A stretch of DNA of 64,000 nucleotides. Source: Lachnospiraceae bacterium. Its GTDB lineage: Bacteria; Bacillota; Clostridia; Lachnospirales; Lachnospiraceae. The DNA lies in NCBI GenBank assembly GCA_017517305.1, contig JAFWZV010000003.1, forward strand, positions 83,465 through 147,464, given 5' to 3'. The notes below the pieces were generated by a model that saw only the letters and a list, made by a program, of their open reading frames with translations, did not search any database and was not told where the DNA came from. Positions 1 to 64,000 of this stretch are shown one piece after another; position 1 is the first letter of the stretch, and every line of letters starts with the position of its first letter. Made by a program: the position numbers and the translations under genes.

Positions 1-1
1 T

Positions 2-142
<141 letters not shown>

Positions 143-228
143 GGGCTTTTAATTAGATAAGAGCTATACCCACAGTGAGCAGGGGTACCTGCTCACTTGT
201 TGATTTTCTATGTGAAGGAGATGAATCT

Positions 229-1104
229 ATGCATTCATATTTGAGAGCCGTAGGCTTTAGTGAAATAAAAACCAGAAAGCTTCTGGAAAACATATATGTA
301 TCATCTCTGAAAAATCCTAATAGGAAGATGATTACCACCACAGGCATCGACACCTCTCTCATTCAATTTGAGAAGGACTTTGGAGCTAATATGGGACTTA
401 CTCTTGTAGGGGAATACGATATTAATGGTTCTCTCTCTATAGAGCATTATTTTCCATATATAAAGGGTGATGTTTTTATGGAATTCGAAAATATTTCCAT
501 CGAAAAACAAACAGATAAGGAATCCTATGCTGGTGTTTGTGAGGATTATAGATTGGGTATGACTCTTATTTTCTATGTGCTAAATATATCCGATTATGCC
601 AAGTCAAAATGGCTTAATTACTCTAATAGAAATTTGAGTCGTGTTAAGCTTTCCGGTCTTTCCACTGGCGGAACTATTCTTCTTGGTGTTATGCAAGACG
701 AAAGTTCAAGACTTTATGAGGAGAAGCTAAAAAGAAGAAGAAATAATCTTTTAGCCCAGGCGAGAGAAGGGAATACTGAAGCTATAGAGAATCTTACTCT
801 TGAAGAGATGGATACTTATGCAACCTTATCCGGTAGAGTACATTATGAGGATATTTTGACCATAGTGGATACTAGCTTTATGCCTTGTGGAGTAGAATGT
901 GATCACTATATGATTACAGCTCATATATTAAAGGTTACTGAGATTACTAATTCCTACTCCAAGGAGCTTATATATAATCTAGCGCTAAAGTGCAATGATA
1001 TATACTTAAATGTTGCAATTAACGCAAAGGATCTTCAGGGCGAGCCTAGTGTTGGACGTCGCTTTAGAGGTGAAATCTGGCTTCAGGGACATGTACAAAT
1101 TTAA
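229..1104 (+). CDS. DUF3881-like conserved protein
   Basis: This is a 291-residue soluble protein with no signal peptide or membrane segment. The start at 229 is chosen because GAAGGAG at 214-220 sits at good distance, and the protein then begins MHSYLRAVGFS; an in-frame ATG at 175 lacks a ribosome site. The start (short helix, AVGFS...K..ELL pattern) and overall length resemble DUF3881 proteins, which are widespread in Lachnospiraceae and have no known function. It follows serS closely (87 bases) and may be read with it. The family assignment is from memory of the pattern; function is unknown. Confidence 0.7.
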   Translation: MHSYLRAVGFSEIKTRKLLENIYVSSLKNPNRKMITTTGIDTSLIQFEKDFGANMGLTLVGEYDINGSLSIEHYFPYIKGDVFMEFENISIEKQTDKESYAGVCEDYRLGMTLIFYVLNISDYAKSKWLNYSNRNLSRVKLSGLSTGGTILLGVMQDESSRLYEEKLKRRRNNLLAQAREGNTEAIENLTLEEMDTYATLSGRVHYEDILTIVDTSFMPCGVECDHYMITAHILKVTEITNSYSKELIYNLALKCNDIYLNVAINAKDLQGEPSVGRRFRGEIWLQGHVQI

Positions 1105-1133
1105 AAAATAAAAATCCTAAGCCTTAGTTCTTA

Positions 1134-1162
1134 TTTACATTTTCACAAATATATTTTAAAAT
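1134..1162 (+). promoter_or_regulatory. Sigma-A promoter of tRNA-Arg
   Basis: TTTACA at 1134-1139 and TAAAAT at 1157-1162 are separated by 17 bases, close to the vegetative consensus, and lie 32 bases before the tRNA. A small hairpin (AGTGTC/GACACT) follows just before the mature tRNA. Confidence 0.65.
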
Positions 1163-1193
1163 AAATGAGTGTCTACAATGGACACTTAAATAT

Positions 1194-1267
1194 GTTTCCG
1201 TAGCTCAGCTGGATAGAGCAACCGCCTCCTAAGCGGTAGGTCGGGCGTTCGAATCGCCTCGGGAACG
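1194..1267 (+). tRNA. tRNA-Arg (anticodon CCT)
   Basis: The 74-nt sequence folds as a complete cloverleaf. The acceptor stem is GTTTCCG (1194-1200) with CGGGAAC (1260-1266), the discriminator base is G, the D-loop is AGCTCAGCTGGATAGAGC, and the T-arm contains GTTCGAATC. The anticodon stem ACCGC/GCGGT encloses loop CTCCTAA, giving anticodon CCT, which reads AGG. No CCA is encoded. A large palindromic element begins 15 bases downstream. Confidence 0.95.
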
Positions 1268-1282
1268 CTCACGAAGCAATGA

Positions 1283-1411
1283 GAAGTGCGTTACAAAATA
1301 TGACAACGGAAGTACGATGCTTGCATCAGTACAACTGTTGTCATATTTTGTAACATAGGGCGAATGCCCGTGGGCTTGTCGAACCGTCAGGTTCGGCAAG
1401 ACTAGCACTTC
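1283..1411 (+). repeat. Cloverleaf-like palindromic element after tRNA-Arg
   Basis: Between tRNA-Arg and the pyrophosphatase gene lies a nested set of inverted repeats. An outer stem GAAGTGC (1283-1289) pairs with GCACTTC (1405-1411). Inside it are a perfect 18-bp stem (1290-1307 with 1337-1354) whose loop pairs further (GATGC/GCATC), a small GGGC/GCCC hairpin (1358-1369), and an 11-bp stem (1375-1385 with 1390-1400) with loop GTCA. No open reading frame or U-tract explains it. It could be a structured RNA, a non-autonomous mobile palindrome, or part of the tRNA transcript's 3' end. Not recognised as a known family. Confidence 0.6.
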
Positions 1412-1444
1412 AAATTGTAAATACCTTATTTGAAAGGAGCTTAT

Positions 1445-3100
1445 ATGACATCTTTAAATAACGAAAAAATTTATATAATCGGACATAAAAACCCAGACAC
1501 AGATTCCATCTGCTCAGCCATAAGCTATGCTTACCTTAAGAACAAGCTTACTGGTAAAAGCTATGTTCCTATGCGTGCTGGTGATATTAATGCAGAAACT
1601 GAATATGTACTGAAGTATTTTGATTTTCCAACACCTGAACTAGTTGAAAATGTTTTCACTCAGGTTAAGGACGTGGAATACAGACACCTTGACGGTGTTT
1701 CTGGAGAGATTTCTATCAAAAAGGCTTGGGAGATTTTAAGCGGAACTCATTGTACCACTCTTCCATCCATAGATGAACACCAGAATCTAGTTGGTCTTAT
1801 TACCGTTAAGGATATTGCAATGACCTATATGGAGGTATATGACAACGAAATTATTGCCACAGCAAAAACTCCTTACCAAAACATTTTAGATACTCTTTCC
1901 GCAAGACTTGTGGTAGGTGACCCTAATGACCAGGTAGTTACCGGTAAGGTTTTGATTGCTGCTGCAAATCCTGATATGATGGAAAACTATATTGAAAAGA
2001 ATGATATAGTTATACTTGGTAACCGATATGAATCTCAGCTTTGTGCCATAGAGATGGAGGCTCAGTGTATCATCATATGTGATGGTGCAGATGTATCAAA
2101 AACTATTACTAAGCTGGCTGAGGACAGAGGCTGCTCAATTATTATAACACCTTATGATACCTACACAGTAGCTCGTCTAATTAACCAGAGTATTCCTATC
2201 AGACACTTTATGAAGAAAAACAATCTCATAACATTTTCTGATGAGGACTATATCAATGATATTAGAAATGTTATGGCTAGTAAACGTCATCAGTACTATC
2301 CTGTATTAGATGAAAATGAAAAATATATGGGACTTATTTCCCAGCGTAATTACTTGAATGCAAATCCTAAAAAGGTAATTCTTGTTGACCACAACGAGCG
2401 TTCTCAAACAGTAGATGGTATTGAGGATGTTAATCTTTTAGAGATTATCGACCACCACAGAATCGGTGGCTTACAGACTATGAATCCTGTATATTTTAGG
2501 AATCAGCCTCTAGGTTGTACTGCAACTATAATCTATGAAATGTTTATGGAGACAGGTATAGAAATTCCTAAGGATATAGCAGGCTTACTTTGTTCTGCAA
2601 TTATCTCTGACACTTTGATGTTCAGGTCACCAACCTGCACTTATAAGGATAAAGAGGTTTGTGAAAAGCTTGCAACCTTAGCAGGAATAAAAATTGACAA
2701 ATACGCTGTTGCAATGTTTAACGCAGGTAGCAAGCTAAAGAACAAATCTGTAGATGAAATCTTTCATCAGGATTATAAGGTATTCTCCACAGATGGCTTA
2801 AAGTTTGGTATAGGTCAGATTACTTCATTTAACAGCGACATATTACAGGAGCTTAAGCCAAAGCTGTTAGCTCATATGGAACAGGAGATAAAAGCGAAGG
2901 GTGTAGATATGCTTTTCTTTATGCTGACAAATATATTTACTGAAGATACAGAGCTTCTCTATGTGGGTAATCAGGCAGCATCCCTTCTTACTAAAGCTTT
3001 TAACAAAGAAGATGTTAGTGGTGGAAGTGTCTTACTTGAGGATGTTGTATCACGAAAGAAGCAGGTTATTCCTTCAATTATGAATGCATTCCATTCTTAA
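1445..3100 (+). CDS. ppaC: Manganese-dependent inorganic pyrophosphatase with CBS and DRTGG domains
   Basis: This 551-residue protein is a family II (DHH) pyrophosphatase that hydrolyses pyrophosphate to phosphate in the cytoplasm. The metal-binding motif GHKNPDTDS (H14, D18, D20) is at the N-terminus, followed by a regulatory insert of two CBS segments flanking a DRTGG-like region (roughly residues 70-300), then the DHH motif in IDHH and the DHHA2 domain. About 550 residues is the usual size of CBS-PPases, which are controlled by adenine nucleotides in characterised homologues. The ATG at 1445 is preferred to a TTG at 1430 because AAAGGAG (1433-1439) precedes it. Confidence 0.95.
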   Translation: MTSLNNEKIYIIGHKNPDTDSICSAISYAYLKNKLTGKSYVPMRAGDINAETEYVLKYFDFPTPELVENVFTQVKDVEYRHLDGVSGEISIKKAWEILSGTHCTTLPSIDEHQNLVGLITVKDIAMTYMEVYDNEIIATAKTPYQNILDTLSARLVVGDPNDQVVTGKVLIAAANPDMMENYIEKNDIVILGNRYESQLCAIEMEAQCIIICDGADVSKTITKLAEDRGCSIIITPYDTYTVARLINQSIPIRHFMKKNNLITFSDEDYINDIRNVMASKRHQYYPVLDENEKYMGLISQRNYLNANPKKVILVDHNERSQTVDGIEDVNLLEIIDHHRIGGLQTMNPVYFRNQPLGCTATIIYEMFMETGIEIPKDIAGLLCSAIISDTLMFRSPTCTYKDKEVCEKLATLAGIKIDKYAVAMFNAGSKLKNKSVDEIFHQDYKVFSTDGLKFGIGQITSFNSDILQELKPKLLAHMEQEIKAKGVDMLFFMLTNIFTEDTELLYVGNQAASLLTKAFNKEDVSGGSVLLEDVVSRKKQVIPSIMNAFHS

Positions 3101-3161
3101 AATTACAAAATATAAGCTGACAAAATTACTATAATTTGGTATAAAGATTTAACCTACTTAA

Positions 3162-3190
3162 TTGATAATACAATTAACCTGTGGTAAAAT
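3162..3190 (+). promoter_or_regulatory. Sigma-A promoter
   Basis: TTGATA at 3162-3167 and TAAAAT at 3185-3190 have a 17-base spacer, 33 bases before the start codon of the small coiled-coil membrane protein. Confidence 0.7.
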
Positions 3191-3223
3191 AGAAATAGTA
3201 TGAAAAAACTAAGGAGGAATTTC

Positions 3224-3805
3224 ATGAAGAGTAAATCTCAGACAACACTTACAATTAGTGCAGTTGCATTTGTAGCAGCATTATTGATTGATTTATATTT
3301 AATTATTGCTTATCCATCTAATATTGAACTTATAATAGCAGTTTCTCTCATTGTAATTGTTGACACCTATTTCATGGTGGATGGAATTCTTGCAAAGATA
3401 GATGACATTGCAGCAGTTGCCATCGACAAGCAGAATGAGCTTACAAAGGTTGAGAAGGGAATCTATTCTGTTGCCAAAAGAGAAGAGGTTGCCAGAGCTC
3501 AGAGTATGTCAGCTCTCCTTGATATGATGGATGATATGAAAACTGAGAATGCTAAGCTATATCAGGAAATGCTTGATCAGGACAAGCTTATGTCCAAGCT
3601 TATGATTAAGAAGGATGGAGATAATGCTACTAAGATAGTTAATAGCAATGAGCGTCTGGCTGTACTTATTGCACAAACTGCAACTGCCAATGCTAAGTCA
3701 CAGAACGAAGCTCTTGAAATTTTAAATGACATCTGTAAGGAATTAGAGCAGAGAAATGGTAGTCAAAATAATGACTACTCACATCTTCGCGTAATGAAAT
3801 CTTAA
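3224..3805 (+). CDS. Small membrane-anchored coiled-coil protein, function unknown
   Basis: The 193-residue product has two hydrophobic helices near the N-terminus (about residues 10-30 and 35-55), then a long charged helical region rich in E, K, Q and M that looks like a coiled coil. The start at 3224 has an excellent ribosome site AGGAGG (3212-3217); an upstream ATG at 3200 would include that site in the coding region. It is the first gene after a good promoter and stands 27 bases before the exonuclease gene, so the two are probably cotranscribed. No family recognised. Confidence 0.8.
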   Translation: MKSKSQTTLTISAVAFVAALLIDLYLIIAYPSNIELIIAVSLIVIVDTYFMVDGILAKIDDIAAVAIDKQNELTKVEKGIYSVAKREEVARAQSMSALLDMMDDMKTENAKLYQEMLDQDKLMSKLMIKKDGDNATKIVNSNERLAVLIAQTATANAKSQNEALEILNDICKELEQRNGSQNNDYSHLRVMKS

Positions 3806-3832
3806 GTAAAATTTTAATTAAGGATACATAAT

Positions 3833-4810
3833 ATGAACTACATCGTTTTCGATCTTGAGTGGAATCAAAGCTATGGTGGATTCACTGAGAATCCTCGCAT
3901 GCCCTTTGAGATAATTGAGATCGGCGCAGTCAAGCTGGATTCAAAATTTAATATTATAGACAGCTTTTCCAATTTGGTAAGACCTAAGCTTTATAAGAAG
4001 CTGCAACCTCATATAAAAAGCATCCTAAACTATGATGAGAAGGATTTAAAGGCTGGAAAGCCCTTTGATATGGTTTGCAGAGATTTTATAAAATGGTGTG
4101 GAACAGATTACATTTTCTGTACCTGGGGTCCTATGGATTTAAGCTATCTACAGAATAACATGGACTACTATTATATGAAGCCCCTTGAGACTCCTCTAAA
4201 GTTCTATAATGTTCAGCAGATTTACACTGATCTTAAGGAAAAGGATGGCGCAATTGTAAAGCTAGAGAAGGCGGTAACAAATCTATCCATAGATATAGAC
4301 AGACCATTTCACTCAGCGGTAAATGATGCCTACTATACAGCCCTGGTTCTTACAAATATACGTCCTAAGGATTTGTCAGATCGTTATAGCTACGATGTAT
4401 ATAATAATCCTAAGGCTAAGGAGGACGAGATAATATCCTACCACAAGCACTATATGGAGCATATCTCTAGAGAGTTTGATGATAAGAAGGATATTATGAT
4501 GGACAAAGAGCTGGCCACTATGCGTTGCTACAAATGTGGTAAGAAGGCAGCCAAGAAGATTAAGTGGTTCACACACACTCCTAATACATACATTAGCGTG
4601 TGCAAGTGCTGGTACCATGGACTTATGATTAGTAAGATTAAGATTAAGCAGAATAAAAACCTAAAATATTTTGCTATTAAGACTGTTCTTCCTACAGACA
4701 AGCTTGGTCTGGAAAATATAAGACAAAGACAGGAAGAACTAAGACTTAGAAGACAACAGAAGCGTCACAAAACAGATGACGTGGAGGTTACTGAAACAGA
4801 TACCAAATAA
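3833..4810 (+). CDS. DEDDh-family 3'-5' exonuclease with C-terminal Cys cluster
   Basis: The 325-residue protein begins with the ExoI motif FDLEWN (D7, E9), has an ExoII-like region around WGPMDLSYL (about residue 100) and an ExoIII motif HSAVNDAYYTALV with the His and Asp of DEDDh exonucleases. These enzymes remove nucleotides from 3' ends of RNA or DNA using two metal ions. After the nuclease core there are cysteines in a CxxC pattern (CYKCG) and a later CxC, suggesting a zinc site, then a basic tail. The substrate is not predictable. It resembles the KapD/RNase T-like group; the exact subfamily is inferred. Confidence 0.85.
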   Translation: MNYIVFDLEWNQSYGGFTENPRMPFEIIEIGAVKLDSKFNIIDSFSNLVRPKLYKKLQPHIKSILNYDEKDLKAGKPFDMVCRDFIKWCGTDYIFCTWGPMDLSYLQNNMDYYYMKPLETPLKFYNVQQIYTDLKEKDGAIVKLEKAVTNLSIDIDRPFHSAVNDAYYTALVLTNIRPKDLSDRYSYDVYNNPKAKEDEIISYHKHYMEHISREFDDKKDIMMDKELATMRCYKCGKKAAKKIKWFTHTPNTYISVCKCWYHGLMISKIKIKQNKNLKYFAIKTVLPTDKLGLENIRQRQEELRLRRQQKRHKTDDVEVTETDTK

Positions 4811-4870
4811 TAATTATAATATTTTTATTAGATTTCCATATTTCGTATAGAGCACCATTAGCTCAAAGTA

Positions 4871-4899
4871 AAACAGCCCCTTTTTTAAAGGGGCTGTTT
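4871..4899. terminator. Bidirectional terminator between exonuclease and rsmG
   Basis: AAACAGCCCC (4871-4880) pairs perfectly with GGGGCTGTTT (4890-4899), with A- and T-rich flanks usable in both directions. The hairpin contains the rsmG stop codon, so the two convergent genes share it. Confidence 0.85.
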
Positions 4900-5598
4900 G
4901 CTTGCTGTCCCGGCTTTTCTTGGATAAGCCTTTGGGGTAGCTTTTACTTTCTTAATAAATACAAAGCTTCTTCCTATATCTGAATCAGGAAGAGTAAGCT
5001 TTTCTACCTTTTCTAATTTTCCACCTAATATAGAGATTGCTTTTTTCCCTGCCTCTAATTCCTCATCCACAGTGAGAGTTTTATAAGGAATAAAATATCC
5101 TCCCTCCTTCACAAATGGAAGAGTGTACTCAGCAAGAACTGACATATTTGCCACAGCTCTTGAAACCACTAAGTCGTACTTTTCTCTCATATTCTTATTA
5201 CGACCACCTTCTTCAGCTCTACCATGAATAGCTTCGCAATCTATAAGTCCAAGCTCATCTATAACACTTTGAAGAAACTTAATTCTCTTATTAAGGGAAT
5301 CAAATAAAATTACATTTAATGTGGGAAATGCTATCTTAAGTGGAATTCCTGGAAATCCAGCTCCTGTTCCCACATCTATAACCTTAAGACCTTTATCCTT
5401 TATGTCATAGTAACCTGCTAATGCCACACTATCCATAAAATGCTTAAGAATAACCTCGTCCCTCTCAGTTATTGCTGTAAGATTCATAACCTTATTTGTC
5501 TCTATTAACATGTCATAGTAGGTTTCAAATTGTTGAAGCTGAGTATCAGAGAGTGGACTTCCAGTCAGCTCCTCAACATACTTACTTAATCTATCCAT
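4885..5598 (-). CDS. rsmG: 16S rRNA (guanine-527 N7)-methyltransferase RsmG
   Basis: The 237-residue protein carries the SAM-binding glycine motif DVGTGAGFPGIPLKI and the downstream VVSRAVA region typical of RsmG (GidB), which methylates G527 in the 530 loop of 16S rRNA. Length and order of motifs fit the family. It lies 8 bases after mnmG on the same strand, the usual mnmG-rsmG pair near the origin. Loss of this enzyme gives low-level streptomycin resistance in other bacteria (known of the family). Confidence 0.96.
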   Translation of the reverse strand: MDRLSKYVEELTGSPLSDTQLQQFETYYDMLIETNKVMNLTAITERDEVILKHFMDSVALAGYYDIKDKGLKVIDVGTGAGFPGIPLKIAFPTLNVILFDSLNKRIKFLQSVIDELGLIDCEAIHGRAEEGGRNKNMREKYDLVVSRAVANMSVLAEYTLPFVKEGGYFIPYKTLTVDEELEAGKKAISILGGKLEKVEKLTLPDSDIGRSFVFIKKVKATPKAYPRKAGTASKQPL

Positions 5599-5606
5599 AT
5601 TAACTC

Positions 5607-7559
5607 CTATTTATTAGCTGTCAGGTATATCATAAGCACTGACACATCCGCTGGCGACACTCCTGATATTCTTGATGCCTGACCTAATGATGCAGGTCTT
5701 ACCTGAGCAAGCTTTTGCCTAGCTTCCTTACGAAGATTTGACACATCATCATAGTTAATATCAGCAGGAATTAACTTTTTCTCCATCTTCTTAAAATGCT
5801 CCACCTGCTGCTTTTGTCTGGTAATATATCCCTCGTATTTAATATCTATGTTTATCTGTTCTATTACCTCTGGTGAAAGAGGACCAACTGTTTCTCTGTC
5901 AGGGTCAAGCTCTGCCAAAGCTTCGTAATCAAGCTCAGGTCTTCTAATAAGCTCTGCCAGAGAGGCAGCAGTCTTAAGAGGTGTTGAATTATGTGTCTCT
6001 AAGAATTCCTGAACCTTCTTATTAGCGCCAACCATAATCTCAGATACTCTTTCTATCTCTGCATTAATTTGATTTCTCTTAGTACAAAATGCCTTATATC
6101 TATCCTCATCTATAAGACCAATTTCGTAACCTATATCTGTAAGTCTAAGGTCTGCATTGTCCTGTCTTAAAAGAAGTCTATACTCAGCTCGTGATGTCAT
6201 CATTCTATATGGCTCGAAGGTTTCCTTAGTAACAAGATCATCTATAAGAACTCCTATATAACCCTGTGACCTATCAAGGATAATTGGTTCCTTACCCTGA
6301 AGCTTTCTAGCAGCATTAATACCTGCCATAAGTCCCTGGGCAGCAGCCTCCTCGTAGCCTGAGCTACCATTAAGCTGACCTGCAGAAAAAAGTCCCTCGA
6401 AATTCTTAAACTCTAATGATGCATCAAGATTAACTGCATTGATACAATCATATTCGATAGCATATGCATTTCTAATAATAGTGACATTTTCAAGTCCCGG
6501 AACTGTTCTTATCATGGCATACTGCACATCCTCTGGAAGAGAAGATGACATACCACCCATGTACATCTCATTGGTAAATTCGCCCTCCGGCTCAATAAAA
6601 AGCTGATGGCGATTCTTATCCGGAAACTTCATAACCTTATCCTCAATAGACGGACAATATCTAGGACCTGTACCCTCTATAAATCCTGAGAATAATGGTG
6701 AACGATCAATATTATCCTTTATAATCTGATGAGTCTCCTCATTGGTATAAGTAAGCCAGCAGGATATCTGGTCTCTCTTAATATCTTCTTCAGTATTGGT
6801 AAATGAGAATGGAACAATCCTCTCATCACCCTTTTGTTCCTCCATCTTAGAGAAATCTATGGTCTTCTTATCAAGTCTAGCTGGAGTACCTGTTTTAAAT
6901 CTTCTAATAAATATTCCTGCATCACTCATAGAGTCAGATAAACCATTTGCCGCCTGAAGACCATTAGGTCCAGTGTGATTAACCACGTCTCCATAAATAC
7001 ATCTTGCCTTAAGGTAGGTTCCTGTACAAAGGACAACTGCCTTGGCAAGGTAGGTTGCACCTGAGAAGGTTTTTACACCTTTGATTATTTTCTTAGTTTC
7101 GGAAGTAGTCTGGGAATTATCATCTTTATCATTAGATAAATCAACTACAACCTCCTCATAAAGAAGCTCTGTAACCTCAGCCTGTCTTAGAGTAAGATTA
7201 TCAGTATTCTGAAGGGTAAGTCTCATATGCTTAGTGTACTCCACCTTATCAGCCTGGGCTCTTAAGGAGTGAACTGCCGGACCCTTAGATACATTTAGCA
7301 TCTTAGACTGTATATAAGTCTTATCAATATTCTTACCCATCTCACCACCTAAGGCGTCAATCTCTCTAACCAGGTGACCCTTGGAGCTACCACCAATATT
7401 TGGATTACAAGGCATCAGGGCAACACTGTCCATACTTATAGTAAATAAAATTGTCTTAAATCCAAGTCTTGCCGCAGCAAGTGCCGCCTCACAGCCAGCA
7501 TGTCCTGCACCAACAACTACAATATCATATTCTTCTTGAATATATGAATTAACTGCCAT
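5607..7559 (-). CDS. mnmG: tRNA uridine-34 5-carboxymethylaminomethyl modification enzyme MnmG
   Basis: The 650-residue flavoprotein has the N-terminal FAD-binding motif [12 protein letters not shown] and conserved MnmG segments such as [12 protein letters not shown] and [10 protein letters not shown]. With MnmE it modifies the wobble uridine of tRNAs reading NNA/NNG codons. The ATG at 7559 is preferred to an in-frame start at 7583 because AGAAAGGA lies just before it and the protein then starts MAVNSYIQ. Unlike the usual Firmicutes arrangement, mnmE is not directly upstream on the same strand. Confidence 0.97.
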
Positions 7560-7591
7560 AGCCTTGTTCCTTTCTAAAATCACTAAACTCT

Positions 7592-7619
7592 ATTTTAACA
7601 AATATTTTTATTGTTGCAA
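7592..7619 (-). promoter_or_regulatory. Sigma-A-like promoter of mnmG-rsmG
   Basis: On the minus strand TTGCAA (7619-7614) and TAAAAT (7597-7592) have a 16-base spacer, 33 bases before the mnmG start. mnmG therefore has its own promoter here. Confidence 0.55.
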
Positions 7620-7680
7620 CCATAAATTATAGCGTGATTATCGTATAAATAATATATTCTATACATCAATTTATAATTAA

Positions 7681-7709
7681 TTGATTTTTGTAGTTAGTTA
7701 ACTTATAAT
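7681..7709 (+). promoter_or_regulatory. Sigma-A promoter of the membrane-protein gene at 7746
   Basis: TTGATT (7681-7686) and a perfect TATAAT (7704-7709) are separated by 17 bases; the start codon follows 36 bases later. Confidence 0.65.
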
Positions 7710-7745
7710 CTAAAAGTAAATGTGGAAAGAGAAAGGGTACAAATT

Positions 7746-9143
7746 ATGTGGAAATACTGGGATTGGAATGAAATATCAAGAAAATTTGTTAAGCATTATT
7801 CAAGATTAATTTTTTTATTCTTGAGTTTATTTTTGATATATTCAATAACTACAAAACCTCTCTTCAATGTACTTAATGTATATAATTTCACAAGTAAAAG
7901 ACCTGAACTGATAGAAGTTTATAGTTCTATTATAATTTTTGCCTTGCCACATCTACAGGAAGCTTTTATGTTATCTCTCATTACTGTACCTGTATTAATC
8001 ATACTTACTTGGATACCAGATACAAAAAACCTTATAATTAGTAGTATTCTTTATAATTTTTCCTTGGTGTTATTTGGTTTACTTTCTTTAGCATATATGT
8101 GCGGAGTAATATTCATTTTAAAATCAACTTGCTGGGGATTTCTTTATTTATTTATTGTAATTCTATTAGTTATTACTACATTATTTATTAACCACTTATA
8201 TTACAAAAAAAATAAAGAAAAATTTGATAATGAACATACTAATATTGATAAAAAATTACTTATTTTTGTAATTGTATCCATCTTAGGACTAGAGATTTTT
8301 ATTGCTTTTCCAAGATTAATGGATTCAAAAAAATCTTTAAATACTTATTATGAAACAGTTTGTAATAATCTTTACCATGACTCATATCGTCAGTATTTTT
8401 CTTTAATTACAGATAAAGAATCTAAATACTATAAAGATGTTAGAGATGAATTACAAATCAGTAGTGAATCATATATTCTTCTTCAATTTATTAATTTATA
8501 TAGTTCAGAGGAATATAATTTTACTCCTGAAGAAATCATAGAATGCTATAATGCACTAGAAAATACAGATTTAAAAACAAGCTCTGATTCTTGGAATGGT
8601 TTATTGATTCTATTTGATGCAAACAAATCTGCATATGAAAATAGCCAACACCTAGAAAAATATAACATGAAATATAGTCTACTTTCAAATGGCTATACAG
8701 CAAAACATTCTTTCTATGAAAATGTAATTAGACGATTAGTTGAGCTAGGCTATAAAGACTATAATAACCTACAAATAATAGACAAAGCTGTAATAGATGA
8801 AGCTTGTTTATATGTTTATAATGCTTTTGAGAGTGGATTATATGAACCGATCAAAGAGGTAAATCTAAATATATCTCACAGTGGTGGAGAATATATTATC
8901 TCTGCTGATGAAAATAAACAATATTTTGTGTACTTATACAATGTTAATAAATATGACGAAAATATAATACACATTCATCTACATCATACCGTTGGCTATT
9001 ATTTTGATGAAAATACCGTGATAAATATTAAAGGTTTAGAAAATTACGTAATCTCAGATAAAGAACTAATCTTCCAACCAGAGCATAATCGTCAGCTACC
9101 TGATTATGCAGATTTTGACTTTGATATTATATTAATGGAATAG
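7746..9143 (+). CDS. AT-rich multi-pass membrane protein, function unknown
   Basis: The 465-residue product has about five hydrophobic helices in its first 200 residues, then a soluble region of about 260 residues rich in Tyr, Asn and acidic residues and no recognised motif. The ATG at 7746 is chosen over a GTG at 7722 because AAAGGG lies upstream of it. Codons are more A/T-rich at third positions than in the neighbouring tRNA-modification genes, and the gene sits where mnmE-mnmG linkage is normally unbroken, which suggests insertion. No homologue recognised. Confidence 0.75.
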   Translation: MWKYWDWNEISRKFVKHYSRLIFLFLSLFLIYSITTKPLFNVLNVYNFTSKRPELIEVYSSIIIFALPHLQEAFMLSLITVPVLIILTWIPDTKNLIISSILYNFSLVLFGLLSLAYMCGVIFILKSTCWGFLYLFIVILLVITTLFINHLYYKKNKEKFDNEHTNIDKKLLIFVIVSILGLEIFIAFPRLMDSKKSLNTYYETVCNNLYHDSYRQYFSLITDKESKYYKDVRDELQISSESYILLQFINLYSSEEYNFTPEEIIECYNALENTDLKTSSDSWNGLLILFDANKSAYENSQHLEKYNMKYSLLSNGYTAKHSFYENVIRRLVELGYKDYNNLQIIDKAVIDEACLYVYNAFESGLYEPIKEVNLNISHSGGEYIISADENKQYFVYLYNVNKYDENIIHIHLHHTVGYYFDENTVINIKGLENYVISDKELIFQPEHNRQLPDYADFDFDIILME

Positions 9144-9180
9144 CTTATATAAAAGAGCACCTATGTTATGTCCTATTCTT

Positions 9181-9223
9181 ACTATAAATTCTATGCATAA
9201 ATTTTATACATAGAATTTATAGT
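9181..9223. terminator. Long AT-rich hairpin after the membrane-protein gene
   Basis: ACTATAAATTCTATG (9181-9195) is the exact reverse complement of 9209-9223, followed by ATTTTTAT. It probably ends the transcript of the upstream gene, though the AT-rich stem could be a simple palindrome. Confidence 0.5.
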
Positions 9224-9246
9224 ATTTTTATGCATAGAAATTAATC

Positions 9247-9275
9247 TTGAATTGTACATTTCCATGGTTTATAAT
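9247..9275 (+). promoter_or_regulatory. Sigma-A promoter in the CRISPR leader
   Basis: TTGAAT (9247-9252) and TATAAT (9270-9275) are separated by exactly 17 bases. It lies 83 bases before the first CRISPR repeat and would transcribe the array and possibly mnmE. Confidence 0.65.
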
Positions 9276-9358
9276 TTGTGTGTTATAATTTATTCATATA
9301 CTTTTGCCTAGATAAAATGCCCTGTTATCCTTATAAATCAAGGGCTCTAGAAGCAAGG

Positions 9359-9536
9359 GTTTTATTAATTGATTCCCCGTTAGGGGACGGATACTGATTA
9401 GATATCTCTTCCTCATTAGGTATCTTCTGTTTTATTAATTGATTCCCCGTTAGGGGACGGATACGTAGCCTGTCTCAACATTCTGAAAGTGTGATATAGT
9501 AGTTTTATTAATTGATTCCCCGCCAGGGGACGGAAC
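9359..9536 (+). CRISPR. Minimal orphan CRISPR array: three repeats, two spacers
   Basis: Two identical 36-nt repeats (9359-9394 and 9429-9464) begin GTTTTATTAATTGATT, contain the palindrome CCCCGTTAGGGG and end ACGGATAC. A third repeat (9502-9536, 35 nt) is degenerate: GTTA becomes GCCA and the end becomes ACGGAAC. The spacers differ from each other and are 34 nt (9395-9428) and 37 nt (9465-9501). Repeat length, central hairpin, unique spacers of similar size and a decayed last repeat are all CRISPR hallmarks, and they place the leader on the left, where a promoter is found. No cas gene occurs in the window. The repeat shape (AT-rich start, CCCC/GGGG stem, end in a short AC-ended tag) resembles some type III repeats, but the type is not decidable here. 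Confidence 0.8.
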
Positions 9537-9539
9537 AAA

Positions 9540-9568
9540 AAACCACTCTGAAATATTCAGAGTGGTTT
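9540..9568 (+). terminator. Hairpin between CRISPR array and mnmE
   Basis: AAACCACTCTGAA (9540-9552) pairs perfectly with TTCAGAGTGGTTT (9556-9568), followed by a weak T-rich tail. It follows the last repeat by three bases and precedes the mnmE ribosome site, so it may terminate array transcripts or act as a leader structure of mnmE. Confidence 0.55.
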
Positions 9569-9586
9569 GTATATAAAGGAGATTTT

Positions 9587-10960
9587 ATGAAAGACACAAT
9601 CGCAGCCATTGCCACAGGTATGGGCAATTCTGGCATTGGAATAATTAGAATAAGTGGTGATGAAGCTTTATCCATAGCAAATAAAATCTTCATCCCAAAG
9701 AATAAAAATAAATCCATAGCTTCAATGGAAACCTACACCGCAGCCTATGGTGTTATAAGCTACGAAGGAGAAATCTACGACGAAGCCATTGCTCTTGTTA
9801 TGAATGCTCCTAGCACCTACACTGCTGAGGATGTGGTGGAGCTTGACTGTCATGGTGGAATAACTGTGTTAAAAAGAATATTTGATTTGGTTATAAGACT
9901 TGGTGCTAGACCAGCTGAACCGGGAGAATTTACTAAGAGAGCATTTCTTAATGGACGTATAGATATGTCACAGGCTGAATCTGTTATGGACTTAATTCAT
10001 GCCAAGAATGATATGGCGGCAAAATCCTCACTTAAGCAGCTTTCAGGAGAGTTAACTAAGCTGATTAAGGATATGAGAGAAAAGCTTCTCTACAATATAG
10101 CTTACATTGAATCAGCTCTTGATGACCCTGAAAACTACTCCTTAGATGAATTTCCACAACAGCTAGAAGGGGTTGTGGATAACATGTTGATAACTGTGGA
10201 AAAGCTAATAAAATCAAGTTCTGACGGACGTCTCATAAAAGAGGGTATAAGAACCGCCATAGTAGGTCGTCCAAATGCTGGAAAATCCTCTGTACTAAAC
10301 ATGCTTTTAGGGGAGGAAAGAGCCATAGTTACAGACATAGAGGGTACCACTAGAGATACCCTTGAAGAATATATCAATATAGATGGAATTACACTAAATA
10401 TAGTAGATACGGCTGGAATCCGTACTACATCTGATACTGTAGAGAAAATCGGTGTGGACAAGGCAATAGCCTCTATTGACGATGCTGACCTTATCCTATA
10501 TATAGTTGATGGAACCACCACTTTAGATGAAAACGATTTCAAAATAATGGATAAAATAAAGGACAAAAAATCCATAACTTTAATCAATAAAAATGACTTA
10601 GAAACCATTGTGGATAAAGTGTTGATAACTAACACTATAAACACAAAAATCCTTGAAATATCAGCAAAAGAGGGCACTGGCAAGAACAATCTACACACCC
10701 TCCTAAAAGAAATGTTTTTCAACAACGAGTTAAACTATAACGATGAAATATACATCACAAACCAAAGGCATAAATCCTTGCTCTATGAAGCAAAAGAAAG
10801 CCTAAACAAAGTACTTGAAAGCATTAAGCTTTGTATGGGAGAGGACTTCCTTACTATCGACCTAATGGCAGCCTACGCTTCCCTTGGAAAAATCATCGGT
10901 GAGGAACTAGAAGACGACCTAGTAAACAAAATCTTTGCTGAATTCTGCATGGGCAAATAA
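9587..10960 (+). CDS. mnmE: tRNA modification GTPase MnmE
   Basis: The 457-residue protein has the N-terminal folate-binding domain (DTIAAIATG...GIIRISG), a central G domain with the P-loop GRPNAGKSS, DTAG and NKND motifs, and the C-terminal FCMGK that carries the family's catalytic cysteine (C-[ILM]-GK). With MnmG it makes cmnm5U at tRNA position 34. ATG 9587 is preceded by AAAGGAG. The frame is open further upstream through the last CRISPR repeat, which is not coding. The gene is inverted relative to the usual jag-mnmE-mnmG order and runs against replication leaving oriC. Confidence 0.97.
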   Translation: MKDTIAAIATGMGNSGIGIIRISGDEALSIANKIFIPKNKNKSIASMETYTAAYGVISYEGEIYDEAIALVMNAPSTYTAEDVVELDCHGGITVLKRIFDLVIRLGARPAEPGEFTKRAFLNGRIDMSQAESVMDLIHAKNDMAAKSSLKQLSGELTKLIKDMREKLLYNIAYIESALDDPENYSLDEFPQQLEGVVDNMLITVEKLIKSSSDGRLIKEGIRTAIVGRPNAGKSSVLNMLLGEERAIVTDIEGTTRDTLEEYINIDGITLNIVDTAGIRTTSDTVEKIGVDKAIASIDDADLILYIVDGTTTLDENDFKIMDKIKDKKSITLINKNDLETIVDKVLITNTINTKILEISAKEGTGKNNLHTLLKEMFFNNELNYNDEIYITNQRHKSLLYEAKESLNKVLESIKLCMGEDFLTIDLMAAYASLGKIIGEELEDDLVNKIFAEFCMGK

Positions 10961-10985
10961 ATCTATTTTTTAATCAATTAAAATT

Positions 10986-11010
10986 AGAGGTCATATTTGA
11001 CCTCTTTTTA
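10986..11010 (+). terminator. Terminator of mnmE
   Basis: AGAGGTCA (10986-10993) pairs with TGACCTCT (10998-11005), followed by TTTTAATTTG. Confidence 0.8.
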
Positions 11011-11146
11011 ATTTGTCAACCCCAAATACCTACTATTTTCAACATTTTTATATAGTATTTTCAACATTTCACATTTGTCAAGTGCAATTCCTGCCTCTAT
11101 CTTGCATCTCGTGCCACAAGGTCTATTGTATACTCTTAAGAATAAA

Positions 11147-11345
11147 TATGGCCGCAGGCCATAGCAAAAGAAAGTCCCGGTACAAATTATGTGCCAGGAC
11201 TTTCTTCATACACAGCTCAAAAAATGTGCCATTAAATTATATTCCCACCGCGACAGGGTTCAGCGGAGCTGACCGTTTTAAGTGTCAGCGAAGCTGAATC
11301 CCTAGGCAGGTGGGCCATTAAATTAGATTGCACATTTTTTTGAGC
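11147..11345. repeat. Cluster of nested inverted repeats between convergent mnmE and jag
   Basis: About 200 bases are packed with palindromes: TATGGCC/GGCCATA (11147-11163); AGAAAGTCC/GGACTTTCT (11169-11205) with inner pairing; and a large nested element with outer arms GCTCAAAAAATGTGC (11215-11229) and GCACATTTTTTTGAGC (11330-11345), inner CCCACC/GGTGGG, and an imperfect central stem (GGGTTCAGC...GCTGAATCCC). Within it the 11-base direct repeat CCATTAAATTA occurs on both sides. Open frames across it look accidental. It may be a decayed mobile palindrome or several terminators. Confidence 0.55.
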
Positions 11346-11359
11346 GTCCTAGAAAAGAA

Positions 11360-11387
11360 AACCGGCACATAATTTTATGTACCGGTT
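11360..11387 (-). terminator. Terminator after jag
   Basis: On the minus strand AACCGGTACATAA and TTATGTGCCGGTT pair with one mismatch, followed by TTCTTTTCT. It lies 18 bases after the jag stop. Confidence 0.7.
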
Positions 11388-11404
11388 GACTTTCTTTTAC
11401 TCGC

Positions 11405-12031
11405 CTAATTCTTCTTAAGATATACAACAACCTTACGATATGGCTCCTCGCCCTCACTTCTAGTTGCTACATACTTATCATTCTGAAGAGATGAATGAAT
11501 AATTCTTCTCTCATATGGATTCATTGGCTCTAATGTAAATGATCTTCTTGTTCTCTTAACCTTGAAAGCAATATTTCTTGCAAGATTCTCAAGAGTATCC
11601 TTTCTTCTCTGACGATAGTTCTCAGTATCAAGCTTAACTCTTATATAAGACTCGCTCTTCTTATTAACAAATAAGCTGATAAGATACTGAAGAGCATCTA
11701 AGGTCTGTCCACGCTTACCAATTAAGATTCCCATATCAGGACCAGCAACGTCAATATTCATAACACCCTCATCCTTATCGTAATCTATAGTAACCTTAGA
11801 CTCGACCTCCATAGCCTTGAAAAGATTATCAAGATAAGTCTGAATTTCATCAAGGAAGGAATCCTTCTTCTTAGCCTTAATTACTGCAGGCTTAGCTCCA
11901 ATTCCAAGGAAACCTGATGAACCCTTCTCAACAACCTCATAATCTAATTCACTACTAGCTACTCCTAACTCCATAGAAGCATTTGTAAGAGCCTCTTCAA
12001 CTGTCTTAGCTTTGAACTCTTTAAATTCCAC
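11405..12031 (-). CDS. jag: RNA-binding protein Jag/KhpB (Jag_N, KH, R3H)
   Basis: The 208-residue protein has an N-terminal Jag domain (KTVEEALTNA...GFLGIG), a KH domain with GxxG in IGKRGQTLDALQ, and a C-terminal R3H domain containing NPYERRIIHSSL. KhpB binds RNA and affects cell division and elongation in Gram-positive bacteria. It starts with GTG at 12031, and that codon overlaps the yidC stop (TAGTG), with GGAGGAAAG upstream, so translation is coupled to yidC. The yidC-jag pair is standard next to the origin. Confidence 0.95.
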   Translation of the reverse strand: MEFKEFKAKTVEEALTNASMELGVASSELDYEVVEKGSSGFLGIGAKPAVIKAKKKDSFLDEIQTYLDNLFKAMEVESKVTIDYDKDEGVMNIDVAGPDMGILIGKRGQTLDALQYLISLFVNKKSESYIRVKLDTENYRQRRKDTLENLARNIAFKVKRTRRSFTLEPMNPYERRIIHSSLQNDKYVATRSEGEEPYRKVVVYLKKN

Positions 12032-13293
12032 TAGTTCTTTCCTCCGTTATTATCGTTAAACTTTTGAAGAGCATTTGCCTTAGCAGCAAGACTACCCTCT
12101 CTATATTTAACATTTCCACTACTCTGTGTCTTCATAGTTGAAGAATTATAATTCTTCAATCTAGAATTAGTAATATTTGATTTTGGTGCAGTGCTTTCCT
12201 GTGGTTGCTGACCATAAGCTGCTTCTGCCATCTTCTCTGCAAAGGTCTTCTTACCTGAAGCCTTACGCTTCTCAATCTTCTTAGCTGCCTTTTCCTTACA
12301 CTTCTCAACAATCTTATCCATATCTGCATGATTGAAATATGCATGAATAGATTTAGAAGTAATAAAGCTAAGCAATGAACCTGTTGCCCAGTATAAACCT
12401 ACACCGGTTGGAACATTTACAGTTACGAAGAAGGACATAAGTGGGAAAACCTTCATCATAGTCTTCATAGACTTCATAGTAGCATCTGCCTGTGGATCTC
12501 CTGAGCTTTGCATTGGTGTTGCATTCAAACTCAAATACTGGAAAACCAAAGACAAGATAGGAATAATAAATGCAGCAGTTAATGCAAATCCTGGTGCAGT
12601 AGCTAGGTTAATACCACCTATAAAGCTGTACACATCTGAAATTTGATCCATATTTGCATTAATAGCATCTACTACAGCACCCTTGCCACCTAATAATTCC
12701 TTATATGCATCCCAGGAATTATTATCAAACTTTGCAAGTACATCAATAATAGTATTTGTATTACTATTATTCATCTTAATAATATTTAAGTTAGACACTG
12801 TCTCCTTGTACTCACTAAGCTTTTCAAAAGCATTGCTATCATTCTTAATTGCATCTGCTATAGGTAAATATAAATCCTTTACCTTATTAACATATGCAGG
12901 TATGTTCTGAATAACATTATAGAGTGCAAAAAAGATTGGCATCTGGATAATTGATGTAAGACAACCTGCTGTCAAATTAACACCATATTTTTCCTGAACT
13001 TCTCTAACCTCAGCCTGCTGCTTAAGCATAGACTCCTGATCTTTTTTGTTTCTATATTTTTTGTTAATTTTATTAATCTCAGGTTGAATATAACTATTAA
13101 CCTTTGATGATCTTGTCTGCTTGAACATAGATGGAAGCAGACACATACGAACCGCAATAGTAAATATGATGATTGAAGCACCAATACTTACTATTCCTAA
13201 ATTGCTGGATAATTCATAGATTCCATTAAGCAATAATCCAAGTAGCTTGGATATTGGTCCCATGATTAATCCATCCGCTTGAGTTAAAAACAT
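12031..13293 (-). CDS. yidC: Membrane protein insertase YidC/Oxa1
   Basis: The 420-residue protein has an N-terminal helix, the hydrophilic positively charged loop (SMFKQTRSSKVNSYIQPEI) and the later helices including GCLTSIIQMPIFFALYNVIQ and VPTGVGLYW that define the YidC/Oxa1/Alb3 core. A large loop of about 120 residues lies between the second and third core helices, and the C-terminal tail is basic, as in ribosome-binding insertases. It inserts membrane proteins with or without SecYEG. There is no lipobox, unlike SpoIIIJ of Bacillus. GGAGG precedes the start. Confidence 0.95.
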   Translation of the reverse strand: MFLTQADGLIMGPISKLLGLLLNGIYELSSNLGIVSIGASIIIFTIAVRMCLLPSMFKQTRSSKVNSYIQPEINKINKKYRNKKDQESMLKQQAEVREVQEKYGVNLTAGCLTSIIQMPIFFALYNVIQNIPAYVNKVKDLYLPIADAIKNDSNAFEKLSEYKETVSNLNIIKMNNSNTNTIIDVLAKFDNNSWDAYKELLGGKGAVVDAINANMDQISDVYSFIGGINLATAPGFALTAAFIIPILSLVFQYLSLNATPMQSSGDPQADATMKSMKTMMKVFPLMSFFVTVNVPTGVGLYWATGSLLSFITSKSIHAYFNHADMDKIVEKCKEKAAKKIEKRKASGKKTFAEKMAEAAYGQQPQESTAPKSNITNSRLKNYNSSTMKTQSSGNVKYREGSLAAKANALQKFNDNNGGKN

Positions 13294-13310
13294 TTTTTTC
13301 CTCCAAAAAT

Positions 13311-13523
13311 TTAGGGTACAGGATCATAACCACCCTTGGAAAATGGATTACATCTTAGTATTCTCCACACTGTAAGAGCAGTACCCTTAAAAAAACCATA
13401 TTTTTCATAGGCCTCTAAGGCATACTGAGAACAGGTAGGATAAAACTTACACACACCATGTCCCTTAAGAGGTGAAAGATATTTTCTATAAAACTTAATT
13501 AAACTAATACAAATCTTTTTCAT
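13311..13523 (-). CDS. yidD: Membrane protein insertion efficiency factor YidD
   Basis: At 70 residues it shows the YidD pattern: [11 protein letters not shown], then [19 protein letters not shown], then [17 protein letters not shown]. It is a peripheral inner-face protein that helps YidC insertion. It stands between rnpA and yidC with very short spacers (12 and 17 bases), in the standard operon. Confidence 0.95.
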
Positions 13524-13535
13524 ACGAAATTAATC

Positions 13536-13877
13536 CTAATTATCTATGAGTATATGATGTAGCTTAGCTAAATGTAAAAACGCACTTTCAATCTCCTGAT
13601 AGGATTTATCCTTTGCATTAACCCTAGCAACTATAACCATATCATAACCTGTCTTTAACTTGTCCTTGTTAAGTCTATAGCTTTCTCTAATAAGTCTTGT
13701 TATACGATGCCTGACCACGCTATTACCAACTTTTTTACTAACAGAGATTCCAATTCTACTGCAACCTAAGTTGTTGGCACTTAAGTACATCACTAAATAT
13801 TTATTGGCAAACGATTCTTTTTGGTTATACACCTTGCCGAACTCTCTGTTATTTTTAAGTGTAACAATGTTTCTCAT
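13536..13877 (-). CDS. rnpA: Ribonuclease P protein component
   Basis: The 113-residue basic protein has the RNase P protein core with REFGKVY near the start and the RNR-type helix SKKVGNSVVRHRITRLIRE. It binds the catalytic RNA that removes 5' leaders from pre-tRNA. The ATG at 13877 with GGAG upstream is preferred to a GTG at 13889. It follows rpmH after a hairpin that could attenuate read-through from the strong rpmH promoter. Confidence 0.95.
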   Translation of the reverse strand: MRNIVTLKNNREFGKVYNQKESFANKYLVMYLSANNLGCSRIGISVSKKVGNSVVRHRITRLIRESYRLNKDKLKTGYDMVIVARVNAKDKSYQEIESAFLHLAKLHHILIDN

Positions 13878-13922
13878 ACTATTCTCCACTTAAACCCTTG
13901 CTTTCCGTCACTGGGAAAACAA

Positions 13923-13946
13923 AAGGTCACAACCTAGATGTGACCT
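13923..13946 (-). terminator. Attenuator-like hairpin between rpmH and rnpA
   Basis: On the minus strand AGGTCACA and TGTGACCT form an 8-bp stem followed by TTTGTTTT. It overlaps the rpmH stop codon and could let rpmH be expressed more than the genes behind it. Confidence 0.65.
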
Positions 13947-14079
13947 ACGCTGATAATCTCTTTCTACCCTTAGCTCTTCTAGCAGCTAAAACCTTTCTGC
14001 CGTTTGCAGTGCTCATTCTCTTTCTGAAACCATGAACCTTAGATCTCTGTCTCTTCTTTGGCTGGAATGTCATCTTCAT
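13945..14079 (-). CDS. rpmH: 50S ribosomal protein L34
   Basis: The 44-codon gene encodes [20 protein letters not shown]... and ends [10 protein letters not shown], the full-length L34 of Firmicutes. AAAGGAGG lies just upstream of the ATG at 14079. L34 is a small basic protein of the large ribosomal subunit. It is the first gene of the leftward operon rpmH-rnpA-yidD-yidC-jag. Confidence 0.97.
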
Positions 14080-14149
14080 AATAGGTATCCTCCTTTGCTA
14101 AATATTAATGTACTTCGAAATATACAATATCAAAGCACACCAGCACACA

Positions 14150-14178
14150 TTATATTTAAAAAAACCTTATAAGTCAAG
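14150..14178 (-). promoter_or_regulatory. Sigma-A promoter of the rpmH operon
   Basis: On the minus strand TTGACT (14178-14173) and a perfect TATAAT (14155-14150) are separated by 17 bases, a strong promoter fit for a ribosomal protein gene. Confidence 0.8.
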
Positions 14179-14199
14179 CCATTTATGGCTATTTTTAGG

Positions 14200-14440
14200 C
14201 TTAGTTATCCACATTTTTTAGCAATTTACCATAATGAATTAACATAATGTTATCCACAAAATGTTATTAACTTGTGGATAAGTGGTGTTTTTCATGTTGT
14301 TATCCACATAAAATTAGCTTATTTACTTGGTTTTTGTCGATTTTGTAAAATGTTAATAAATTAATATTTACTTTACATAAAATTTTTATTTTTTTGCCTT
14401 ATTTTTTCAAGGCTTTTTATCTTCAAAAATCCTCTTTCTT
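14200..14440. other. oriC: Chromosomal replication origin oriC (rpmH-dnaA junction)
   Basis: Four perfect DnaA boxes are visible: TTATCCACA at 14205-14213, 14250-14258 and 14300-14308, and its reverse TGTGGATAA at 14273-14281. They are followed by an AT-rich tract (about 14310-14420) suited to unwinding, then the dnaA promoter. Position between rpmH and dnaA with genes diverging on both sides is the classical Firmicutes origin. One near-match box (TTATCCATA, 16022-16030) lies in the dnaA-dnaN gap, so a bipartite origin is possible but weakly supported. Confidence 0.88.
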
Positions 14441-14476
14441 CTATATTAAATAGGTACATAATTTATCCTAATCTTC

Positions 14477-14505
14477 TTGTAAAAAAATCAAATTTATAGT
14501 ATTAT
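14477..14505 (+). promoter_or_regulatory. Sigma-A promoter of dnaA
   Basis: TTGTAA (14477-14482) and TATTAT (14500-14505) have a 17-base spacer, 51 bases before the dnaA start. Confidence 0.65.
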
Positions 14506-14555
14506 ATCAGTTAGGTATGCTCTTGTATTTTTAGGGGCGATTTGGAGGCATTAAA

Positions 14556-15926
14556 ATGAAGAAATTAATTGAAAGTAAGTGGGATGAAATTCTTTCACTT
14601 CTTGAAACTCAATATGATATTTCTAATATATTAATCAAGACCTGGATAGGTACTCTTAAAATTTTCGAGGTTAAGGATAATACTGTTTATTTCTATGTTG
14701 ATGAAAAGCTTGGAGAGAACGCTGTCAAATTTATTCATAAGAAGGAATTTGATTTATTCTTGCTGTCTTCTATTAGAGAAACCTTGAATAATATTGATAT
14801 TGAAATAGTTATTGATGAGAAGAAACATTTTGTCAAGGAAGAGGATAAGGCTAAGGAGGTTAAGCTTTCTGAATCCTATCAGGATGCAGTTAGTAGAAGT
14901 AATCTTAATCCTAAGTACACCTTTGATACCTTTATAGTAGGAGATAGTAACAGACATGCACATGCAACCTGTCTTGCAGTAGCTGACATGCCTGCTCAGG
15001 ATAACTTTAATCCACTTTTTCTATATGGTAATTCAGGACTTGGTAAAACACACCTTATGCAATCCATAGCTCACTATATTCTTCAGAATGATGATAAGGC
15101 TAATGTTTTATATGTAACCTCTGAGCAGTTTACTAATGAAATCATTAACGCTATTAAGAATCATACAACTGATGAATTTAGAGAAAAGTATAGAAATGTA
15201 GATGTTCTCTTGGTTGATGATGTCCAGTTCATAAAGGACAAGGATTCAACTCAGATGGAATTTTTCAATACATTTAACACACTTTACGATAATAAAAAGC
15301 AGATAATTCTTTCATCAGATAGACCACCTAAGGATATTAAAACCTTAGATGCAAGAATTATATCTAGATTTGAGTGTGGTGTTCCTATTGATATTCACGA
15401 GCCTGATTACGAGACTCGTATGGCCATTCTTAAGAATAAGGCTGAGAGAGAAAACCTTAAGGACATTCCAGATGATGTTTATATCTACATAGCAGAGAAT
15501 GTTACCAACAACATAAGAGAGCTTGAAGGTGCACTTAACAAGATATCTGTTTATTCCAAGCTTATGAATGAAAAGGTTACTCTTGAAACAGCTAAGGATT
15601 CTCTTAAGGATTTTATCAATAAGGATGCTAATATTAAGATTACTCCTGAAAGAATTGTTTCTGTTGTCTGCGAGCATATGAATATCTCAGAGAACGACAT
15701 TAAGTCCAAGAAGAGAAGTCAAGATATTGCCACAGCTAGACAAATTATTATGTTTTTACTTAGAAAATATACTCTTCTTTCTCTAAAATCTGTTGGAGAC
15801 ATTGTTGGTGGAAGAGATCACACCACTGTTATGAATGGAGTTAAGAGAGTTGAAGAAAATTACAATAAGGATGAAAGCTTCAAGAATAACATAGACACTA
15901 TTATTAAAAAACTTAATCCTTCATAA
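14556..15926 (+). CDS. dnaA: Chromosomal replication initiator DnaA
   Basis: The 456-residue AAA+ protein has the N-terminal DnaB-interaction domain, Walker A GNSGLGKT (about residues 157-164), Walker B LLVDDVQF, and the C-terminal DNA-binding signature GGRDHTTVMNGV. It binds the TTATCCACA boxes upstream and melts the origin. GGAGG precedes the ATG. It is the first rightward gene from oriC. Confidence 0.98.
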   Translation: MKKLIESKWDEILSLLETQYDISNILIKTWIGTLKIFEVKDNTVYFYVDEKLGENAVKFIHKKEFDLFLLSSIRETLNNIDIEIVIDEKKHFVKEEDKAKEVKLSESYQDAVSRSNLNPKYTFDTFIVGDSNRHAHATCLAVADMPAQDNFNPLFLYGNSGLGKTHLMQSIAHYILQNDDKANVLYVTSEQFTNEIINAIKNHTTDEFREKYRNVDVLLVDDVQFIKDKDSTQMEFFNTFNTLYDNKKQIILSSDRPPKDIKTLDARIISRFECGVPIDIHEPDYETRMAILKNKAERENLKDIPDDVYIYIAENVTNNIRELEGALNKISVYSKLMNEKVTLETAKDSLKDFINKDANIKITPERIVSVVCEHMNISENDIKSKKRSQDIATARQIIMFLLRKYTLLSLKSVGDIVGGRDHTTVMNGVKRVEENYNKDESFKNNIDTIIKKLNPS

Positions 15927-16213
15927 ATATGTTGATTAAATGTCTATAACCTGTTGTTTGATGTTATTTAATATGTTGATAATTAAAAACTTTAAATTTT
16001 AAAGCATTTTAACACCTTAAGTTATCCATATTTTTAACACACTAAATTCAAGGTTTAAGGACAAGCTTATCACCATTTAAAACCTTTATAAAACAAGGGG
16101 TTTAAGAGGTTAACTTAAAATCCACACCCCCTACTATTATTACTACTAATTTATAATTATTTATTATTATAATTTTTGATTTATTTTCACTGTGGAAAGG
16201 AGTTATTAACATC
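15927..16213 (+). other. dnaA-dnaN intergenic region
   Basis: This 287-base AT-rich gap holds no open frame of note. It contains one imperfect DnaA box (TTATCCATA, 16022-16030) and T-rich tracts that could carry the dnaN promoter. Nothing else can be supported. Confidence 0.5.
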
Positions 16214-17332
16214 ATGAAAATAAAATGTTCAAGATCAAGCTTAATGAAATCTCTTAATATTGTATCAAAGGCAGTATCTAACAAAACTACTATGCCAATA
16301 CTTGAGTGTATTCTTATAGATGTATATGCTGACTGCATTAAGCTTGTAGCTAATGATTTAGAGTTAGGTATAGAAACAACACTTGAGGGTGATGTTTTAG
16401 AGATTGGAAAGATTGCAGTAGAAGCTAAGCAGTTTACTGAATATATTAAGAGACTTCCAGAGAGTGAAATTTTATTAGAGTCAACTCCTGATACAAAGCT
16501 TAATATAAAATGTGAACGTTCAGACCTTGAATTTTTGGCATGTAAGCCAGGAGAAGAATTTACAGACCTTCCAGAGGTAGAGAAAAGTAAGAGTATAACT
16601 GTATCACAGTTTACTTTAAAGCAAGTAATTAATCAGACAATATTCTCTATATCAGATAATGAGAATAACAAGCTTATGACTGGTGAGCTTTTTGAGGTTG
16701 TTGATGGAAAGCTTAAGGTTGTATCTCTTGATGGTCACAGAATTTCTATGAGAAATATAGAGCTTTCAGGAAATCCTGACAATGTAAAGGTTGTTGTTCC
16801 TGGAAAAACCTTAAATGATATTTCTAGAATTTTAACTGGTGGAGTAGATGATATGGTTAATATCTATTTTACTGATAGAAATATATTATTTGAGTTTGAA
16901 AATACAGTTGTTGTTTCTAGATTACTTGAGGGAGAGTATTTTAAGATAGTACAGATGCTTTCCATAGATCAAAAGATTAGTGTAAAGGTTAATAATAAGG
17001 ATTTCTTAAGTACTCTTGATAGAGCTTCTATATTTATCAGAGAGTCAGATAAGAAGCCAATAGTTATTAGTATTAAGGATGACAACAATATGTACTTCAA
17101 GGTTAATAGCCAGAACGGTAATATGAATGAAACCTTAGAGGTAGATAAGAAGGGTGATGATATTCTTATAGGATTTAACCCAAGATTCTTAATGGATGTA
17201 CTTCGTGTTGTAGATGATGAGGAAATTAATTTATATATGAAGGATGCTAAGTCACCTTGTATTATAAAGGATGATAACGAATCCTATGTATATGTAATTC
17301 TTCCAGTAAATATTAATGCCAGCGCATACTAA
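16214..17332 (+). CDS. dnaN: DNA polymerase III beta subunit (sliding clamp)
   Basis: The 372-residue protein has the length and three-domain pattern of bacterial clamps, with the start MKIKCSRSSLMKSLNIVSKAVS and the C-terminal stretch ending VYVILPVN, matching the family's Y-(V/L)-(V/I)-(M/L)-P-(V/M) end. It encircles DNA and tethers replicative polymerase. GGAAAGGAG lies upstream. It lies in the conserved dnaA-dnaN-yaaA-recF order. Confidence 0.97.
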   Translation: MKIKCSRSSLMKSLNIVSKAVSNKTTMPILECILIDVYADCIKLVANDLELGIETTLEGDVLEIGKIAVEAKQFTEYIKRLPESEILLESTPDTKLNIKCERSDLEFLACKPGEEFTDLPEVEKSKSITVSQFTLKQVINQTIFSISDNENNKLMTGELFEVVDGKLKVVSLDGHRISMRNIELSGNPDNVKVVVPGKTLNDISRILTGGVDDMVNIYFTDRNILFEFENTVVVSRLLEGEYFKIVQMLSIDQKISVKVNNKDFLSTLDRASIFIRESDKKPIVISIKDDNNMYFKVNSQNGNMNETLEVDKKGDDILIGFNPRFLMDVLRVVDDEEINLYMKDAKSPCIIKDDNESYVYVILPVNINASAY

Positions 17333-17346
17333 TTAGGAGGATTATT

Positions 17347-17562
17347 ATGCATATATTAAAGCTTCGTGATGGAGAAGAATTTATTAAGCTTGGACAGGCA
17401 CTTAAGGCTACAGGACTTGCTGATTCAGGTATAGATGCTAAGGAATTTATACAGCAAGGCCTTGTTCTTGTGGATGGAGAAGTGGAAACCAGAAGAGGAA
17501 GAAAGCTTTATGATGGAGCTCATGTAGAATTTGATGGTGAGTCCATTAGTATACAGTCTTAA
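17347..17562 (+). CDS. yaaA: S4-domain protein YaaA (RlbA type)
   Basis: The 71-residue protein is a single S4-like RNA-binding module (LRDGEEFIKLGQALKATGLADSG...VLVDGEVETRRGRKL) of the kind always found between dnaN and recF in Firmicutes. In Bacillus the homologue is implicated in ribosome assembly. GGAGG precedes the ATG and the gap to dnaN is 14 bases. Confidence 0.93.
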   Translation: MHILKLRDGEEFIKLGQALKATGLADSGIDAKEFIQQGLVLVDGEVETRRGRKLYDGAHVEFDGESISIQS

Positions 17563-17579
17563 TTAAGTGAGGCTAGATA

Positions 17580-18668
17580 ATGGTTATAAATAATTTGGCA
17601 CTTAATAATTATCGTAATTATTTAAGTGAGGAAATTAGTTTTTCAGAAGGCATAAATATTTTATATGGTGATAATGCTCAGGGTAAAACCAATATATTAG
17701 AGGCCATATATATGCTTGCCACAACCAAATCTCACAGAACCAGTAAGGATAAGGAGATTATTAATCTAAGCTTTGATGAAGGTCATATAAAGGCGTCTGT
17801 AAATAAGAGATGTATAAACTATAGAATAGATATGCATCTTAGGAGAAATAAATCAAAGGGTGTTGCCATAGACCAGGTACCTGTTAGGAAAACTTCACAG
17901 CTTATGGGTATGGTAAATGTTGTTTTATTTTCGCCAGAGGATTTAGATATTATAAAAAATGGTCCTTCTGAGAGAAGACGTTTCATAGATATGGAGCTAT
18001 GTCAGCTAAATAAGATTTATTATAGTAATCTCAGTAATTATAATAAAATTCTTAATCAGAGAAATAATTTACTTAAAAATATCTATTATGACAAATCTCA
18101 GATGGATATGTTAGATGTGTGGGATGCACAGCTGGTAGATTTTGGTATAAAAATTATAAAAGATAGGAATAATTTTATTGATAAGATTAATGAAATTATC
18201 CTTGATATACATAAAAGGCTTACAGGTGATAAGGAAATCATAGCTGTAAAATATGATAAGAATGTTACTGAGGAAAAATTTGCCAAAGAACTAAGCCTTA
18301 AGAGGGACATAGACCTAAGATATCAGAATACTCAGGTTGGACCTCATAGAGATGATATATCATTTTATATAAATGATATGGATGTTAAAACCTATGGTTC
18401 TCAGGGACAGCAGCGAACAGTTGCATTATCCTTAAAGCTAGCTGAGATAGAGTTAGTTAAGGAATTAATAGGAGATAATCCCATATTACTGTTAGATGAT
18501 GTAATGTCAGAGTTAGATTCATCCAGAAGAGATGCATTACTATCATCCATTAATGATATCCAGACTATCATTACATGTACAGGATATGATGATTTTATAA
18601 AAGAAAGGCTAACCGTGGATAAGGTATATATGGTTAGTAAGGGGACTATACAGCAGGTAAATCTATAA
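17580..18668 (+). CDS. recF: DNA replication and repair protein RecF
   Basis: The 362-residue SMC-like ATPase has Walker A GDNAQGKTN near residue 35, the signature region YGSQGQQRTVALSLKLAE and Walker B PILLLDDVMSELD. RecF loads RecA at gaps with RecO and RecR. It follows yaaA by 17 bases and precedes gyrB by 26, in the conserved operon. Confidence 0.97.
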   Translation: MVINNLALNNYRNYLSEEISFSEGINILYGDNAQGKTNILEAIYMLATTKSHRTSKDKEIINLSFDEGHIKASVNKRCINYRIDMHLRRNKSKGVAIDQVPVRKTSQLMGMVNVVLFSPEDLDIIKNGPSERRRFIDMELCQLNKIYYSNLSNYNKILNQRNNLLKNIYYDKSQMDMLDVWDAQLVDFGIKIIKDRNNFIDKINEIILDIHKRLTGDKEIIAVKYDKNVTEEKFAKELSLKRDIDLRYQNTQVGPHRDDISFYINDMDVKTYGSQGQQRTVALSLKLAEIELVKELIGDNPILLLDDVMSELDSSRRDALLSSINDIQTIITCTGYDDFIKERLTVDKVYMVSKGTIQQVNL

Positions 18669-18694
18669 CTGCTGTAGCCTAAAGGAGGATATAA

Positions 18695-20617
18695 ATGGGC
18701 AGTAATGAACAATCAAATTATGGTGCCGATCAAATTCAGATACTTGAAGGATTAGAGGCGGTACGTAAGAGACCAGGTATGTATATTGGTAGTACCTCTA
18801 CTAGAGGATTGCATCACTTGGTTTACGAAATAGTTGATAATGCAGTTGATGAGGCTCTTGCTGGATTCTGTAATAATATTGATATTACTATTAATGCAGA
18901 TAATTCAGTAACAGTTGTGGATAACGGTAGAGGTATACCTACTGGTATTCATGAGAAGGCTGGAATACCTGCTGTTGAGGTTGTATTTACAATTCTTCAC
19001 GCAGGAGGAAAATTCGGCGGTGGAGGATATAAGGTTTCTGGTGGTCTCCACGGAGTTGGTGCCTCTGTAGTTAATGCACTTTCTAACTGGCTTGAGGTTG
19101 AAATTTCAAGAGATGGAAAGGTATATAGACAGCGCTATGAGAGAGGAAATGTTATCTATAAGCTGAAAGAGGTTGGTAAGAGTGATAAGACAGGAACTAA
19201 GGTAACATTTATGCCAGATGATACTATCTTTGATGATGTAATCTTTGATTATGACACTCTTAGAAGAAGATTCAGAGAGATGGCATTCCTTACTAAGGGT
19301 CTTAGAATTAATATTGAGGATAAGAGAGAGGGTAAAGAAAAGAGTGCAACCTTCCACTATGAAGGTGGTATAAAAGAATTTATTGAGTATCTTAATAAAA
19401 ATAAAACTACTCTTTATGATAAGGTTATATATTGTGATGGATATAAGGATGATATCTATGTTGAGGTAGCTCTGCAGCATAATGATTCCTTTAATGAGAA
19501 TACACTTAGCTTTGTTAATAACATTACAACTCCAGAGGGTGGTATGCACCTTACAGGTTTTAGATCTGCCCTTACTAAGGTATGTAATGATTATGCTAGA
19601 AATAATAAACTACTTAAGGATAAGGAGGATAACCTTTCAGGTGATGACCTTAGAGAGGGACTTGCTTGTATAGTAAGTATTAAAATTCCTGATCCTCAGT
19701 TTGAGGGACAGACTAAGCAGAAGCTTGGTAATGCTGAGGCTAGAACTGCAGTTGAGGGTATTGTATTTGAGAAGCTTACTTATTTCTTAGAGCAGAATCC
19801 TCAGGTTGCTAAGGCTATAGTTGGTAAGGCTGTACTTGCTCAGAGAGCTCGTATAGCAGCTCGTAAGGCTAGAGATGTGGCTAGAAAGTCAACACTTGAA
19901 AGCTCTATGGCACTTCCAGGAAAGCTTGCTGACTGTTCAGATAAGGATCCTAAGAATTGTGAAATCTACATCGTAGAGGGAGATTCTGCGGGTGGTTCTG
20001 CTAAGACTGCTCGTTCTAGAGCTACACAGGCTATACTTCCTCTTAGAGGTAAAATCCTTAATGTAGAGAAGGCAAGAATTGATAGAATTCTTGGTAATGA
20101 AGAAATTAAAGCTATGATAACTGCATTTGGTACAGGTATCAGAGAAAACTTTAATATAGAAAAGCTTAGATATGATAAGATTATTATCATGACAGATGCG
20201 GACGTAGATGGTGCTCATATTGCAACACTTATGCTTACCTTTTTCTTCAGATTTATGCCTGACCTTATAAGACAGGGTCATGTATATCTGGCACAGCCAC
20301 CACTTTATAAGTTGGAGAAAAATAAGAAGACTTGGTATGCATACAGCGATGAGGAGCTTGCTAAAATATTAGATGAGGTTGGAAGAGACCAGAATAATAA
20401 GATTCAGCGTTATAAGGGTCTTGGTGAGATGGATGCTGAGCAGCTTTGGGATACAACTATGGATCCTGAGAAGAGAGTTCTTCTTAGAGTATCTATAGAT
20501 GAGGAAAGTGAGTCAGAGCTTGATATTACCTTTGATACTCTTATGGGTGAGAAGGTTGAGCCAAGACGTGAGTTTATAGAGGCAAATGCCAAGTTCGTTA
20601 AGAATCTTGACATTTAA
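18695..20617 (+). CDS. gyrB: DNA gyrase subunit B
   Basis: The 640-residue protein has the GHKL ATPase motifs ([32 protein letters not shown]), the transducer, and the TOPRIM region with EGDSAGGSA and DADVDGAHI. About 640 residues is the normal length. With GyrA it introduces negative supercoils. AAAGGAGG precedes the ATG. Confidence 0.98.
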
Positions 20618-20630
20618 TGGGAGGTAAATG

Positions 20631-23222
20631 ATGGACGATAGTAATATTTTTGATAAAATCCAAGAAGTGGATTTGAAAAAGACCATGGAAGAGTCATATA
20701 TTGACTATGCCATGAGTGTTATCGCGGCTCGTGCTCTCCCTGATGTAAGAGACGGTCTTAAGCCAGTACAAAGAAGAATACTTCACTCCATGGTAGAGCT
20801 TTCTAACTATCCAGATAAGCCACATAGAAAGTGTGCCCGTATCGTGGGTGATACCATGGGTAAATATCACCCACATGGTGATAGCTCAATCTATGAAGCT
20901 ATGGTAAAGCTTGCACAGGAGTGGAATACCAGATATCAGCTTATCGATGGACATGGAAACTTTGGTTCTGTGGACGGAGATGGAGCTGCGGCAATGCGAT
21001 ACACAGAAGCAAGACTCTCTAAGATTGCATTAGAGATGATTGCTGATATTAACAAGGATACAGTAGATTTTGTACCAAACTTCGACGAGACTGAGAAGGA
21101 GCCAATAGTACTTCCAAGTAGATATCCTAACCTACTTGTAAATGGTACTTCAGGTATCGCCGTAGGTATGGCTACAAATATTCCACCTCATAACCTTAGA
21201 GAGGTTATAAATGGTGTTGTTAAGATTATTGATAATCAGGTAGAGGAAGACAGAGAAACTGATATAGAGGAGCTTATGGAGATTATCCAGGGTCCAGACT
21301 TCCCTACAGGTGCGCAGATACTTGGAACATCAGGTATTAGCGAGGCTTATAGAACAGGTAGAGGTAAGATTAAGGTAAGAGCTATATCTGAGATTGAGCC
21401 TATGAGTGGTGGAAAGCAAAGAATTGTTGTAACTGAGCTTCCATACATGGTTAATAAGGCTAGACTTATTCAGAAGATTGCCGAGCTTGTTAAGGAGAAG
21501 AAGCTTGATGGTATTACAGACCTTAGAGATGAGTCTTCTCGTGAAGGTATGAGAATTGTAATCGAGCTTAGAAAGGATTGCAATGCAAATATTATCTTAA
21601 ATCAGCTTTATAAGCATACACAGATGCAGGATACATTTGGTGTAATTATGCTTGCTCTTGTAAATCAGGAACCTAGAGTATTAAATCTTCTTGAAATGCT
21701 TACATATTACTTGAAGCATCAGGAGGAGGTTGTTACAAGAAGAACTAAGTATGAGCTTGATAAGGCAGAGAAGAGAGCTCATATCTTAGAGGGATTACTT
21801 ATAGCTCTTGATCATATTGATGAGGTTATTAAGATAATCAGAGCTTCAAAGTCTGTTGCAGATGCTAAGCTTAAGCTGATGGAGACCTTTGGTCTTACAG
21901 ACGCTCAGGCAGAAGCTATTGTAGAGATGAAGCTTAGAGCTCTCACAGGTTTGGAGAGAGAAAAGCTTGAGAATGAGTATAAGGAGCTTATGGTTAAGAT
22001 TGCTGAGTTACGTGCAATTCTTGCTGATAGAAAGAAGCTTCTTGGAGTTATCAAGGAGGAGATTCTTATTATTGCTACTAAGTTTGGCGATGACAGAAGA
22101 ACTTCTATTGGTATAGATATGGATGATGATATCTCTGTTGAGGATCTTATTAAGAAGGAGAATATCGTTATCGCTATGACTAAGCTTGGCTATGTTAAGC
22201 GTATGTCTATCAATAACTTTAAGAGCCAGCACAGAGGTGGTAAGGGCATAAAGGGTATGCAGACCATAGAGGATGACTTTATAGAAGATCTCTTCATGAC
22301 TACTACCCACCATTACATTATGTTCTTTACTAACCAGGGTAGAGTATATAGACTTAAGGCTTATGAGATTCCAGAGTCAAGTAGAACTGCAAGAGGAACA
22401 GCTATTGTTAACCTTCTTCAGCTTATGCCTGATGAGAAGATTACAGCTGTTATACCAATCTTAAAGTACAATGAGGGCAGATATCTCTTCATGGCTACTA
22501 AGAATGGTATTGTTAAGAAGACTAAGATTACAGAATATGCAAATGTTAGAAAGTCTGGTCTTGCTGCTATTACTCTTAAGGAAAATGATGAGCTTATCGA
22601 GGTTAAGTCAACTAACAACAAGAAGGATATAATCCTTATCACTAAGCAGGGTATGTGCATCCGATTCAATGAAAAGGATGTAAGAAGCACAGGTAGAACA
22701 TCTATGGGTGTTATCGGTATGAATGTTGCTGACGGTGATGAAATCGTTGGTATGCAGATGGATACTCAGGGTGATTCAGTGCTTATAGTATCTGAGAATG
22801 GCTTAGGTAAGAGAACACTTATTGATGAATTTACTCCACAGAGACGTGGTGGAAAGGGAGTTAAGTGTTACAAGATTACTGAGAAGTCAGGTCCTGTAAT
22901 TGGATTTAAGGCAGTTAGTGATGATAATGAGATAATGATTATTACTAATCAGGGAATTGTAATCAGACTTCTTTGTAAGGATATATCTACTCTTGGAAGA
23001 ATCACTACAGGCGTTAAGCTTATCAATATGGATATTGCAAATGATATTACAGTTGCAAGTATTGCCAAGGTAAGACAGAAGTCTGCAGATGAGTCAGAGT
23101 CTCTTACAGCTTTAGAGCAGGAGATGGAGGCTCAGGACAATGAAGAAGGAGATGTAGAGGATACTGTAGAGGACTCATTAGATGAGGGCTTAGCAGATGA
23201 TACAGATCCTAAGGACGAGTAG
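20631..23222 (+). CDS. gyrA: DNA gyrase subunit A
   Basis: The 863-residue protein contains the catalytic tyrosine in [11 protein letters not shown], the quinolone-determining stretch [14 protein letters not shown] (serine at the position equivalent to E. coli Ser83, an unmutated state), and a C-terminal beta-propeller with the GyrA box QRRGGKG, which marks it as gyrase and not topoisomerase IV. Two ATGs stand in tandem at 20628 and 20631; GGAGG (20620-20624) favours the second. The C-terminus is acidic. It follows gyrB by 13 bases. Confidence 0.97.
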
Positions 23223-23308
23223 TTATAAGATTAATTAACATTTTAGTTTACTGGTTCCAGGGCTTAAAGCTTTTAAGCTCTGGGGCTTAAATAAAAGAGG
23301 TAATTAAT

Positions 23309-23512
23309 ATGGGAGATACATTAATAGAAGGTCTTGAGGGACTAACCAAAATTGAAGGATTAGCAGATGTTCTTTTCGATGCAATATACTGGTTGGCGGT
23401 TATATTTGTAATTTTATTGATTGCATATATATTTGTTTCACTTAGTATTTTTGTAACCAAGGTTAAGAATGGAACCCTTGGGGAGAAGGATGATGATTAT
23501 CTAGATGATTAG
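23309..23512 (+). CDS. Small single-pass membrane protein, function unknown
   Basis: The 67-residue product has one strongly hydrophobic helix (about residues 28-52) with short charged flanks and an acidic end. AAAGAGG lies before the ATG. It follows gyrA by 86 bases and is ended by a strong terminator, so it may be the last gene of the dnaA-gyrA group. No homologue recognised. Confidence 0.65.
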   Translation: MGDTLIEGLEGLTKIEGLADVLFDAIYWLAVIFVILLIAYIFVSLSIFVTKVKNGTLGEKDDDYLDD

Positions 23513-23535
23513 CTAGTATTTAGAGGCTAAAAATT

Positions 23536-23569
23536 ACCCGCGGTATGAAAAACTACCGTGGGTTTTTTA
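23536..23569 (+). terminator. Terminator after the gyrA cluster
   Basis: ACCCGCGGTA (23536-23545) pairs with TACCGTGGGT (23554-23563; one G-T), followed by six T. Confidence 0.88.
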
Positions 23570-23669
23570 ATGCCTACTTTTAGATACTTGTTTTTCCCAT
23601 GATTTAGTTGCATAATATTACTATGTGTAAATATAAAAAGTAGTTTATAAAGAGGGTTATAGATTAATT

Positions 23670-24512
23670 ATGAGAACAATTAATACAGACATAGTAGTAG
23701 AAACAGTTAGGGATATGTGTATCCAGGCTAATATTTTCCTTGCTCCTGATATGGAGGAAAGAATGAGAAAGGCTGCGGATGAAGAGGATGGAATCCTAGG
23801 TAAGCAGATTATGAATCAGCTTATAGAGAACATGGAGATTGCAGGAAGTGATAGGATACCTATATGTCAGGATACAGGTATGGCAGTGTTCTTTGTAAAT
23901 GTGGGACAGGATTTACATATAGAGGGAATGAATCTTACAGATGCCATCAACGAAGGGGTAAGACAGGGTTACACCGAAGGATTTCTTAGAAAGTCAGTGG
24001 TGGCAGATCCACTTATTCGTGAGAATACTAAGGATAATACCCCTGCTATTATTCACTACGATATAGTTCCTGGAGATAAGCTAACCATTACCATAGCGCC
24101 TAAAGGCTTTGGAAGTGAGAATATGAGTAGGGTGTTTATGCTTAAGCCGGCTGATGGTGAGGAAGGAGTAAAGGCAGCAGTGCTTCAGGCAGTTAAGGAC
24201 GCAGGTCCTAATGCATGTCCACCTATGGTAGTAGGAGTTGGACTTGGAGGAGATTTTGAATTAGCAGCAAAGCTTGCCAAGAAGGCACTTACCAGAGATG
24301 TTAATTCACACTCTGATAAAGAGCATATTGCTAGAATAGAAAGAGAGCTGATCGAAATGATTAATGCTACAGGCATTGGACCTGGAGGCTTAGGTGGAAA
24401 AACCACAGCTCTTGCTGTTAATATTGAAACATATGCTACACATATTGCAGGAATGCCTCTGGCAGTAAATATGTGCTGTCATGTAAATAGACATGTAACT
24501 AAGGAGATATAA
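23670..24512 (+). CDS. Class I fumarate hydratase, alpha subunit
   Basis: The 280-residue protein matches the N-terminal half of class I (iron-sulfur) fumarases and tartrate dehydratases. It shows the cluster cysteines in IPICQDTGMAVFF, in NACPPMVVGVGLGG, and in LAVNMCCHVNRH, plus GPGGLGGKTTAL. The [4Fe-4S] enzyme interconverts fumarate and malate. Its partner subunit is encoded at 26275, after an intervening membrane-protein gene. Fumarase is favoured over tartrate dehydratase by similarity pattern, not proven. Confidence 0.93.
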   Translation: MRTINTDIVVETVRDMCIQANIFLAPDMEERMRKAADEEDGILGKQIMNQLIENMEIAGSDRIPICQDTGMAVFFVNVGQDLHIEGMNLTDAINEGVRQGYTEGFLRKSVVADPLIRENTKDNTPAIIHYDIVPGDKLTITIAPKGFGSENMSRVFMLKPADGEEGVKAAVLQAVKDAGPNACPPMVVGVGLGGDFELAAKLAKKALTRDVNSHSDKEHIARIERELIEMINATGIGPGGLGGKTTALAVNIETYATHIAGMPLAVNMCCHVNRHVTKEI

Positions 24513-24536
24513 GATATATAAAAGGGGGATTTTTAC

Positions 24537-26285
24537 ATGGGAAAATTTAAAAATTTTATTGAGGAACAAAAGTCAGATTTGAGAGGGCTAATGTATAACT
24601 ATACATTTACAATAATTGCAGTTGCACTGGCATCTATAATCTTCTGCATTGACTTTGAGTTGGATGAAGCTAATGATTTTGTTACTTACACAGAGTTTTT
24701 CCTACTTATGTTTGCATTGGGAGCATTGCTAATAGAGACCTTTTTCGTGGATAAGACACAACCTAAAAATTGGGGAAGGCTTACTATATTTTATGTCTTA
24801 GATACTGCTTTGGCTTTGATTTGGACATTGATAGCTTACTTTGATGATGAGATAGCCAATGGATTTGATTATCCGGATATATATTATCTTAATATATCCA
24901 AGATACTTGCTGTGTATATAGCAGCCATAGTTGTAGCCACAATTTATAAGCTAGTAAAGCTAAGTGGACTTAGCTTTGATACATATATTTCTCGAGCAAT
25001 CTTTGGATTGCTTAAGATGTGGGGATTATTTTTTGTACTTTATCTGGCTATATGTATGCTGCTTTCTATATTCGAAGCCCTTATTATGGATATAGATTAT
25101 TGGGATATATTAGATAATTTAACTGTGTTAATATGCGGATTTGTATGCTTCCCATACAGCTTGCTAACCATAACAGATACCAAGGATGAAAATTCAAAGT
25201 ATACCAAGGGACTTATAAATGTGGTCCTTATGCCGGCAGTTATTATTGCTTTGCTTATTGTTTATTTATATATATTCAAAATTATACTTAGCTGGGAAAT
25301 GCCTTCAAATGAGGTGTTTGACATTTGCTTATACGTGTTTGTTTTAGGTGGTCCTGTATGGTTTATGTGTAATGGCTTCCTTAGGGAGAAAGCATCTCTT
25401 AAGGGTGAAGAGCCAGGCTTTTATGGAAAGGTTGTAAAAAATATAAAATATGCTTATATTCCTTTAATTATATTGGAGATTATTTCCATAGGAATAAGAA
25501 TAGCAAGCTATGGCCTTACAACAGATAGATATATGGGTGTTGTGGCTATAATTTTCCAAATAATTTACGTACTTTGGGATGTAATAGGAAAGCTTATGAA
25601 GAAGGAGCTTAAGGAAGAGCTTCTACTTATTGTAGGTTTTGGAATATTTACATTTGCCATGCTTTGCCCAGGTCTTAATATGGATAAGCTTCCTGCTAAT
25701 GTTCAGATAGCACGTTTTGAGAAAGCTCTTGATAGGGAAGATTATGCAACTGCAGGTACTATATATGAATATCTGGATTCCTATAGATGTGAATATGGTG
25801 ATGTGTACTTAGATGATAAATTCACAAAGAAGGAAAGAGAAGAGCTAGAGCTTAAATTCTATGATTATGTAGAAGAGGAAGATCAATATAAGTATACTGA
25901 ATACATGAGAGCCTACGTTCCAACAAATATAAGAAATAATGGAGTGGAGATAGCAGGATTTACGCATATTTATGAATTTTCCTATTATTGTAACTATGAC
26001 AAGGAATATTCTAGTGAAGATATTAAAGCTATTATTGTTACATACGGTGATAATTTTGAGATAAATGTAGATATAACTCAGGTTGTTGATTTAGCTATCA
26101 AGTTAAAGGCTGATGATTTGAATTATTCTCAGGAAATGGATTATCAATACATAAAATTAAGTAACAATTGTTGTGTTGTAATTGAAGAAATTACCTTTAG
26201 ACATAACACTTACACTGGTGAGATAAGTGGACTGGATTTTAGCGGTTACATTCTTACCAATGAGGGAGGACATAATGGACAATAA
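24537..26285 (+). CDS. DUF4153-like multi-pass membrane protein
   Basis: The 582-residue product has about ten hydrophobic helices in its first 390 residues and a soluble C-terminal region of about 190 residues with Tyr-rich sequence. The segment YLYIFKIILSWEMPSNEV resembles the conserved core of DUF4153 proteins (Y.YI.KI...W..P.G.V). Function of that family is unknown. GGGGG precedes the ATG, the gene starts 24 bases after the fumarase alpha gene and its last 11 bases overlap the fumarase beta gene, so all three are one transcript. It is an unusual guest between two enzyme subunits. Confidence 0.75.
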   Translation: MGKFKNFIEEQKSDLRGLMYNYTFTIIAVALASIIFCIDFELDEANDFVTYTEFFLLMFALGALLIETFFVDKTQPKNWGRLTIFYVLDTALALIWTLIAYFDDEIANGFDYPDIYYLNISKILAVYIAAIVVATIYKLVKLSGLSFDTYISRAIFGLLKMWGLFFVLYLAICMLLSIFEALIMDIDYWDILDNLTVLICGFVCFPYSLLTITDTKDENSKYTKGLINVVLMPAVIIALLIVYLYIFKIILSWEMPSNEVFDICLYVFVLGGPVWFMCNGFLREKASLKGEEPGFYGKVVKNIKYAYIPLIILEIISIGIRIASYGLTTDRYMGVVAIIFQIIYVLWDVIGKLMKKELKEELLLIVGFGIFTFAMLCPGLNMDKLPANVQIARFEKALDREDYATAGTIYEYLDSYRCEYGDVYLDDKFTKKEREELELKFYDYVEEEDQYKYTEYMRAYVPTNIRNNGVEIAGFTHIYEFSYYCNYDKEYSSEDIKAIIVTYGDNFEINVDITQVVDLAIKLKADDLNYSQEMDYQYIKLSNNCCVVIEEITFRHNTYTGEISGLDFSGYILTNEGGHNGQ

Positions 26286-26913
26286 AAGAGTTATAAATGT
26301 GCCCTTTAATAGGGAACAACTAGGAGTGTTAAAAGCGGGAGATTATGTGTATCTTACAGGTACACTTTATAGCGCTAGAGATGCTGCACACAAGAGACTT
26401 TTCGACAGTATTATCATGGCAGATAATGGTATAATGGGAGAAAATGCAACAACTGGAGAAGGCCTTAGTGGCAAGGAATTATTTGACAAGGGCATTCTTC
26501 CACTAGATATAACTGATAATATCTTCTATTACCTTGGACCTACCCCTGCAAAAGAAGGCCAGGTTATAGGCTCGGCAGGACCAACTACCAGCTCTAGGAT
26601 GGATAAGTACACTCCTCTACTTTTAAGCAAGGGTTTAATTGGTATGATAGGAAAGGGTAAGAGAAGCAAAGAGGTTATAGAGTCAATAGTTAAAAACAAG
26701 GCAGTATATTTTGCAGCTGTAGGTGGTGCAGGAGCATTGCTTTCAAAATGTATTAAAAAGTCAGAGGTTATAGCCTATGATGATCTTGGAACTGAGGCTA
26801 TCCGTAGACTTAGGGTAGAGGATTTTCCTGTTATAGTTGTAATTGACAGTGAGGGAAATAATCTATATGAAACTGCAGTAGAGGATTACAATAGTTCAAA
26901 GAGTGCACGTTAA
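26275..26913 (+). CDS. Class I fumarate hydratase, beta subunit
   Basis: The 212-residue protein matches the C-terminal half of class I fumarases: LKAGDYVYLTGTLYSARDAAHKR, YYLGPTPA and IGSAGPTTSSRMD. It completes the active site with the alpha subunit. GGGAGG precedes ATG 26275, within the end of the upstream membrane-protein gene; the 11-base overlap implies translational coupling. Confidence 0.93.
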   Translation: MDNKRVINVPFNREQLGVLKAGDYVYLTGTLYSARDAAHKRLFDSIIMADNGIMGENATTGEGLSGKELFDKGILPLDITDNIFYYLGPTPAKEGQVIGSAGPTTSSRMDKYTPLLLSKGLIGMIGKGKRSKEVIESIVKNKAVYFAAVGGAGALLSKCIKKSEVIAYDDLGTEAIRRLRVEDFPVIVVIDSEGNNLYETAVEDYNSSKSAR

Positions 26914-27035
26914 AAAGCTACTTATTTAATATTGTAGGATTGCAGAAATTTAAAATATAAAAATCTAGGTGTAATATGTACATAACCTAGAAACTAATTA
27001 TAGCATAATGTGTGAGACAAAAAGGAGAAATGATT

Positions 27036-28775
27036 ATGGACGAAGAAAAGAAGGAAAAGATTAAAGAAGAAAAACCAAAAAAGCAAAAAAAGGTGAAGGT
27101 TGTCTATGATGTAGATGGCAAGATGAAGAAGGAAAAGAAGAGACAGGCAGCAGGATTTGGTAAGTGGAATATTATAGCACTTATAATCTTACTTGCCCTA
27201 GAAGCCCTTTTTTATTACTTCATAACTCCTGCTATTAATATTCATACCACAGGCTTTTGGGTATGGTTAGCTATAACAGTAGGTGGATTACTAATTTGCA
27301 CTATGGATTTTAGTGCCGATAACCTTGTCATAAGCCACAAGAAGGGTCAGTCCCAGGGAGTTACAGGAGCTACAAAATGGTTTGCTATAGCTCTTGGTCT
27401 TTGTGTGGTGGTTCCTATTGTAGGTGGAATTGCTTCATCAGCTATGTTTAGAGCGTCTACTTACGCCTCTATTATAGAAATTCAGGATGGAGATTTTGCT
27501 ACAGATATTGCTCCAAGCGAAAACATTAATGATATTGCACTTATGGATACTGACAGTGCTAGAATTATTGGTGAGAGAGCCATCGGTTCTTTGTCAGATG
27601 TAGTCAGTCAGTACGAGGTAAGTGATAGCTATAGTACCATTGACTACAATGGAAAGCCTATGAAGGTTGCTACACTTGAATATGCAGGATTTTTCAAATG
27701 GTTTAATAATAAGGATGCAGGTATTCCAGGATATGTTCTTGTAGATCCTGTAAAGAATGAGGCAAAATATGTAAAGCTTGAAAATCCAATTAAGTATACA
27801 CCATCAGGTTGTTTCGGAGATAATTTGTATAGAAAGGTTCAGATGTCTTATCCAACCTATGATTTTAACGGATTTTATTTTGAGCTTGATAATGAGGGAA
27901 ATCCTTATTATATCTGTCCAGTATTAAAGCCTAATGCAGGTCTTTTTGGAGCAAAGGATGTAAAGGGAGTTGTAATATTTGACCCATGTACAGGAGACAG
28001 TGAGTACCTTGAGGTAGGTCAGATTCCTAACTGGGTAGACAGAGTTTATGATGGAGATTTAGCTTGTCAGAAGTATAATTGGTATGGAAATCTTTCAGGT
28101 GGATTTATCAACAGTATCATTGGTAACAAGGGCTGTAAGGTAACAACTGATGACTATGGCTACAAGGTTATGAATGGTGATGTTTGGGTATATACTGGTG
28201 TAACTTCTGTAAATGGAGATCAGTCCAATATCGGTTTTGTTATGATGAACTCACGTACAGGTGAGAGTAAATACTATACTATTGCAGGTGCAGAGGAGCA
28301 TTCAGCTATGGAGTCTGCAGAGGGACAGGTGCAGAACTTAGGATATGAGGCATCCTTCCCATCACTTATTAATATAGATGGTGTACCAACCTACATTATG
28401 GTGCTTAAGGATAATGCAGGACTTGTTAAGATGTACGCACTTGTTAATGTTGAAAAGTACAACATTGTTGCTACAGGAGCAACCCAGCGTGAAGCTCTTG
28501 CAAGCTATCGTAAGCTGATGGTGGAAAATGGAATTGTATCTAATGAGGTAGTTATATCTGATGAAACACCTAACAAAGAGATAACTGTTAAGGAAATTAG
28601 ATATATCAGCATGGAAGGGGAAACCTATGTGTATATCACAGCAAAGGATGGTTCTGTTTATAAGCAGAATTTTGCTGATAATGAGACACTTATCTTTGTT
28701 GAGCCTGAGATGAAGATTAAGGTATATTATAATGAGACTGAGTCAGGTATTAACGAGCTTGTGTCTTATGAATAG
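27036..28775 (+). CDS. Membrane protein with large exported domain, function unknown
   Basis: The 579-residue product begins with about 45 very Lys/Glu-rich residues, then three hydrophobic helices (about residues 42-65, 72-92 and 115-138), then some 430 residues likely outside the membrane, with Tyr/Gly-rich repeats of beta type and a conserved-looking ATGATQREALASYRKL segment. AAAGGAG precedes; ATG 27036 is favoured over 27030 by spacing. It is a lone gene with its own terminator. No family named with confidence. Confidence 0.78.
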   Translation: MDEEKKEKIKEEKPKKQKKVKVVYDVDGKMKKEKKRQAAGFGKWNIIALIILLALEALFYYFITPAINIHTTGFWVWLAITVGGLLICTMDFSADNLVISHKKGQSQGVTGATKWFAIALGLCVVVPIVGGIASSAMFRASTYASIIEIQDGDFATDIAPSENINDIALMDTDSARIIGERAIGSLSDVVSQYEVSDSYSTIDYNGKPMKVATLEYAGFFKWFNNKDAGIPGYVLVDPVKNEAKYVKLENPIKYTPSGCFGDNLYRKVQMSYPTYDFNGFYFELDNEGNPYYICPVLKPNAGLFGAKDVKGVVIFDPCTGDSEYLEVGQIPNWVDRVYDGDLACQKYNWYGNLSGGFINSIIGNKGCKVTTDDYGYKVMNGDVWVYTGVTSVNGDQSNIGFVMMNSRTGESKYYTIAGAEEHSAMESAEGQVQNLGYEASFPSLINIDGVPTYIMVLKDNAGLVKMYALVNVEKYNIVATGATQREALASYRKLMVENGIVSNEVVISDETPNKEITVKEIRYISMEGETYVYITAKDGSVYKQNFADNETLIFVEPEMKIKVYYNETESGINELVSYE

Positions 28776-28809
28776 GTAGTATAAAAAATAGTTAATATGA
28801 GATAAGGTA

Positions 28810-28844
28810 AAAAACCACCTGGCAAATTTGCCAGGTGGTTTTTT
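28810..28844 (+). terminator. Strong perfect-palindrome terminator
   Basis: AAACCACCTGGCAAA and TTTGCCAGGTGGTTT pair perfectly, followed by a T run. It is nearly symmetric. Confidence 0.85.
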
Positions 28845-29019
28845 GTGTGGTTAATAATAAAATTGTCTCTTATATCGATTGGGAGCTTTACACTGGAAAA
28901 ATAAAAAAATAATGGGATGTACATGTATATTTTTTAAATAGATGCATATTATATAAGAGGAGAAAGAGTAGCTTCAAGTACTAAAATAACATCTGCCATA
29001 GGAAAAGTTTGTAAACTCA
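28845..29019. other. Intergenic stretch before the tRNA operon
   Basis: This AT-rich stretch carries no convincing gene. A ribosome-site-like GAGGAG occurs at about 28958 but no usable frame follows. It leads into the tRNA promoter. Confidence 0.5.
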
Positions 29020-29048
29020 TTGACAAACTGCAATTGATTTGATATTAT
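29020..29048 (+). promoter_or_regulatory. Sigma-A promoter of the Ser-Asn-Cys tRNA operon
   Basis: A consensus TTGACA (29020-29025) and TATTAT (29043-29048) have a 17-base spacer, 63 bases before tRNA-Ser. Confidence 0.82.
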
Positions 29049-29111
29049 ATTAAAGCGTGTTAGCGCAAAACTAAATATCACCAGATACATTGGTAGGTTG
29101 TTTAGGCATTT

Positions 29112-29199
29112 GGAGATGTACTCAAGTGGCTGAAGAGGCGCCCCTGCTAAGGGTGTAGGTCGTTTGCGCGGCGCGAGGGTTCAAATCCCTCCATCTCCG
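29112..29199 (+). tRNA. tRNA-Ser (anticodon GCT)
   Basis: The 88-nt molecule has the long variable arm of class II tRNAs. Acceptor GGAGATG pairs with CATCTCC, loop CTGCTAA gives anticodon GCT, and the T-arm contains GGTTCAAATCC. No CCA is encoded. Confidence 0.95.
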
Positions 29200-29290
29200 T
29201 TACATAGAATATAGTGAAAATACTTGTTGACTTATTAACAGCTTTCACATATAATCTATTTTGCTGACTGCAAGTCAGTAGTATAAATAT

Positions 29291-29363
29291 TCCTCCTTAG
29301 CTCAGTCGGTAGAGCACCTGACTGTTAATCAGGGCGTCGTTGGTTCAAGTCCAACAGGGGGAG
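29291..29363 (+). tRNA. tRNA-Asn (anticodon GTT)
   Basis: The 73-nt cloverleaf has acceptor TCCTCCT/AGGGGGA (one T-G), loop CTGTTAA with anticodon GTT, and T-arm TTGGTTCAAGTCCAA. Confidence 0.95.
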
Positions 29364-29401
29364 CTTGCTTCTAATAATGAAGCTACATAAATTTTATATT
29401 A

Positions 29402-29472
29402 GGCGCGATCGCCAAGTGGTAAGGCCCCGGTCTGCAACACCGTTATCGCCGGTTCAAATCCGGCTCGCGCCT
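29402..29472 (+). tRNA. tRNA-Cys (anticodon GCA)
   Basis: The 71-nt cloverleaf has acceptor GGCGCGA/TCGCGCC, a short D-loop, loop CTGCAAC with anticodon GCA and discriminator T. It is the last tRNA of the operon. Confidence 0.95.
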
Positions 29473-29479
29473 CTTTAAG

Positions 29480-29511
29480 AACCTAGAACTTTGTTTCTAG
29501 GTTTTATTTTT
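29480..29511 (+). terminator. Terminator of the tRNA operon
   Basis: AACCTAGAA (29480-29488) pairs with TTCTAGGTT (29495-29503), followed by TTATTTTTT. Confidence 0.85.
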
Positions 29512-29616
29512 TATATTTTCTATAATATTTTTGCTTATTGTAGGAAATATGAACTTGTTTTTAATTTAAACTGTTGTACTATATTCTTTGTAAATAACAA
29601 AAGGAGAGTATGTAAT

Positions 29617-30507
29617 ATGAAGAAGAAAATTAGTATGTTGCTTATAGGTATGTGCTTAGCTGTTGGTTTAACAGCCTGTGGCAAGGAGGATGATAGTAAG
29701 AAAACCACTGAGACTAAACAGGAGCTTACTACAGAGGCTGAGGTAACCACTGAAAAAGTCACTGAGGCAGAGACTACAGAGGTTGTTGAGGATACAACTG
29801 AGGCTACTACAGAGGCTGTGGTGGAGGAGATAGTTGACGCAGTTCCAGAAGGACCTGCAGAGGCTAATTTTGGTCCTGATAATGTAGGCTTTTATATGCA
29901 GGGGGTAGAGTTCAAGCTTCCTATGGCCTATAGCGAATTCTATGAGAAGGTAACAGCTATGGGATGGATTATACCAGAGGATGGTGTGAGAAATAGTTAT
30001 AATGGAGATTATAAATTATCTGAGGTTGAATTTACTCGTGCCATAGAGGGTCAGGAAGAAGTTGAGTGGTTTGATATAGAGGTTATAAATAGTGCAGATA
30101 CAGCTGCAGAGGTTGATCTTGCAGACCCTAATATTCAGGTAGTTAATATTACAATTGGTATGTATGCAGGAAAGGTAGATATTTTTGATTCTTCTGCCGG
30201 TACGTATGTGCGTAATTTCCATACCGATTTTTATATCAATAAAGAGGTTGGACTTGGAAGAAATATTAGAAATGCATATGAAGCATGGGGTGGTTCAATG
30301 GTAGAGAATCACGGAAGATTTATATGGACAACCGGAAGTGAGCAGGATGCGGGTAATGGAATGGGCACAGACCCATATATAAGCTTATCAAGTGTACAGA
30401 GAAGAGAGGATACTACACTTTATTCAGAGCTTTATAACCATTATGGTGAGTGTGAGGATATAATAGACTTTATAAGCTTGCAGAATAATCCATTTGTAGA
30501 GAAGTAG
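29617..30507 (+). CDS. Lipoprotein with Thr/Glu-rich linker, function unknown
   Basis: The 296-residue precursor has a lipoprotein signal peptide (MKKKISMLLIGMCLAVGLTACG) with lipobox LTAC, so the mature protein should be lipid-anchored outside the membrane. About 50 residues of repeated TTE/TEA-type low-complexity linker follow, then a globular domain of about 200 residues. AAGGAG precedes ATG 29617; an open frame extending upstream to 29491 overlaps the tRNA terminator and is not coding. Function unknown. Confidence 0.85.
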   Translation: MKKKISMLLIGMCLAVGLTACGKEDDSKKTTETKQELTTEAEVTTEKVTEAETTEVVEDTTEATTEAVVEEIVDAVPEGPAEANFGPDNVGFYMQGVEFKLPMAYSEFYEKVTAMGWIIPEDGVRNSYNGDYKLSEVEFTRAIEGQEEVEWFDIEVINSADTAAEVDLADPNIQVVNITIGMYAGKVDIFDSSAGTYVRNFHTDFYINKEVGLGRNIRNAYEAWGGSMVENHGRFIWTTGSEQDAGNGMGTDPYISLSSVQRREDTTLYSELYNHYGECEDIIDFISLQNNPFVEK

Positions 30508-30520
30508 AATATAATTATTA

Positions 30521-30555
30521 AGAGCTTTGCTTAAATTAAGCAAAGCTCTTTTTTG
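30521..30555 (+). terminator. Terminator of the lipoprotein gene
   Basis: AGAGCTTTGCTTAA (30521-30534) pairs with TTAAGCAAAGCTCT (30536-30549), followed by TTTTTG. Confidence 0.85.
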
Positions 30556-30642
30556 AAATTATGGATACAACGTAGAAAAAATAGGTAGTTTATATTATGC
30601 TAAAAATCCGATGAATACCCGTTAATAATATTAAAATTAGAA

Positions 30643-30671
30643 TTGTAGATATGTAGTAAAATTGATATAAT
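30643..30671 (+). promoter_or_regulatory. Sigma-A promoter of maf and the AAA+ gene
   Basis: TTGTAG (30643-30648) and TATAAT (30666-30671) have a 17-base spacer, 51 bases before maf. Confidence 0.65.
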
Positions 30672-30722
30672 TAATATTGGATTAGTGTAATAAAAAATGA
30701 CTGTAAAATAATAGGAGTAGCT

Positions 30723-31325
30723 ATGAAAAATATTATTCTAGCATCCCAGTCTCCAAGACGTAAGGAGCTACTTGCTCAGGCAGGTTTTTCATTTGAGATA
30801 ATTACATCTGATGTGGAGGAGATAATTACTCATACCAAGCCATGGGAAATCGCAGAAAGCCTATCTAGTCAAAAGGCAGAGGATGTGTTTAATAAGGTTA
30901 TAGATAAATATGGAGAAGATAAGGCAGACAATTATCTGGTTATAGGTGCAGATACAATAGTTGCCATAGAGGATAGGATTCTTGGTAAGCCAAAGGATAG
31001 AGCTGATGCTTATGATATGATGAAGCTTCTGTCAGGGAAGACTCATCAGGTTTATACTGGGGTGACGGTTGTATCATCAGGTGACACCAAATCAAATATT
31101 CATACTTTTAATGAATGCACAGATGTTACATTTTATGAGATAACAGATGATGAAATTAATGAGTATCTAGATGCTAGTTTGGAGTGGTCAGACAAAGCTG
31201 GAGCATATGGCATTCAGGCTACTGTAGGAGCTAAGTTTGTTAAGGAAATAAAGGGTGATTATAACAATGTAGTAGGACTTCCTATTGCAAGACTGTATCA
31301 GGTACTTAAAGAGATAGAGAGGTAG
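30723..31325 (+). CDS. maf: Maf-like nucleoside triphosphate pyrophosphatase
   Basis: The 200-residue protein starts with the Maf motif ILASQSPRRKELL and has IGADTIV and KP.D...A..ML...G..H.V.TGV regions. Maf proteins hydrolyse dTTP/UTP or modified nucleotides to monophosphates and are linked to septum formation in Bacillus. It lies four bases before the AAA+ gene and shares its transcript. Confidence 0.95.
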   Translation: MKNIILASQSPRRKELLAQAGFSFEIITSDVEEIITHTKPWEIAESLSSQKAEDVFNKVIDKYGEDKADNYLVIGADTIVAIEDRILGKPKDRADAYDMMKLLSGKTHQVYTGVTVVSSGDTKSNIHTFNECTDVTFYEITDDEINEYLDASLEWSDKAGAYGIQATVGAKFVKEIKGDYNNVVGLPIARLYQVLKEIER

Positions 31326-31329
31326 TATT

Positions 31330-33042
31330 ATGGAGTGGGGTTTTAATGCAGTAAGAGTTAAGGAACAAAGTAAGAACTTGTTCCACCTTTGTATAAAAAG
31401 AGCGGAAAGCATAGGCTTACATGAGTACATAAAATCTGACGGAAAGGTTTCCTTAGGAGAGGCATATCGTATTGATATGAAGAATTTCCTTATCTACCTG
31501 GCTTATGCCGATGGCGGTGTAAATAAGGAGGAGGTTAAATACATTAATGAACTAATGGGACTTCAGATGTATCCGGATATCATATCAGATTATGCGGACA
31601 GATGGAATCTAAAGGAGATAAGCTTCTTAGATAGACCACCTTTGTCACTAGAGCCCTTTGTAAGATCAAATGTTGGACCTGAGACAGGGGAGATAAGTGA
31701 TTCCTATTATGATTTGGTGGATCTTTATGTAACTACATTTAATTATATTGGCAATGATTTTATAGCCTGTAATAAGGAGATTAGTCAGGGAGAGATAGAT
31801 GCACTTTCTTCCTATACTATGATGCTGGCAGATTACATAGATGAATACCAAGGTAAGATAAAGGAGTTTAAGCCTACTATAGCCTACAAGCCTGGTAGTA
31901 AGATTACTCAGGAGGAGAAGCCTGATTATGTGTCCTTTGACGCTGAGGATCTTTATAACGGTGGAGATGACAGAGTACTAAATACAGGAAGAAGTGCCAG
32001 ATATTCCTTAAGACAGGACAATGATGTTTTAGGTACAGATAGAGTTGTAAATAATAGTGAAAATGTATCTAGAGATATTTCTACACATGATAACTTTAAG
32101 TTCTCTACAGAGGATGACAAGAGATATGAAAAGTCCATGAAGGAGGATAAAAAATTCAGAGTGGAAAATGGTACTGATGATGTGCCAGAGCAAAACACAG
32201 CAGATGTTTTATCCAACCAGGACAGTATGGAAAAGCTTATGCAGCAGCTTAATGATTTAACTGGTATGGAAAGCGTGAAGAAAGAGGTTAATAATCTTAT
32301 TAACCTACTTAAGATATGTCAGATTCGTAAGGCTAAGGGACTTCAGGTTCCTCCTACCAACAATCATCTGGTATTTTTAGGTAATCCGGGTACAGGTAAG
32401 ACAACTGTGGCCAGAATACTGTCTCAGATATATCATGGATTGGGAATACTTTCTAAGGGTCACTTGGTTGAGGTAGATAGATCAGGTCTTGTAGCCGGCT
32501 ATATGGGTCAGACTGCGGAGAAGGTTACTGAAGTAATTGAGAAGGCAAAGGGAGGAATCCTATTCATAGATGAGGCCTATGCACTTTCCTCAGGAAAGCA
32601 GGAGGGAGATTTTGGTCAGGAGGCTATAGATATCCTTAACAAGGCTATGGAGGATAACAGAGATGACCTTATTGTTATTGCTGCAGGATATCACAATGAG
32701 ATGCAGGATTTCCTTGATGCAAACCCAGGTCTTCGTTCACGTTTTAATAGAACTATAGAGTTTCCTAACTATAGTGCGGATGATTTAATTGAGATTATGA
32801 GTAACAGGGCTAAGAAGCTTGATTATAATATTGAGCCTGAGACTTTAGAGTATATTAGAGCTAAATTCAGACAGTTTCTTATGGTTCCACCTAAGAACTT
32901 TGGTAATGCCCGTTCAGTGAGAAATTATTTGGATAATGCTATAAGTAACCAGGCTAACAGATTGGTTACAAATCCAAGTCTTGACTTAGATGAGCTTACC
33001 ACTATTACTATAGAGGATGTGGCGAATCTTACCTTATCATAA
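31330..33042 (+). CDS. AAA+ ATPase of the CbxX/CfxQ (SpoVK-like) group with TerB-like N-terminal region
   Basis: The 570-residue protein has an acidic helical N-terminal part (residues 1-150; motif FLIYLAYADGGVNKEEVKYI resembles TerB-like domains), a low-complexity linker (about 200-300), and a C-terminal AAA+ domain: GMESVKKEV, Walker A GNPGTGKT at about 351-358, Walker B ILFIDEAYAL with D414/E415, and arginine-finger region PGLRSRFNR. Members of this group remodel proteins (RuBisCO activase CbbX, SpoVK). The target is unknown. It follows maf by four bases. Confidence 0.88.
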   Translation: MEWGFNAVRVKEQSKNLFHLCIKRAESIGLHEYIKSDGKVSLGEAYRIDMKNFLIYLAYADGGVNKEEVKYINELMGLQMYPDIISDYADRWNLKEISFLDRPPLSLEPFVRSNVGPETGEISDSYYDLVDLYVTTFNYIGNDFIACNKEISQGEIDALSSYTMMLADYIDEYQGKIKEFKPTIAYKPGSKITQEEKPDYVSFDAEDLYNGGDDRVLNTGRSARYSLRQDNDVLGTDRVVNNSENVSRDISTHDNFKFSTEDDKRYEKSMKEDKKFRVENGTDDVPEQNTADVLSNQDSMEKLMQQLNDLTGMESVKKEVNNLINLLKICQIRKAKGLQVPPTNNHLVFLGNPGTGKTTVARILSQIYHGLGILSKGHLVEVDRSGLVAGYMGQTAEKVTEVIEKAKGGILFIDEAYALSSGKQEGDFGQEAIDILNKAMEDNRDDLIVIAAGYHNEMQDFLDANPGLRSRFNRTIEFPNYSADDLIEIMSNRAKKLDYNIEPETLEYIRAKFRQFLMVPPKNFGNARSVRNYLDNAISNQANRLVTNPSLDLDELTTITIEDVANLTLS

Positions 33043-33125
33043 TGTATGAAGAATATAGAGGTTTAATTAAATAAAAAATTTAATACATAATGTGTATTTA
33101 TATTATTTAGATGATATTAGGTTAA

Positions 33126-34646
33126 ATGGTTTGTATGAGAAAATATATATGTGAAGGCTTGGCCAAGTATCTTGCCAAGGAATATAAGCCATGGCACATG
33201 CCTGGCCATAAAAGAAATAATTTTATAGAAGATGTAGAAGAAGAGGCTGACATAGATATGGCAGCCTTTTCGACATTGGACCAGAAGGATATGGAATGGG
33301 CACTTAATATTGATACTATTCTTGGTCTTGCTGCTTCTATAGATGTGACAGAGGTGCCAGGCACAGATGATTTGCATCATCCTGAGGATATGATACTAAA
33401 ATCCCAGCAACAACTTTCAGAAATTTATGGCTCTTATGCCAGCTACTATATGGTAAATGGCTCTACAGGCGGAATTTTAGCTGCTATAGGAGCGGTTGCT
33501 GATACAAAGAAAGGAAGTCTCCCAGGGAGTGAAAAAACAGCTCAGATTATTATTGCAAGAAATTGTCACAAGTCAGTGTATAATGCATGTCAGTTATTTG
33601 GCCTAGAACAGATATATATTGAGCCAGAGTATATTTCTCTTAAAGCACCAGCTAGCTGTGATGAAATTAAGGGACATAAAGCAAGTGGAGAATTAAGCTC
33701 CCATATCTACGGAGCCATAGACCCAGAGGAGATAAAGCAATTAGTAGAGAATAATCCCAATGTGGTAGCAGTGGTTATAACCAGCCCAACCTACGAGGGA
33801 GTAATATCAGATGTTGCAGGAATTAAGAGGGCACTTGAGCCATACAAAATTCCTCTTATAGTAGATGAGGCACATGGAGCACATTTGCCATTTATAGAGG
33901 ATTTGCCACCGTCAGCAGTAACCCTAAAGGCTGATATAGTGGTTCAAAGTCTCCACAAGACTTTGCCTTCACTTACTCAGACAGCAATAATTCATGTTAA
34001 CAATGAAGGTCTTAATGCTAAGGTCAAAAAATATATTTCAATATTTATGAGTTCATCACCTTCCTATATTATGCTTTGTTCTATGGAGCAGGCGGTGGTT
34101 GATGCTTGGAATAGAAAGAAAGATTTGCAAAGCTTCAATGAATATCTAAAAAATCTTTATGCTTTTAGAAATAGTTTGAAGGATTTAAAGAATATAAGGC
34201 TATTAGGAAAAGCAGATAATTATTTTGCCTATGATGAAAGTAGAATAGTGCTATACGGAGATATAACAGGAGAGGCACTGGCAACAAAGCTTAGAAATAT
34301 GGGCAATATTGAGATAGAAATGAGCGGTATTAATTATGTGGTTTTAATTTCCACCTATGCTGATAGGTTAGAAGCTTTTAAACATTTGGAAAAAACTATA
34401 AAGTTGGTGGATGAGCAACTTTGTATTGCGTCTTCTACCCAGACTTCATTAAATATAGAAGAGATTAAAAAGAGAGAGTTTAAAATAGAAGAATTAGATA
34501 AGCTTGTGGGAACATTGTCCCAAGATAATATTTATGTATATCCACCTGGAAGCTATATTGTGGCAGCAGGTGAATATATTTCACAGGAGGCAGTGGACAA
34601 GATAGGGGAGCTTATGGCTTCAGGGAAAAGGATAATAGGACTATAA
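33126..34646 (+). CDS. Orn/Lys/Arg decarboxylase-family PLP enzyme
   Basis: The 506-residue protein is a fold type I PLP enzyme of the small (YaaO/SpeA-like) Orn/Lys/Arg decarboxylase group, with MPGHKRN near the start, STGG at about 115-118, DEAHGAH and the PLP lysine in SLHKTLPSLTQ (about K278). Likely products are cadaverine, agmatine or putrescine; substrate is not decidable. The start could be 33126 or 33135; neither has a strong ribosome site. The next gene follows after 10 bases. Confidence 0.9.
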   Translation: MVCMRKYICEGLAKYLAKEYKPWHMPGHKRNNFIEDVEEEADIDMAAFSTLDQKDMEWALNIDTILGLAASIDVTEVPGTDDLHHPEDMILKSQQQLSEIYGSYASYYMVNGSTGGILAAIGAVADTKKGSLPGSEKTAQIIIARNCHKSVYNACQLFGLEQIYIEPEYISLKAPASCDEIKGHKASGELSSHIYGAIDPEEIKQLVENNPNVVAVVITSPTYEGVISDVAGIKRALEPYKIPLIVDEAHGAHLPFIEDLPPSAVTLKADIVVQSLHKTLPSLTQTAIIHVNNEGLNAKVKKYISIFMSSSPSYIMLCSMEQAVVDAWNRKKDLQSFNEYLKNLYAFRNSLKDLKNIRLLGKADNYFAYDESRIVLYGDITGEALATKLRNMGNIEIEMSGINYVVLISTYADRLEAFKHLEKTIKLVDEQLCIASSTQTSLNIEEIKKREFKIEELDKLVGTLSQDNIYVYPPGSYIVAAGEYISQEAVDKIGELMASGKRIIGL

Positions 34647-34656
34647 GGAGAACAAG

Positions 34657-35748
34657 GTGCAAGGCTATAGAATGTTTAAACAATTAAATAGTGTAGAGGA
34701 TTTAGAGTTATCCTTCTATGAGGAGGTTTCCCAGATACCTGAGAATGAGGGAGATTTAGAAACCACCGTAAGCTATGTAAAGGATACTAGAGATGGAAAG
34801 CTTTATATTAAGAAGGAAATATTAAATGGTGACAAAGCTGTATATGAGGAGCTGCTTAGATATGAGGAAAAGAATGGCAAAAAGCTAGCCGGAGTACCTA
34901 AGCTATTTACCATTACAGATGATGGAAACAGAGTTTACACTATAGAGGAATTTATAAATTGTCCAACCCTACATAGTGTAATGGAGTCTCAATCTGTTAC
35001 TGCTGAGGAGCTTACACTTATATTTAGAGAGGTGTGTATAGTATTAGAGAGACTTCACAAGTCTGCTAAGCCTATAGCTCATGGTGAGGTTTCCGCCAGA
35101 AATATATTGGTGGATATGGATGCAGTAAGAGGTATAACTAAGAATCAGAAGGTTTACCTGGTGGATTTTAACAGGGGAACTAAGCAACATCTTAGAATAG
35201 ATATAAGTCAGGATATGAAGGATTGCTGCAAAACCTTGAGACAGTGTATGGATACCTTGGTGTTAAAAAGTATAACAGAGTTTGATGGACCACTTTGGGA
35301 AGGACTTAAGGATATTGCTGAGAATGGTCCCGTAAAATTCACCACAGACCGTCAGATGATATCTGGTCTAGGAATGCTTATAGGCAAACGTGCTCCGAGA
35401 AGGGAAAAGTCAAATAAAAAAAGCTACGCATTACCAGGCTTTAGAACTAAGAAGCTATGGAAGATGCTTATAGCTTCATTTGCATATATATTTATGGTGT
35501 TAATTGCCATTAATGTGGATATGGATTATGAAGGAATATGGAATGTGTATGAGAGACTTTGTGCTTTTGGTTTGATGTTTTCATATCCAGCATGGTTTTG
35601 CAATTATATGGGGGTTAGAGATAAGTACAGTTGGTTAAATGGAAAGAGCGTGGTTAAGAAGCTTATAGGACATTTTATAGCGGTGGTTGCAATATTTGGT
35701 TTCTGGATGATGATGATAATAGGACCGGATTTACTTAATATATTTTAG
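34657..35748 (+). CDS. Kinase-fold membrane protein with altered catalytic motifs
   Basis: The 363-residue protein has a eukaryotic-like kinase N-terminal lobe with a candidate beta-3 lysine (KLYIKKEI, K52/K53), then AHGEVSARNILVD where HRDxxxxN would be expected (HGE with N149 kept), and VDFNRG instead of DFG. Two or three hydrophobic helices (about 272-365) end the protein. It may be a pseudokinase or an atypical phosphotransferase. GTG 34657 is used because GGAG lies six bases before it; ATG 34672 is an alternative. It is coupled to the decarboxylase-like gene. Confidence 0.75.
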   Translation: MQGYRMFKQLNSVEDLELSFYEEVSQIPENEGDLETTVSYVKDTRDGKLYIKKEILNGDKAVYEELLRYEEKNGKKLAGVPKLFTITDDGNRVYTIEEFINCPTLHSVMESQSVTAEELTLIFREVCIVLERLHKSAKPIAHGEVSARNILVDMDAVRGITKNQKVYLVDFNRGTKQHLRIDISQDMKDCCKTLRQCMDTLVLKSITEFDGPLWEGLKDIAENGPVKFTTDRQMISGLGMLIGKRAPRREKSNKKSYALPGFRTKKLWKMLIASFAYIFMVLIAINVDMDYEGIWNVYERLCAFGLMFSYPAWFCNYMGVRDKYSWLNGKSVVKKLIGHFIAVVAIFGFWMMMIIGPDLLNIF

Positions 35749-35770
35749 ACTCGGAAGTGGAAATAGTAAA

Positions 35771-35806
35771 AACCATTTCATCCGTGTGGGTGAGATGGTT
35801 TTTTTG
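35771..35806 (+). terminator. Terminator of the decarboxylase/kinase-like operon
   Basis: AACCATTTCA (35771-35780) pairs with TGAGATGGTT (35791-35800), one G-T, followed by a T run. Confidence 0.8.
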
Positions 35807-35847
35807 ATTGGTATCTCCAAGCTGTGGGATATGTCAAAAGGCAAACT

Positions 35848-35970
35848 ATGAATAAGGTCCTTTCTAGAAATCACTTCCGTAACTTTTGCGGAGGTGTTTT
35901 TGTTTTGGTCTATACTGCAGATGTAGCTGAGGGGAGAAATTTATCAAAATCTATTAGAAAAGGAGAATAG
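35848..35970 (+). CDS. Possible 40-residue leader ORF before clpP
   Basis: An ATG at 35848 with AAAAGG upstream opens a 40-codon frame (MNKVLSRNHFRNFCGG..., ending RKGE) whose stop at 35968-35970 lies within the clpP ribosome-site region. It spans the hairpin and promoter-like module shared with 40876-40944, where the corresponding frame has no start codon. Differences between the two copies are not concentrated at third codon positions, so this may be a chance frame. Confidence 0.25.
   Translation: MNKVLSRNHFRNFCGGVFVLVYTADVAEGRNLSKSIRKGE
35871..35939 (+). promoter_or_regulatory. Hairpin-plus-promoter module, copy A
   Basis: A stem CACTTCCG/CGGAGGTG (35872-35896) with T-run is followed by TCTATACTGCAGATG and TGAGG. 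The same 69-base arrangement recurs at 40876-40944 with compensating stem changes. TATACT could be a -10 element, but no good -35 is seen. It precedes clpP. Confidence 0.5.
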
Positions 35971-35975
35971 GAATT

Positions 35976-36590
35976 ATGACTAGATATGCTAAGGAAACTG
36001 CAAAAGGAATTGAAATACTAGCATTAGAGGAGGTGCTTTATTCAAGTAGGGAGATTTTTCTTACAGAGGAGGTAAATACAGATACATCAGTTCAGTTGAT
36101 TAAAGAGCTGATGGTGCTAGAGAAGCTTGACCCTACCAAGGAGGTGACACTTTACATTAATTCACCTGGTGGAGAGGTTATCAGTGGAATGGCGGTGTAT
36201 GACTACATTCAGATGATGAAGGCTCCAGTTAAGACTGTTTGTATTGGAACAGCAGCCAGTATGGGGGCTATGCTTTTCTTGGCTGGTGATAAGCGGGAAA
36301 TGCTTCCACACACCAGACTTATGATTCACGATCCTGCCTTTGGAGGTGGAAATATGGCGGGTAAGAAGCCACATGAGTTGCAGCAGTATGTAGATAAGCT
36401 TAAGCAAACTCAGGATATAATAGTAGATATTATTGCTCAGAAGACAGGTAAGTCTAAGGAAGAGGTTCGTGATACTACTAAAGAGGATGCATATTTTAAT
36501 GTGGCTGAGGCTATGGAGTATGGGCTTGCTACAGGTATTTACAATAAGCTTAATGATACCTTGGGTAACGAGAATTTGGTGTTGTTATAA
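35976..36590 (+). CDS. ClpP-family serine protease paralogue
   Basis: The 204-residue protein is a full ClpP: catalytic serine S95 in GTAASMGAML, histidine H118 in RLMIHDP, and aspartate D171 in KEDAYFNVAEAMEYGL. ClpP forms tetradecameric chambers fed by Clp ATPases. Here it heads an island of unrecognised genes and has no adjacent clpX or tig, so it is probably a specialised second copy. AAAAGGAG precedes the ATG. The main clpP of the genome is not in this window, so paralogue status is inferred. Confidence 0.88.
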   Translation: MTRYAKETAKGIEILALEEVLYSSREIFLTEEVNTDTSVQLIKELMVLEKLDPTKEVTLYINSPGGEVISGMAVYDYIQMMKAPVKTVCIGTAASMGAMLFLAGDKREMLPHTRLMIHDPAFGGGNMAGKKPHELQQYVDKLKQTQDIIVDIIAQKTGKSKEEVRDTTKEDAYFNVAEAMEYGLATGIYNKLNDTLGNENLVLL

Positions 36591-36758
36591 AAAAGAGTTG
36601 AGGTTTAATAAAGTGCTGGGTATAATTTGATTATGGATAAATTCTGTGGAAATTACGGAAAAAAGTTATTGGTGATTTAGTATATGAACAAGCAAGGTAA
36701 TGTGTGGGTGGTACTGCACATTTCCTTGCAAAATTAATAATAATTTGGAGGTAGAACT
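36591..36758 (+). other. Intergenic region after clpP, with hairpin
   Basis: An imperfect hairpin GCAAGGTAATGTG / CACATTTCCTTGC lies at about 36693-36740. It may be a terminator or attenuator between clpP and the following gene. Confidence 0.45.
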
Positions 36759-37757
36759 ATGAGAGAAGAAATTTTGGAGAACAAGGCAGATTTGGAGCTT
36801 AAGCTTAGAGGTCTTATGGATCATTTTACAGGATTAGATACCTTTGTGAGTGAGTATGTATGTGATGAGGAGGGAAAGTTGTCCGAGGATAAGGTGGACG
36901 AACTTATCAGTGAGCTAATAGGGATAATGTACAACCACTGGTACTATCAATTTAATAATGGAATGTCTGGAGCTAAAAAGGTGTGCTTAGAGCAGTTTTT
37001 GTATCTGGCTATTATGTCCCATAGATATGGAGATAATGTGAGAACCTTTAGAAATATTTTATCTCTGCTAGATGATGATAATTATTCTAATTTATTTGAA
37101 CTTTATGAGGATGAGATAAATGAGCATAGAAGCTGTCCTAGAGGCTTCTTTGGGAAGCTACATGAAAATTATGTGGAGCTTTCAGGACATACCATTCTAG
37201 AGGATATGGAGGAGGCCGACAAGGCTATTATAGATGGGGAGCTTGATGCAAAAAGGACATCTCAGAAGTATAGACAGCAGCAGGAGTCTATATGTGCAGA
37301 GTATGAGGACAAAGGTATAGAACCTGTATATCATAGAGAGGCTACCTATGAAGAGATGATAGGCTACCAGGAAAGTGTGCCAGATGACTATATAGAAGAA
37401 ATAAATCCTGAAACAGGGGAATTAAGCTATGTGCCTGTATGGAATAAGTTATCACCTACATTTATGGATAGAGCACTAAAACGACTTGATGAAGAATATG
37501 TGGCTGAGGTTAAGGAAAAAGAGGCTTTAGCCCTGGCTCAGTGGAGGGAGAGTATCAAGGATCCAGCCAGATTCCTTCAGGCGTGTAGAGATTTTAGGAA
37601 GCTTTACTTTGTGGTAGGAATTAACAGGAAGGAGCTTGAGGAGACCTTCGTTCGCTTTCTTAACAAGCAGGGCAAGGGAAAGCTTGATAATACAGATAAG
37701 GTTAATGAGCTTTATGTAACTCTTGCCAGAGCAAAGAAAATATCTGACCGTGCGTAG
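36759..37757 (+). CDS. Island protein of unknown function, 332 residues
   Basis: A soluble, acidic, mainly helical protein with no signal peptide or membrane helix. The start has GGAGG at good distance. Tyr/Glu-rich stretches and a central segment around TYEEMIGYQESVPDDYIEEINPE are visible, but no known motif. The next gene begins 15 bases after its stop, so the two are probably cotranslated and may act together. Not recognised. Confidence 0.75.
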   Translation: MREEILENKADLELKLRGLMDHFTGLDTFVSEYVCDEEGKLSEDKVDELISELIGIMYNHWYYQFNNGMSGAKKVCLEQFLYLAIMSHRYGDNVRTFRNILSLLDDDNYSNLFELYEDEINEHRSCPRGFFGKLHENYVELSGHTILEDMEEADKAIIDGELDAKRTSQKYRQQQESICAEYEDKGIEPVYHREATYEEMIGYQESVPDDYIEEINPETGELSYVPVWNKLSPTFMDRALKRLDEEYVAEVKEKEALALAQWRESIKDPARFLQACRDFRKLYFVVGINRKELEETFVRFLNKQGKGKLDNTDKVNELYVTLARAKKISDRA

Positions 37758-37772
37758 AGCGGGGGTGATAGT

Positions 37773-38768
37773 ATGTTTAAGAAAAATTTCTATGATTGGG
37801 TAAAGTATGATTTTACACATAGTCAGGAGCTACAGGGAAATGCCAAATCATTTCTAGCCCGATATTACAAAGAGTACTACGATATGGGAGCGGCATATGA
37901 TGAACTTAAGAGGCTTGCAGATGGCTTGAAGGTGGGAAAGACCTCAAAGGAATTGGTCTTTCATAAGGCCAAGGAGATGTATAGTAAGTCAAAGCTTCAG
38001 ATAGTTAAGGAAATGCCAGATAGAGAAGGGATTATATCTTTTAGAAGCTTTAATCCCTTCAAGGGAGCATGTGAAGGTGATATGACTGCTGCTGAAGTGG
38101 TAGAGTTAGCTAATATGGTTCTAGATGCCAGAATAGATAAGGCTATTAAAGAATACATATATAATATTGATCATGGTAGGAAAACGGATAATACCCTTGA
38201 TATTATAGATAAGCTTTTTGAGGAGCAGGGTGTAAAAATAGAGTTTGACGATAATGCAAAGCTACAGGTTAATAAAACAGAATGCTCCAACCAAGAGGAT
38301 GTTAATTCTGAGAAATTTAAAGAAGAAGCTGAGAGAGTATATAAAATAATTTGGAATAGCAAAAAGGATAATATAGTGCTTCCAATATATCAAGAGGGAA
38401 ATATAGGTATATATATTATGGGAAGGAAGAATATTATCAAAGAAGATTGGAGTGAAGGAATAGACAGAATAGATGGGGCAGAAGAATTATCAGAGACTGA
38501 AAAAATGGTTCTAAAAAAAGTCTATGAAAGCAATAAAGCATATTATTGTTTTGTGGATAATACACCTTATAGAGATGGGGATAGTCTTATGCCTGATATC
38601 ATAGTTAATGTATGCTATGACTTAGATGATGTCATAAAAGAATTTGGTAGAAATAGAAAGTATACCAGTGAAATATATCGTAATGTCAATGGTATGGGAG
38701 ATACTGAATTATTATCTGAACTTGGAGAGAAATATAGACATTATTTTTCCAAGGACGAGATGGATTAA
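37773..38768 (+). CDS. Island protein of unknown function, 331 residues
   Basis: A soluble protein with basic N-terminal half (MFKKNFYDWVKYDF) and acidic C-terminal half, no membrane segments. Preceded by GGGGGTGAT and only 15 bases after the previous gene. The C-terminal part (about 190-331) carries alternating hydrophobic/charged sequence with several Tyr and Asp, suggesting an alpha/beta domain. No motif recognised. Confidence 0.75.
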   Translation: MFKKNFYDWVKYDFTHSQELQGNAKSFLARYYKEYYDMGAAYDELKRLADGLKVGKTSKELVFHKAKEMYSKSKLQIVKEMPDREGIISFRSFNPFKGACEGDMTAAEVVELANMVLDARIDKAIKEYIYNIDHGRKTDNTLDIIDKLFEEQGVKIEFDDNAKLQVNKTECSNQEDVNSEKFKEEAERVYKIIWNSKKDNIVLPIYQEGNIGIYIMGRKNIIKEDWSEGIDRIDGAEELSETEKMVLKKVYESNKAYYCFVDNTPYRDGDSLMPDIIVNVCYDLDDVIKEFGRNRKYTSEIYRNVNGMGDTELLSELGEKYRHYFSKDEMD

Positions 38769-38802
38769 TTGGAAAAATTAAATAACCAACATTATGTATA
38801 AA

Positions 38803-38835
38803 AGCTGTCAGATTAGAAATGCTGGCAGCTTTTTG
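38803..38835 (+). terminator. Terminator inside the island
   Basis: AGCTGTCAG (38803-38811) pairs with CTGGCAGCT (38822-38830), one G-T, followed by TTTTG. It ends the two-gene unit upstream. Confidence 0.78.
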
Positions 38836-38952
38836 TGTTAACAATTAGCCATATTCCAATATCCGTAAAAATCGCGGATAAGAAAAATTGCCATGCTAAA
38901 CTGTCACTACAGACATAGGCAGCCTTAAACTAAGGGCGGAAAGGAGACCAAT

Positions 38953-39570
38953 ATGAGACAAAGTTTGGCAGACGTTTTAGCAGAGGCGAGAAAGGAGAGT
39001 ATCAGGGAATCAGAGAAGATAAGAGCCTGTGTAGAAGCTATGGGAGAGGTAACCCTATATGAGCTTCTTCTTAGAAGTGGTTATTCCAATAAGGATAAGG
39101 ATGAGTTAATAGATAACTATTTATTTATGGGAGTAATAATTTCCTATGAAGCTCTTAAGGATTTGTCAGGTCCGGAAATTGAGAAGGGCTTAAGAAAGAT
39201 GAAGCTTAGGGACTTTTGCTGTATGTCGGACCATTTAGATAAATATATAGATAAGGAGCTTATGGAAGGGTTACTTAGTGAATATCAGTTGGCAGATATA
39301 TACGGTATAGCTAATAGAAACATAGGTCACAACATACAGGAAGCTGGGCTAAATGGTCATAAAGCGGCAAAGGATTTTGCCAGAATCAATGTAGGCTCCT
39401 TAGATACGATGCTTAATTTTCCTGAGGACTATAACCCAAACCATAACTATGGAAAAAGTAGGATGGGGGATTTTCTGTTAGATGGTGGTATAGGAGGCGC
39501 ATTTAGACTTTGTAAGGATTATGACATTAATAAGGCCATTGAAGGGTTTATTAAGTTGGCAACAGAGTAA
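38953..39570 (+). CDS. Island protein of unknown function, 205 residues
   Basis: A soluble, charged, mostly helical protein (MRQSLADVLAEARKESIRESEK...) with a Gly/Asn-rich middle (NYGKSRMGDFLLDGG). AAAGGAG stands before the ATG. A hairpin TATCCG/CGGATA at about 38869-38883 and a possible -10 (TAAACT) lie upstream, so it seems to start a new transcript with the TraG-like gene, which follows after 34 bases. No family recognised. Confidence 0.7.
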   Translation: MRQSLADVLAEARKESIRESEKIRACVEAMGEVTLYELLLRSGYSNKDKDELIDNYLFMGVIISYEALKDLSGPEIEKGLRKMKLRDFCCMSDHLDKYIDKELMEGLLSEYQLADIYGIANRNIGHNIQEAGLNGHKAAKDFARINVGSLDTMLNFPEDYNPNHNYGKSRMGDFLLDGGIGGAFRLCKDYDINKAIEGFIKLATE

Positions 39571-39604
39571 CTTATAAAAGATAAGAAGAAAGGATGATGA
39601 AATT

Positions 39605-40855
39605 ATGTGTATGATGAAGAGAAAAAACTACGGAACAAGAAATCTATCAGGTGTGATTGTAAGTAACGACACATTTGCCACAGGGCTTAACAACCATGAT
39701 CTAGTGCTGGCTAAGACGGGAGGAGGTAAGACAGGTATATATGTAAGCTCCTATATGGAGGAAGCATATGAAAGTCTTATAGTGGTTGATACAAAGGGTA
39801 CTCTGTACCGCATGTACAAGGACCATCTTTTAAGTCAGGGTGTTAAGGTAAAGCTGATAGATATGGTTAATCCCAAACGTTCAACCGTTGGTTATAACCC
39901 TCTGACCTTCACTAAGGTGAGGGGCACAAGAGGATACAGTCAGAAGGATCTAAAGTCCGTGGTTGCAACACTAATTCCTAAGGATTTGGATGAGCGAGAT
40001 ACTTACTGGGTACTATCGGCTAGAAAGTATCTGTATTCTATTTGCTGCTATGTGATGGATTTTCTTTCAACTAAGGATCAAAATCTGGGGTCAGTTTTGG
40101 CTATTCATAAGGAATTTTGTTCTGGAAATATGGATGAGATTTTTGATAGAGTATGTGATGAAAATCCTAAATCGGCTTTTGCTGGTGCATATAAGCAGGT
40201 TATAGGTCTTAAGGAATCAAGCAAAACCTGGGCCTGTGTCCTTGACTTTGCCAGCACTGCCCTAGATGTAATGGATAGTGAGGAGATGAACATTATTTTT
40301 GCCAAGAAAAAGAGCATAGATTTTGAAAGCTTAGGCAAGGAAAAGTCAGTTCTTTTTATCAACATAAGTGATATGGATCGTTGTTTTGATGGAATAGTTA
40401 ATCTCCTTTACATTCAGGGCTTAAAATCTCTGGTGGAGCTTGCTGACAGCAACCCTGACGGCAGACTTTCCATGCCGGTGAGATTTATATTTGATGACTT
40501 CGCCTGTGGTGCACCTATTGATAACTTTGATAATATTATAAGTGTGGTTCGCTCCCGTGATATATCCTGTAGTCTTATAGTACAGAGCTTAACTCAGCTT
40601 AATACAGTTTATGGCTCGGATAGGGCCACAACTATAATTAATGCCTGTGACCATATGCTGTATCTAAATGGCAATGATGATGTTACTAAAGATTTCTTGG
40701 CCTACCGACTTAATAAGCCGAGACATATTATCGACAGACTGCCTAATAACAAGGCTTATCTACTAGAGGCTGGAAGTGCTCCAAGACTTATAGATAAGGC
40801 TAGGCCTTATGCCTTATATAACAGGATTGTGGCTGGTGAAGAGGCTGAAAAGTAG
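39605..40855 (+). CDS. Soluble TraG/VirD4-like (type IV coupling protein family) ATPase
   Basis: The 416-residue protein has Walker A AKTGGGKT at residues 36-43, then VDTKGTLYRMY and PKRSTVGYNPL, and a C-terminal FIFDDFACGAPIDNF with RSRDISCSLIVQSLTQL, the pattern of TraG/TraD coupling ATPases (their Walker B is usually DEFA; here DDFA). It lacks the N-terminal membrane helices of true coupling proteins, and no relaxase or type IV secretion genes are nearby. It may move or remodel nucleic acid or protein in the island's system. Confidence 0.85.
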   Translation: MCMMKRKNYGTRNLSGVIVSNDTFATGLNNHDLVLAKTGGGKTGIYVSSYMEEAYESLIVVDTKGTLYRMYKDHLLSQGVKVKLIDMVNPKRSTVGYNPLTFTKVRGTRGYSQKDLKSVVATLIPKDLDERDTYWVLSARKYLYSICCYVMDFLSTKDQNLGSVLAIHKEFCSGNMDEIFDRVCDENPKSAFAGAYKQVIGLKESSKTWACVLDFASTALDVMDSEEMNIIFAKKKSIDFESLGKEKSVLFINISDMDRCFDGIVNLLYIQGLKSLVELADSNPDGRLSMPVRFIFDDFACGAPIDNFDNIISVVRSRDISCSLIVQSLTQLNTVYGSDRATTIINACDHMLYLNGNDDVTKDFLAYRLNKPRHIIDRLPNNKAYLLEAGSAPRLIDKARPYALYNRIVAGEEAEK

Positions 40856-40874
40856 CAAATATGTTTACAAACAA

Positions 40875-40908
40875 AATGCTTCCGTAATTTCTACGGAAGC
40901 ATTTTTGC
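40875..40908 (+). terminator. Terminator of the TraG-like gene (within module copy B)
   Basis: AATGCTTCCGTA (40875-40886) pairs perfectly with TACGGAAGCATT (40892-40903), followed by TTTGC. It is also the hairpin of the repeated module. Confidence 0.8.
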
Positions 40909-40944
40909 TTTGTTCTATAATGCAGATGTGGTTGAGGTAGAAAA
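40876..40944 (+). promoter_or_regulatory. Hairpin-plus-promoter module, copy B
   Basis: It is aligned base for base with 35871-35939: the stem is conserved by paired changes, then TTTTTG, TCTATAATGCAGATGT and TGAGG. TATAAT (40916-40921) is a good -10 without a clear -35. A transcript from here would begin just before the first leader RNA. Confidence 0.5.
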
Positions 40945-40956
40945 CCTCAAAACCCG

Positions 40957-41073
40957 GTGTACAGGGCACAGGAAAAAGAATATGTACACAGCGACTGAGA
41001 TGCGTCTAAAAACATCCAGGGTATACCTACAGAAAGGCAACTGCTAAAACATCTGAGGTGAAGCCCACCGAGG
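40957..41073 (+). ncRNA. Structured leader RNA, copy 1 (before radical SAM gene)
   Basis: About 117 nt, near-identical to 42007-42119. Shared blocks include GTGTACAGGGCAC, AATATGTACACAGCGACTG, CTAAAAACA, CCAGGGTATACCTAC, GAAAGGCAACT and GGTGAAGCCCACCGA. GTGTAC pairs with GTACAC; GATG pairs with CATC around a CTAAAAA loop (GCTG/CAGC in copy 2, a compensatory change); GGTG pairs with CACC. It lies on the coding strand 44 bases before the start codon, as riboswitch-like leaders do. No known family was recognised. Confidence 0.7.
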
Positions 41074-41116
41074 GATTGCAGACTCTAAAAATGTGTATTA
41101 AAGGAGGATGACTACT

Positions 41117-41989
41117 ATGAGAGAATTAAAGTATATACCAAATTCAGTATGCTGGAACATAACAAGCAGATGCAACGAAGCCTGTAAGTTTTGCTACAGA
41201 GAAACTAATATGAAGGATTTAACCTTTGAAGAACAAAAGAAGGTTATTGACGTTCTTGCTTCTGTAGGAATTCTCAAATTAACCTTTGCAGGAGGTGAGC
41301 CTTTGTTAATTCCAAGAATCAATGATCTTATCCTTTATGCAAAGAGCAAGGGATTGGTGGTGTCTATGACAAGCAATGCTATATTGATTGATGAGAAGCA
41401 GCTTAAGTTCCTTCTTGAGAATCTAGACTGGTTAACATTATCCCTAGATGGAGCCACAGACGAGATACAAACACTTATGACCAGACATAGTAAGCATGCT
41501 ACGAAGGTTAAGGAAATTCTCGAATATGCATCAGCCTATAAGAAGGGTAAATGTCGCATAAAGATAAATACTGTTGTGAGTAAAAAGAACTACAAGAACG
41601 TACAGGATATAGCCCACCTAGTGAAGAAATATAATGTTACTCGCTGGAAGCTTATGCAGTTTACTCCACTTAGAAGCTACGCCAAGGAGGCTCAGAGTGA
41701 GTTTGAGATAAGAAATGATGAGTTTGTCAGTGCTTATAATAAAGCCAAGCTTGCTATGGGGAGTATGGTAAATCGTGTGGAGGCTACTTGTAGCAATGAT
41801 ATTGAGCAAGAAACATTTACGGTATTTCCTAACGCAGATGTAAGAGTTGCGAAGAATCTTCAGGAGAAGACCATAGGAAATTTGCTACGGGACAACCCTG
41901 GCGAAATATGGGCAAGAGATGGAAGGGAGTATAAGCAATTAAATATGAGAACAAAATTCCTGGAGAGGGATGTAGATTTGATAGCGTGA
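41117..41989 (+). CDS. Radical SAM protein
   Basis: The 290-residue protein carries the iron-sulfur/SAM motif CNEACKFC (C19, C23, C26) and the GGEP motif in FAGGEPLL, followed by TSNAILID and LSLDGATDE, the standard partial TIM barrel. There is no cysteine-rich SPASM tail; the C-terminus ends soon after the barrel (ERDVDLIA), so it may be a short form or trimmed. ATG 41117 is chosen since AAGGAGG (41101-41107) touches the earlier ATG 41108. Substrate unknown; a role in peptide or RNA modification within the island is speculation. Confidence 0.9.
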   Translation: MRELKYIPNSVCWNITSRCNEACKFCYRETNMKDLTFEEQKKVIDVLASVGILKLTFAGGEPLLIPRINDLILYAKSKGLVVSMTSNAILIDEKQLKFLLENLDWLTLSLDGATDEIQTLMTRHSKHATKVKEILEYASAYKKGKCRIKINTVVSKKNYKNVQDIAHLVKKYNVTRWKLMQFTPLRSYAKEAQSEFEIRNDEFVSAYNKAKLAMGSMVNRVEATCSNDIEQETFTVFPNADVRVAKNLQEKTIGNLLRDNPGEIWARDGREYKQLNMRTKFLERDVDLIA

Positions 41990-42006
41990 TAAAATTCGCC
42001 TGTCCA

Positions 42007-42119
42007 GTGTACAGGGCACCAAAGAATATGTACACAGCGACTGGCTGCGGCTAAAAACAGCCAGGGTATACCTACCGAAAGGCAACTTCCAAAGCATCTG
42101 GGGTGAAGCCCACCGAAGG
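42007..42119 (+). ncRNA. Structured leader RNA, copy 2 (before alpha-CTD gene)
   Basis: About 113 nt, second copy of the element at 40957. It differs by a 4-base gap after GGGCAC, a one-base gap in the variable stem and about a dozen substitutions, several in paired positions (CTGGCTG/CAGCCAG here is a perfect 7-bp stem). Gaps not divisible by three argue against protein coding. It starts 17 bases after the radical SAM stop and ends 41 bases before the next start codon. Confidence 0.7.
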
Positions 42120-42159
42120 TTAGTATATGATAATGACTTACAAAATAGGAGGTAATCGT

Positions 42160-42765
42160 ATGGAAGATATACTTACAAAATTAGCTCAGAAAAACTTAGG
42201 TATGGGAGGCCCGGTAAGCCAGGAGGAGATTGAAGAGTTTTTCAAGGATAATATGCAGAAATATAGCTGGAGACTAATTGCCAGAATGAGTGAAAAAGAA
42301 CATAAGGATGATACGTGGGATTACCTATACACCGATGATATGGGAATAGGAATCACATTAAATCCAAATGTCAAGGGTTTTCGCTTTAGCAAAAATGTAA
42401 AGATAATCTACAAATTAAGCTCACATGAGAGTAACCCTTGGGATTATGCTTTCAAAGATGGTTCAATATTTTTTGAAAAGAAATATATTGAATTTAGAAA
42501 AATGGTTAAAGAAATGAGTATATTAGAGGAGGAGACAAATATGGATAATAAGAATTTTAACAATCAAGATCCTATATTTGAGCTTGAAATTTCTATAAGA
42601 TCAGCAAACTGTCTTAGGAAAGCAGGAATTGTTAGTATTGACGAGCTGTTAGAGTGTGATGCGAAGAGAATAAAAGGAATAGAAGGCTTGAGTCCTAGAG
42701 GAATACAGGAGGTATTAACAATTTTAGAAGAGCTTAAGGAGAATAGGAAGAAGGAAAATGAATAG
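42160..42765 (+). CDS. Protein with C-terminal RNA polymerase alpha-CTD-like domain
   Basis: The 201-residue protein has an N-terminal region of about 135 residues (acidic, with KYSWRLIARMSE and YLYTDDMGIGI) of unknown kind, then a segment FELEISIRSANCLRKAGIVSIDELLECDAKRIKGIEGLSPRG (given here in parts: ISIRSANCLRKAGI, SIDELLE, GLSPRGIQEV) that matches the alpha-CTD of RNA polymerase, including the RSANCL motif used to contact UP elements. AGGAGG at 42147-42152 selects ATG 42160. It may tie promoters or a regulator to the island. The partner is unknown. Confidence 0.75.
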   Translation: MEDILTKLAQKNLGMGGPVSQEEIEEFFKDNMQKYSWRLIARMSEKEHKDDTWDYLYTDDMGIGITLNPNVKGFRFSKNVKIIYKLSSHESNPWDYAFKDGSIFFEKKYIEFRKMVKEMSILEEETNMDNKNFNNQDPIFELEISIRSANCLRKAGIVSIDELLECDAKRIKGIEGLSPRGIQEVLTILEELKENRKKENE

Positions 42766-42921
42766 TTATGGTATTAGCCAAGAGAATGGGTTAGGTAAAA
42801 TAATCAAATAACTCCGATAAATATGTTAGTAATTCCATATAGCAAAATACTAAGAAATGGTTTAGAATATGTAGCACTGATTGTTATAATGATTTTAATA
42901 GTGATACAAGGAGAAATATTT

Positions 42922-44262
42922 ATGAAAGATCTAACCCATGGCTATCCAGCCAAGATTATAATAATGTTTACCATACCTATAATGCTGGGGTACATTTTAC
43001 AACAATTATATAGCTTAGTTGACTCAAAAATTGTAAGCGAGTATGTGGGACCAGATGCGCTGGCTGCCATTGGTGCTACAGTGGTTGTATCCAATCTTAT
43101 TATAGGATTTATTAACGGACTGACTCAGGGCTTTGCCATACCTATAGCTAATAGCTTTGGAGCTAAAGATATGGAAAGACTTAGAAAAAATGTGGCGGGA
43201 ACAATACTCCTTACCTTTGGCGTGGCTGTATTGATGACCGTTTTATCATTGGTTTTTATAGAGGATATACTTATAGCACTTGGTACACCTATTGAGATTA
43301 GACAGGATGCTTTGGATTACGTAAATATTATTTTGGCTGGTATTATACTTACAGCAATTTATAACTGTAGCTCTAATATCTTAAGAGCAGTAGGTAACAG
43401 CAAGGTATCTCTCTATTGTCTTATGGTTGCTGTGGTGGCAAATATCGGTCTTGATCTTTTGTTTGTAAAGGTATGGGATCAGGGTATAAAGGGTGCAGCC
43501 TATGCAACTATTATCGCCCAGGCTATGTCTGCATTTATGTGCGCAGGGTACCTTGTTATAAAGTATAAGGAAATCCTTCCTAAGAGCAGGGACTTTATTC
43601 CATATCATGGTATGTATGGAAATCTTATAACAACAGGATTATCCATGGGTCTTATGGGCTGCATAGTAAATATTGGAACGGTAATTCTTCAGGGTGCTAT
43701 CAATGATTTGGGAACAAACATCATAACAGCACATACTGCATCCAGAAGAGTCTTTGATATAATGAGTGTTACGGTTTATACCTTTGGTATAGCTATGACA
43801 ACCTTTGTCAGTCAGAATATGGGAGCGGGAAAACCTGAGAGAGTGCGCCAAGGTGTGCGCCATGCAAATATTATAGTTACTATAATCTCAACAGTGCTTA
43901 TAGTTTTGGTATATACCTGTGCAAGACCAGTATTTCAGTGGGTAACTAGTACTACTAATCCAAATATTATAGATGCATCAGTGATGTACGCCCAAATAAG
44001 TGTATTGTTTTTCTATGCTTTAGGACCACTCTTTGTATTTAGATGTACTTTGCAGGGTATGGGAAGAAAAATTGTACCACTTATATCAAGTGTTACAGAG
44101 ATGCTTGTGAAAATATTTTCAGCCATGTTTTTAGTTCCTGCATTTGCCTACAAGGGAGTTGCATTTACGGAGCCTATTAGTTGGGTACTGATGACTATAA
44201 TTTTAGCTACAGCATATTATACAGGTAAGCCTGAGAACTATTTGAAGCTGCAAGAACACTAA
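42922..44262 (+). CDS. MATE-family multidrug efflux transporter
   Basis: The 446-residue protein has twelve hydrophobic helices in the two-bundle MATE arrangement, with the family starts (MKDLTHGYPAKIIIMFTIPIMLGYILQQLYSLVD) and internal repeat. MATE proteins export cationic drugs or metabolites using sodium or protons. AAGGAG precedes ATG 42922; the open frame upstream to 42823 is not needed. It follows the island after about 155 bases. Confidence 0.93.
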   Translation: MKDLTHGYPAKIIIMFTIPIMLGYILQQLYSLVDSKIVSEYVGPDALAAIGATVVVSNLIIGFINGLTQGFAIPIANSFGAKDMERLRKNVAGTILLTFGVAVLMTVLSLVFIEDILIALGTPIEIRQDALDYVNIILAGIILTAIYNCSSNILRAVGNSKVSLYCLMVAVVANIGLDLLFVKVWDQGIKGAAYATIIAQAMSAFMCAGYLVIKYKEILPKSRDFIPYHGMYGNLITTGLSMGLMGCIVNIGTVILQGAINDLGTNIITAHTASRRVFDIMSVTVYTFGIAMTTFVSQNMGAGKPERVRQGVRHANIIVTIISTVLIVLVYTCARPVFQWVTSTTNPNIIDASVMYAQISVLFFYALGPLFVFRCTLQGMGRKIVPLISSVTEMLVKIFSAMFLVPAFAYKGVAFTEPISWVLMTIILATAYYTGKPENYLKLQEH

Positions 44263-44462
44263 TAAATAAGATGAGTTTTGTCTAAGTACATTGTAATATA
44301 AACTCAGTGGCAAAGATAAAAAACTATCTTCAATAAATTAGATAAAAGTGGTATACTGTTAGTTAGCGAATAAACATAATGGTATTATATTGGGTTGGTT
44401 CATACTTGATGTGGGCAGGCTAAGATATATCCAGACAAGATACTATATAGTAGAGAGGTAAA

Positions 44463-44597
44463 ATGGTTATGGAATTTATAATTATTTTTGGTGGCATAGT
44501 TGGTATAGCTATAATAACAGCATTGGTTGCATCAATCGCCACTGTGACATCAGTATCAGCCTTTAAGAATTTGAAGGATGATGATTCAGAGGAATAA
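44463..44597 (+). CDS. Small membrane protein, 44 residues
   Basis: A short frame MVMEFIIIFGGIVGIAIITALVASIA... with one hydrophobic helix and an acidic tail (KDDDSEE). AGAGAGG lies just upstream; ATG 44463 or 44469 could be used. A strong terminator follows 17 bases after the stop. Function unknown. Confidence 0.55.
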   Translation: MVMEFIIIFGGIVGIAIITALVASIATVTSVSAFKNLKDDDSEE

Positions 44598-44613
44598 AGT
44601 TTGTAGATATTTT

Positions 44614-44653
44614 AAGACTACACTTCATTGATTGTGAAGTGTAGTCTTTTTTA
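44614..44653 (+). terminator. Terminator after the small membrane gene
   Basis: AAGACTACACTTCA (44614-44627) pairs perfectly with TGAAGTGTAGTCTT (44635-44648), followed by TTTT. Confidence 0.88.
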
Positions 44654-44747
44654 ATTTTAACAAAACTTAAACATTTTAGAAAACATTTGAAAACAACAGA
44701 TGAGTATTATAGGCACATAAGATAAATCGAAAAAGGAGAGAGAAGAT

Positions 44748-45005
44748 ATGTCAGTAAAGGAATTTTTTAAGAATGCATTTGAGGATATGAAGGAGAGCAC
44801 AAAGGCACAACATGAGGTGGATAAGGCAAACTTTGCAGCAGCTAAGGCCCAGTCAAAGGCTCAATGGGAGGAAGCAAAGGCTATGGGAGATCCAGCCAGA
44901 CGTAAGGAGGTTTTTCAGGCACAGCGTAATAAGCAGATAGCAGAGGCCAATGCTCGAAAGGAAGAGGCACAGGCTAGAATAGATGCAGTTAAAGGTAAAA
45001 AGTAA
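44748..45005 (+). CDS. Small charged helical protein, 85 residues
   Basis: Rich in Ala, Lys, Glu and Gln with a heptad-like run (KAQSKAQWEEAKAMG...), probably one long helix or coiled coil, no membrane segment. AAAGGAGAG precedes the ATG. It lies before the two-helix membrane protein at 45080. No family recognised. Confidence 0.7.
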   Translation: MSVKEFFKNAFEDMKESTKAQHEVDKANFAAAKAQSKAQWEEAKAMGDPARRKEVFQAQRNKQIAEANARKEEAQARIDAVKGKK

Positions 45006-45079
45006 ATGTGAAATAAGTGATTAGTGGAAGTATATGCTAATCCCAAGATAATACAAAGAAGGAAAAGGAGATAATAACT

Positions 45080-45448
45080 ATGGATAGAAACGAGCAGGAT
45101 TTTTTAGTACAGAAAATTAGAACACAGTACACAGAGAAGGAGCACACAGAGCTTGACGAGCTTAAGAAGTTAGATAGCAAGGTTAAGAAGCCAGCAAATA
45201 CATTTGGATATGTATTCGGAACTATATCAGCTCTTGTTATGGGAAGTGGTATGAGTCTTGTGATGACTGATATTGGTTCAAAGATAGGTATAGAGGATGG
45301 CATGGTTCCTGGTATTGTAATAGGATGTGTGGGACTTGTGATGGCTTTAGCAAATTACCCTATATATAAGAAGATTCTTGGTAATCGTCGCAAGCAGTAT
45401 GCTGATGAAATTATTGCATTAAGTGATAAGCTGATGAGCGATAAATAA
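45080..45448 (+). CDS. Two-helix membrane protein, paralogue of 48226 gene
   Basis: The 122-residue protein has a charged N-terminal part, two hydrophobic helices (about 45-68 and 76-95) and a short tail. The block GSGMSLVMTDIGSKIG recurs as GTGMSLAMTDIGSYLG in the protein at 48226. The pair flanks the two-component system. AAAGGAG precedes. Function unknown. Confidence 0.78.
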   Translation: MDRNEQDFLVQKIRTQYTEKEHTELDELKKLDSKVKKPANTFGYVFGTISALVMGSGMSLVMTDIGSKIGIEDGMVPGIVIGCVGLVMALANYPIYKKILGNRRKQYADEIIALSDKLMSDK

Positions 45449-45457
45449 ATTTTGATA

Positions 45458-45492
45458 TAAAGCTGGCGTCAGTATAAACGCTAGCTTTATTT
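45458..45492 (+). terminator. Terminator before the two-component system
   Basis: AAAGCTGGCGT (45458-45468) pairs with ACGCTAGCTTT (45477-45487), one G-T, followed by ATTTTTG. Confidence 0.8.
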
Positions 45493-45584
45493 TTGCTAAA
45501 ATGAAAATACAAACAAAATTTTAACAATTCGGTGTTATAATACCCTTAGTATGATGGAATTTATCTATTAATGGGAGGTAACTC

Positions 45585-46256
45585 ATGTTTAAAATATTAG
45601 TAGTTGAAGACGACAAGGAGCTTAACAAAACAGTCTGTTCTTTCTTAAATCATAGTGGTTATGAGGCTGTAGGTTGCACTAATGCAAATGATGCCTATGA
45701 CGCCTTATATGAGAATATGTTTGATATGATAGTGTCTGACATTATGATGCCTGATGTGGATGGCTTTGAGTTTGCGGAGAGTGTCAGGGAGATTAATGAG
45801 GAGATACCAATTCTATTTATGACTGCAAGAGATGATATTGCATCTAAGCAGAGAGGCTTTAGAATTGGTGTGGATGATTATATGGTTAAGCCTATAGATT
45901 TGGACGAGCTGTTCCTTCGTATAGGAGCACTCCTTAGGCGTGCTAAGATTGCTGCTTCAAGAAAGCTGGAGATAGGAAGCTTTGTTATGGATGCAGACGA
46001 GCACACTGCTTATCTGGGTGAGGTGGAGATAAACCTTACCAATCGTGAGTTTAGCATATTATATAAGCTGCTTTCGTATCCTAAGAAAACCTTTACCAGA
46101 ACTCAGCTTATGGACGAGTTTTGGGATGCTGATACTGAGACTGCACCTAGAGCGGTGGATGTATATATGACTAAGCTTCGCCAGAAGCTATCTAAGTGTG
46201 AAGACTTTGAGATAGTGACAGTTCATGGCTTAGGCTATAAGGTGGTGATTCGATGA
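45585..46256 (+). CDS. OmpR-family response regulator
   Basis: The 223-residue protein has a receiver domain (VVEDDKE; phospho-acceptor D52 in SDIMMPDVDG; conserved K near KPIDLDEL) and a C-terminal winged-helix DNA-binding domain (TNREFSILYKLL, RAVDVYMTKLRQKL, GLGYKVV). GGGAGG precedes the ATG. Its stop overlaps the kinase start by four bases (ATGA), so the pair is translationally coupled. Confidence 0.96.
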   Translation: MFKILVVEDDKELNKTVCSFLNHSGYEAVGCTNANDAYDALYENMFDMIVSDIMMPDVDGFEFAESVREINEEIPILFMTARDDIASKQRGFRIGVDDYMVKPIDLDELFLRIGALLRRAKIAASRKLEIGSFVMDADEHTAYLGEVEINLTNREFSILYKLLSYPKKTFTRTQLMDEFWDADTETAPRAVDVYMTKLRQKLSKCEDFEIVTVHGLGYKVVIR

Positions 46257-47326
46257 AGCAGGAAAGTAAGGTAAGGACAGTACTAAGACTGATTAACAAT
46301 TATCTGGTGTTTTTCCTTATGGTTGCATTTGTAATTACCTGTTGTATGACGTTGTTTATAACTACATTGTCAAAATCCTTGGGTGTGGATTTTACAGCGG
46401 ATAATATTACTGTTGCAGCTAAGCTTACCTTTGGAAATGTAATCCTACTTAGTCTCATCTTTACCATCATAGATGCAGCTAGAAGAAGGGCAACAGTGGA
46501 GGTACCAGTAAGAAAAATCCTAAAGGCAGCAGAACAGATAATGGCGGGCGATTTTTCTGTAAGGATAAGTCCCATAGGGAAGCTGGGACAGTACAATGAA
46601 TTCGATGAGATAATTAATTGCTTTAATAAGCTGGCTCAGGAGCTAGGAAGTGTGGAAACCCTGCGTACAGACTTTATCGCAAATGTATCCCACGAGATGA
46701 AGACACCTCTTGCAGTTATGCAAAATTATGGAACTCTACTTCAGACGCCAGGGTTGTCAGAAGAGCAGAGAATGGAGTATGCCAAGGGAGTTACTGATGG
46801 TGCCAGACGAATGGCGGACATGATGACCAATATTCTTAAGCTTAATCGTTTGGAGAATCAGCAGATATTTCCACAGGCAGAAGTATTTGATTTGGGCGAG
46901 CAGCTGTGTGAATGTTTGCTACAGTTTGAGAATGTGTGGGAACAAAATAATATAGAAATAGTGACAGATATTCAGGATGAAGTTAAGGTTAAGGGAGATC
47001 AGGAACTGCTTAGCCTAGTGTGGAATAACCTGCTATCTAACGCGTTTAAATTTACAGAGCCAGGTGGTTGGATTACAGTAAGCCTTAAGGAAGAGGCAGG
47101 TCAGGCAGTAGTTAAAATTCAGGACACTGGCTGTGGCATGACTCCAGAGGTGGGTGCTCATATATTTGAGAAGTTCTATCAGGGAGATACCTCACACTCT
47201 GTACAGGGTAACGGTTTAGGTCTTGCTTTAGTTAAACGAGTAGTGGATATAACTCAGGGAGAAATCGGTGTTGAAAGTACCCTTGATAAGGGAAGTACAT
47301 TTACAGTAAAGCTTAGGAGTGTGTAG
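46253..47326 (+). CDS. Sensor histidine kinase
   Basis: The 357-residue protein has two membrane helices (about 15-40 and 58-76), a short extracellular loop, a HAMP segment, HisKA with H147 in ANVSHEMKTPL, and HATPase motifs N-box NNLLSNAFKF, DTGCGMT and GNGLGLALVKR. The very small sensor loop suggests it senses the membrane or a partner membrane protein, possibly one of those encoded beside it (inference). Confidence 0.95.
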   Translation: MKQESKVRTVLRLINNYLVFFLMVAFVITCCMTLFITTLSKSLGVDFTADNITVAAKLTFGNVILLSLIFTIIDAARRRATVEVPVRKILKAAEQIMAGDFSVRISPIGKLGQYNEFDEIINCFNKLAQELGSVETLRTDFIANVSHEMKTPLAVMQNYGTLLQTPGLSEEQRMEYAKGVTDGARRMADMMTNILKLNRLENQQIFPQAEVFDLGEQLCECLLQFENVWEQNNIEIVTDIQDEVKVKGDQELLSLVWNNLLSNAFKFTEPGGWITVSLKEEAGQAVVKIQDTGCGMTPEVGAHIFEKFYQGDTSHSVQGNGLGLALVKRVVDITQGEIGVESTLDKGSTFTVKLRSV

Positions 47327-47327
47327 G

Positions 47328-48212
47328 ATGGATTGGAAGAAGCTTGGAAAGAGGCTATTATTTCCACCGTTGTGGGCGGTAGTGCTACTGACTGTGGCTA
47401 GTACTATAGCTTTGATAGGTGTGTTTCTAAAGGGACTTGAGACAGCAATTATGGCTTACGTTGTTTACGTTGTAGCATTTTACACCTTGGTAACAGTTTG
47501 TGCTTACTGTATAGTATATCTGCCAGGATATATAAGACAGACCAGAGAAAAAATAAATAATAATCCTCTGGGACACAGGATGCTAAGTGAGGCAAGCTTC
47601 AGGACACATATTTCGCTGTATTTGTCACTCTGTGCCAACCTCTTATACGTTGGACTTAATATATTTTTCTATGTTGAAAATCATTCTATGTGGTTTGTAA
47701 TACTTGCTGTATACTATACCATTTTAGTAATTGTAAGATTGATACTGGCAAAGTATGTTAGGAAGGATTCTAATGGGACAAATCAGCTAAGGGAGCTAAA
47801 GCTAAATATACTGTGCTCAGGAATTTTGCTTACTCTGAACATCGTGCTGTCTGGCGCGGTGCTGATGATTCTCTATCAGGATAAGGGATTTACATATAAT
47901 GGAATTTTAATATATGTTATGGCATTATATACATTTTACACAACCATACATGCCATAGTAACTCTGGTAAAATATCGAAGGTTAAATAGACCGGTTATGA
48001 CCACAGTAAGAGCCATACAGCTTTTTGCAGCATTAGTTTCCATGCTGTCACTTGAGACAGCTATGTTCGAAGAGTTTGGACAGGATATGACTACCTGGAG
48101 CAAGAGACTTTTCATAATGCTAACAGGGGCAGGAATAAGTATTACAGTTTTGATAATGTCAATTTATATGATTGTAAAATCAGTTAAAACTATAAAAAAT
48201 ATAAAGGAGTAG
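47328..48212 (+). CDS. Multi-pass membrane protein next to the histidine kinase
   Basis: The 294-residue protein has about eight hydrophobic helices and short basic loops. It starts one base after the kinase stop, with AGGAG inside the kinase end, so it belongs to the same operon and could be a sensing partner or target. No named family recognised. Confidence 0.78.
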   Translation: MDWKKLGKRLLFPPLWAVVLLTVASTIALIGVFLKGLETAIMAYVVYVVAFYTLVTVCAYCIVYLPGYIRQTREKINNNPLGHRMLSEASFRTHISLYLSLCANLLYVGLNIFFYVENHSMWFVILAVYYTILVIVRLILAKYVRKDSNGTNQLRELKLNILCSGILLTLNIVLSGAVLMILYQDKGFTYNGILIYVMALYTFYTTIHAIVTLVKYRRLNRPVMTTVRAIQLFAALVSMLSLETAMFEEFGQDMTTWSKRLFIMLTGAGISITVLIMSIYMIVKSVKTIKNIKE

Positions 48213-48225
48213 ACTAATAGATTAT

Positions 48226-48684
48226 ATGGATATGAATGTTAATGATAAGAATATTTTAAATGATACAGTAACGAAAGATAATGTATCTAAGGAGAGTTTC
48301 AACTACACATATTCTGCTCAGCAGCAGGAGGAGGTAGAAGCAATCAGGAAGAAATATCTCCCAACACAGGATACCCCAGAGGACAAGCTGGAACAGCTTA
48401 GAAGATTAGACCAACAGGTTACTAGCAAGGCAACCATGTTGTCCATCATAGTTGGTGTAGTTGGAGCACTTATAATGGGCACAGGCATGAGCCTTGCTAT
48501 GACTGATATAGGAAGCTATCTTGGAATGAGTGGAAATGTAGGATTTGTATTTGGAATAGTAATCGGTGTGATAGGTATGGTGGTGCTTGGAGTAGCATAT
48601 CCCCTTTATAACAAAACTCTTAAAGAAGAGAGGGAGAAAATTGCACCGGAGATAATAAGGCTTAGTGATGAGTTGATGAAGTAG
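48226..48684 (+). CDS. Two-helix membrane protein, paralogue of 45080 gene
   Basis: The 152-residue protein resembles the product at 45080: same LDxxV-type lead, GTGMSLAMTDIGSYLG block, two hydrophobic helices and a tail ending RLSDELMK (SDKLMSDK in the other). It has an extra N-terminal 30 residues. AAGGAG is 15 bases upstream. Last gene of the two-component operon. Confidence 0.78.
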   Translation: MDMNVNDKNILNDTVTKDNVSKESFNYTYSAQQQEEVEAIRKKYLPTQDTPEDKLEQLRRLDQQVTSKATMLSIIVGVVGALIMGTGMSLAMTDIGSYLGMSGNVGFVFGIVIGVIGMVVLGVAYPLYNKTLKEEREKIAPEIIRLSDELMK

Positions 48685-48688
48685 ATGA

Positions 48689-48717
48689 GGAGGCATTTTA
48701 TTATGCCTCCTTCTTTT
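48689..48717 (+). terminator. Terminator of the two-component operon
   Basis: GGAGGCAT (48689-48696) pairs with ATGCCTCC (48703-48710), followed by TTCTTTTT. Confidence 0.85.
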
Positions 48718-48763
48718 TACTCAAATTTCCTACAAAAAATAAGCCTAAAGCTCACCATATCAG

Positions 48764-48793
48764 TTGAATTATATCGCTTTAGTGTGTTATAAT
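48764..48793 (+). promoter_or_regulatory. Sigma-A promoter of the Lys-rich protein gene
   Basis: TTGAAT (48764-48769) and TATAAT (48788-48793) with an 18-base spacer, 61 bases before the start codon. Confidence 0.6.
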
Positions 48794-48854
48794 TAACGAT
48801 AATGTTTATATTGGTGTAGCTGTGTCTGCATCTAATTAAAAAAGGAGTGATGCT

Positions 48855-49121
48855 ATGGCAAAAGTCAAACAACCAAAAAAGGTTAAGGAACCAAAGCTTC
48901 CAAAACAGCCTGTCCCACCATTAGAGGATAAAGCTACTAAGAAGGAGCGTAAGAAAAACGCCAAGAAAGAAAAGAAGCTTACTAAGAAGGTGGCTAAGCA
49001 GCTGAAGAAGGAGAATAAGCTACTTAACAAAAGATTAGCCAGAAGGCTAGGCACAATTGCTGTATTACTCTGTATTATCTCATCAGTGCTTGATATTGTG
49101 GAGCGTAATCGTGAAGCATAG
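48855..49121 (+). CDS. Lys-rich protein with one C-terminal membrane helix
   Basis: The 88-residue protein has about 60 residues extremely rich in Lys, then a hydrophobic helix (about 65-82). It could bind membrane surfaces or nucleic acid. AAAGGAG precedes the ATG. Function unknown. Confidence 0.7.
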   Translation: MAKVKQPKKVKEPKLPKQPVPPLEDKATKKERKKNAKKEKKLTKKVAKQLKKENKLLNKRLARRLGTIAVLLCIISSVLDIVERNREA

Positions 49122-49198
49122 GTTATTGAACATAAACAAACACAGATGACATATATAAAAATTTAAAATGTGTAAAAAAAAAGAAAGGAACTAAACAA

Positions 49199-50116
49199 AT
49201 GAACAATTTTGACGCATTACTTGAGAAGATTTCTTCATGTAGCAAGAAGAAGGTTGCTGTTGCAGTAGCACAGGACGACGCTGTACTTGAGGCAGTACAG
49301 GCAGCTAAGGAGAGAAACATTGCTGACGCTATCTTAGTTGGTGATGAGGACAAGATTAAGGAGGTTGCTGCATCACTTAACATGAGCTTAGAGGGCTATG
49401 AGATTATTGATGTTAAGAATAACACTGAGGCAGCATTAACTGCAGTTAAGCTTGTACATGACGGTAAGGCTGATATGTATATGAAGGGTCTTATAGATAC
49501 TAAGGGCTTCCTTAAGAGCGTACTTGATAAGGAGGTTGGTCTTAGAACAGGTAAGCCACTTTCACACGTTGCACTTTTCGAGGTAGAGGGCTTAGAGAAG
49601 ATGCTTTACCTTACAGACGTTGCATTTATCCCTTATCCAACTCTTGAGGATAAGGTTGGTATTATTGAGAATACAGTTGAGGTTGCTCACGCATGTGGTG
49701 TTGAGTGCCCTAAGGTTGCACCTCTTGCAGCAGTTGAGGTTGTTAACCCTAAGATGCCTGCTACTGTTGAGGCAGCAGAGCTTGCAAAGATGAATGAGGA
49801 AGGCAAGATTACAGGATGTATCGTAGATGGACCACTTTCTATGGACCTTGCTATTGACCCTGAGGCAGCTAGACATAAGGGTGCTACTGATAGAAAGATT
49901 GTTGGTGATGCAGATATCCTTCTCTTCCCAGACATTCATGCAGGTAACCTTGTGTATAAGACTCTTGTTCACACTGCAAATGTTAAGAACGGTTGTATCC
50001 TTACAGGTACTAAGGCTCCAGTTATCTTAACTTCACGTTCAGATACATTTGAGACAAAGGTTAATTCTATTGCACTTGCAGCTATTGTTGCAGAGTCTAT
50101 GGCTAAGAATAACTAA
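49199..50116 (+). CDS. ptb: Phosphate butyryltransferase
   Basis: The 305-residue protein belongs to the phosphate acetyl/butyryltransferase family; its size (about 300 residues) and the neighbouring butyrate kinase favour Ptb. It moves butyryl from CoA to phosphate. Motifs such as ADMYMKGLIDTKGFLKS and GNLVYKTLVHTANVKNG fit the family. AAAGGAA precedes the ATG. Codon choice is regular, as in highly expressed genes. Confidence 0.92.
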   Translation: MNNFDALLEKISSCSKKKVAVAVAQDDAVLEAVQAAKERNIADAILVGDEDKIKEVAASLNMSLEGYEIIDVKNNTEAALTAVKLVHDGKADMYMKGLIDTKGFLKSVLDKEVGLRTGKPLSHVALFEVEGLEKMLYLTDVAFIPYPTLEDKVGIIENTVEVAHACGVECPKVAPLAAVEVVNPKMPATVEAAELAKMNEEGKITGCIVDGPLSMDLAIDPEAARHKGATDRKIVGDADILLFPDIHAGNLVYKTLVHTANVKNGCILTGTKAPVILTSRSDTFETKVNSIALAAIVAESMAKNN

Positions 50117-50197
50117 TTACATACAATAAAAATGTATATGCAATTCGTATACTATATAGGTATATTTTGAATAGAATAGAAATGGAGGATATTTAAA

Positions 50198-51262
50198 ATG
50201 GGTTATAAGTCACTTATTATCAATCCTGGTTCAACTTCAACTAAGATTGCAGTTTTCGAGGATGAGACATTAGTATTTGATCAGACACTTAGACATGCTA
50301 CAGAGGTTATCGAGAAGTATGATTCAGTAGTAGCTCAGAAGGACTTCCGTAAGGAGGTTATTGCATCAGTATTAGAGGAGAATAACTTCGATGTTAAGAC
50401 CTTAGACGTTATCGTTGGTAGAGGTGGATTCCTTAGACCAATTCCAAGTGGTACTTATGAGTGTACAGATGCACTTATTAAGGATCTTAAGGAGGCTAAG
50501 AAGGAGCACGCATCTAACCTTGGTGGTATCATTGCTAGAGAGATGGCAGATGAGCTTGGTATTCCAGCTTACATAGTTGACCCAGTTGTAGTTGATGAGA
50601 TGGATGATGTAGCTAGAATTTCTGGACATCCAGAGCTTCCTAGAACAAGTGTATTCCATGCACTTAACCAGAAGGCAGTTGCCAAGAGATACGCTAAGGA
50701 GTCAGGTATCAAGTATGAAGACCTTAACCTTATCGTAGTACATATGGGCGGCGGTGTTTCAGTTGGTGCTCATAAGGGCGGTAGAATTATCGATGTATTT
50801 AACGCACTTGATGGTGACGGTGCATTTTCACCAGAGAGAGCTGGAGCAGTTCCAGCAGGTGAGCTTGTAAGACTTTGCTACTCAGGTAAGTACACAGAGA
50901 AGGAAATGATTAAGCAGTTAGTTGGTAAGGCTGGTTACAACGCATACCTTGGAACTAACGATGCAAGAGATGTTGAGAAGGCAGTAAAAGAGGGCGACGA
51001 GAAGGCAACTCTTATCTACAATGCATTTGTATATCAGGTTGCAAAGGATATCGGAGCTCAGGCTACAGTATTAAATGGTAAGGTTGACCGAATCATCTTC
51101 ACAGGTGGTATCGCATACCAGAAGAGTCTTATCGAGGATATGGAGAAGAAGGTTGGCTTTATTGCACCATTTACAGTATATCCAGGTGAGGATGAGATGT
51201 TAGCTCTTTGCCAGGGTGCTCTTAGAGTGTTAAATGGAGAAGAGGAAGCTAAGGTTTACTAA
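50198..51262 (+). CDS. buk: Butyrate kinase
   Basis: The 354-residue ASKHA-fold kinase begins [17 protein letters not shown] and has [21 protein letters not shown] and [12 protein letters not shown], matching butyrate kinases. It makes ATP and butyrate from butyryl phosphate, the last step of butyrate formation. GGAGG lies before the ATG, 82 bases after ptb. The pair shows butyrate is probably made by the kinase route. Confidence 0.94.
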
Positions 51263-51322
51263 TTATTGCTTAGGTAGACACTTAAGGATAATTTTTAATA
51301 AATATTATAAGGAGGAAATGTG

Positions 51323-52288
51323 ATGGACAACAATATGAATAATCAGCAGCCACAGATGGATCAGCAGTTTGCTTCACAGCAGCCATACGGCCAGCCACAG
51401 TATGATCCACAGCAGGCGCAGCAGTACAATCCACAGATGCAGCAGCCATACGGCCAGCAGTATGATCCACAGCAGGCACAGCAGTACAATCCACAGATGC
51501 AGCAGCCATACGGCCAGCAGTATAATCCACAGCAGTACAATTCACAGATGCAACAGCCATATGGTCAGCCAATGGGTATGCAGAATCAGCCAATGTACAA
51601 CCAGTATGGTCAGCCTGTTAAGCAGGGACCATCAGCTATGGATAAGCTTAAGGGTAAGGTTGGAGCAGTGAAGGGAGATTTTACCAACAGAGCTAGTCAG
51701 TTAGGCTTAGGTCTCTGGTGCTTACTTGGAATAATCGGAGCTATGCTTCTTATCTTTGCACCATTTATGAATTTTGCAACAGTGCATTATAGCGATAAGA
51801 TTGAAGGCATAAAGATTAGTGTGTCAGATGGATTCAATATGTTTGAGCTCTATAAGATTAGTAACAGTGTTGACAATGCAATTGATGAAGCAAATGATGA
51901 GTATGACGCTGATATTGAGAAGAGCGATATAACAGACCTTATGGAAGACTATGAGGATAGAATTGGAGACATGATAGAGGATGAGACAGATGTTAAGGTT
52001 GATGAGAAGCCTATTCACGAGGTAATGGGAACAGCACACCTTGCAGTTAAGGGTCAGATGCCACTTCTTTTATCTCCATGGTTGATTATTATCTCAGGTA
52101 TTTTATTGTTTGTAACAACTATAACTAGAGATAAGATTATGAAGATTATATTCTCAGCAGTACCATTTGTATGTCTTTTATGGTTAATGCTTTGCTCAAG
52201 CCACTTCTTCACAATTATGGGAATTGGTGCATGGGCAATTTTAGCAGGAACTGTACTTGGAGTTATCAGTGCAGTTAAGGATAATTAA
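51323..52288 (+). CDS. Gln/Pro/Tyr-rich repeat membrane protein
   Basis: The 321-residue protein has a low-complexity N-terminal third with near-perfect 20-residue repeats built on QQPYGQQYDPQQAQQYNPQM (60-bp DNA repeats at about 51380-51560), then four hydrophobic helices with an acidic loop. GGAGG at 51311-51315 selects ATG 51323. It is followed at 28 bases by a second protein with similar Gln/Pro repeats, so they likely share a role at the membrane. Function unknown. Confidence 0.8.
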   Translation: MDNNMNNQQPQMDQQFASQQPYGQPQYDPQQAQQYNPQMQQPYGQQYDPQQAQQYNPQMQQPYGQQYNPQQYNSQMQQPYGQPMGMQNQPMYNQYGQPVKQGPSAMDKLKGKVGAVKGDFTNRASQLGLGLWCLLGIIGAMLLIFAPFMNFATVHYSDKIEGIKISVSDGFNMFELYKISNSVDNAIDEANDEYDADIEKSDITDLMEDYEDRIGDMIEDETDVKVDEKPIHEVMGTAHLAVKGQMPLLLSPWLIIISGILLFVTTITRDKIMKIIFSAVPFVCLLWLMLCSSHFFTIMGIGAWAILAGTVLGVISAVKDN

Positions 52289-52316
52289 ATCGGGGGATTT
52301 TATAAAGGAGGATAAC

Positions 52317-54797
52317 ATGGATAATTTTAACAATGAAAACAACATTATGCCAGAAGCTACTGGTTTTCCTAACACAGCTCCAGCTTCTGTTTTAGATGGT
52401 GATGAGGCAACTGATGAGACACCTGCAATGGCAGGTCAGCCACCAGTTGAGCCAGGTCTTAAGCTTGCTCAGGAAGAGTCACAGCCTGTACAGCCAATGG
52501 GAGGTATGCCACAGCAGTCACAGCCTGTACAGCCAATGGGAGGTATGCCACAGCAATCACAGCCTGTACAGCCAATGGGAGGTATGCCACAGCAGCCACA
52601 GTTTGGCCAGCCACAGATGGGAGGTATGCCACAGCAGCCACAGTTCGGCCAGCCACAGATGGGTGGAATGCCACAGCAGCCACAGTTCGGTCAGCCAATG
52701 GGTATGAATCAGCAGCCATATGGTCAGCCACCAATGGGTGGAGGACAGCCAACAAAGCCTAAGAAGGTGAAGAAGCCTTTGTCAAAGGGCGCAATTGGTG
52801 GAATTATCGGAGGAGGAGTTGCTTTAATAGCTCTTATAGTTTGTGCTATTATCTTTCTTCCAAAGCTTTTCCCAACTGATAAGGAGGTTGTAGTAGATGC
52901 ATTTGAGGCAACCTTTGGTATAGAGACTGAAGCAGAGACAGAGGATTTCCTTGGTGCCAAGGAGATTGCAGATAAGTTTGCAACTACTGGTGGTGTAAGA
53001 GAGTTTTCTGTGGAAATGAGTGCAGACTCTATGGGAGAGGTTACAAGCGTTAATGCAGGCTTTGTAGAGTCTATAGATGTTGCAAATAAGCTTGCTAATT
53101 CTACCTGGACAATTGGTATGAATGGTAAGAATTTCTTGAATGTAAATTTGGTTATTGATGAAACCAACACATATTTACAGGTTCCAGAGATGATTAGCGG
53201 ATATTTCTCACTTCCAAATGAGAATATTTTCCAGGCCCTTGAGAATTCAGAGCTTGGTCAGGCTATGGGTATCACTGGTATGCCAGAGTTTAACATGGCT
53301 GATATGTATTTTAACCTTGCTACTTCAGGTACTGCAACTGAGCTTAACGGTGAGTATGTTGCTATAGTAGAGAAGCTTTGGGATAGCATTACATACGAGA
53401 AGCAGGGCAAGGCTAAGGTTGATGTAAATGGTAAGACAATTACAACTAAGGAGTATTTCATCACTGTTCCACAGGATGCTATGAAGGAAGCAGTTGGAGA
53501 TTTGTGGGATGCAGCGGTTGCAGAGCTTGCAGCAAATCCAGAATATCTTGCACAGATGGGAATGGATGCAGCTACATTTGAGTCTACTATGAGTAGCTAC
53601 TCAGGAGTGCTTACAAGCTTAATTCAGGGAGATCTTGTAATTAAGGTATATATTGCAGATGATAAGATTGTTAAGCTGGTATGTGCAGATGAGGTGGCAA
53701 TTTATGGTGCTTCTATATCTTATGATATGTATCTTGATATTGATGATGAGGCAGTATCAGGAGTATTCGATTTCACTGCAATGGATGAGACAGTAGGACT
53801 TAAGTTTAATGTAACTGGTCTTGATAGCAATCCAAATGGTAAGATTACTGTTTACGCAGCAGGTGAGACAATTGATGTAAACTTTAATGGTACAGCAAGT
53901 GACACAAGCTGTGATGTGACATATGACGTAGTATACAACGGAACAACTTATGTAGATGGTACAGTAAAGACAAATGTTGACGAGGCAAATCACTCCTTCA
54001 ATGGCAATGCTTCAGTTAATATTGTAGATGCTGGAACAATTGATATGAATTTTGAAGGTGGCTTTAAGGATATCAATAAGGGTGTTGGTTATACCTTTGA
54101 GCTTTCAAAGTGTGAGTTCCTTGCAGATGGTGAGCCTATGATGAACATGACCTCTAAGATAAGAATAGATACTAGCACACATACTGCAACAGGAATTGAT
54201 ACAAGCCTTCCAGTTTATGATGTTACTACCTTAACTGAGGCAGATTTTGAGCAGATTCTTAGTGATAATACAGCTCTTGTAGAGGCTTGGCTTGATGCTA
54301 ATTCTGATCTTTTCGGTAGTTATGAGGAACCAATTGTAGAGGAGCCAGTAGAAGTTGTGGAGCCAGAGGTAGATGATATGATTCTTGAGGGTTCAGCTAA
54401 GTCAGTTGAAATTCTTGGAACCATCGATGGCTTTACTTTAGATGATGTATCTGATTGGTATATTACTTACTCTACAGAGGAGTGGTCATATCTTGAGTAC
54501 TCAATTTATGAGAACTTTACAGTAGAGGAGTGTTTGGATTATATTTACATTCCAGAGGAGGGAGTTATCACTCAGGAGTTAAATCAGACTATGGATTTAG
54601 ATGGTGAGACTATTCATTACTCATATGTACAGTATGATGATTTTGGTTACAAGTATTCAAGCTATATCTTTGTTAAGGATTTAGGGGACGGAGTTTTCCT
54701 TGTGCTTACTGCAGGAATCTATGATGACGACGATTCATTTACTAAGGAACAGCTTGTTCAGGCATTAAGCAACCAGTATTATCAGATAGTTCAGTAA
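52317..54797 (+). CDS. Gln/Pro/Met-rich repeat membrane protein with large exported domain
   Basis: The 826-residue protein begins with a cytoplasmic low-complexity tract of 13-residue (SQPVQPMGGMPQQ, three times) and 14-residue (PQFGQPQMGGMPQQ) repeats, then a single membrane helix (about 158-180), then about 640 residues of extracellular sequence rich in Thr, Asp and Tyr with internal similarity typical of secreted beta domains. AAAGGAGG selects ATG 52317. No catalytic motif seen. Repeat number may vary between strains. Confidence 0.8.
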   Translation: MDNFNNENNIMPEATGFPNTAPASVLDGDEATDETPAMAGQPPVEPGLKLAQEESQPVQPMGGMPQQSQPVQPMGGMPQQSQPVQPMGGMPQQPQFGQPQMGGMPQQPQFGQPQMGGMPQQPQFGQPMGMNQQPYGQPPMGGGQPTKPKKVKKPLSKGAIGGIIGGGVALIALIVCAIIFLPKLFPTDKEVVVDAFEATFGIETEAETEDFLGAKEIADKFATTGGVREFSVEMSADSMGEVTSVNAGFVESIDVANKLANSTWTIGMNGKNFLNVNLVIDETNTYLQVPEMISGYFSLPNENIFQALENSELGQAMGITGMPEFNMADMYFNLATSGTATELNGEYVAIVEKLWDSITYEKQGKAKVDVNGKTITTKEYFITVPQDAMKEAVGDLWDAAVAELAANPEYLAQMGMDAATFESTMSSYSGVLTSLIQGDLVIKVYIADDKIVKLVCADEVAIYGASISYDMYLDIDDEAVSGVFDFTAMDETVGLKFNVTGLDSNPNGKITVYAAGETIDVNFNGTASDTSCDVTYDVVYNGTTYVDGTVKTNVDEANHSFNGNASVNIVDAGTIDMNFEGGFKDINKGVGYTFELSKCEFLADGEPMMNMTSKIRIDTSTHTATGIDTSLPVYDVTTLTEADFEQILSDNTALVEAWLDANSDLFGSYEEPIVEEPVEVVEPEVDDMILEGSAKSVEILGTIDGFTLDDVSDWYITYSTEEWSYLEYSIYENFTVEECLDYIYIPEEGVITQELNQTMDLDGETIHYSYVQYDDFGYKYSSYIFVKDLGDGVFLVLTAGIYDDDDSFTKEQLVQALSNQYYQIVQ

Positions 54798-54817
54798 TAA
54801 ATATTTGAGATTAGGGT

Positions 54818-54852
54818 ACTCCTACAGGACAAAATCCTGTGGGAGTGCTTTT
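54818..54852 (+). terminator. Terminator of the repeat-protein operon
   Basis: ACTCCTACAGGA (54818-54829) pairs with TCCTGTGGGAGT (54835-54846), one G-T, followed by GCTTTTTTC. Confidence 0.88.
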
Positions 54853-54915
54853 TTCTTTTTGTAAGATATGGTACAATATACCAAGCTAAAATATATTTGT
54901 GTTATGGAGGTACAT

Positions 54916-55251
54916 ATGGAGCAGAAGAATTCATTTCCCGTTATTAATTATATAGTGTCCATATTGGGACTTGCCATTATGGGTTATCTGTCATATATGA
55001 TGGTAACATCACAGTGGGGATTTATTTACAAGGTATTAATCTGGATTTTGTTTGATGGAATTGTCAGCCTACAGGTATTGCTATTGGCTCTAAGTATGGG
55101 TAAGAGAGATAGAAATCCACAGCTCAACTTTAAGCCAGTTATAGGTTTTAATATATTTATGTTGGTTTTATACGGCATAGGATTTGTGGCATATCATGTA
55201 TACTTTATTATGTTGATAGTGAAAATTATTAAGGGAGTAACTTACTTATGA
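54916..55251 (+). CDS. Small membrane protein before aroD, function unknown
   Basis: The 111-residue protein has three hydrophobic helices and short charged loops. GGAGG (54907-54911) selects ATG 54916. Its last codons overlap the aroD start by four bases (ATGA), so it is translationally coupled to aroD. No family recognised. Confidence 0.75.
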   Translation: MEQKNSFPVINYIVSILGLAIMGYLSYMMVTSQWGFIYKVLIWILFDGIVSLQVLLLALSMGKRDRNPQLNFKPVIGFNIFMLVLYGIGFVAYHVYFIMLIVKIIKGVTYL

Positions 55252-56048
55252 GAGAGCTAGTGATTAAGGATAAGGTGCTTTGTAGTGGTAGAAAGCCTTT
55301 GGTGTGTGTTCCCCTTATGGGTCATACCAATGAGCAGCTTATGGAACACTTAGATAGAATTATACAAGAATCAGAGAGAACAAGCATTGATATAGTTGAG
55401 TTTCGTGGTGATTTTTATGATAATCTTCAGAAACTTGAGGAGCTTGAGATTATTTTGCATAAAGTAAGAGAATTGCTTTCGGACAAGATATTGCTATTTA
55501 CAATTAGAAGCCCAAGAGAGGGTGGAGAGAAGGTAGATTATTGCTCAAAATCCATAGAAGAGATTAATGAGTTTGTTATAGATAAAGCTTTAGCAGATAT
55601 GGTTGATATTGAGCTTTTTGCTGTTAATGATAATTGTGGCAAGAGGGGTGTGGATTTGATTGCCTTGGCCAAGGAGCGAAATGTTAAGATAATTATGTCA
55701 AATCACGATTTTGAGAAGACTCCAGCTAAGGAGGAAATAGTTAGTCGCCTTACCAAGATGCAGCAACTAGGGGCAGATGTGGCTAAGATAGCTGTTATGC
55801 CTAATGATGAAGAGGATATAATTACACTCCTTCAGGCAACCTTAGAAATGCTAAGAAATCATAATAACACTCCTATTGTAACTATGTCCATGGGAGCAAA
55901 GGGTGCTTTAAGTAGGGTTGCAGGAGAGATATTCGGAAGTGCATTTACCTTTGGAGCAGTAGGTGAGGTGTCTGCCCCTGGACAGATTCCTGTAGATAAG
56001 TTGAATGATATGTTGGATAGTATGCATTACTACTGTGTAGAAGGGTAA
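55248..56048 (+). CDS. aroD: Type I 3-dehydroquinate dehydratase
   Basis: The 266-residue protein has the type I pattern: KPLVCVPLMG at the start, IVEFRGDF with substrate-binding Glu/Arg, MSNHDFEKTP with the catalytic His, and ADVAKIAVMP with the Schiff-base lysine. It dehydrates 3-dehydroquinate in the shikimate pathway. The gene overlaps the upstream membrane-protein gene by four bases. Confidence 0.95.
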   Translation: MRELVIKDKVLCSGRKPLVCVPLMGHTNEQLMEHLDRIIQESERTSIDIVEFRGDFYDNLQKLEELEIILHKVRELLSDKILLFTIRSPREGGEKVDYCSKSIEEINEFVIDKALADMVDIELFAVNDNCGKRGVDLIALAKERNVKIIMSNHDFEKTPAKEEIVSRLTKMQQLGADVAKIAVMPNDEEDIITLLQATLEMLRNHNNTPIVTMSMGAKGALSRVAGEIFGSAFTFGAVGEVSAPGQIPVDKLNDMLDSMHYYCVEG

Positions 56049-56052
56049 TAAA

Positions 56053-56084
56053 AATAAGGCGCCATTTCTGGCGCCTTATTTTTA
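56053..56084. terminator. Bidirectional terminator between aroD and the oxidoreductase
   Basis: AATAAGGCGCCA (56053-56064) pairs perfectly with TGGCGCCTTATT (56069-56080), with A and T tracts on both sides serving convergent genes. Confidence 0.9.
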
Positions 56085-57089
56085 TTCCTCTGTCTTAGCT
56101 GGAATTTCAACATCCATAGGGAATCTTACATTCCAAGTCTTTCTGAGACCATCACAAATTCTCATAATTCTTAAGGTTTCCTCATGAGTCATCTCACCAC
56201 ACTGGTTAGCTCCTACGATAATTGCATCTCTAGCTGCTAAAAACTCATATTCATAACCACTTATCTGTCTATCAGGCTTCTTTGCCTCGAATACTAGCTT
56301 GTGGTCTCCCTGATATATTCTGAAGGCCTCAGGGTTATTAATATTATCAACTTCGATGTAACCCTTGTCCCCGTAGATACGAGCATTGTTATCAGGTTGA
56401 TACATCATAGTGTTGTAGAGGGTAGCCACTCTACCTCCCTTAAAGTTCATCTGAATAGTGCTTTGTCCATCTACGCCAGTGTCAAGCTTTGCACATGAAG
56501 ATGAAATAGAAACTAAATCTGTTCCAAAAAGCATGCAAGCAAGGTTGATAGGATAAACTCCTAGGTCAAGGAGTGCTCCACCTGCTAGCTCAGGACTTAA
56601 AACACGTGCCTTAGTTCTAAGGTCATAGCCAAGTGTACAGGTAAGACCTGTAAGTCGTCCGATAACCCCCTGCTCTATCTGCTGAAGCATCATTCTGTAT
56701 ATAGGAAGGAAACGAATCCACATAGCCTCCCCACAGAAGATTTTCTTCTCATCTGATAATGTGAGAACCTGTGCAGTAGTAACACTGTCATAGGAAAAAG
56801 CCTTTTCAACAAGTACCGGCTTACCAGCCTCAAGACACATCTTTGCTTCCTTAGCATGTTCGGAATGAGGTGTGGCGATGTATATAAGCTCTACGTCAGG
56901 ATCGTTAACAAGCTCCTCGTATGAGCCATATCTTTTCTCAATATTGTACTTATCACCAAACTGATTGGCCTTATTAATATCTCTTGAAGCAATTGCGTAT
57001 GGTGTGAACTGTCCCAACTGATTAAGTGTATCAGCAACTATACCAGCTATCTTACCGGCACCCATAATACCTACTCTAAAATCTAACAT
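56082..57089 (-). CDS. Gfo/Idh/MocA-family oxidoreductase
   Basis: The 335-residue protein has the N-terminal Rossmann motif IMGAGKIAG, then IATPHSEH and LVEKAF (the conserved Lys of the EKP-type motif), and the family's C-terminal beta domain. Such enzymes reduce or oxidise sugars or trans-dihydrodiols with NAD(P). Substrate unknown. AAAGGAG precedes the start. It is the only leftward gene between the origin and the repeat array. Confidence 0.9.
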   Translation of the reverse strand: MLDFRVGIMGAGKIAGIVADTLNQLGQFTPYAIASRDINKANQFGDKYNIEKRYGSYEELVNDPDVELIYIATPHSEHAKEAKMCLEAGKPVLVEKAFSYDSVTTAQVLTLSDEKKIFCGEAMWIRFLPIYRMMLQQIEQGVIGRLTGLTCTLGYDLRTKARVLSPELAGGALLDLGVYPINLACMLFGTDLVSISSSCAKLDTGVDGQSTIQMNFKGGRVATLYNTMMYQPDNNARIYGDKGYIEVDNINNPEAFRIYQGDHKLVFEAKKPDRQISGYEYEFLAARDAIIVGANQCGEMTHEETLRIMRICDGLRKTWNVRFPMDVEIPAKTEE

Positions 57090-57415
57090 ATATATTCTCC
57101 TTTAAATAAAATGCAAACTAATTGTTCAATCCATCATCAATATGATGGCCACAACATAAATATTATACTTTAAATTCAGCTTTTCTTCAACATAAAATGC
57201 TTTTCCTTTCAAAATGCTTCAACCATCTCTTTAGATGTAGGAAATATTGACATTTCAAGCACTTTTAGGGTATACTAGAAACTTGGTGGAGTATATGTGC
57301 TGATAACTTTCATTCAGTAGCCAAAATAATAGATTTAACCAATTAATTTTCTGTTATCTTGGCTACTGTATGAAATATCACATAACTTAATATATATAGA
57401 AAGGAATTTTTGAAT
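57090..57415. other. Divergent intergenic region before ileS with long inverted repeat
   Basis: The region holds a 17-base inverted repeat with one mismatch (57308-57324 and 57359-57375, CAGTAGCCAA/TTGGCTACTG core) 40 bases before ileS. The T-box sequence AGGGTGG...ACCGCG expected in many ileS leaders is absent. The repeat may be an operator or a leader hairpin. Confidence 0.5.
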
Positions 57416-60400
57416 ATGTACGAAAAGGTTTCTACAAAACTCAACTTTGTTGAGAGAGAACAAAAGGTACTTGATTTCTGGAAGGAAAACAAGGTATTCG
57501 AGAAGAGTATTGAAGAGAAGCAGGATCTTCCAACATATACATTTTATGATGGACCTCCTACTGCAAATGGTACACCTCATATAGGTCATGTACTTACTAG
57601 AGTTATCAAGGATATGATTCCTAGATATCAGACTATGAAGGGCCACAAGATTATACGTAAGGCTGGTTGGGATACTCACGGTCTTCCTGTAGAGCTTGAG
57701 GTTGAGAAGCTTCTTGGAATAGATGGAAAGGATCAGATTGAGGCTTACGGCTTAGATCCATTTATTACTAAGTGTAAGGAATCAGTTTGGAAATACAAGG
57801 GAATGTGGGAGGAGTTCTCCGGCAAGGTTGGTTTCTGGGCTGATATGGATGATCCATATGTTACCTATCACAACAACTTCATCGAGTCTGAGTGGTGGGC
57901 ATTAAAGAATATCTGGGATCAGGGACTTCTTTATAAGGGCTTTAAGATTGTTCCTTATTGTCCACGTTGTGGTACACCTCTTTCAAGTCATGAGGTTGCG
58001 CAGGGCTATAAGTTAGTTAAGGAGCGTTCAGCAGTTGTTAGATTCAAGGTAGTTGGTGAGGATGCATACTTCCTTGCATGGACAACTACTCCTTGGACAC
58101 TTCCAAGTAATGTTGCTCTTTGTGTTAACCCAGATGAGACTTACTGCAAGGTTAAGGCAGCTGACGGAAATGTTTATTATATGGCAGAGGCACTTCTTGA
58201 TAAGGTACTTGGCGGTTTAGCTAAGGATGATGAGAAGGCTTATGAGATTTTAGAGAGCTACAAGGGTACTGACCTTGAGAGAAAAGAGTATGAGCCACTT
58301 TTCACTTGTACAAAGGAAGCTGTTGCTAAGCAGCCTCAGAAGGGTCACTACATTACTTGCGATAATTATGTAACTATGACAGATGGTACTGGTATCGTTC
58401 ATATTGCACCTGCATTTGGTGAGGATGATGCTCAGGTTGGTAGAAAGTACGACCTTCCATTTGTACAGATGGTTAACGGCAAGGGTGAGATGACTGAGGA
58501 TACTCCTTATGCTGGCAAGTTCGTTAAGGACGCTGACAAGGATATCTTAGTTGACCTTGACAAGGATGGACTTTTATTCGATGCTCCAAAGTTTGAGCAT
58601 GACTACCCATTCTGCTGGAGATGTGATACTCCACTTATCTACTATGCTAGAGATACTTGGTTCATCAAGATGACTGCAGTTAGAGATAAGCTGGTTAAGA
58701 ATAATAACACTGTTAATTGGATTCCTGAGGGTATCGGTAAGGGACGTTTCGGAGCTTGGCTTGAGAACGTTCAGGACTGGGGACTTTCACGTAACCGTTA
58801 CTGGGGTACTCCACTTAATATCTGGGAGTGTTCATGTGGTAAGAGACACGCTATCGGTTCTATCGAGGAGCTTAAGTCTATGAGCAATAACTGCCCAGAT
58901 GAAATCGAGCTTCACCGTCCATACATCGATGATGTAACTCTTGTATGTCCTGACTGTCAGGGCGAGATGAAGAGAGTACCAGAGGTTATTGACTGTTGGT
59001 TCGACTCAGGAGCAATGCCATTTGCACAGTGGCACTATCCATTTGAGAATAAGGAAATCTTCGATGAGAATTTCCCAGCAGACTTTATCTCAGAGGCAGT
59101 TGACCAGACTAGAGGTTGGTTCTACTCACTTATGGCTATATCAACTCTTCTCTTCGACAAGGCACCTTACAAGAACGTAATCGTACTTGGTCACGTGCTT
59201 GATAAGGACGGACAGAAGATGTCTAAGTCTAAGGGAAATGCTGTAGATCCTATGGATGCATTGAATTCATACGGCGCTGATGCAATTAGATGGTACTTCT
59301 ATTCTAACTCAGCTCCATGGCTTCCTAACAGATTCCACGAGGACGCAGTTCTTGAGGGACAGAGAAAGTTCATGGGCACACTTTGGAATACCTATGCATT
59401 CTACGTGCTTTATGCAAATATTGATAAGTTTAACCCAACTGAGTATAAGCTTGAGTACGACAAGCTTCCAGTTATGGATAAATGGCTTCTCTCAAAGCTT
59501 AACACTATGGTTAAGACAGTAGATGAGGCTCTTGGCTCATACAAGATTCCAGAGGCAACTAAGGCTCTTGCAGACTTCGTAGATGATATGAGTAACTGGT
59601 ATGTAAGACGTGGTCGTGAGCGTTACTGGGCTAAGGATATGCCACAGGATAAGATTAACGCATACATGACTCTTTACGAGGCACTTGTTACACTTTGTAA
59701 GACAGCTGCTCCTATGATTCCATTTATGACAGAGGATATCTACCAGAATCTTGTAACTCGCTTTGACAAGACTGCCCCTATGTCAATCCACCTTTGCGAC
59801 TTCCCAGTTGCAAATGAGGCTTACATTGACGCAGACCTTGAGGCAAGCATGGATCAGGTTCTTAAGATTGTAGTATTCGGTCGTGCAGCTCGTAACACAG
59901 CTAACATTAAGTCACGTCAGCCAATGGGCAATATGTTCGTTAAGGCTACAAAGGATCTTGATGAGTTCTTCGTAGAGATTATTGAAGACGAGCTTAATAT
60001 TAAGAATGTTACATTTAAGGATGACCTTTCAGACTTTACATCATACAGCTTTAAGCCACAGCTTAGAACAGTAGGTCCTAAGTACGGTAAGCAGCTTGGC
60101 GGTATCAGAGAGTACCTTGCAAATGTTGATGGCAATGAGGCTATGGCAACTCTTAAGGCTGAGGGAGCATTAAAGTTTGATGTGGCTGGTACTGAAGTAG
60201 TACTTGCTGAGGAGGACTTGCTTATTGAGACAGCTAAGATGGAGGGCTATGTAACAGAGGGAGATAACTACACAACAGTTGTTATCGATACAACCCTTAC
60301 ACCAGAGCTTATCGAGGAAGGCTTCGTAAGAGAGATTATCTCTAAGGTTCAGACTATGCGTAAGGACGCAGACTTCAATGTAACTGACAGAATTAAGGTT

Positions 60401-60568
60401 TATGTTGAGGGCAATGATAAGATTGCAGAAATCATGAACGCTAATGCACAGGAGATTAAGGAAGTTGTTCTTGCAAACGAGTTCGTAGTTGGCGCTATGG
60501 GTGGCGTATCTAAGGACTGGAACGTAAACGGCGAGAAGGTTGTTCTCGGTGTTGAGGTAGTAGGTTAA
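57416..60568 (+). CDS. ileS: Isoleucyl-tRNA synthetase
   Basis: The 1050-residue class I synthetase has GTPHIGHVLTR (HIGH), the editing domain with WTTTPWTLPSN, and DGQKMSKSKGN (KMSKS). Its length and C-terminal region resemble the eukaryote-like (type 2, mupirocin-tolerant in known cases) IleRS group more than the roughly 920-residue type 1 with C-terminal zinc site; this is an inference. AAAGG precedes ATG 57416 and a TTG at 57410 is rejected. Confidence 0.96.
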   Translation: MYEKVSTKLNFVEREQKVLDFWKENKVFEKSIEEKQDLPTYTFYDGPPTANGTPHIGHVLTRVIKDMIPRYQTMKGHKIIRKAGWDTHGLPVELEVEKLLGIDGKDQIEAYGLDPFITKCKESVWKYKGMWEEFSGKVGFWADMDDPYVTYHNNFIESEWWALKNIWDQGLLYKGFKIVPYCPRCGTPLSSHEVAQGYKLVKERSAVVRFKVVGEDAYFLAWTTTPWTLPSNVALCVNPDETYCKVKAADGNVYYMAEALLDKVLGGLAKDDEKAYEILESYKGTDLERKEYEPLFTCTKEAVAKQPQKGHYITCDNYVTMTDGTGIVHIAPAFGEDDAQVGRKYDLPFVQMVNGKGEMTEDTPYAGKFVKDADKDILVDLDKDGLLFDAPKFEHDYPFCWRCDTPLIYYARDTWFIKMTAVRDKLVKNNNTVNWIPEGIGKGRFGAWLENVQDWGLSRNRYWGTPLNIWECSCGKRHAIGSIEELKSMSNNCPDEIELHRPYIDDVTLVCPDCQGEMKRVPEVIDCWFDSGAMPFAQWHYPFENKEIFDENFPADFISEAVDQTRGWFYSLMAISTLLFDKAPYKNVIVLGHVLDKDGQKMSKSKGNAVDPMDALNSYGADAIRWYFYSNSAPWLPNRFHEDAVLEGQRKFMGTLWNTYAFYVLYANIDKFNPTEYKLEYDKLPVMDKWLLSKLNTMVKTVDEALGSYKIPEATKALADFVDDMSNWYVRRGRERYWAKDMPQDKINAYMTLYEALVTLCKTAAPMIPFMTEDIYQNLVTRFDKTAPMSIHLCDFPVANEAYIDADLEASMDQVLKIVVFGRAARNTANIKSRQPMGNMFVKATKDLDEFFVEIIEDELNIKNVTFKDDLSDFTSYSFKPQLRTVGPKYGKQLGGIREYLANVDGNEAMATLKAEGALKFDVAGTEVVLAEEDLLIETAKMEGYVTEGDNYTTVVIDTTLTPELIEEGFVREIISKVQTMRKDADFNVTDRIKVYVEGNDKIAEIMNANAQEIKEVVLANEFVVGAMGGVSKDWNVNGEKVVLGVEVVG

Positions 60569-60610
60569 TAGGAACCTATATAAGTGAAATTCCATATAAA
60601 AGAAATTCTG

Positions 60611-60642
60611 GCTACCGTGCTTTTGGCACGGTAGCTTTTTTA
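60611..60642 (+). terminator. Terminator of ileS
   Basis: GCTACCGTGC (60611-60620) pairs perfectly with GCACGGTAGC (60626-60635), followed by TTTTTT. Confidence 0.9.
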
Positions 60643-60660
60643 ATTACCTCCAAGGGCATT

Positions 60661-61264
60661 CTGGGCATATAGTTTTTTTCTTGCCACCACTGCCCAGAAA
60701 TTTCCTGAGAACTTCTGGCGGGAGGAAAAACTCGGGCATATAGAGAAAAACCTACCGCCACTGCCCAGAAATTTCTGGAGAACTTCCGGCGGGAGGAAAA
60801 ACCTGGGCATATAGGAAAATTCTCACCGCCATTGCCCGGAAAATTCCTGAGAACTTCCGGCGTGAGCAAAATCCCGGGCATATAGAGAAAAACCTATCGC
60901 CACTGCCCAGAAATTTCCTGAGAATTAGAGCCAGCTACAAAATCCTGGGCATATAGGAAAAAACATATCGCCACTGCCCGAAAAATTCCTGAGAACTTCC
61001 GGCGGGAGCAAAATCCCGGGCATATAGGAAAATTCTCACCACCACTGCCCAGAAATTTCTGGAGAATTAGAGCTGGCGACAAAACCCCGGGCATATAGGA
61101 AAATTCTCACCGCCACTGCCCAGAAATTTCCTGAGAACTTCTGGCGTGAGGAAAAACCTGGGCATATAGAGAAAAACCTACCGCCACTGCCCAGAAATTT
61201 CTGGAGAATTAGAGCTGGCGACAAAATCCCGGGCATATAGGAAAAATACCGCCACCACTGCCCG
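60661..61264. repeat. 71-bp tandem repeat (minisatellite), about 8.5 copies
   Basis: The core GGGCATATAG starts at 60663, 60734, 60805, 60876, 60947, 61018, 61089, 61160 and 61231, exactly 71 bp apart. Every unit has GGGCA followed about 30 bases later by TGCCC, forming a hairpin, then AGAAATTTC and one of two tails: an AACTTCCGGCGGGAG type or an ATTAGAGCTGGCGAC type, in the order A A A B A B A B, last unit partial. The sequence between GGGCATATAG and CACTGCCC varies. The period is not divisible by three. The array ends three bases from the stop of the nuclease-like remnant. Confidence 0.92.
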
Positions 61265-61266
61265 AA

Positions 61267-61790
61267 TCACATAAAATATTGCTCTATTATTTTCTGTACA
61301 GCATCTAAGTCTAAAGGATTATCTCCAGTTTCATATGTGGTAATCAGGTTAATAGATGGAATAATACCATATCTAGAATAGGTGTGTAGTTTGGAAAAAG
61401 CTTGCCCTGCATATATAGAATCATCCATTATCCCAAAGTGTTCCCAATAGAATATTTCACCTGACCTAGGGTGCATGATAGTGTAGTCTGGATAATAAGT
61501 AGTTCCGCCTAAATCTAGTGCGCACTCATACCTGAATGGTATTTTGTTGGCATAAAGCATCATATCAATAAAAGCTTCCGATTTAGACCTAACCATTTTC
61601 CCGGAGGTGGTTTTAATAGTCAACTGCTCCGGATACTTTGGGTTTTGCTCGTAAGGTTCGTTCATCCATTTTTAGTACATACAAATTTTCCCTCTGGTAG
61701 TTTTTTTATTTCCTTATTTAACTTGTTGATTTCATTTTCTAGCCTTTTGCTCTCGGCCAGCATACGTTCGTAAATCGTAGTAAAACCTCC
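61267..61790 (-). pseudogene. Decayed PD-(D/E)XK-like nuclease-type gene with internal deletion
   Basis: On the minus strand a first frame (61763-61663) reads MLAESKRLENEINKLNKEI...LPEGKFVCTKNG and stops; the second frame (61665-61267, 132 residues) starts in an overlapping ATGA and has RSKSEAFIDMMLYANKIPFRYECALDL, YYPDYTI and YWEHFG, a pattern of a PD-(D/E)XK-like fold (PD...ExH). In full-length relatives remembered from Clostridia about 100 residues separate the two parts, so an out-of-frame internal deletion is likely. The expected start near AAAGGAGG (61790) also seems lost. The second frame might still be translated. Confidence 0.6.
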
Positions 61791-62181
61791 TTTTTGTGAC
61801 CAGCATAAAACACAAATAAAATCACCTTAGAGTAATTAACAACTTATGCATATGATGGTTCCTATAATAAATTGTATAAATTGGGATAATGATTGCCTTT
61901 GAACTAAAACATTAAAATGATAAATAAACGATAAATACTATATTTAGCAATCTAAAGACAATGATAAATTGAAGGAGTTAAAATGTCAAATATTTTTGAA
62001 CTAAGTTGTAAAAATTATAATCGGATGTAAATCTTACTATGAAAATGTATAAAAGTTCCGAAATGAAAATGTAGAAATTATAGCATTTTTTAATAATGAA
62101 GGGTTGGTAGAAAAATTAGAAATGCTGTGATAGAATAAAAGATAGTTTGGAGTTGATACATAGTTGGAGGAGCAATGAAAT
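61791..62181. other. AT-rich region with a gene remnant
   Basis: No intact gene is seen. A short coding remnant (61983-62130, listed separately) and AT-rich spacer fill it. It separates the decayed nuclease-like gene from the small genes at the window end. Confidence 0.5.
61983..62130 (+). pseudogene. Frameshifted remnant of a small gene
   Basis: AAGGAG precedes ATG 61983, reading MSNIFELSCKNYNRM then a stop. A shift by one base continues DVNLTMKMYKSSEMKM, and a further shift gives EIIAFFNNEGLVEKLEML before TGA at 62128. Three successive peptide-like pieces in different frames suggest a decayed gene. The family is not recognised. Confidence 0.4.
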
Positions 62182-62505
62182 ATGGGTTTATTTGGTAAAA
62201 AATTAAATTATTCACAAAATACAGTAGGAATTATCAAAGGTGTATCAGCAGTTAAAGTAAATAATATGCATCTTCCTTTGGCAGAGTATGAGGTAAATGG
62301 GGAAACGTACCGAGTAAGAGTGCCACATGAGATTGCAGTCGTTATGGAAGCTCATAGTCAAGGGGATAAATCAGTTGTGCGAGCAAACCTGAATTTTGGC
62401 AATGCATCATTTAATGGACAAGTAACAGGAATTCAAGGAAGAACTGTACAAATTGCGTATGACCCCGCAAAGCCGGAAAAGGGGAAAGTAATAGGGGTTT
62501 TATAA
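62182..62505 (+). CDS. Small protein of unknown function, 107 residues
   Basis: A soluble beta-rich protein (MGLFGKKLNYSQNTVGIIKGVSAVKV...), pattern YEVNGETYRVRVPHE and IAYDPAKPEKGKVIG, somewhat like DUF3592-type domains. GGAGG precedes the ATG. It could be a small accessory or immunity-type protein, but there is no evidence beyond size. Confidence 0.7.
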   Translation: MGLFGKKLNYSQNTVGIIKGVSAVKVNNMHLPLAEYEVNGETYRVRVPHEIAVVMEAHSQGDKSVVRANLNFGNASFNGQVTGIQGRTVQIAYDPAKPEKGKVIGVL

Positions 62506-62565
62506 AATACTACGGGTAAGACAGAGGGAAGAATTTGAATTTTTATGATAGAGAGGATGGTTGAA

Positions 62566-62934
62566 ATGTATATATCAGAATATTGTGAAGTTGATTATGA
62601 AGAAAAGTATAATGTGGTTTTAGTAAAATGGAAAAAGTTTTGTTGTAATCAAGATTACAGGAAACCGTTAGAATATGCATTAGATATTATTAGGGAACAT
62701 GAAAACTGTGATTATGTAGCGGATACAAGAAGTGGGTTTGAAAATATTCCTGAAGATACTCAATGGGTAGCAGAATATTTTATGCCTACAGCAGTAGAGT
62801 ATGGATGTAAATGTATTTATTTTATAATCGATGAAAACAATTCGTTAAAAGAAGAATTAGAAGGACAAGCAAATGATTCTTCAGATAAGATTGAATTTAG
62901 ATATATTTACAGTTTGGAAGAAATTGAAAAATAG
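62566..62934 (+). CDS. Small STAS/SEC14-like protein of unknown function
   Basis: The 122-residue protein has an alternating beta/alpha pattern (VVLVKWKKF, CDYVADTRSGFENIPED, CKCIYFIIDE) reminiscent of STAS-like single domains. GAGAGG nine bases upstream supports ATG 62566; ATG 62545 and 62557 are alternatives. Function unknown. Confidence 0.65.
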   Translation: MYISEYCEVDYEEKYNVVLVKWKKFCCNQDYRKPLEYALDIIREHENCDYVADTRSGFENIPEDTQWVAEYFMPTAVEYGCKCIYFIIDENNSLKEELEGQANDSSDKIEFRYIYSLEEIEK

Positions 62935-63132
62935 TGTTGTAAAGTGTGAGAAAACTTTCAGTCTTGTGGAGAGATTGAAAAGGCTTATGAATTTGAATTT
63001 TACACATAGCATGGTGGGTATATGATAAGACCAAGACACATCTGTCGGGTAAGGAAAATACGGCATCTCTCACTCTCTGTCGTGTTAATTATCCGGAGAT
63101 ATTGCTATTGTTTTCTCAGAAAGGAGGCCAAG

Positions 63133-63714
63133 ATGGATCAGAAAAAAATAGGTTTATTTTTAAGAGAATTGAGAAATGAAAAGAACTTATCCCAAGAGAA
63201 ACTTGCGGAAGAGTTTGGTGTTACTTCAAGATCTATATCCCGATGGGAAAATGGTAACACAATGCCGGATATCAGTATCATTATTGAACTGGCAGATTTT
63301 TATGATGTGGATATACGTGAAATAATTCACGGAGAAAGGAAGAGTGAGAATATGGATAAGGAATTAAAAGACACATTAGTGACAGTTGCAGACTATACGA
63401 ATAATGAAAACGGAAAGATTATGCAGTCTGCAGTTAACATGGCAATCATTACTTCGGTTTTATTTGAAATTATAACACTTATTATTTTTTATTTTTATAG
63501 TTTATCAGATAATTTATTACTAAATTTAGCTGCAATCGTTACATCTTTTGGCGTGCTTTACAGTGGTCTTAGTGTGTTACGACTTTTTGAAATGAATGAG
63601 AAAATCAGCAAAAAATCTCATAAAGTATTAGGAATCATCTTGGTTTGCGTTGCGCTTTTTTTGATGATAGTTGTTATTGGTAATGCGATTCTTAAATTGA
63701 TTCATCTGCTTTAG
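63133..63714 (+). CDS. XRE-family transcriptional regulator with membrane helices
   Basis: The 193-residue protein has an N-terminal helix-turn-helix (residues about 8-62, LRNEKNLSQEKLAEEFGVTSRSISRWENG) followed by three hydrophobic helices, so it is a membrane-tethered DNA-binding protein. AAAGGAGG selects ATG 63133. It lies 17 bases before the next gene and probably controls or responds with it. Confidence 0.88.
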   Translation: MDQKKIGLFLRELRNEKNLSQEKLAEEFGVTSRSISRWENGNTMPDISIIIELADFYDVDIREIIHGERKSENMDKELKDTLVTVADYTNNENGKIMQSAVNMAIITSVLFEIITLIIFYFYSLSDNLLLNLAAIVTSFGVLYSGLSVLRLFEMNEKISKKSHKVLGIILVCVALFLMIVVIGNAILKLIHLL

Positions 63715-63731
63715 GTTGGAGGTGAATCAAT

Positions 63732-64000
63732 ATGAAAAAGATAATAAAGAGATTTCTTGTTGTAATAGCTGTTTTGGTGGTAATAATAGTTTTGGCGATT
63801 AGTGCTATGGCTGTATGGAATATTATAGAAACAAAAAATGACTTGGAGATAATTGCAAATGCAAAGTATGGATCCTTCTATACAACCAGCAATGGTGACA
63901 GGGTGAACTATACATTATATGATAGTGAATCAGAGCAAGTAGTTGTTATCCTTCCAGGGTTAGAATGTATATCAGCTCATTACGAATTTGATGCCCTTGC
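63732..64000 (+). CDS. Alpha/beta-hydrolase-like protein (N-terminal part)
   Basis: The frame begins MKKIIKRFLVVIAVLVVIIVLA, a membrane anchor or uncleaved signal, and continues to VVVILPGLECISAHYEF, which resembles the oxyanion-hole strand (HG/PG) of alpha/beta hydrolases that are exported or membrane-tied. GGAGG precedes ATG 63732. The catalytic serine lies beyond the window. Same operon as the XRE regulator. Confidence 0.7.
   Translation, partial: MKKIIKRFLVVIAVLVVIIVLAISAMAVWNIIETKNDLEIIANAKYGSFYTTSNGDRVNYTLYDSESEQVVVILPGLECISAHYEFDAL

Follow-up and report, generated by a model that had tools for sequence, protein, structure and literature searches.

A leader RNA family with a predicted H-type pseudoknot precedes accessory genes on phages and islands of one bacterial order

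The window analysed here is the whole 64,000-nucleotide stretch of Lachnospiraceae bacterium contig JAFWZV010000003.1 (assembly GCA_017517305.1, positions 83,465 to 147,464, forward strand). It carries an accessory island in which a ClpP-like gene, three unknowns and a VirD4-like gene are followed by leader RNA copy A, a viperin-like gene, copy B and an alpha-CTD-like gene (Table 1). The spot (window 35748-42823) is flanked on one side by a gene (34657-35748) that we judged by eye to be kinase-like, and on the other by a MatE transporter gene. These two flanking genes are adjacent, with the spot empty, in five relatives (L063, L064, L067, L069 and L070), and the island is therefore an insertion. 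Genome G010 has VirD4-like, ClpP-like and alpha-CTD-N-terminal-like pieces before MatE, with one flank in view, while in G031 a related island follows the kinase-like gene and MatE lies on a separate contig.

The product of the gene behind copy A matches PADLOC pVip (E value 3.9e-45) and viperins of the PDB (E values 6e-18 to 3e-16), and scores 145 bits against NCBIfam NF038283, under the cutoff of 180. Among other genome contigs, the viperin-like protein was matched at one distant locus (30 %, residues 22-102) and was absent from the G031 stretches searched; its association with the RNA is therefore known from this window alone.

Table 1. Coordinates of the two leader RNA copies and of the surrounding features in the window
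Feature	Position	Strand	Basis
ClpP-like gene	35976-36590	+	
Three genes without Pfam match	starts 36759, 37773, 38953	+	
VirD4-like ATPase	39605-40855	+	
Island 5' of leader A (the preceding three rows)	35976..40855	+	Pfam/NCBIfam scans
Terminator-like hairpin after VirD4-like gene, just 5' of leader A	40873..40905	+	14-pair stem, T-rich tail
Possible -10 (TATAAT) of leader A, 31 nt before S1	40916..40921	+	sequence; without good -35
Leader RNA copy A, whole element	40953-41073	+	
Copy A conserved core	40953..41022	+	models R1, R2, R3; pair counts
Copy A S1	40953-40955 with 40964-40966 (3 bp only)	+	
Copy A L1	40956	+	
Copy A S2	40957-40963 with 40983-40989	+	
Copy A loop	40964-40982	+	
Copy A linker AGCGA	40990-40994	+	
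Copy A P2	40995-41002 with 41013-41019	+	
Copy A 3' module with GGTG/CACC hairpin	41023..41073	+	A-B alignment; printed members
Ribosome-binding site (SD) of viperin-like gene	41101..41107	+	sequence; ATG at 41117
Viperin-like radical SAM gene	41117..41989 (ORF listed from 41108)	+	CNEACKFC = CxxxCxxC motif; Pfam PF04055
Leader RNA copy B, whole element	42001-42119	+	
Copy B conserved core	42001..42066	+	covariance models; pair counts
Copy B S1	42001-42005 with 42014-42018 (5 bp)	+	
Copy B L1	42006	+	
Copy B S2	42007-42013 with 42029-42035	+	
Copy B loop	42014-42028	+	
Copy B linker AGCGA	42036-42040	+	
Copy B P2	42041-42047 with 42058-42064	+	
Copy B 3' module, homologous to copy A 3' module	42067..42119	+	A-B alignment
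Ribosome-binding site (SD) of alpha-CTD-like gene	42147..42152	+	sequence; ATG at 42160
Alpha-CTD-like gene (C-terminal RNA-polymerase-alpha-CTD-like domain)	42160..42765	+	PF03118, E 3.4e-12

Two near-identical structured elements had been proposed at this locus by a sequence-only reading, and both are present in the sequence. BLASTn with A against its own genome returned B (87 % identity, E value 6.4e-35), and the copies differ, as described, by gaps of four bases and one base and by the paired change of GATG/CATC to GCTG/CAGC. The proposed limits were right as to location but not at the 5' ends, which we extended upstream by 4 nt in A and by 6 nt in B, since the added bases pair with the first loop bases of the GTGTAC hairpin, giving a putative pseudoknot. 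Placement on the sense strand, 5' of a ribosome site, also stands; the claimed spacing of 40-45 bases, counted from the earlier 3' ends, fits the ATG (43 and 40 nt) but not the SD (27 nt each). The GGTG/CACC stem exists in A and B but, being identical in the two, is without covariation support, and the 3' module that contains it was seen in these copies alone (by eye, ~42 nt extra relative to other members; its opening 25-nt stretch had no exact match in viral contigs). A and B are the only clear copies in their genome, the seven further BLASTn matches all having E values of at least 0.58. Folding energies of the single sequences are ordinary (z -1.28 for A and -0.01 for B), so that the predicted structure of the two copies is supported comparatively, thermodynamics giving none.

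Neither copy matched an Rfam 15 family at the gathering score or at E values up to 10, in agreement with the earlier failure to recognise a known family. Eight loci from relatives (E up to 5) and eight viral or phage loci (E up to 2) likewise returned no Rfam match overlapping the element, and covariance models of hammerhead ribozymes matched neither A and B nor the element of the relatives scanned. No earlier description of the element was found in the accessible portion of the literature, PMC8191799 included, the scope of this statement being motifs other than those that appear only in the 2017 catalogue of 224 motifs (doi 10.1093/nar/gkx699).

BLASTn with A over 61 genomes (its own and 60 relatives) matched two, the second of which, G031, was a weak match (E value 0.0013). 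The G031 sequence is nonetheless a true relative: its S2 strands read GTATAC/GTATAC in place of GTGTAC/GTACAC, paired changes also occur in P2, and the RNA heads a gene with the same alpha-CTD-like domain. A covariance model of these three sequences (R1) returned A, B and one match at E 0.087 in their own genome, and added members in G130 and G046 (three of 392 order genomes matched). Model R2, built from five sequences, added G447 and G557 (three of 250 family genomes), and R3, from seven, added G112, G398 and G279 (six of 392 order genomes), the own genome being included in each count. Other genome draws returned known members alone (2/48; 2/391 class genomes; 2/58); the draws overlap and their counts are not independent. 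Altogether, members were found in nine genomes, the eight besides our own belonging to the same order, which gene content suggests to be one of Lachnospirales-type Clostridia, and the family is rare and patchy. IMG/VR contigs yielded more members, reached via a downstream protein and two patterns, and one member is held by the phage record Dulem virus 34 (PP511788.1, annotated complete). A and B are hence members of a leader RNA family without an Rfam entry, carried on phages and islands of one order.

We compared 16 distinct members, ten genomic (A-G, H, I and J) and six viral (K, N, O, Q, R and S). Near-duplicates (L049:4207, L051, L052, L056, L061, L075 and L081) and the truncated L050 were left out of the counts. 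K and N are weak R3 matches (E values 0.0007-0.0009), and O was recognised by eye rather than as a model match. Two copies occur in one element in two cases, the window (A and B) and L049, before two different genes.

Several candidates were rejected. Of six weak R1 matches in genus genomes (E values 0.006-0.09), three lie within or against coding genes (named by eye) and three were judged from alignments alone. Pattern matches L026-L034 were judged to be chance (best R2 match, E value 0.25), and L074, L077 and L078, out of eight pattern matches, are non-members. In phage Bo-Finn (L054) the repeats before genes are different sequences, and R3 had no match in L054 or in plasmid locus L055. A group-H pattern had no match in 159 phylum genomes. 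BLASTn of B returned nothing from phages or plasmids, the leader of member K returned its own record only from phages and nothing from plasmids, and the protein behind member R had no match in either.

The 16 members share a predicted fold, an H-type pseudoknot with an S1 of 3-6 bp, a one-base L1, an S2 of 7 bp and an A-rich L3; the order S1-L1-S2-L3 with a one-base L1 and a 7-bp S2 is the classic H-type geometry. With strands placed by hand and the loop length (12-19 nt) picked to suit S2, which biases the count towards structure, pairing holds in 108 of the 112 S2 cells (shuffle mean 71.1; reached by none of 20,000 shuffles). S1 is paired in 76 of 80 cells over five positions (shuffle mean 66.4; 0/20,000) and in 62 of 64 over four (reached by 21 of 20,000 shuffles), a count that falls to 43 or fewer on sliding; it is weakest in A, and J has one mismatch. 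An alignment of eight members made with MAFFT without structure gave a similar picture, with 93.1 % of cells pairing versus 69.6 % when shuffled and a covariation of 0.673 versus 0.182 (0/500; 0.16 or less on sliding). In that alignment, a sixth S1 pair forms in two of the eight members. A seven-member MAFFT alignment with A, B and C gapped S2 and was excluded from the counts. G-U and U-G are among the pairs observed. An outer stem between an S1 strand and the GGG after P2 was possible by eye in A-F and was rejected, as it is not possible in G, where S1 covaries instead. The earlier reading had named two outcomes that would count against it, a clear Rfam hit, or neither covariation nor occurrence outside the locus; neither was seen, as the pairs covary and the models built from the copies matched other genomes.

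An A-rich L3 occurs in A, B, C and O, and most other members have one that is GUAGAGUU-like. The linker that follows S2 is of AGCGAC type in most, with AGAGAC in G and AGTGAC in J, and leads into the P2 hairpin. The loop of P2 is of CUGAA/CUAAA type in the majority of A-G, I and Q-S. P2 cells are paired at 98 % in A-G and likewise in the eight MAFFT members. In H, K, N and O the linker is of another kind, and a GGCC/GGCC-type hairpin (GGUC/GACC in O; by eye) takes the place of P2. Four small downstream proteins are homologues, three of them being 71, 45 and 47 % identical to the first; this one protein family is headed by an A-like leader in three cases (Q, R and S) and by an H-like leader in the fourth (N), a finding that ties the two leader subtypes to one role.

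An SD follows the element in all 16 members, and the element is oriented towards the gene in every case. The distance from S1 to the SD ranges from 86 to 168 nt and is 102-115 nt in 11 of the 16, near-constant although the part 3' of the pseudoknot varies between subtypes; the extra module (by eye) would explain most of the excess length of A and B, and a hammerhead that of I. An ATG lies 9-16 nt from the start of the SD in 15 members; in C it is missing from that place, and the start codon of this member is uncertain. Thirteen members are followed by an ATG-initiated ORF of at least 72 codons, the exceptions being E (50 codons), F (45 codons) and C. Taken together with the pair counts, these observations support well both the predicted pseudoknot fold and the leader position of the family.

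The best -10 match lies 22-35 nt 5' of the S1 stretch in ten members (A, H, I, J, K, N, O, Q, R and S). The promoter score beats shuffles (P <= 0.054) only in H, K, Q, R and S, and H, K, N and O are mutually related. Shuffles did as well as the best match of A (P 0.60), whose -10 lacks a good -35; B begins 12 nt past a stop codon, and its best match is likewise not above shuffles. By eye, five loci (L048, L049, L051, L053 and L061) have sigma-70-like promoters just 5' of the element with overlapping palindromes (for example ACTCACGTGAGTAT and ACTAACGTTAGTAT), which suggests a common type of repressor for H-type leaders. Five consecutive T do not occur between S1 and the SD in any leader (0/16). 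In nested folding, a model that leaves the pseudoknot out, the presence of the leader made the SD clearly less often unpaired in B, slightly less in H and more often in A, with little change otherwise. The leader of member I additionally contains a type II hammerhead (RF02276; 59.6 bits, cutoff 37; L043:1417-1488), situated 12 nt 3' of the modelled core and 5' of the ORF, beside rather than inside the element. The 3' module of A and B sits roughly where member I has this hammerhead.

The genes behind the other members are diverse and include small orphans. The ten of these ORFs that were scanned drew nothing from PHROG, and from Pfam nothing above cutoff, and a reading of the gene of member D as YbjN-like was rejected as Pfam gives it no support. 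By eye, L079 and L081 have an integrase close to the RNA, and L057 has a terminase there. The G031 island is ordered RNA, alpha-CTD, a 1372-aa AAA+/AAA+/peptidase-M41 protein, ClpP-like, X, Y, Z and VirD4-like. Its 1372-aa protein (L035:10695-14813) joins a ClpA-like AAA+, an FtsH-like AAA+ and peptidase M41 and, with its ClpP-like and VirD4-like neighbours, looks like a proteolytic conflict system. Between the AAA+ gene and ClpP of this RNA-headed island is a strong terminator-like hairpin (L035:14798-14825), which fits either an operon end or a site passed by an antiterminating leader. In G130 the RNA lies 5' of a 225-aa gene, ClpP and a VirD4-like gene and 3' of a 3065-aa ATPase. The latter protein (L037:1034-10228), with an ATPase region giving weak STAND-like matches, is followed by an 890-aa protein (weak WYL) and an HD-domain protein.

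Our preferred reading, held tentatively and drawn partly by analogy, is that of a leader family acting in cis and bound by a host factor, most plausibly RNA polymerase as for the put RNAs of phage HK022, so that the gene is expressed when it would otherwise be shut down. During transcription of an accessory gene, ~70 nt near the 5' end would fold into the H-type pseudoknot, the A-rich L3 should occupy the minor groove of S1, and the conserved linker and second hairpin would come after it. The module, working in cis on its own transcript, would then be recognised by the host factor, most plausibly the transcribing polymerase, and the accessory or defence gene expressed under conditions that otherwise shut expression off. 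We infer recognition by a host factor because unpaired bases are kept while the downstream genes differ, and no common gene was noticed among the elements. A host-encoded factor is preferred over metabolite sensing because of the diverse genes, the occurrence on both phages and islands, the multiple copies in two cases, the base-specific conservation and the fact that no expression platform was found. Against a polymerase-directed leader, several phage members seem by eye to head one small gene, where antitermination has no obvious use; B has no clear promoter and lies just behind a stop codon, A has a -10 without a -35, and the hammerhead in I would sever the element from the mRNA. Promoter proximity is not diagnostic here, because putR lies ~270 nt from its start site, as given in PMC9378689.

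Protection of the mRNA is one alternative, as a pseudoknot near the 5' end could be an exonuclease-resistant RNA that blocks 5'-dependent decay, with an open stretch and the ribosome site coming after it. In Firmicutes, such decay is the work of RNase J and a pyrophosphohydrolase. The compact H-type fold, the promoter-near position in 10 of 16 members and the near-constant distance to the SD in 11, with no expression platform found, would all suit a protector; we consider it unlikely, as a roadblock does not seem to require so much conservation of the linker and P2 loop, B follows closely on another gene and the hammerhead in I would remove the element. A similarly modest chance attaches to a switch that senses a ligand or protein, that is, a riboswitch or an autogenous translational operator of the T4 gene 32 type. 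Conserved unpaired bases together with a pseudoknot are found in some aptamers, the SD distance is near-constant, and the SD of B and H is less open with the leader. A classical riboswitch is however unsupported because there is no T-run terminator in any of the 16 leaders and no general hiding of the SD (nested folding, pseudoknot outside the model), and the unrelated downstream genes suggest no shared metabolite or autoregulator. The sequence-only reading had offered a cis-acting riboswitch-like leader: a structured leader RNA in cis position, with covariation, is what we find, but the data do not support calling it riboswitch-like in the usual sense. That reading had also suggested a guide-type RNA, of which no feature was noticed.

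It is improbable that the element is a trans-acting small RNA or decoy made from mRNA 5' ends, for instance against a host nuclease or CRISPR effector. Behind member F come a 45-codon ORF and, by eye, a terminator-like hairpin, behind member E comes a 50-codon ORF, and the hammerhead in I would release the element; yet the SD is kept downstream in 16/16, at near-constant distance in 11, and 13 members precede an ATG ORF of at least 72 codons. A new class of self-cleaving ribozyme is more doubtful still: a hammerhead is present in one leader, and the niche of prophage hammerheads is shared (PMC3088659), but the element is matched by none of the Rfam ribozyme models and no candidate site of cleavage was identified. 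Least credible is a DNA-level element (a recombination site, operator or single-stranded-DNA promoter), which the inverted repeats in mobile elements might suggest; G-U and U-G pairs occur, orientation is towards the gene in 16/16, and the palindromes at the promoters of H-type members are, by eye, of another kind.

Whichever factor may bind the leader, the family is probably a shared device controlling small accessory genes. It is a covariation-supported RNA family spanning a phage, prophage-like contigs and defence-type islands, and it heads accessory genes that include a relative of viperin. If directed at polymerase or an RNase, it would be a general RNA device to express accessory or defence genes. 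The element is also a searchable tag for unknown genes of these kinds.

Among known systems, the preQ1, SAM-II and c-di-GMP-II riboswitches are pseudoknot riboswitches and resemble the present family in placing a pseudoknot in an mRNA leader; they differ in that our element has no Rfam match, no expression platform was found, and its downstream genes are unrelated. The leader of T4 gene 32, which acts autogenously, has a pseudoknot with a short L1 and a 7-bp S2, then an open stretch to the ribosome site. Our members share this arrangement, but T4 gene 32 is a single gene, whereas many unrelated genes and a second hairpin are found here. Prophage hammerheads border single genes or short gene blocks according to PMC3088659, and since one sits in the leader of member I, the element and hammerheads share a niche; the element itself, unlike the type II hammerhead (RF02276), matches no hammerhead model.

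The closest parallel is HK022 put. As described in PMC9378689, putRNA is ~70 nt long, occurs twice per phage, forms two stem-loops with a minor-groove triplex and needs no protein factor. Likenesses to that description are the length of ~70 nt, the two structural units, similar copies at different places per element, a triplex-forming third strand (shown for put, and here suggested by the A-rich L3) and the lack of a known dedicated protein partner. Unlike the two stem-loops of the lambdoid phage, the first unit here is a predicted H-type pseudoknot and the hosts are others; several members also seem to head single small genes, and antitermination is putative here, the likeness being drawn by description. 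A bolder proposal, that these are put-like, protein-independent nascent RNAs of Gram-positive phages and islands whose pseudoknot triplex modifies the host polymerase and so secures expression of viperin-type and phage accessory genes, strikes us as rather unlikely as a whole. The likeness to HK022 put is that of an RNA that may work like put, and not one of membership.
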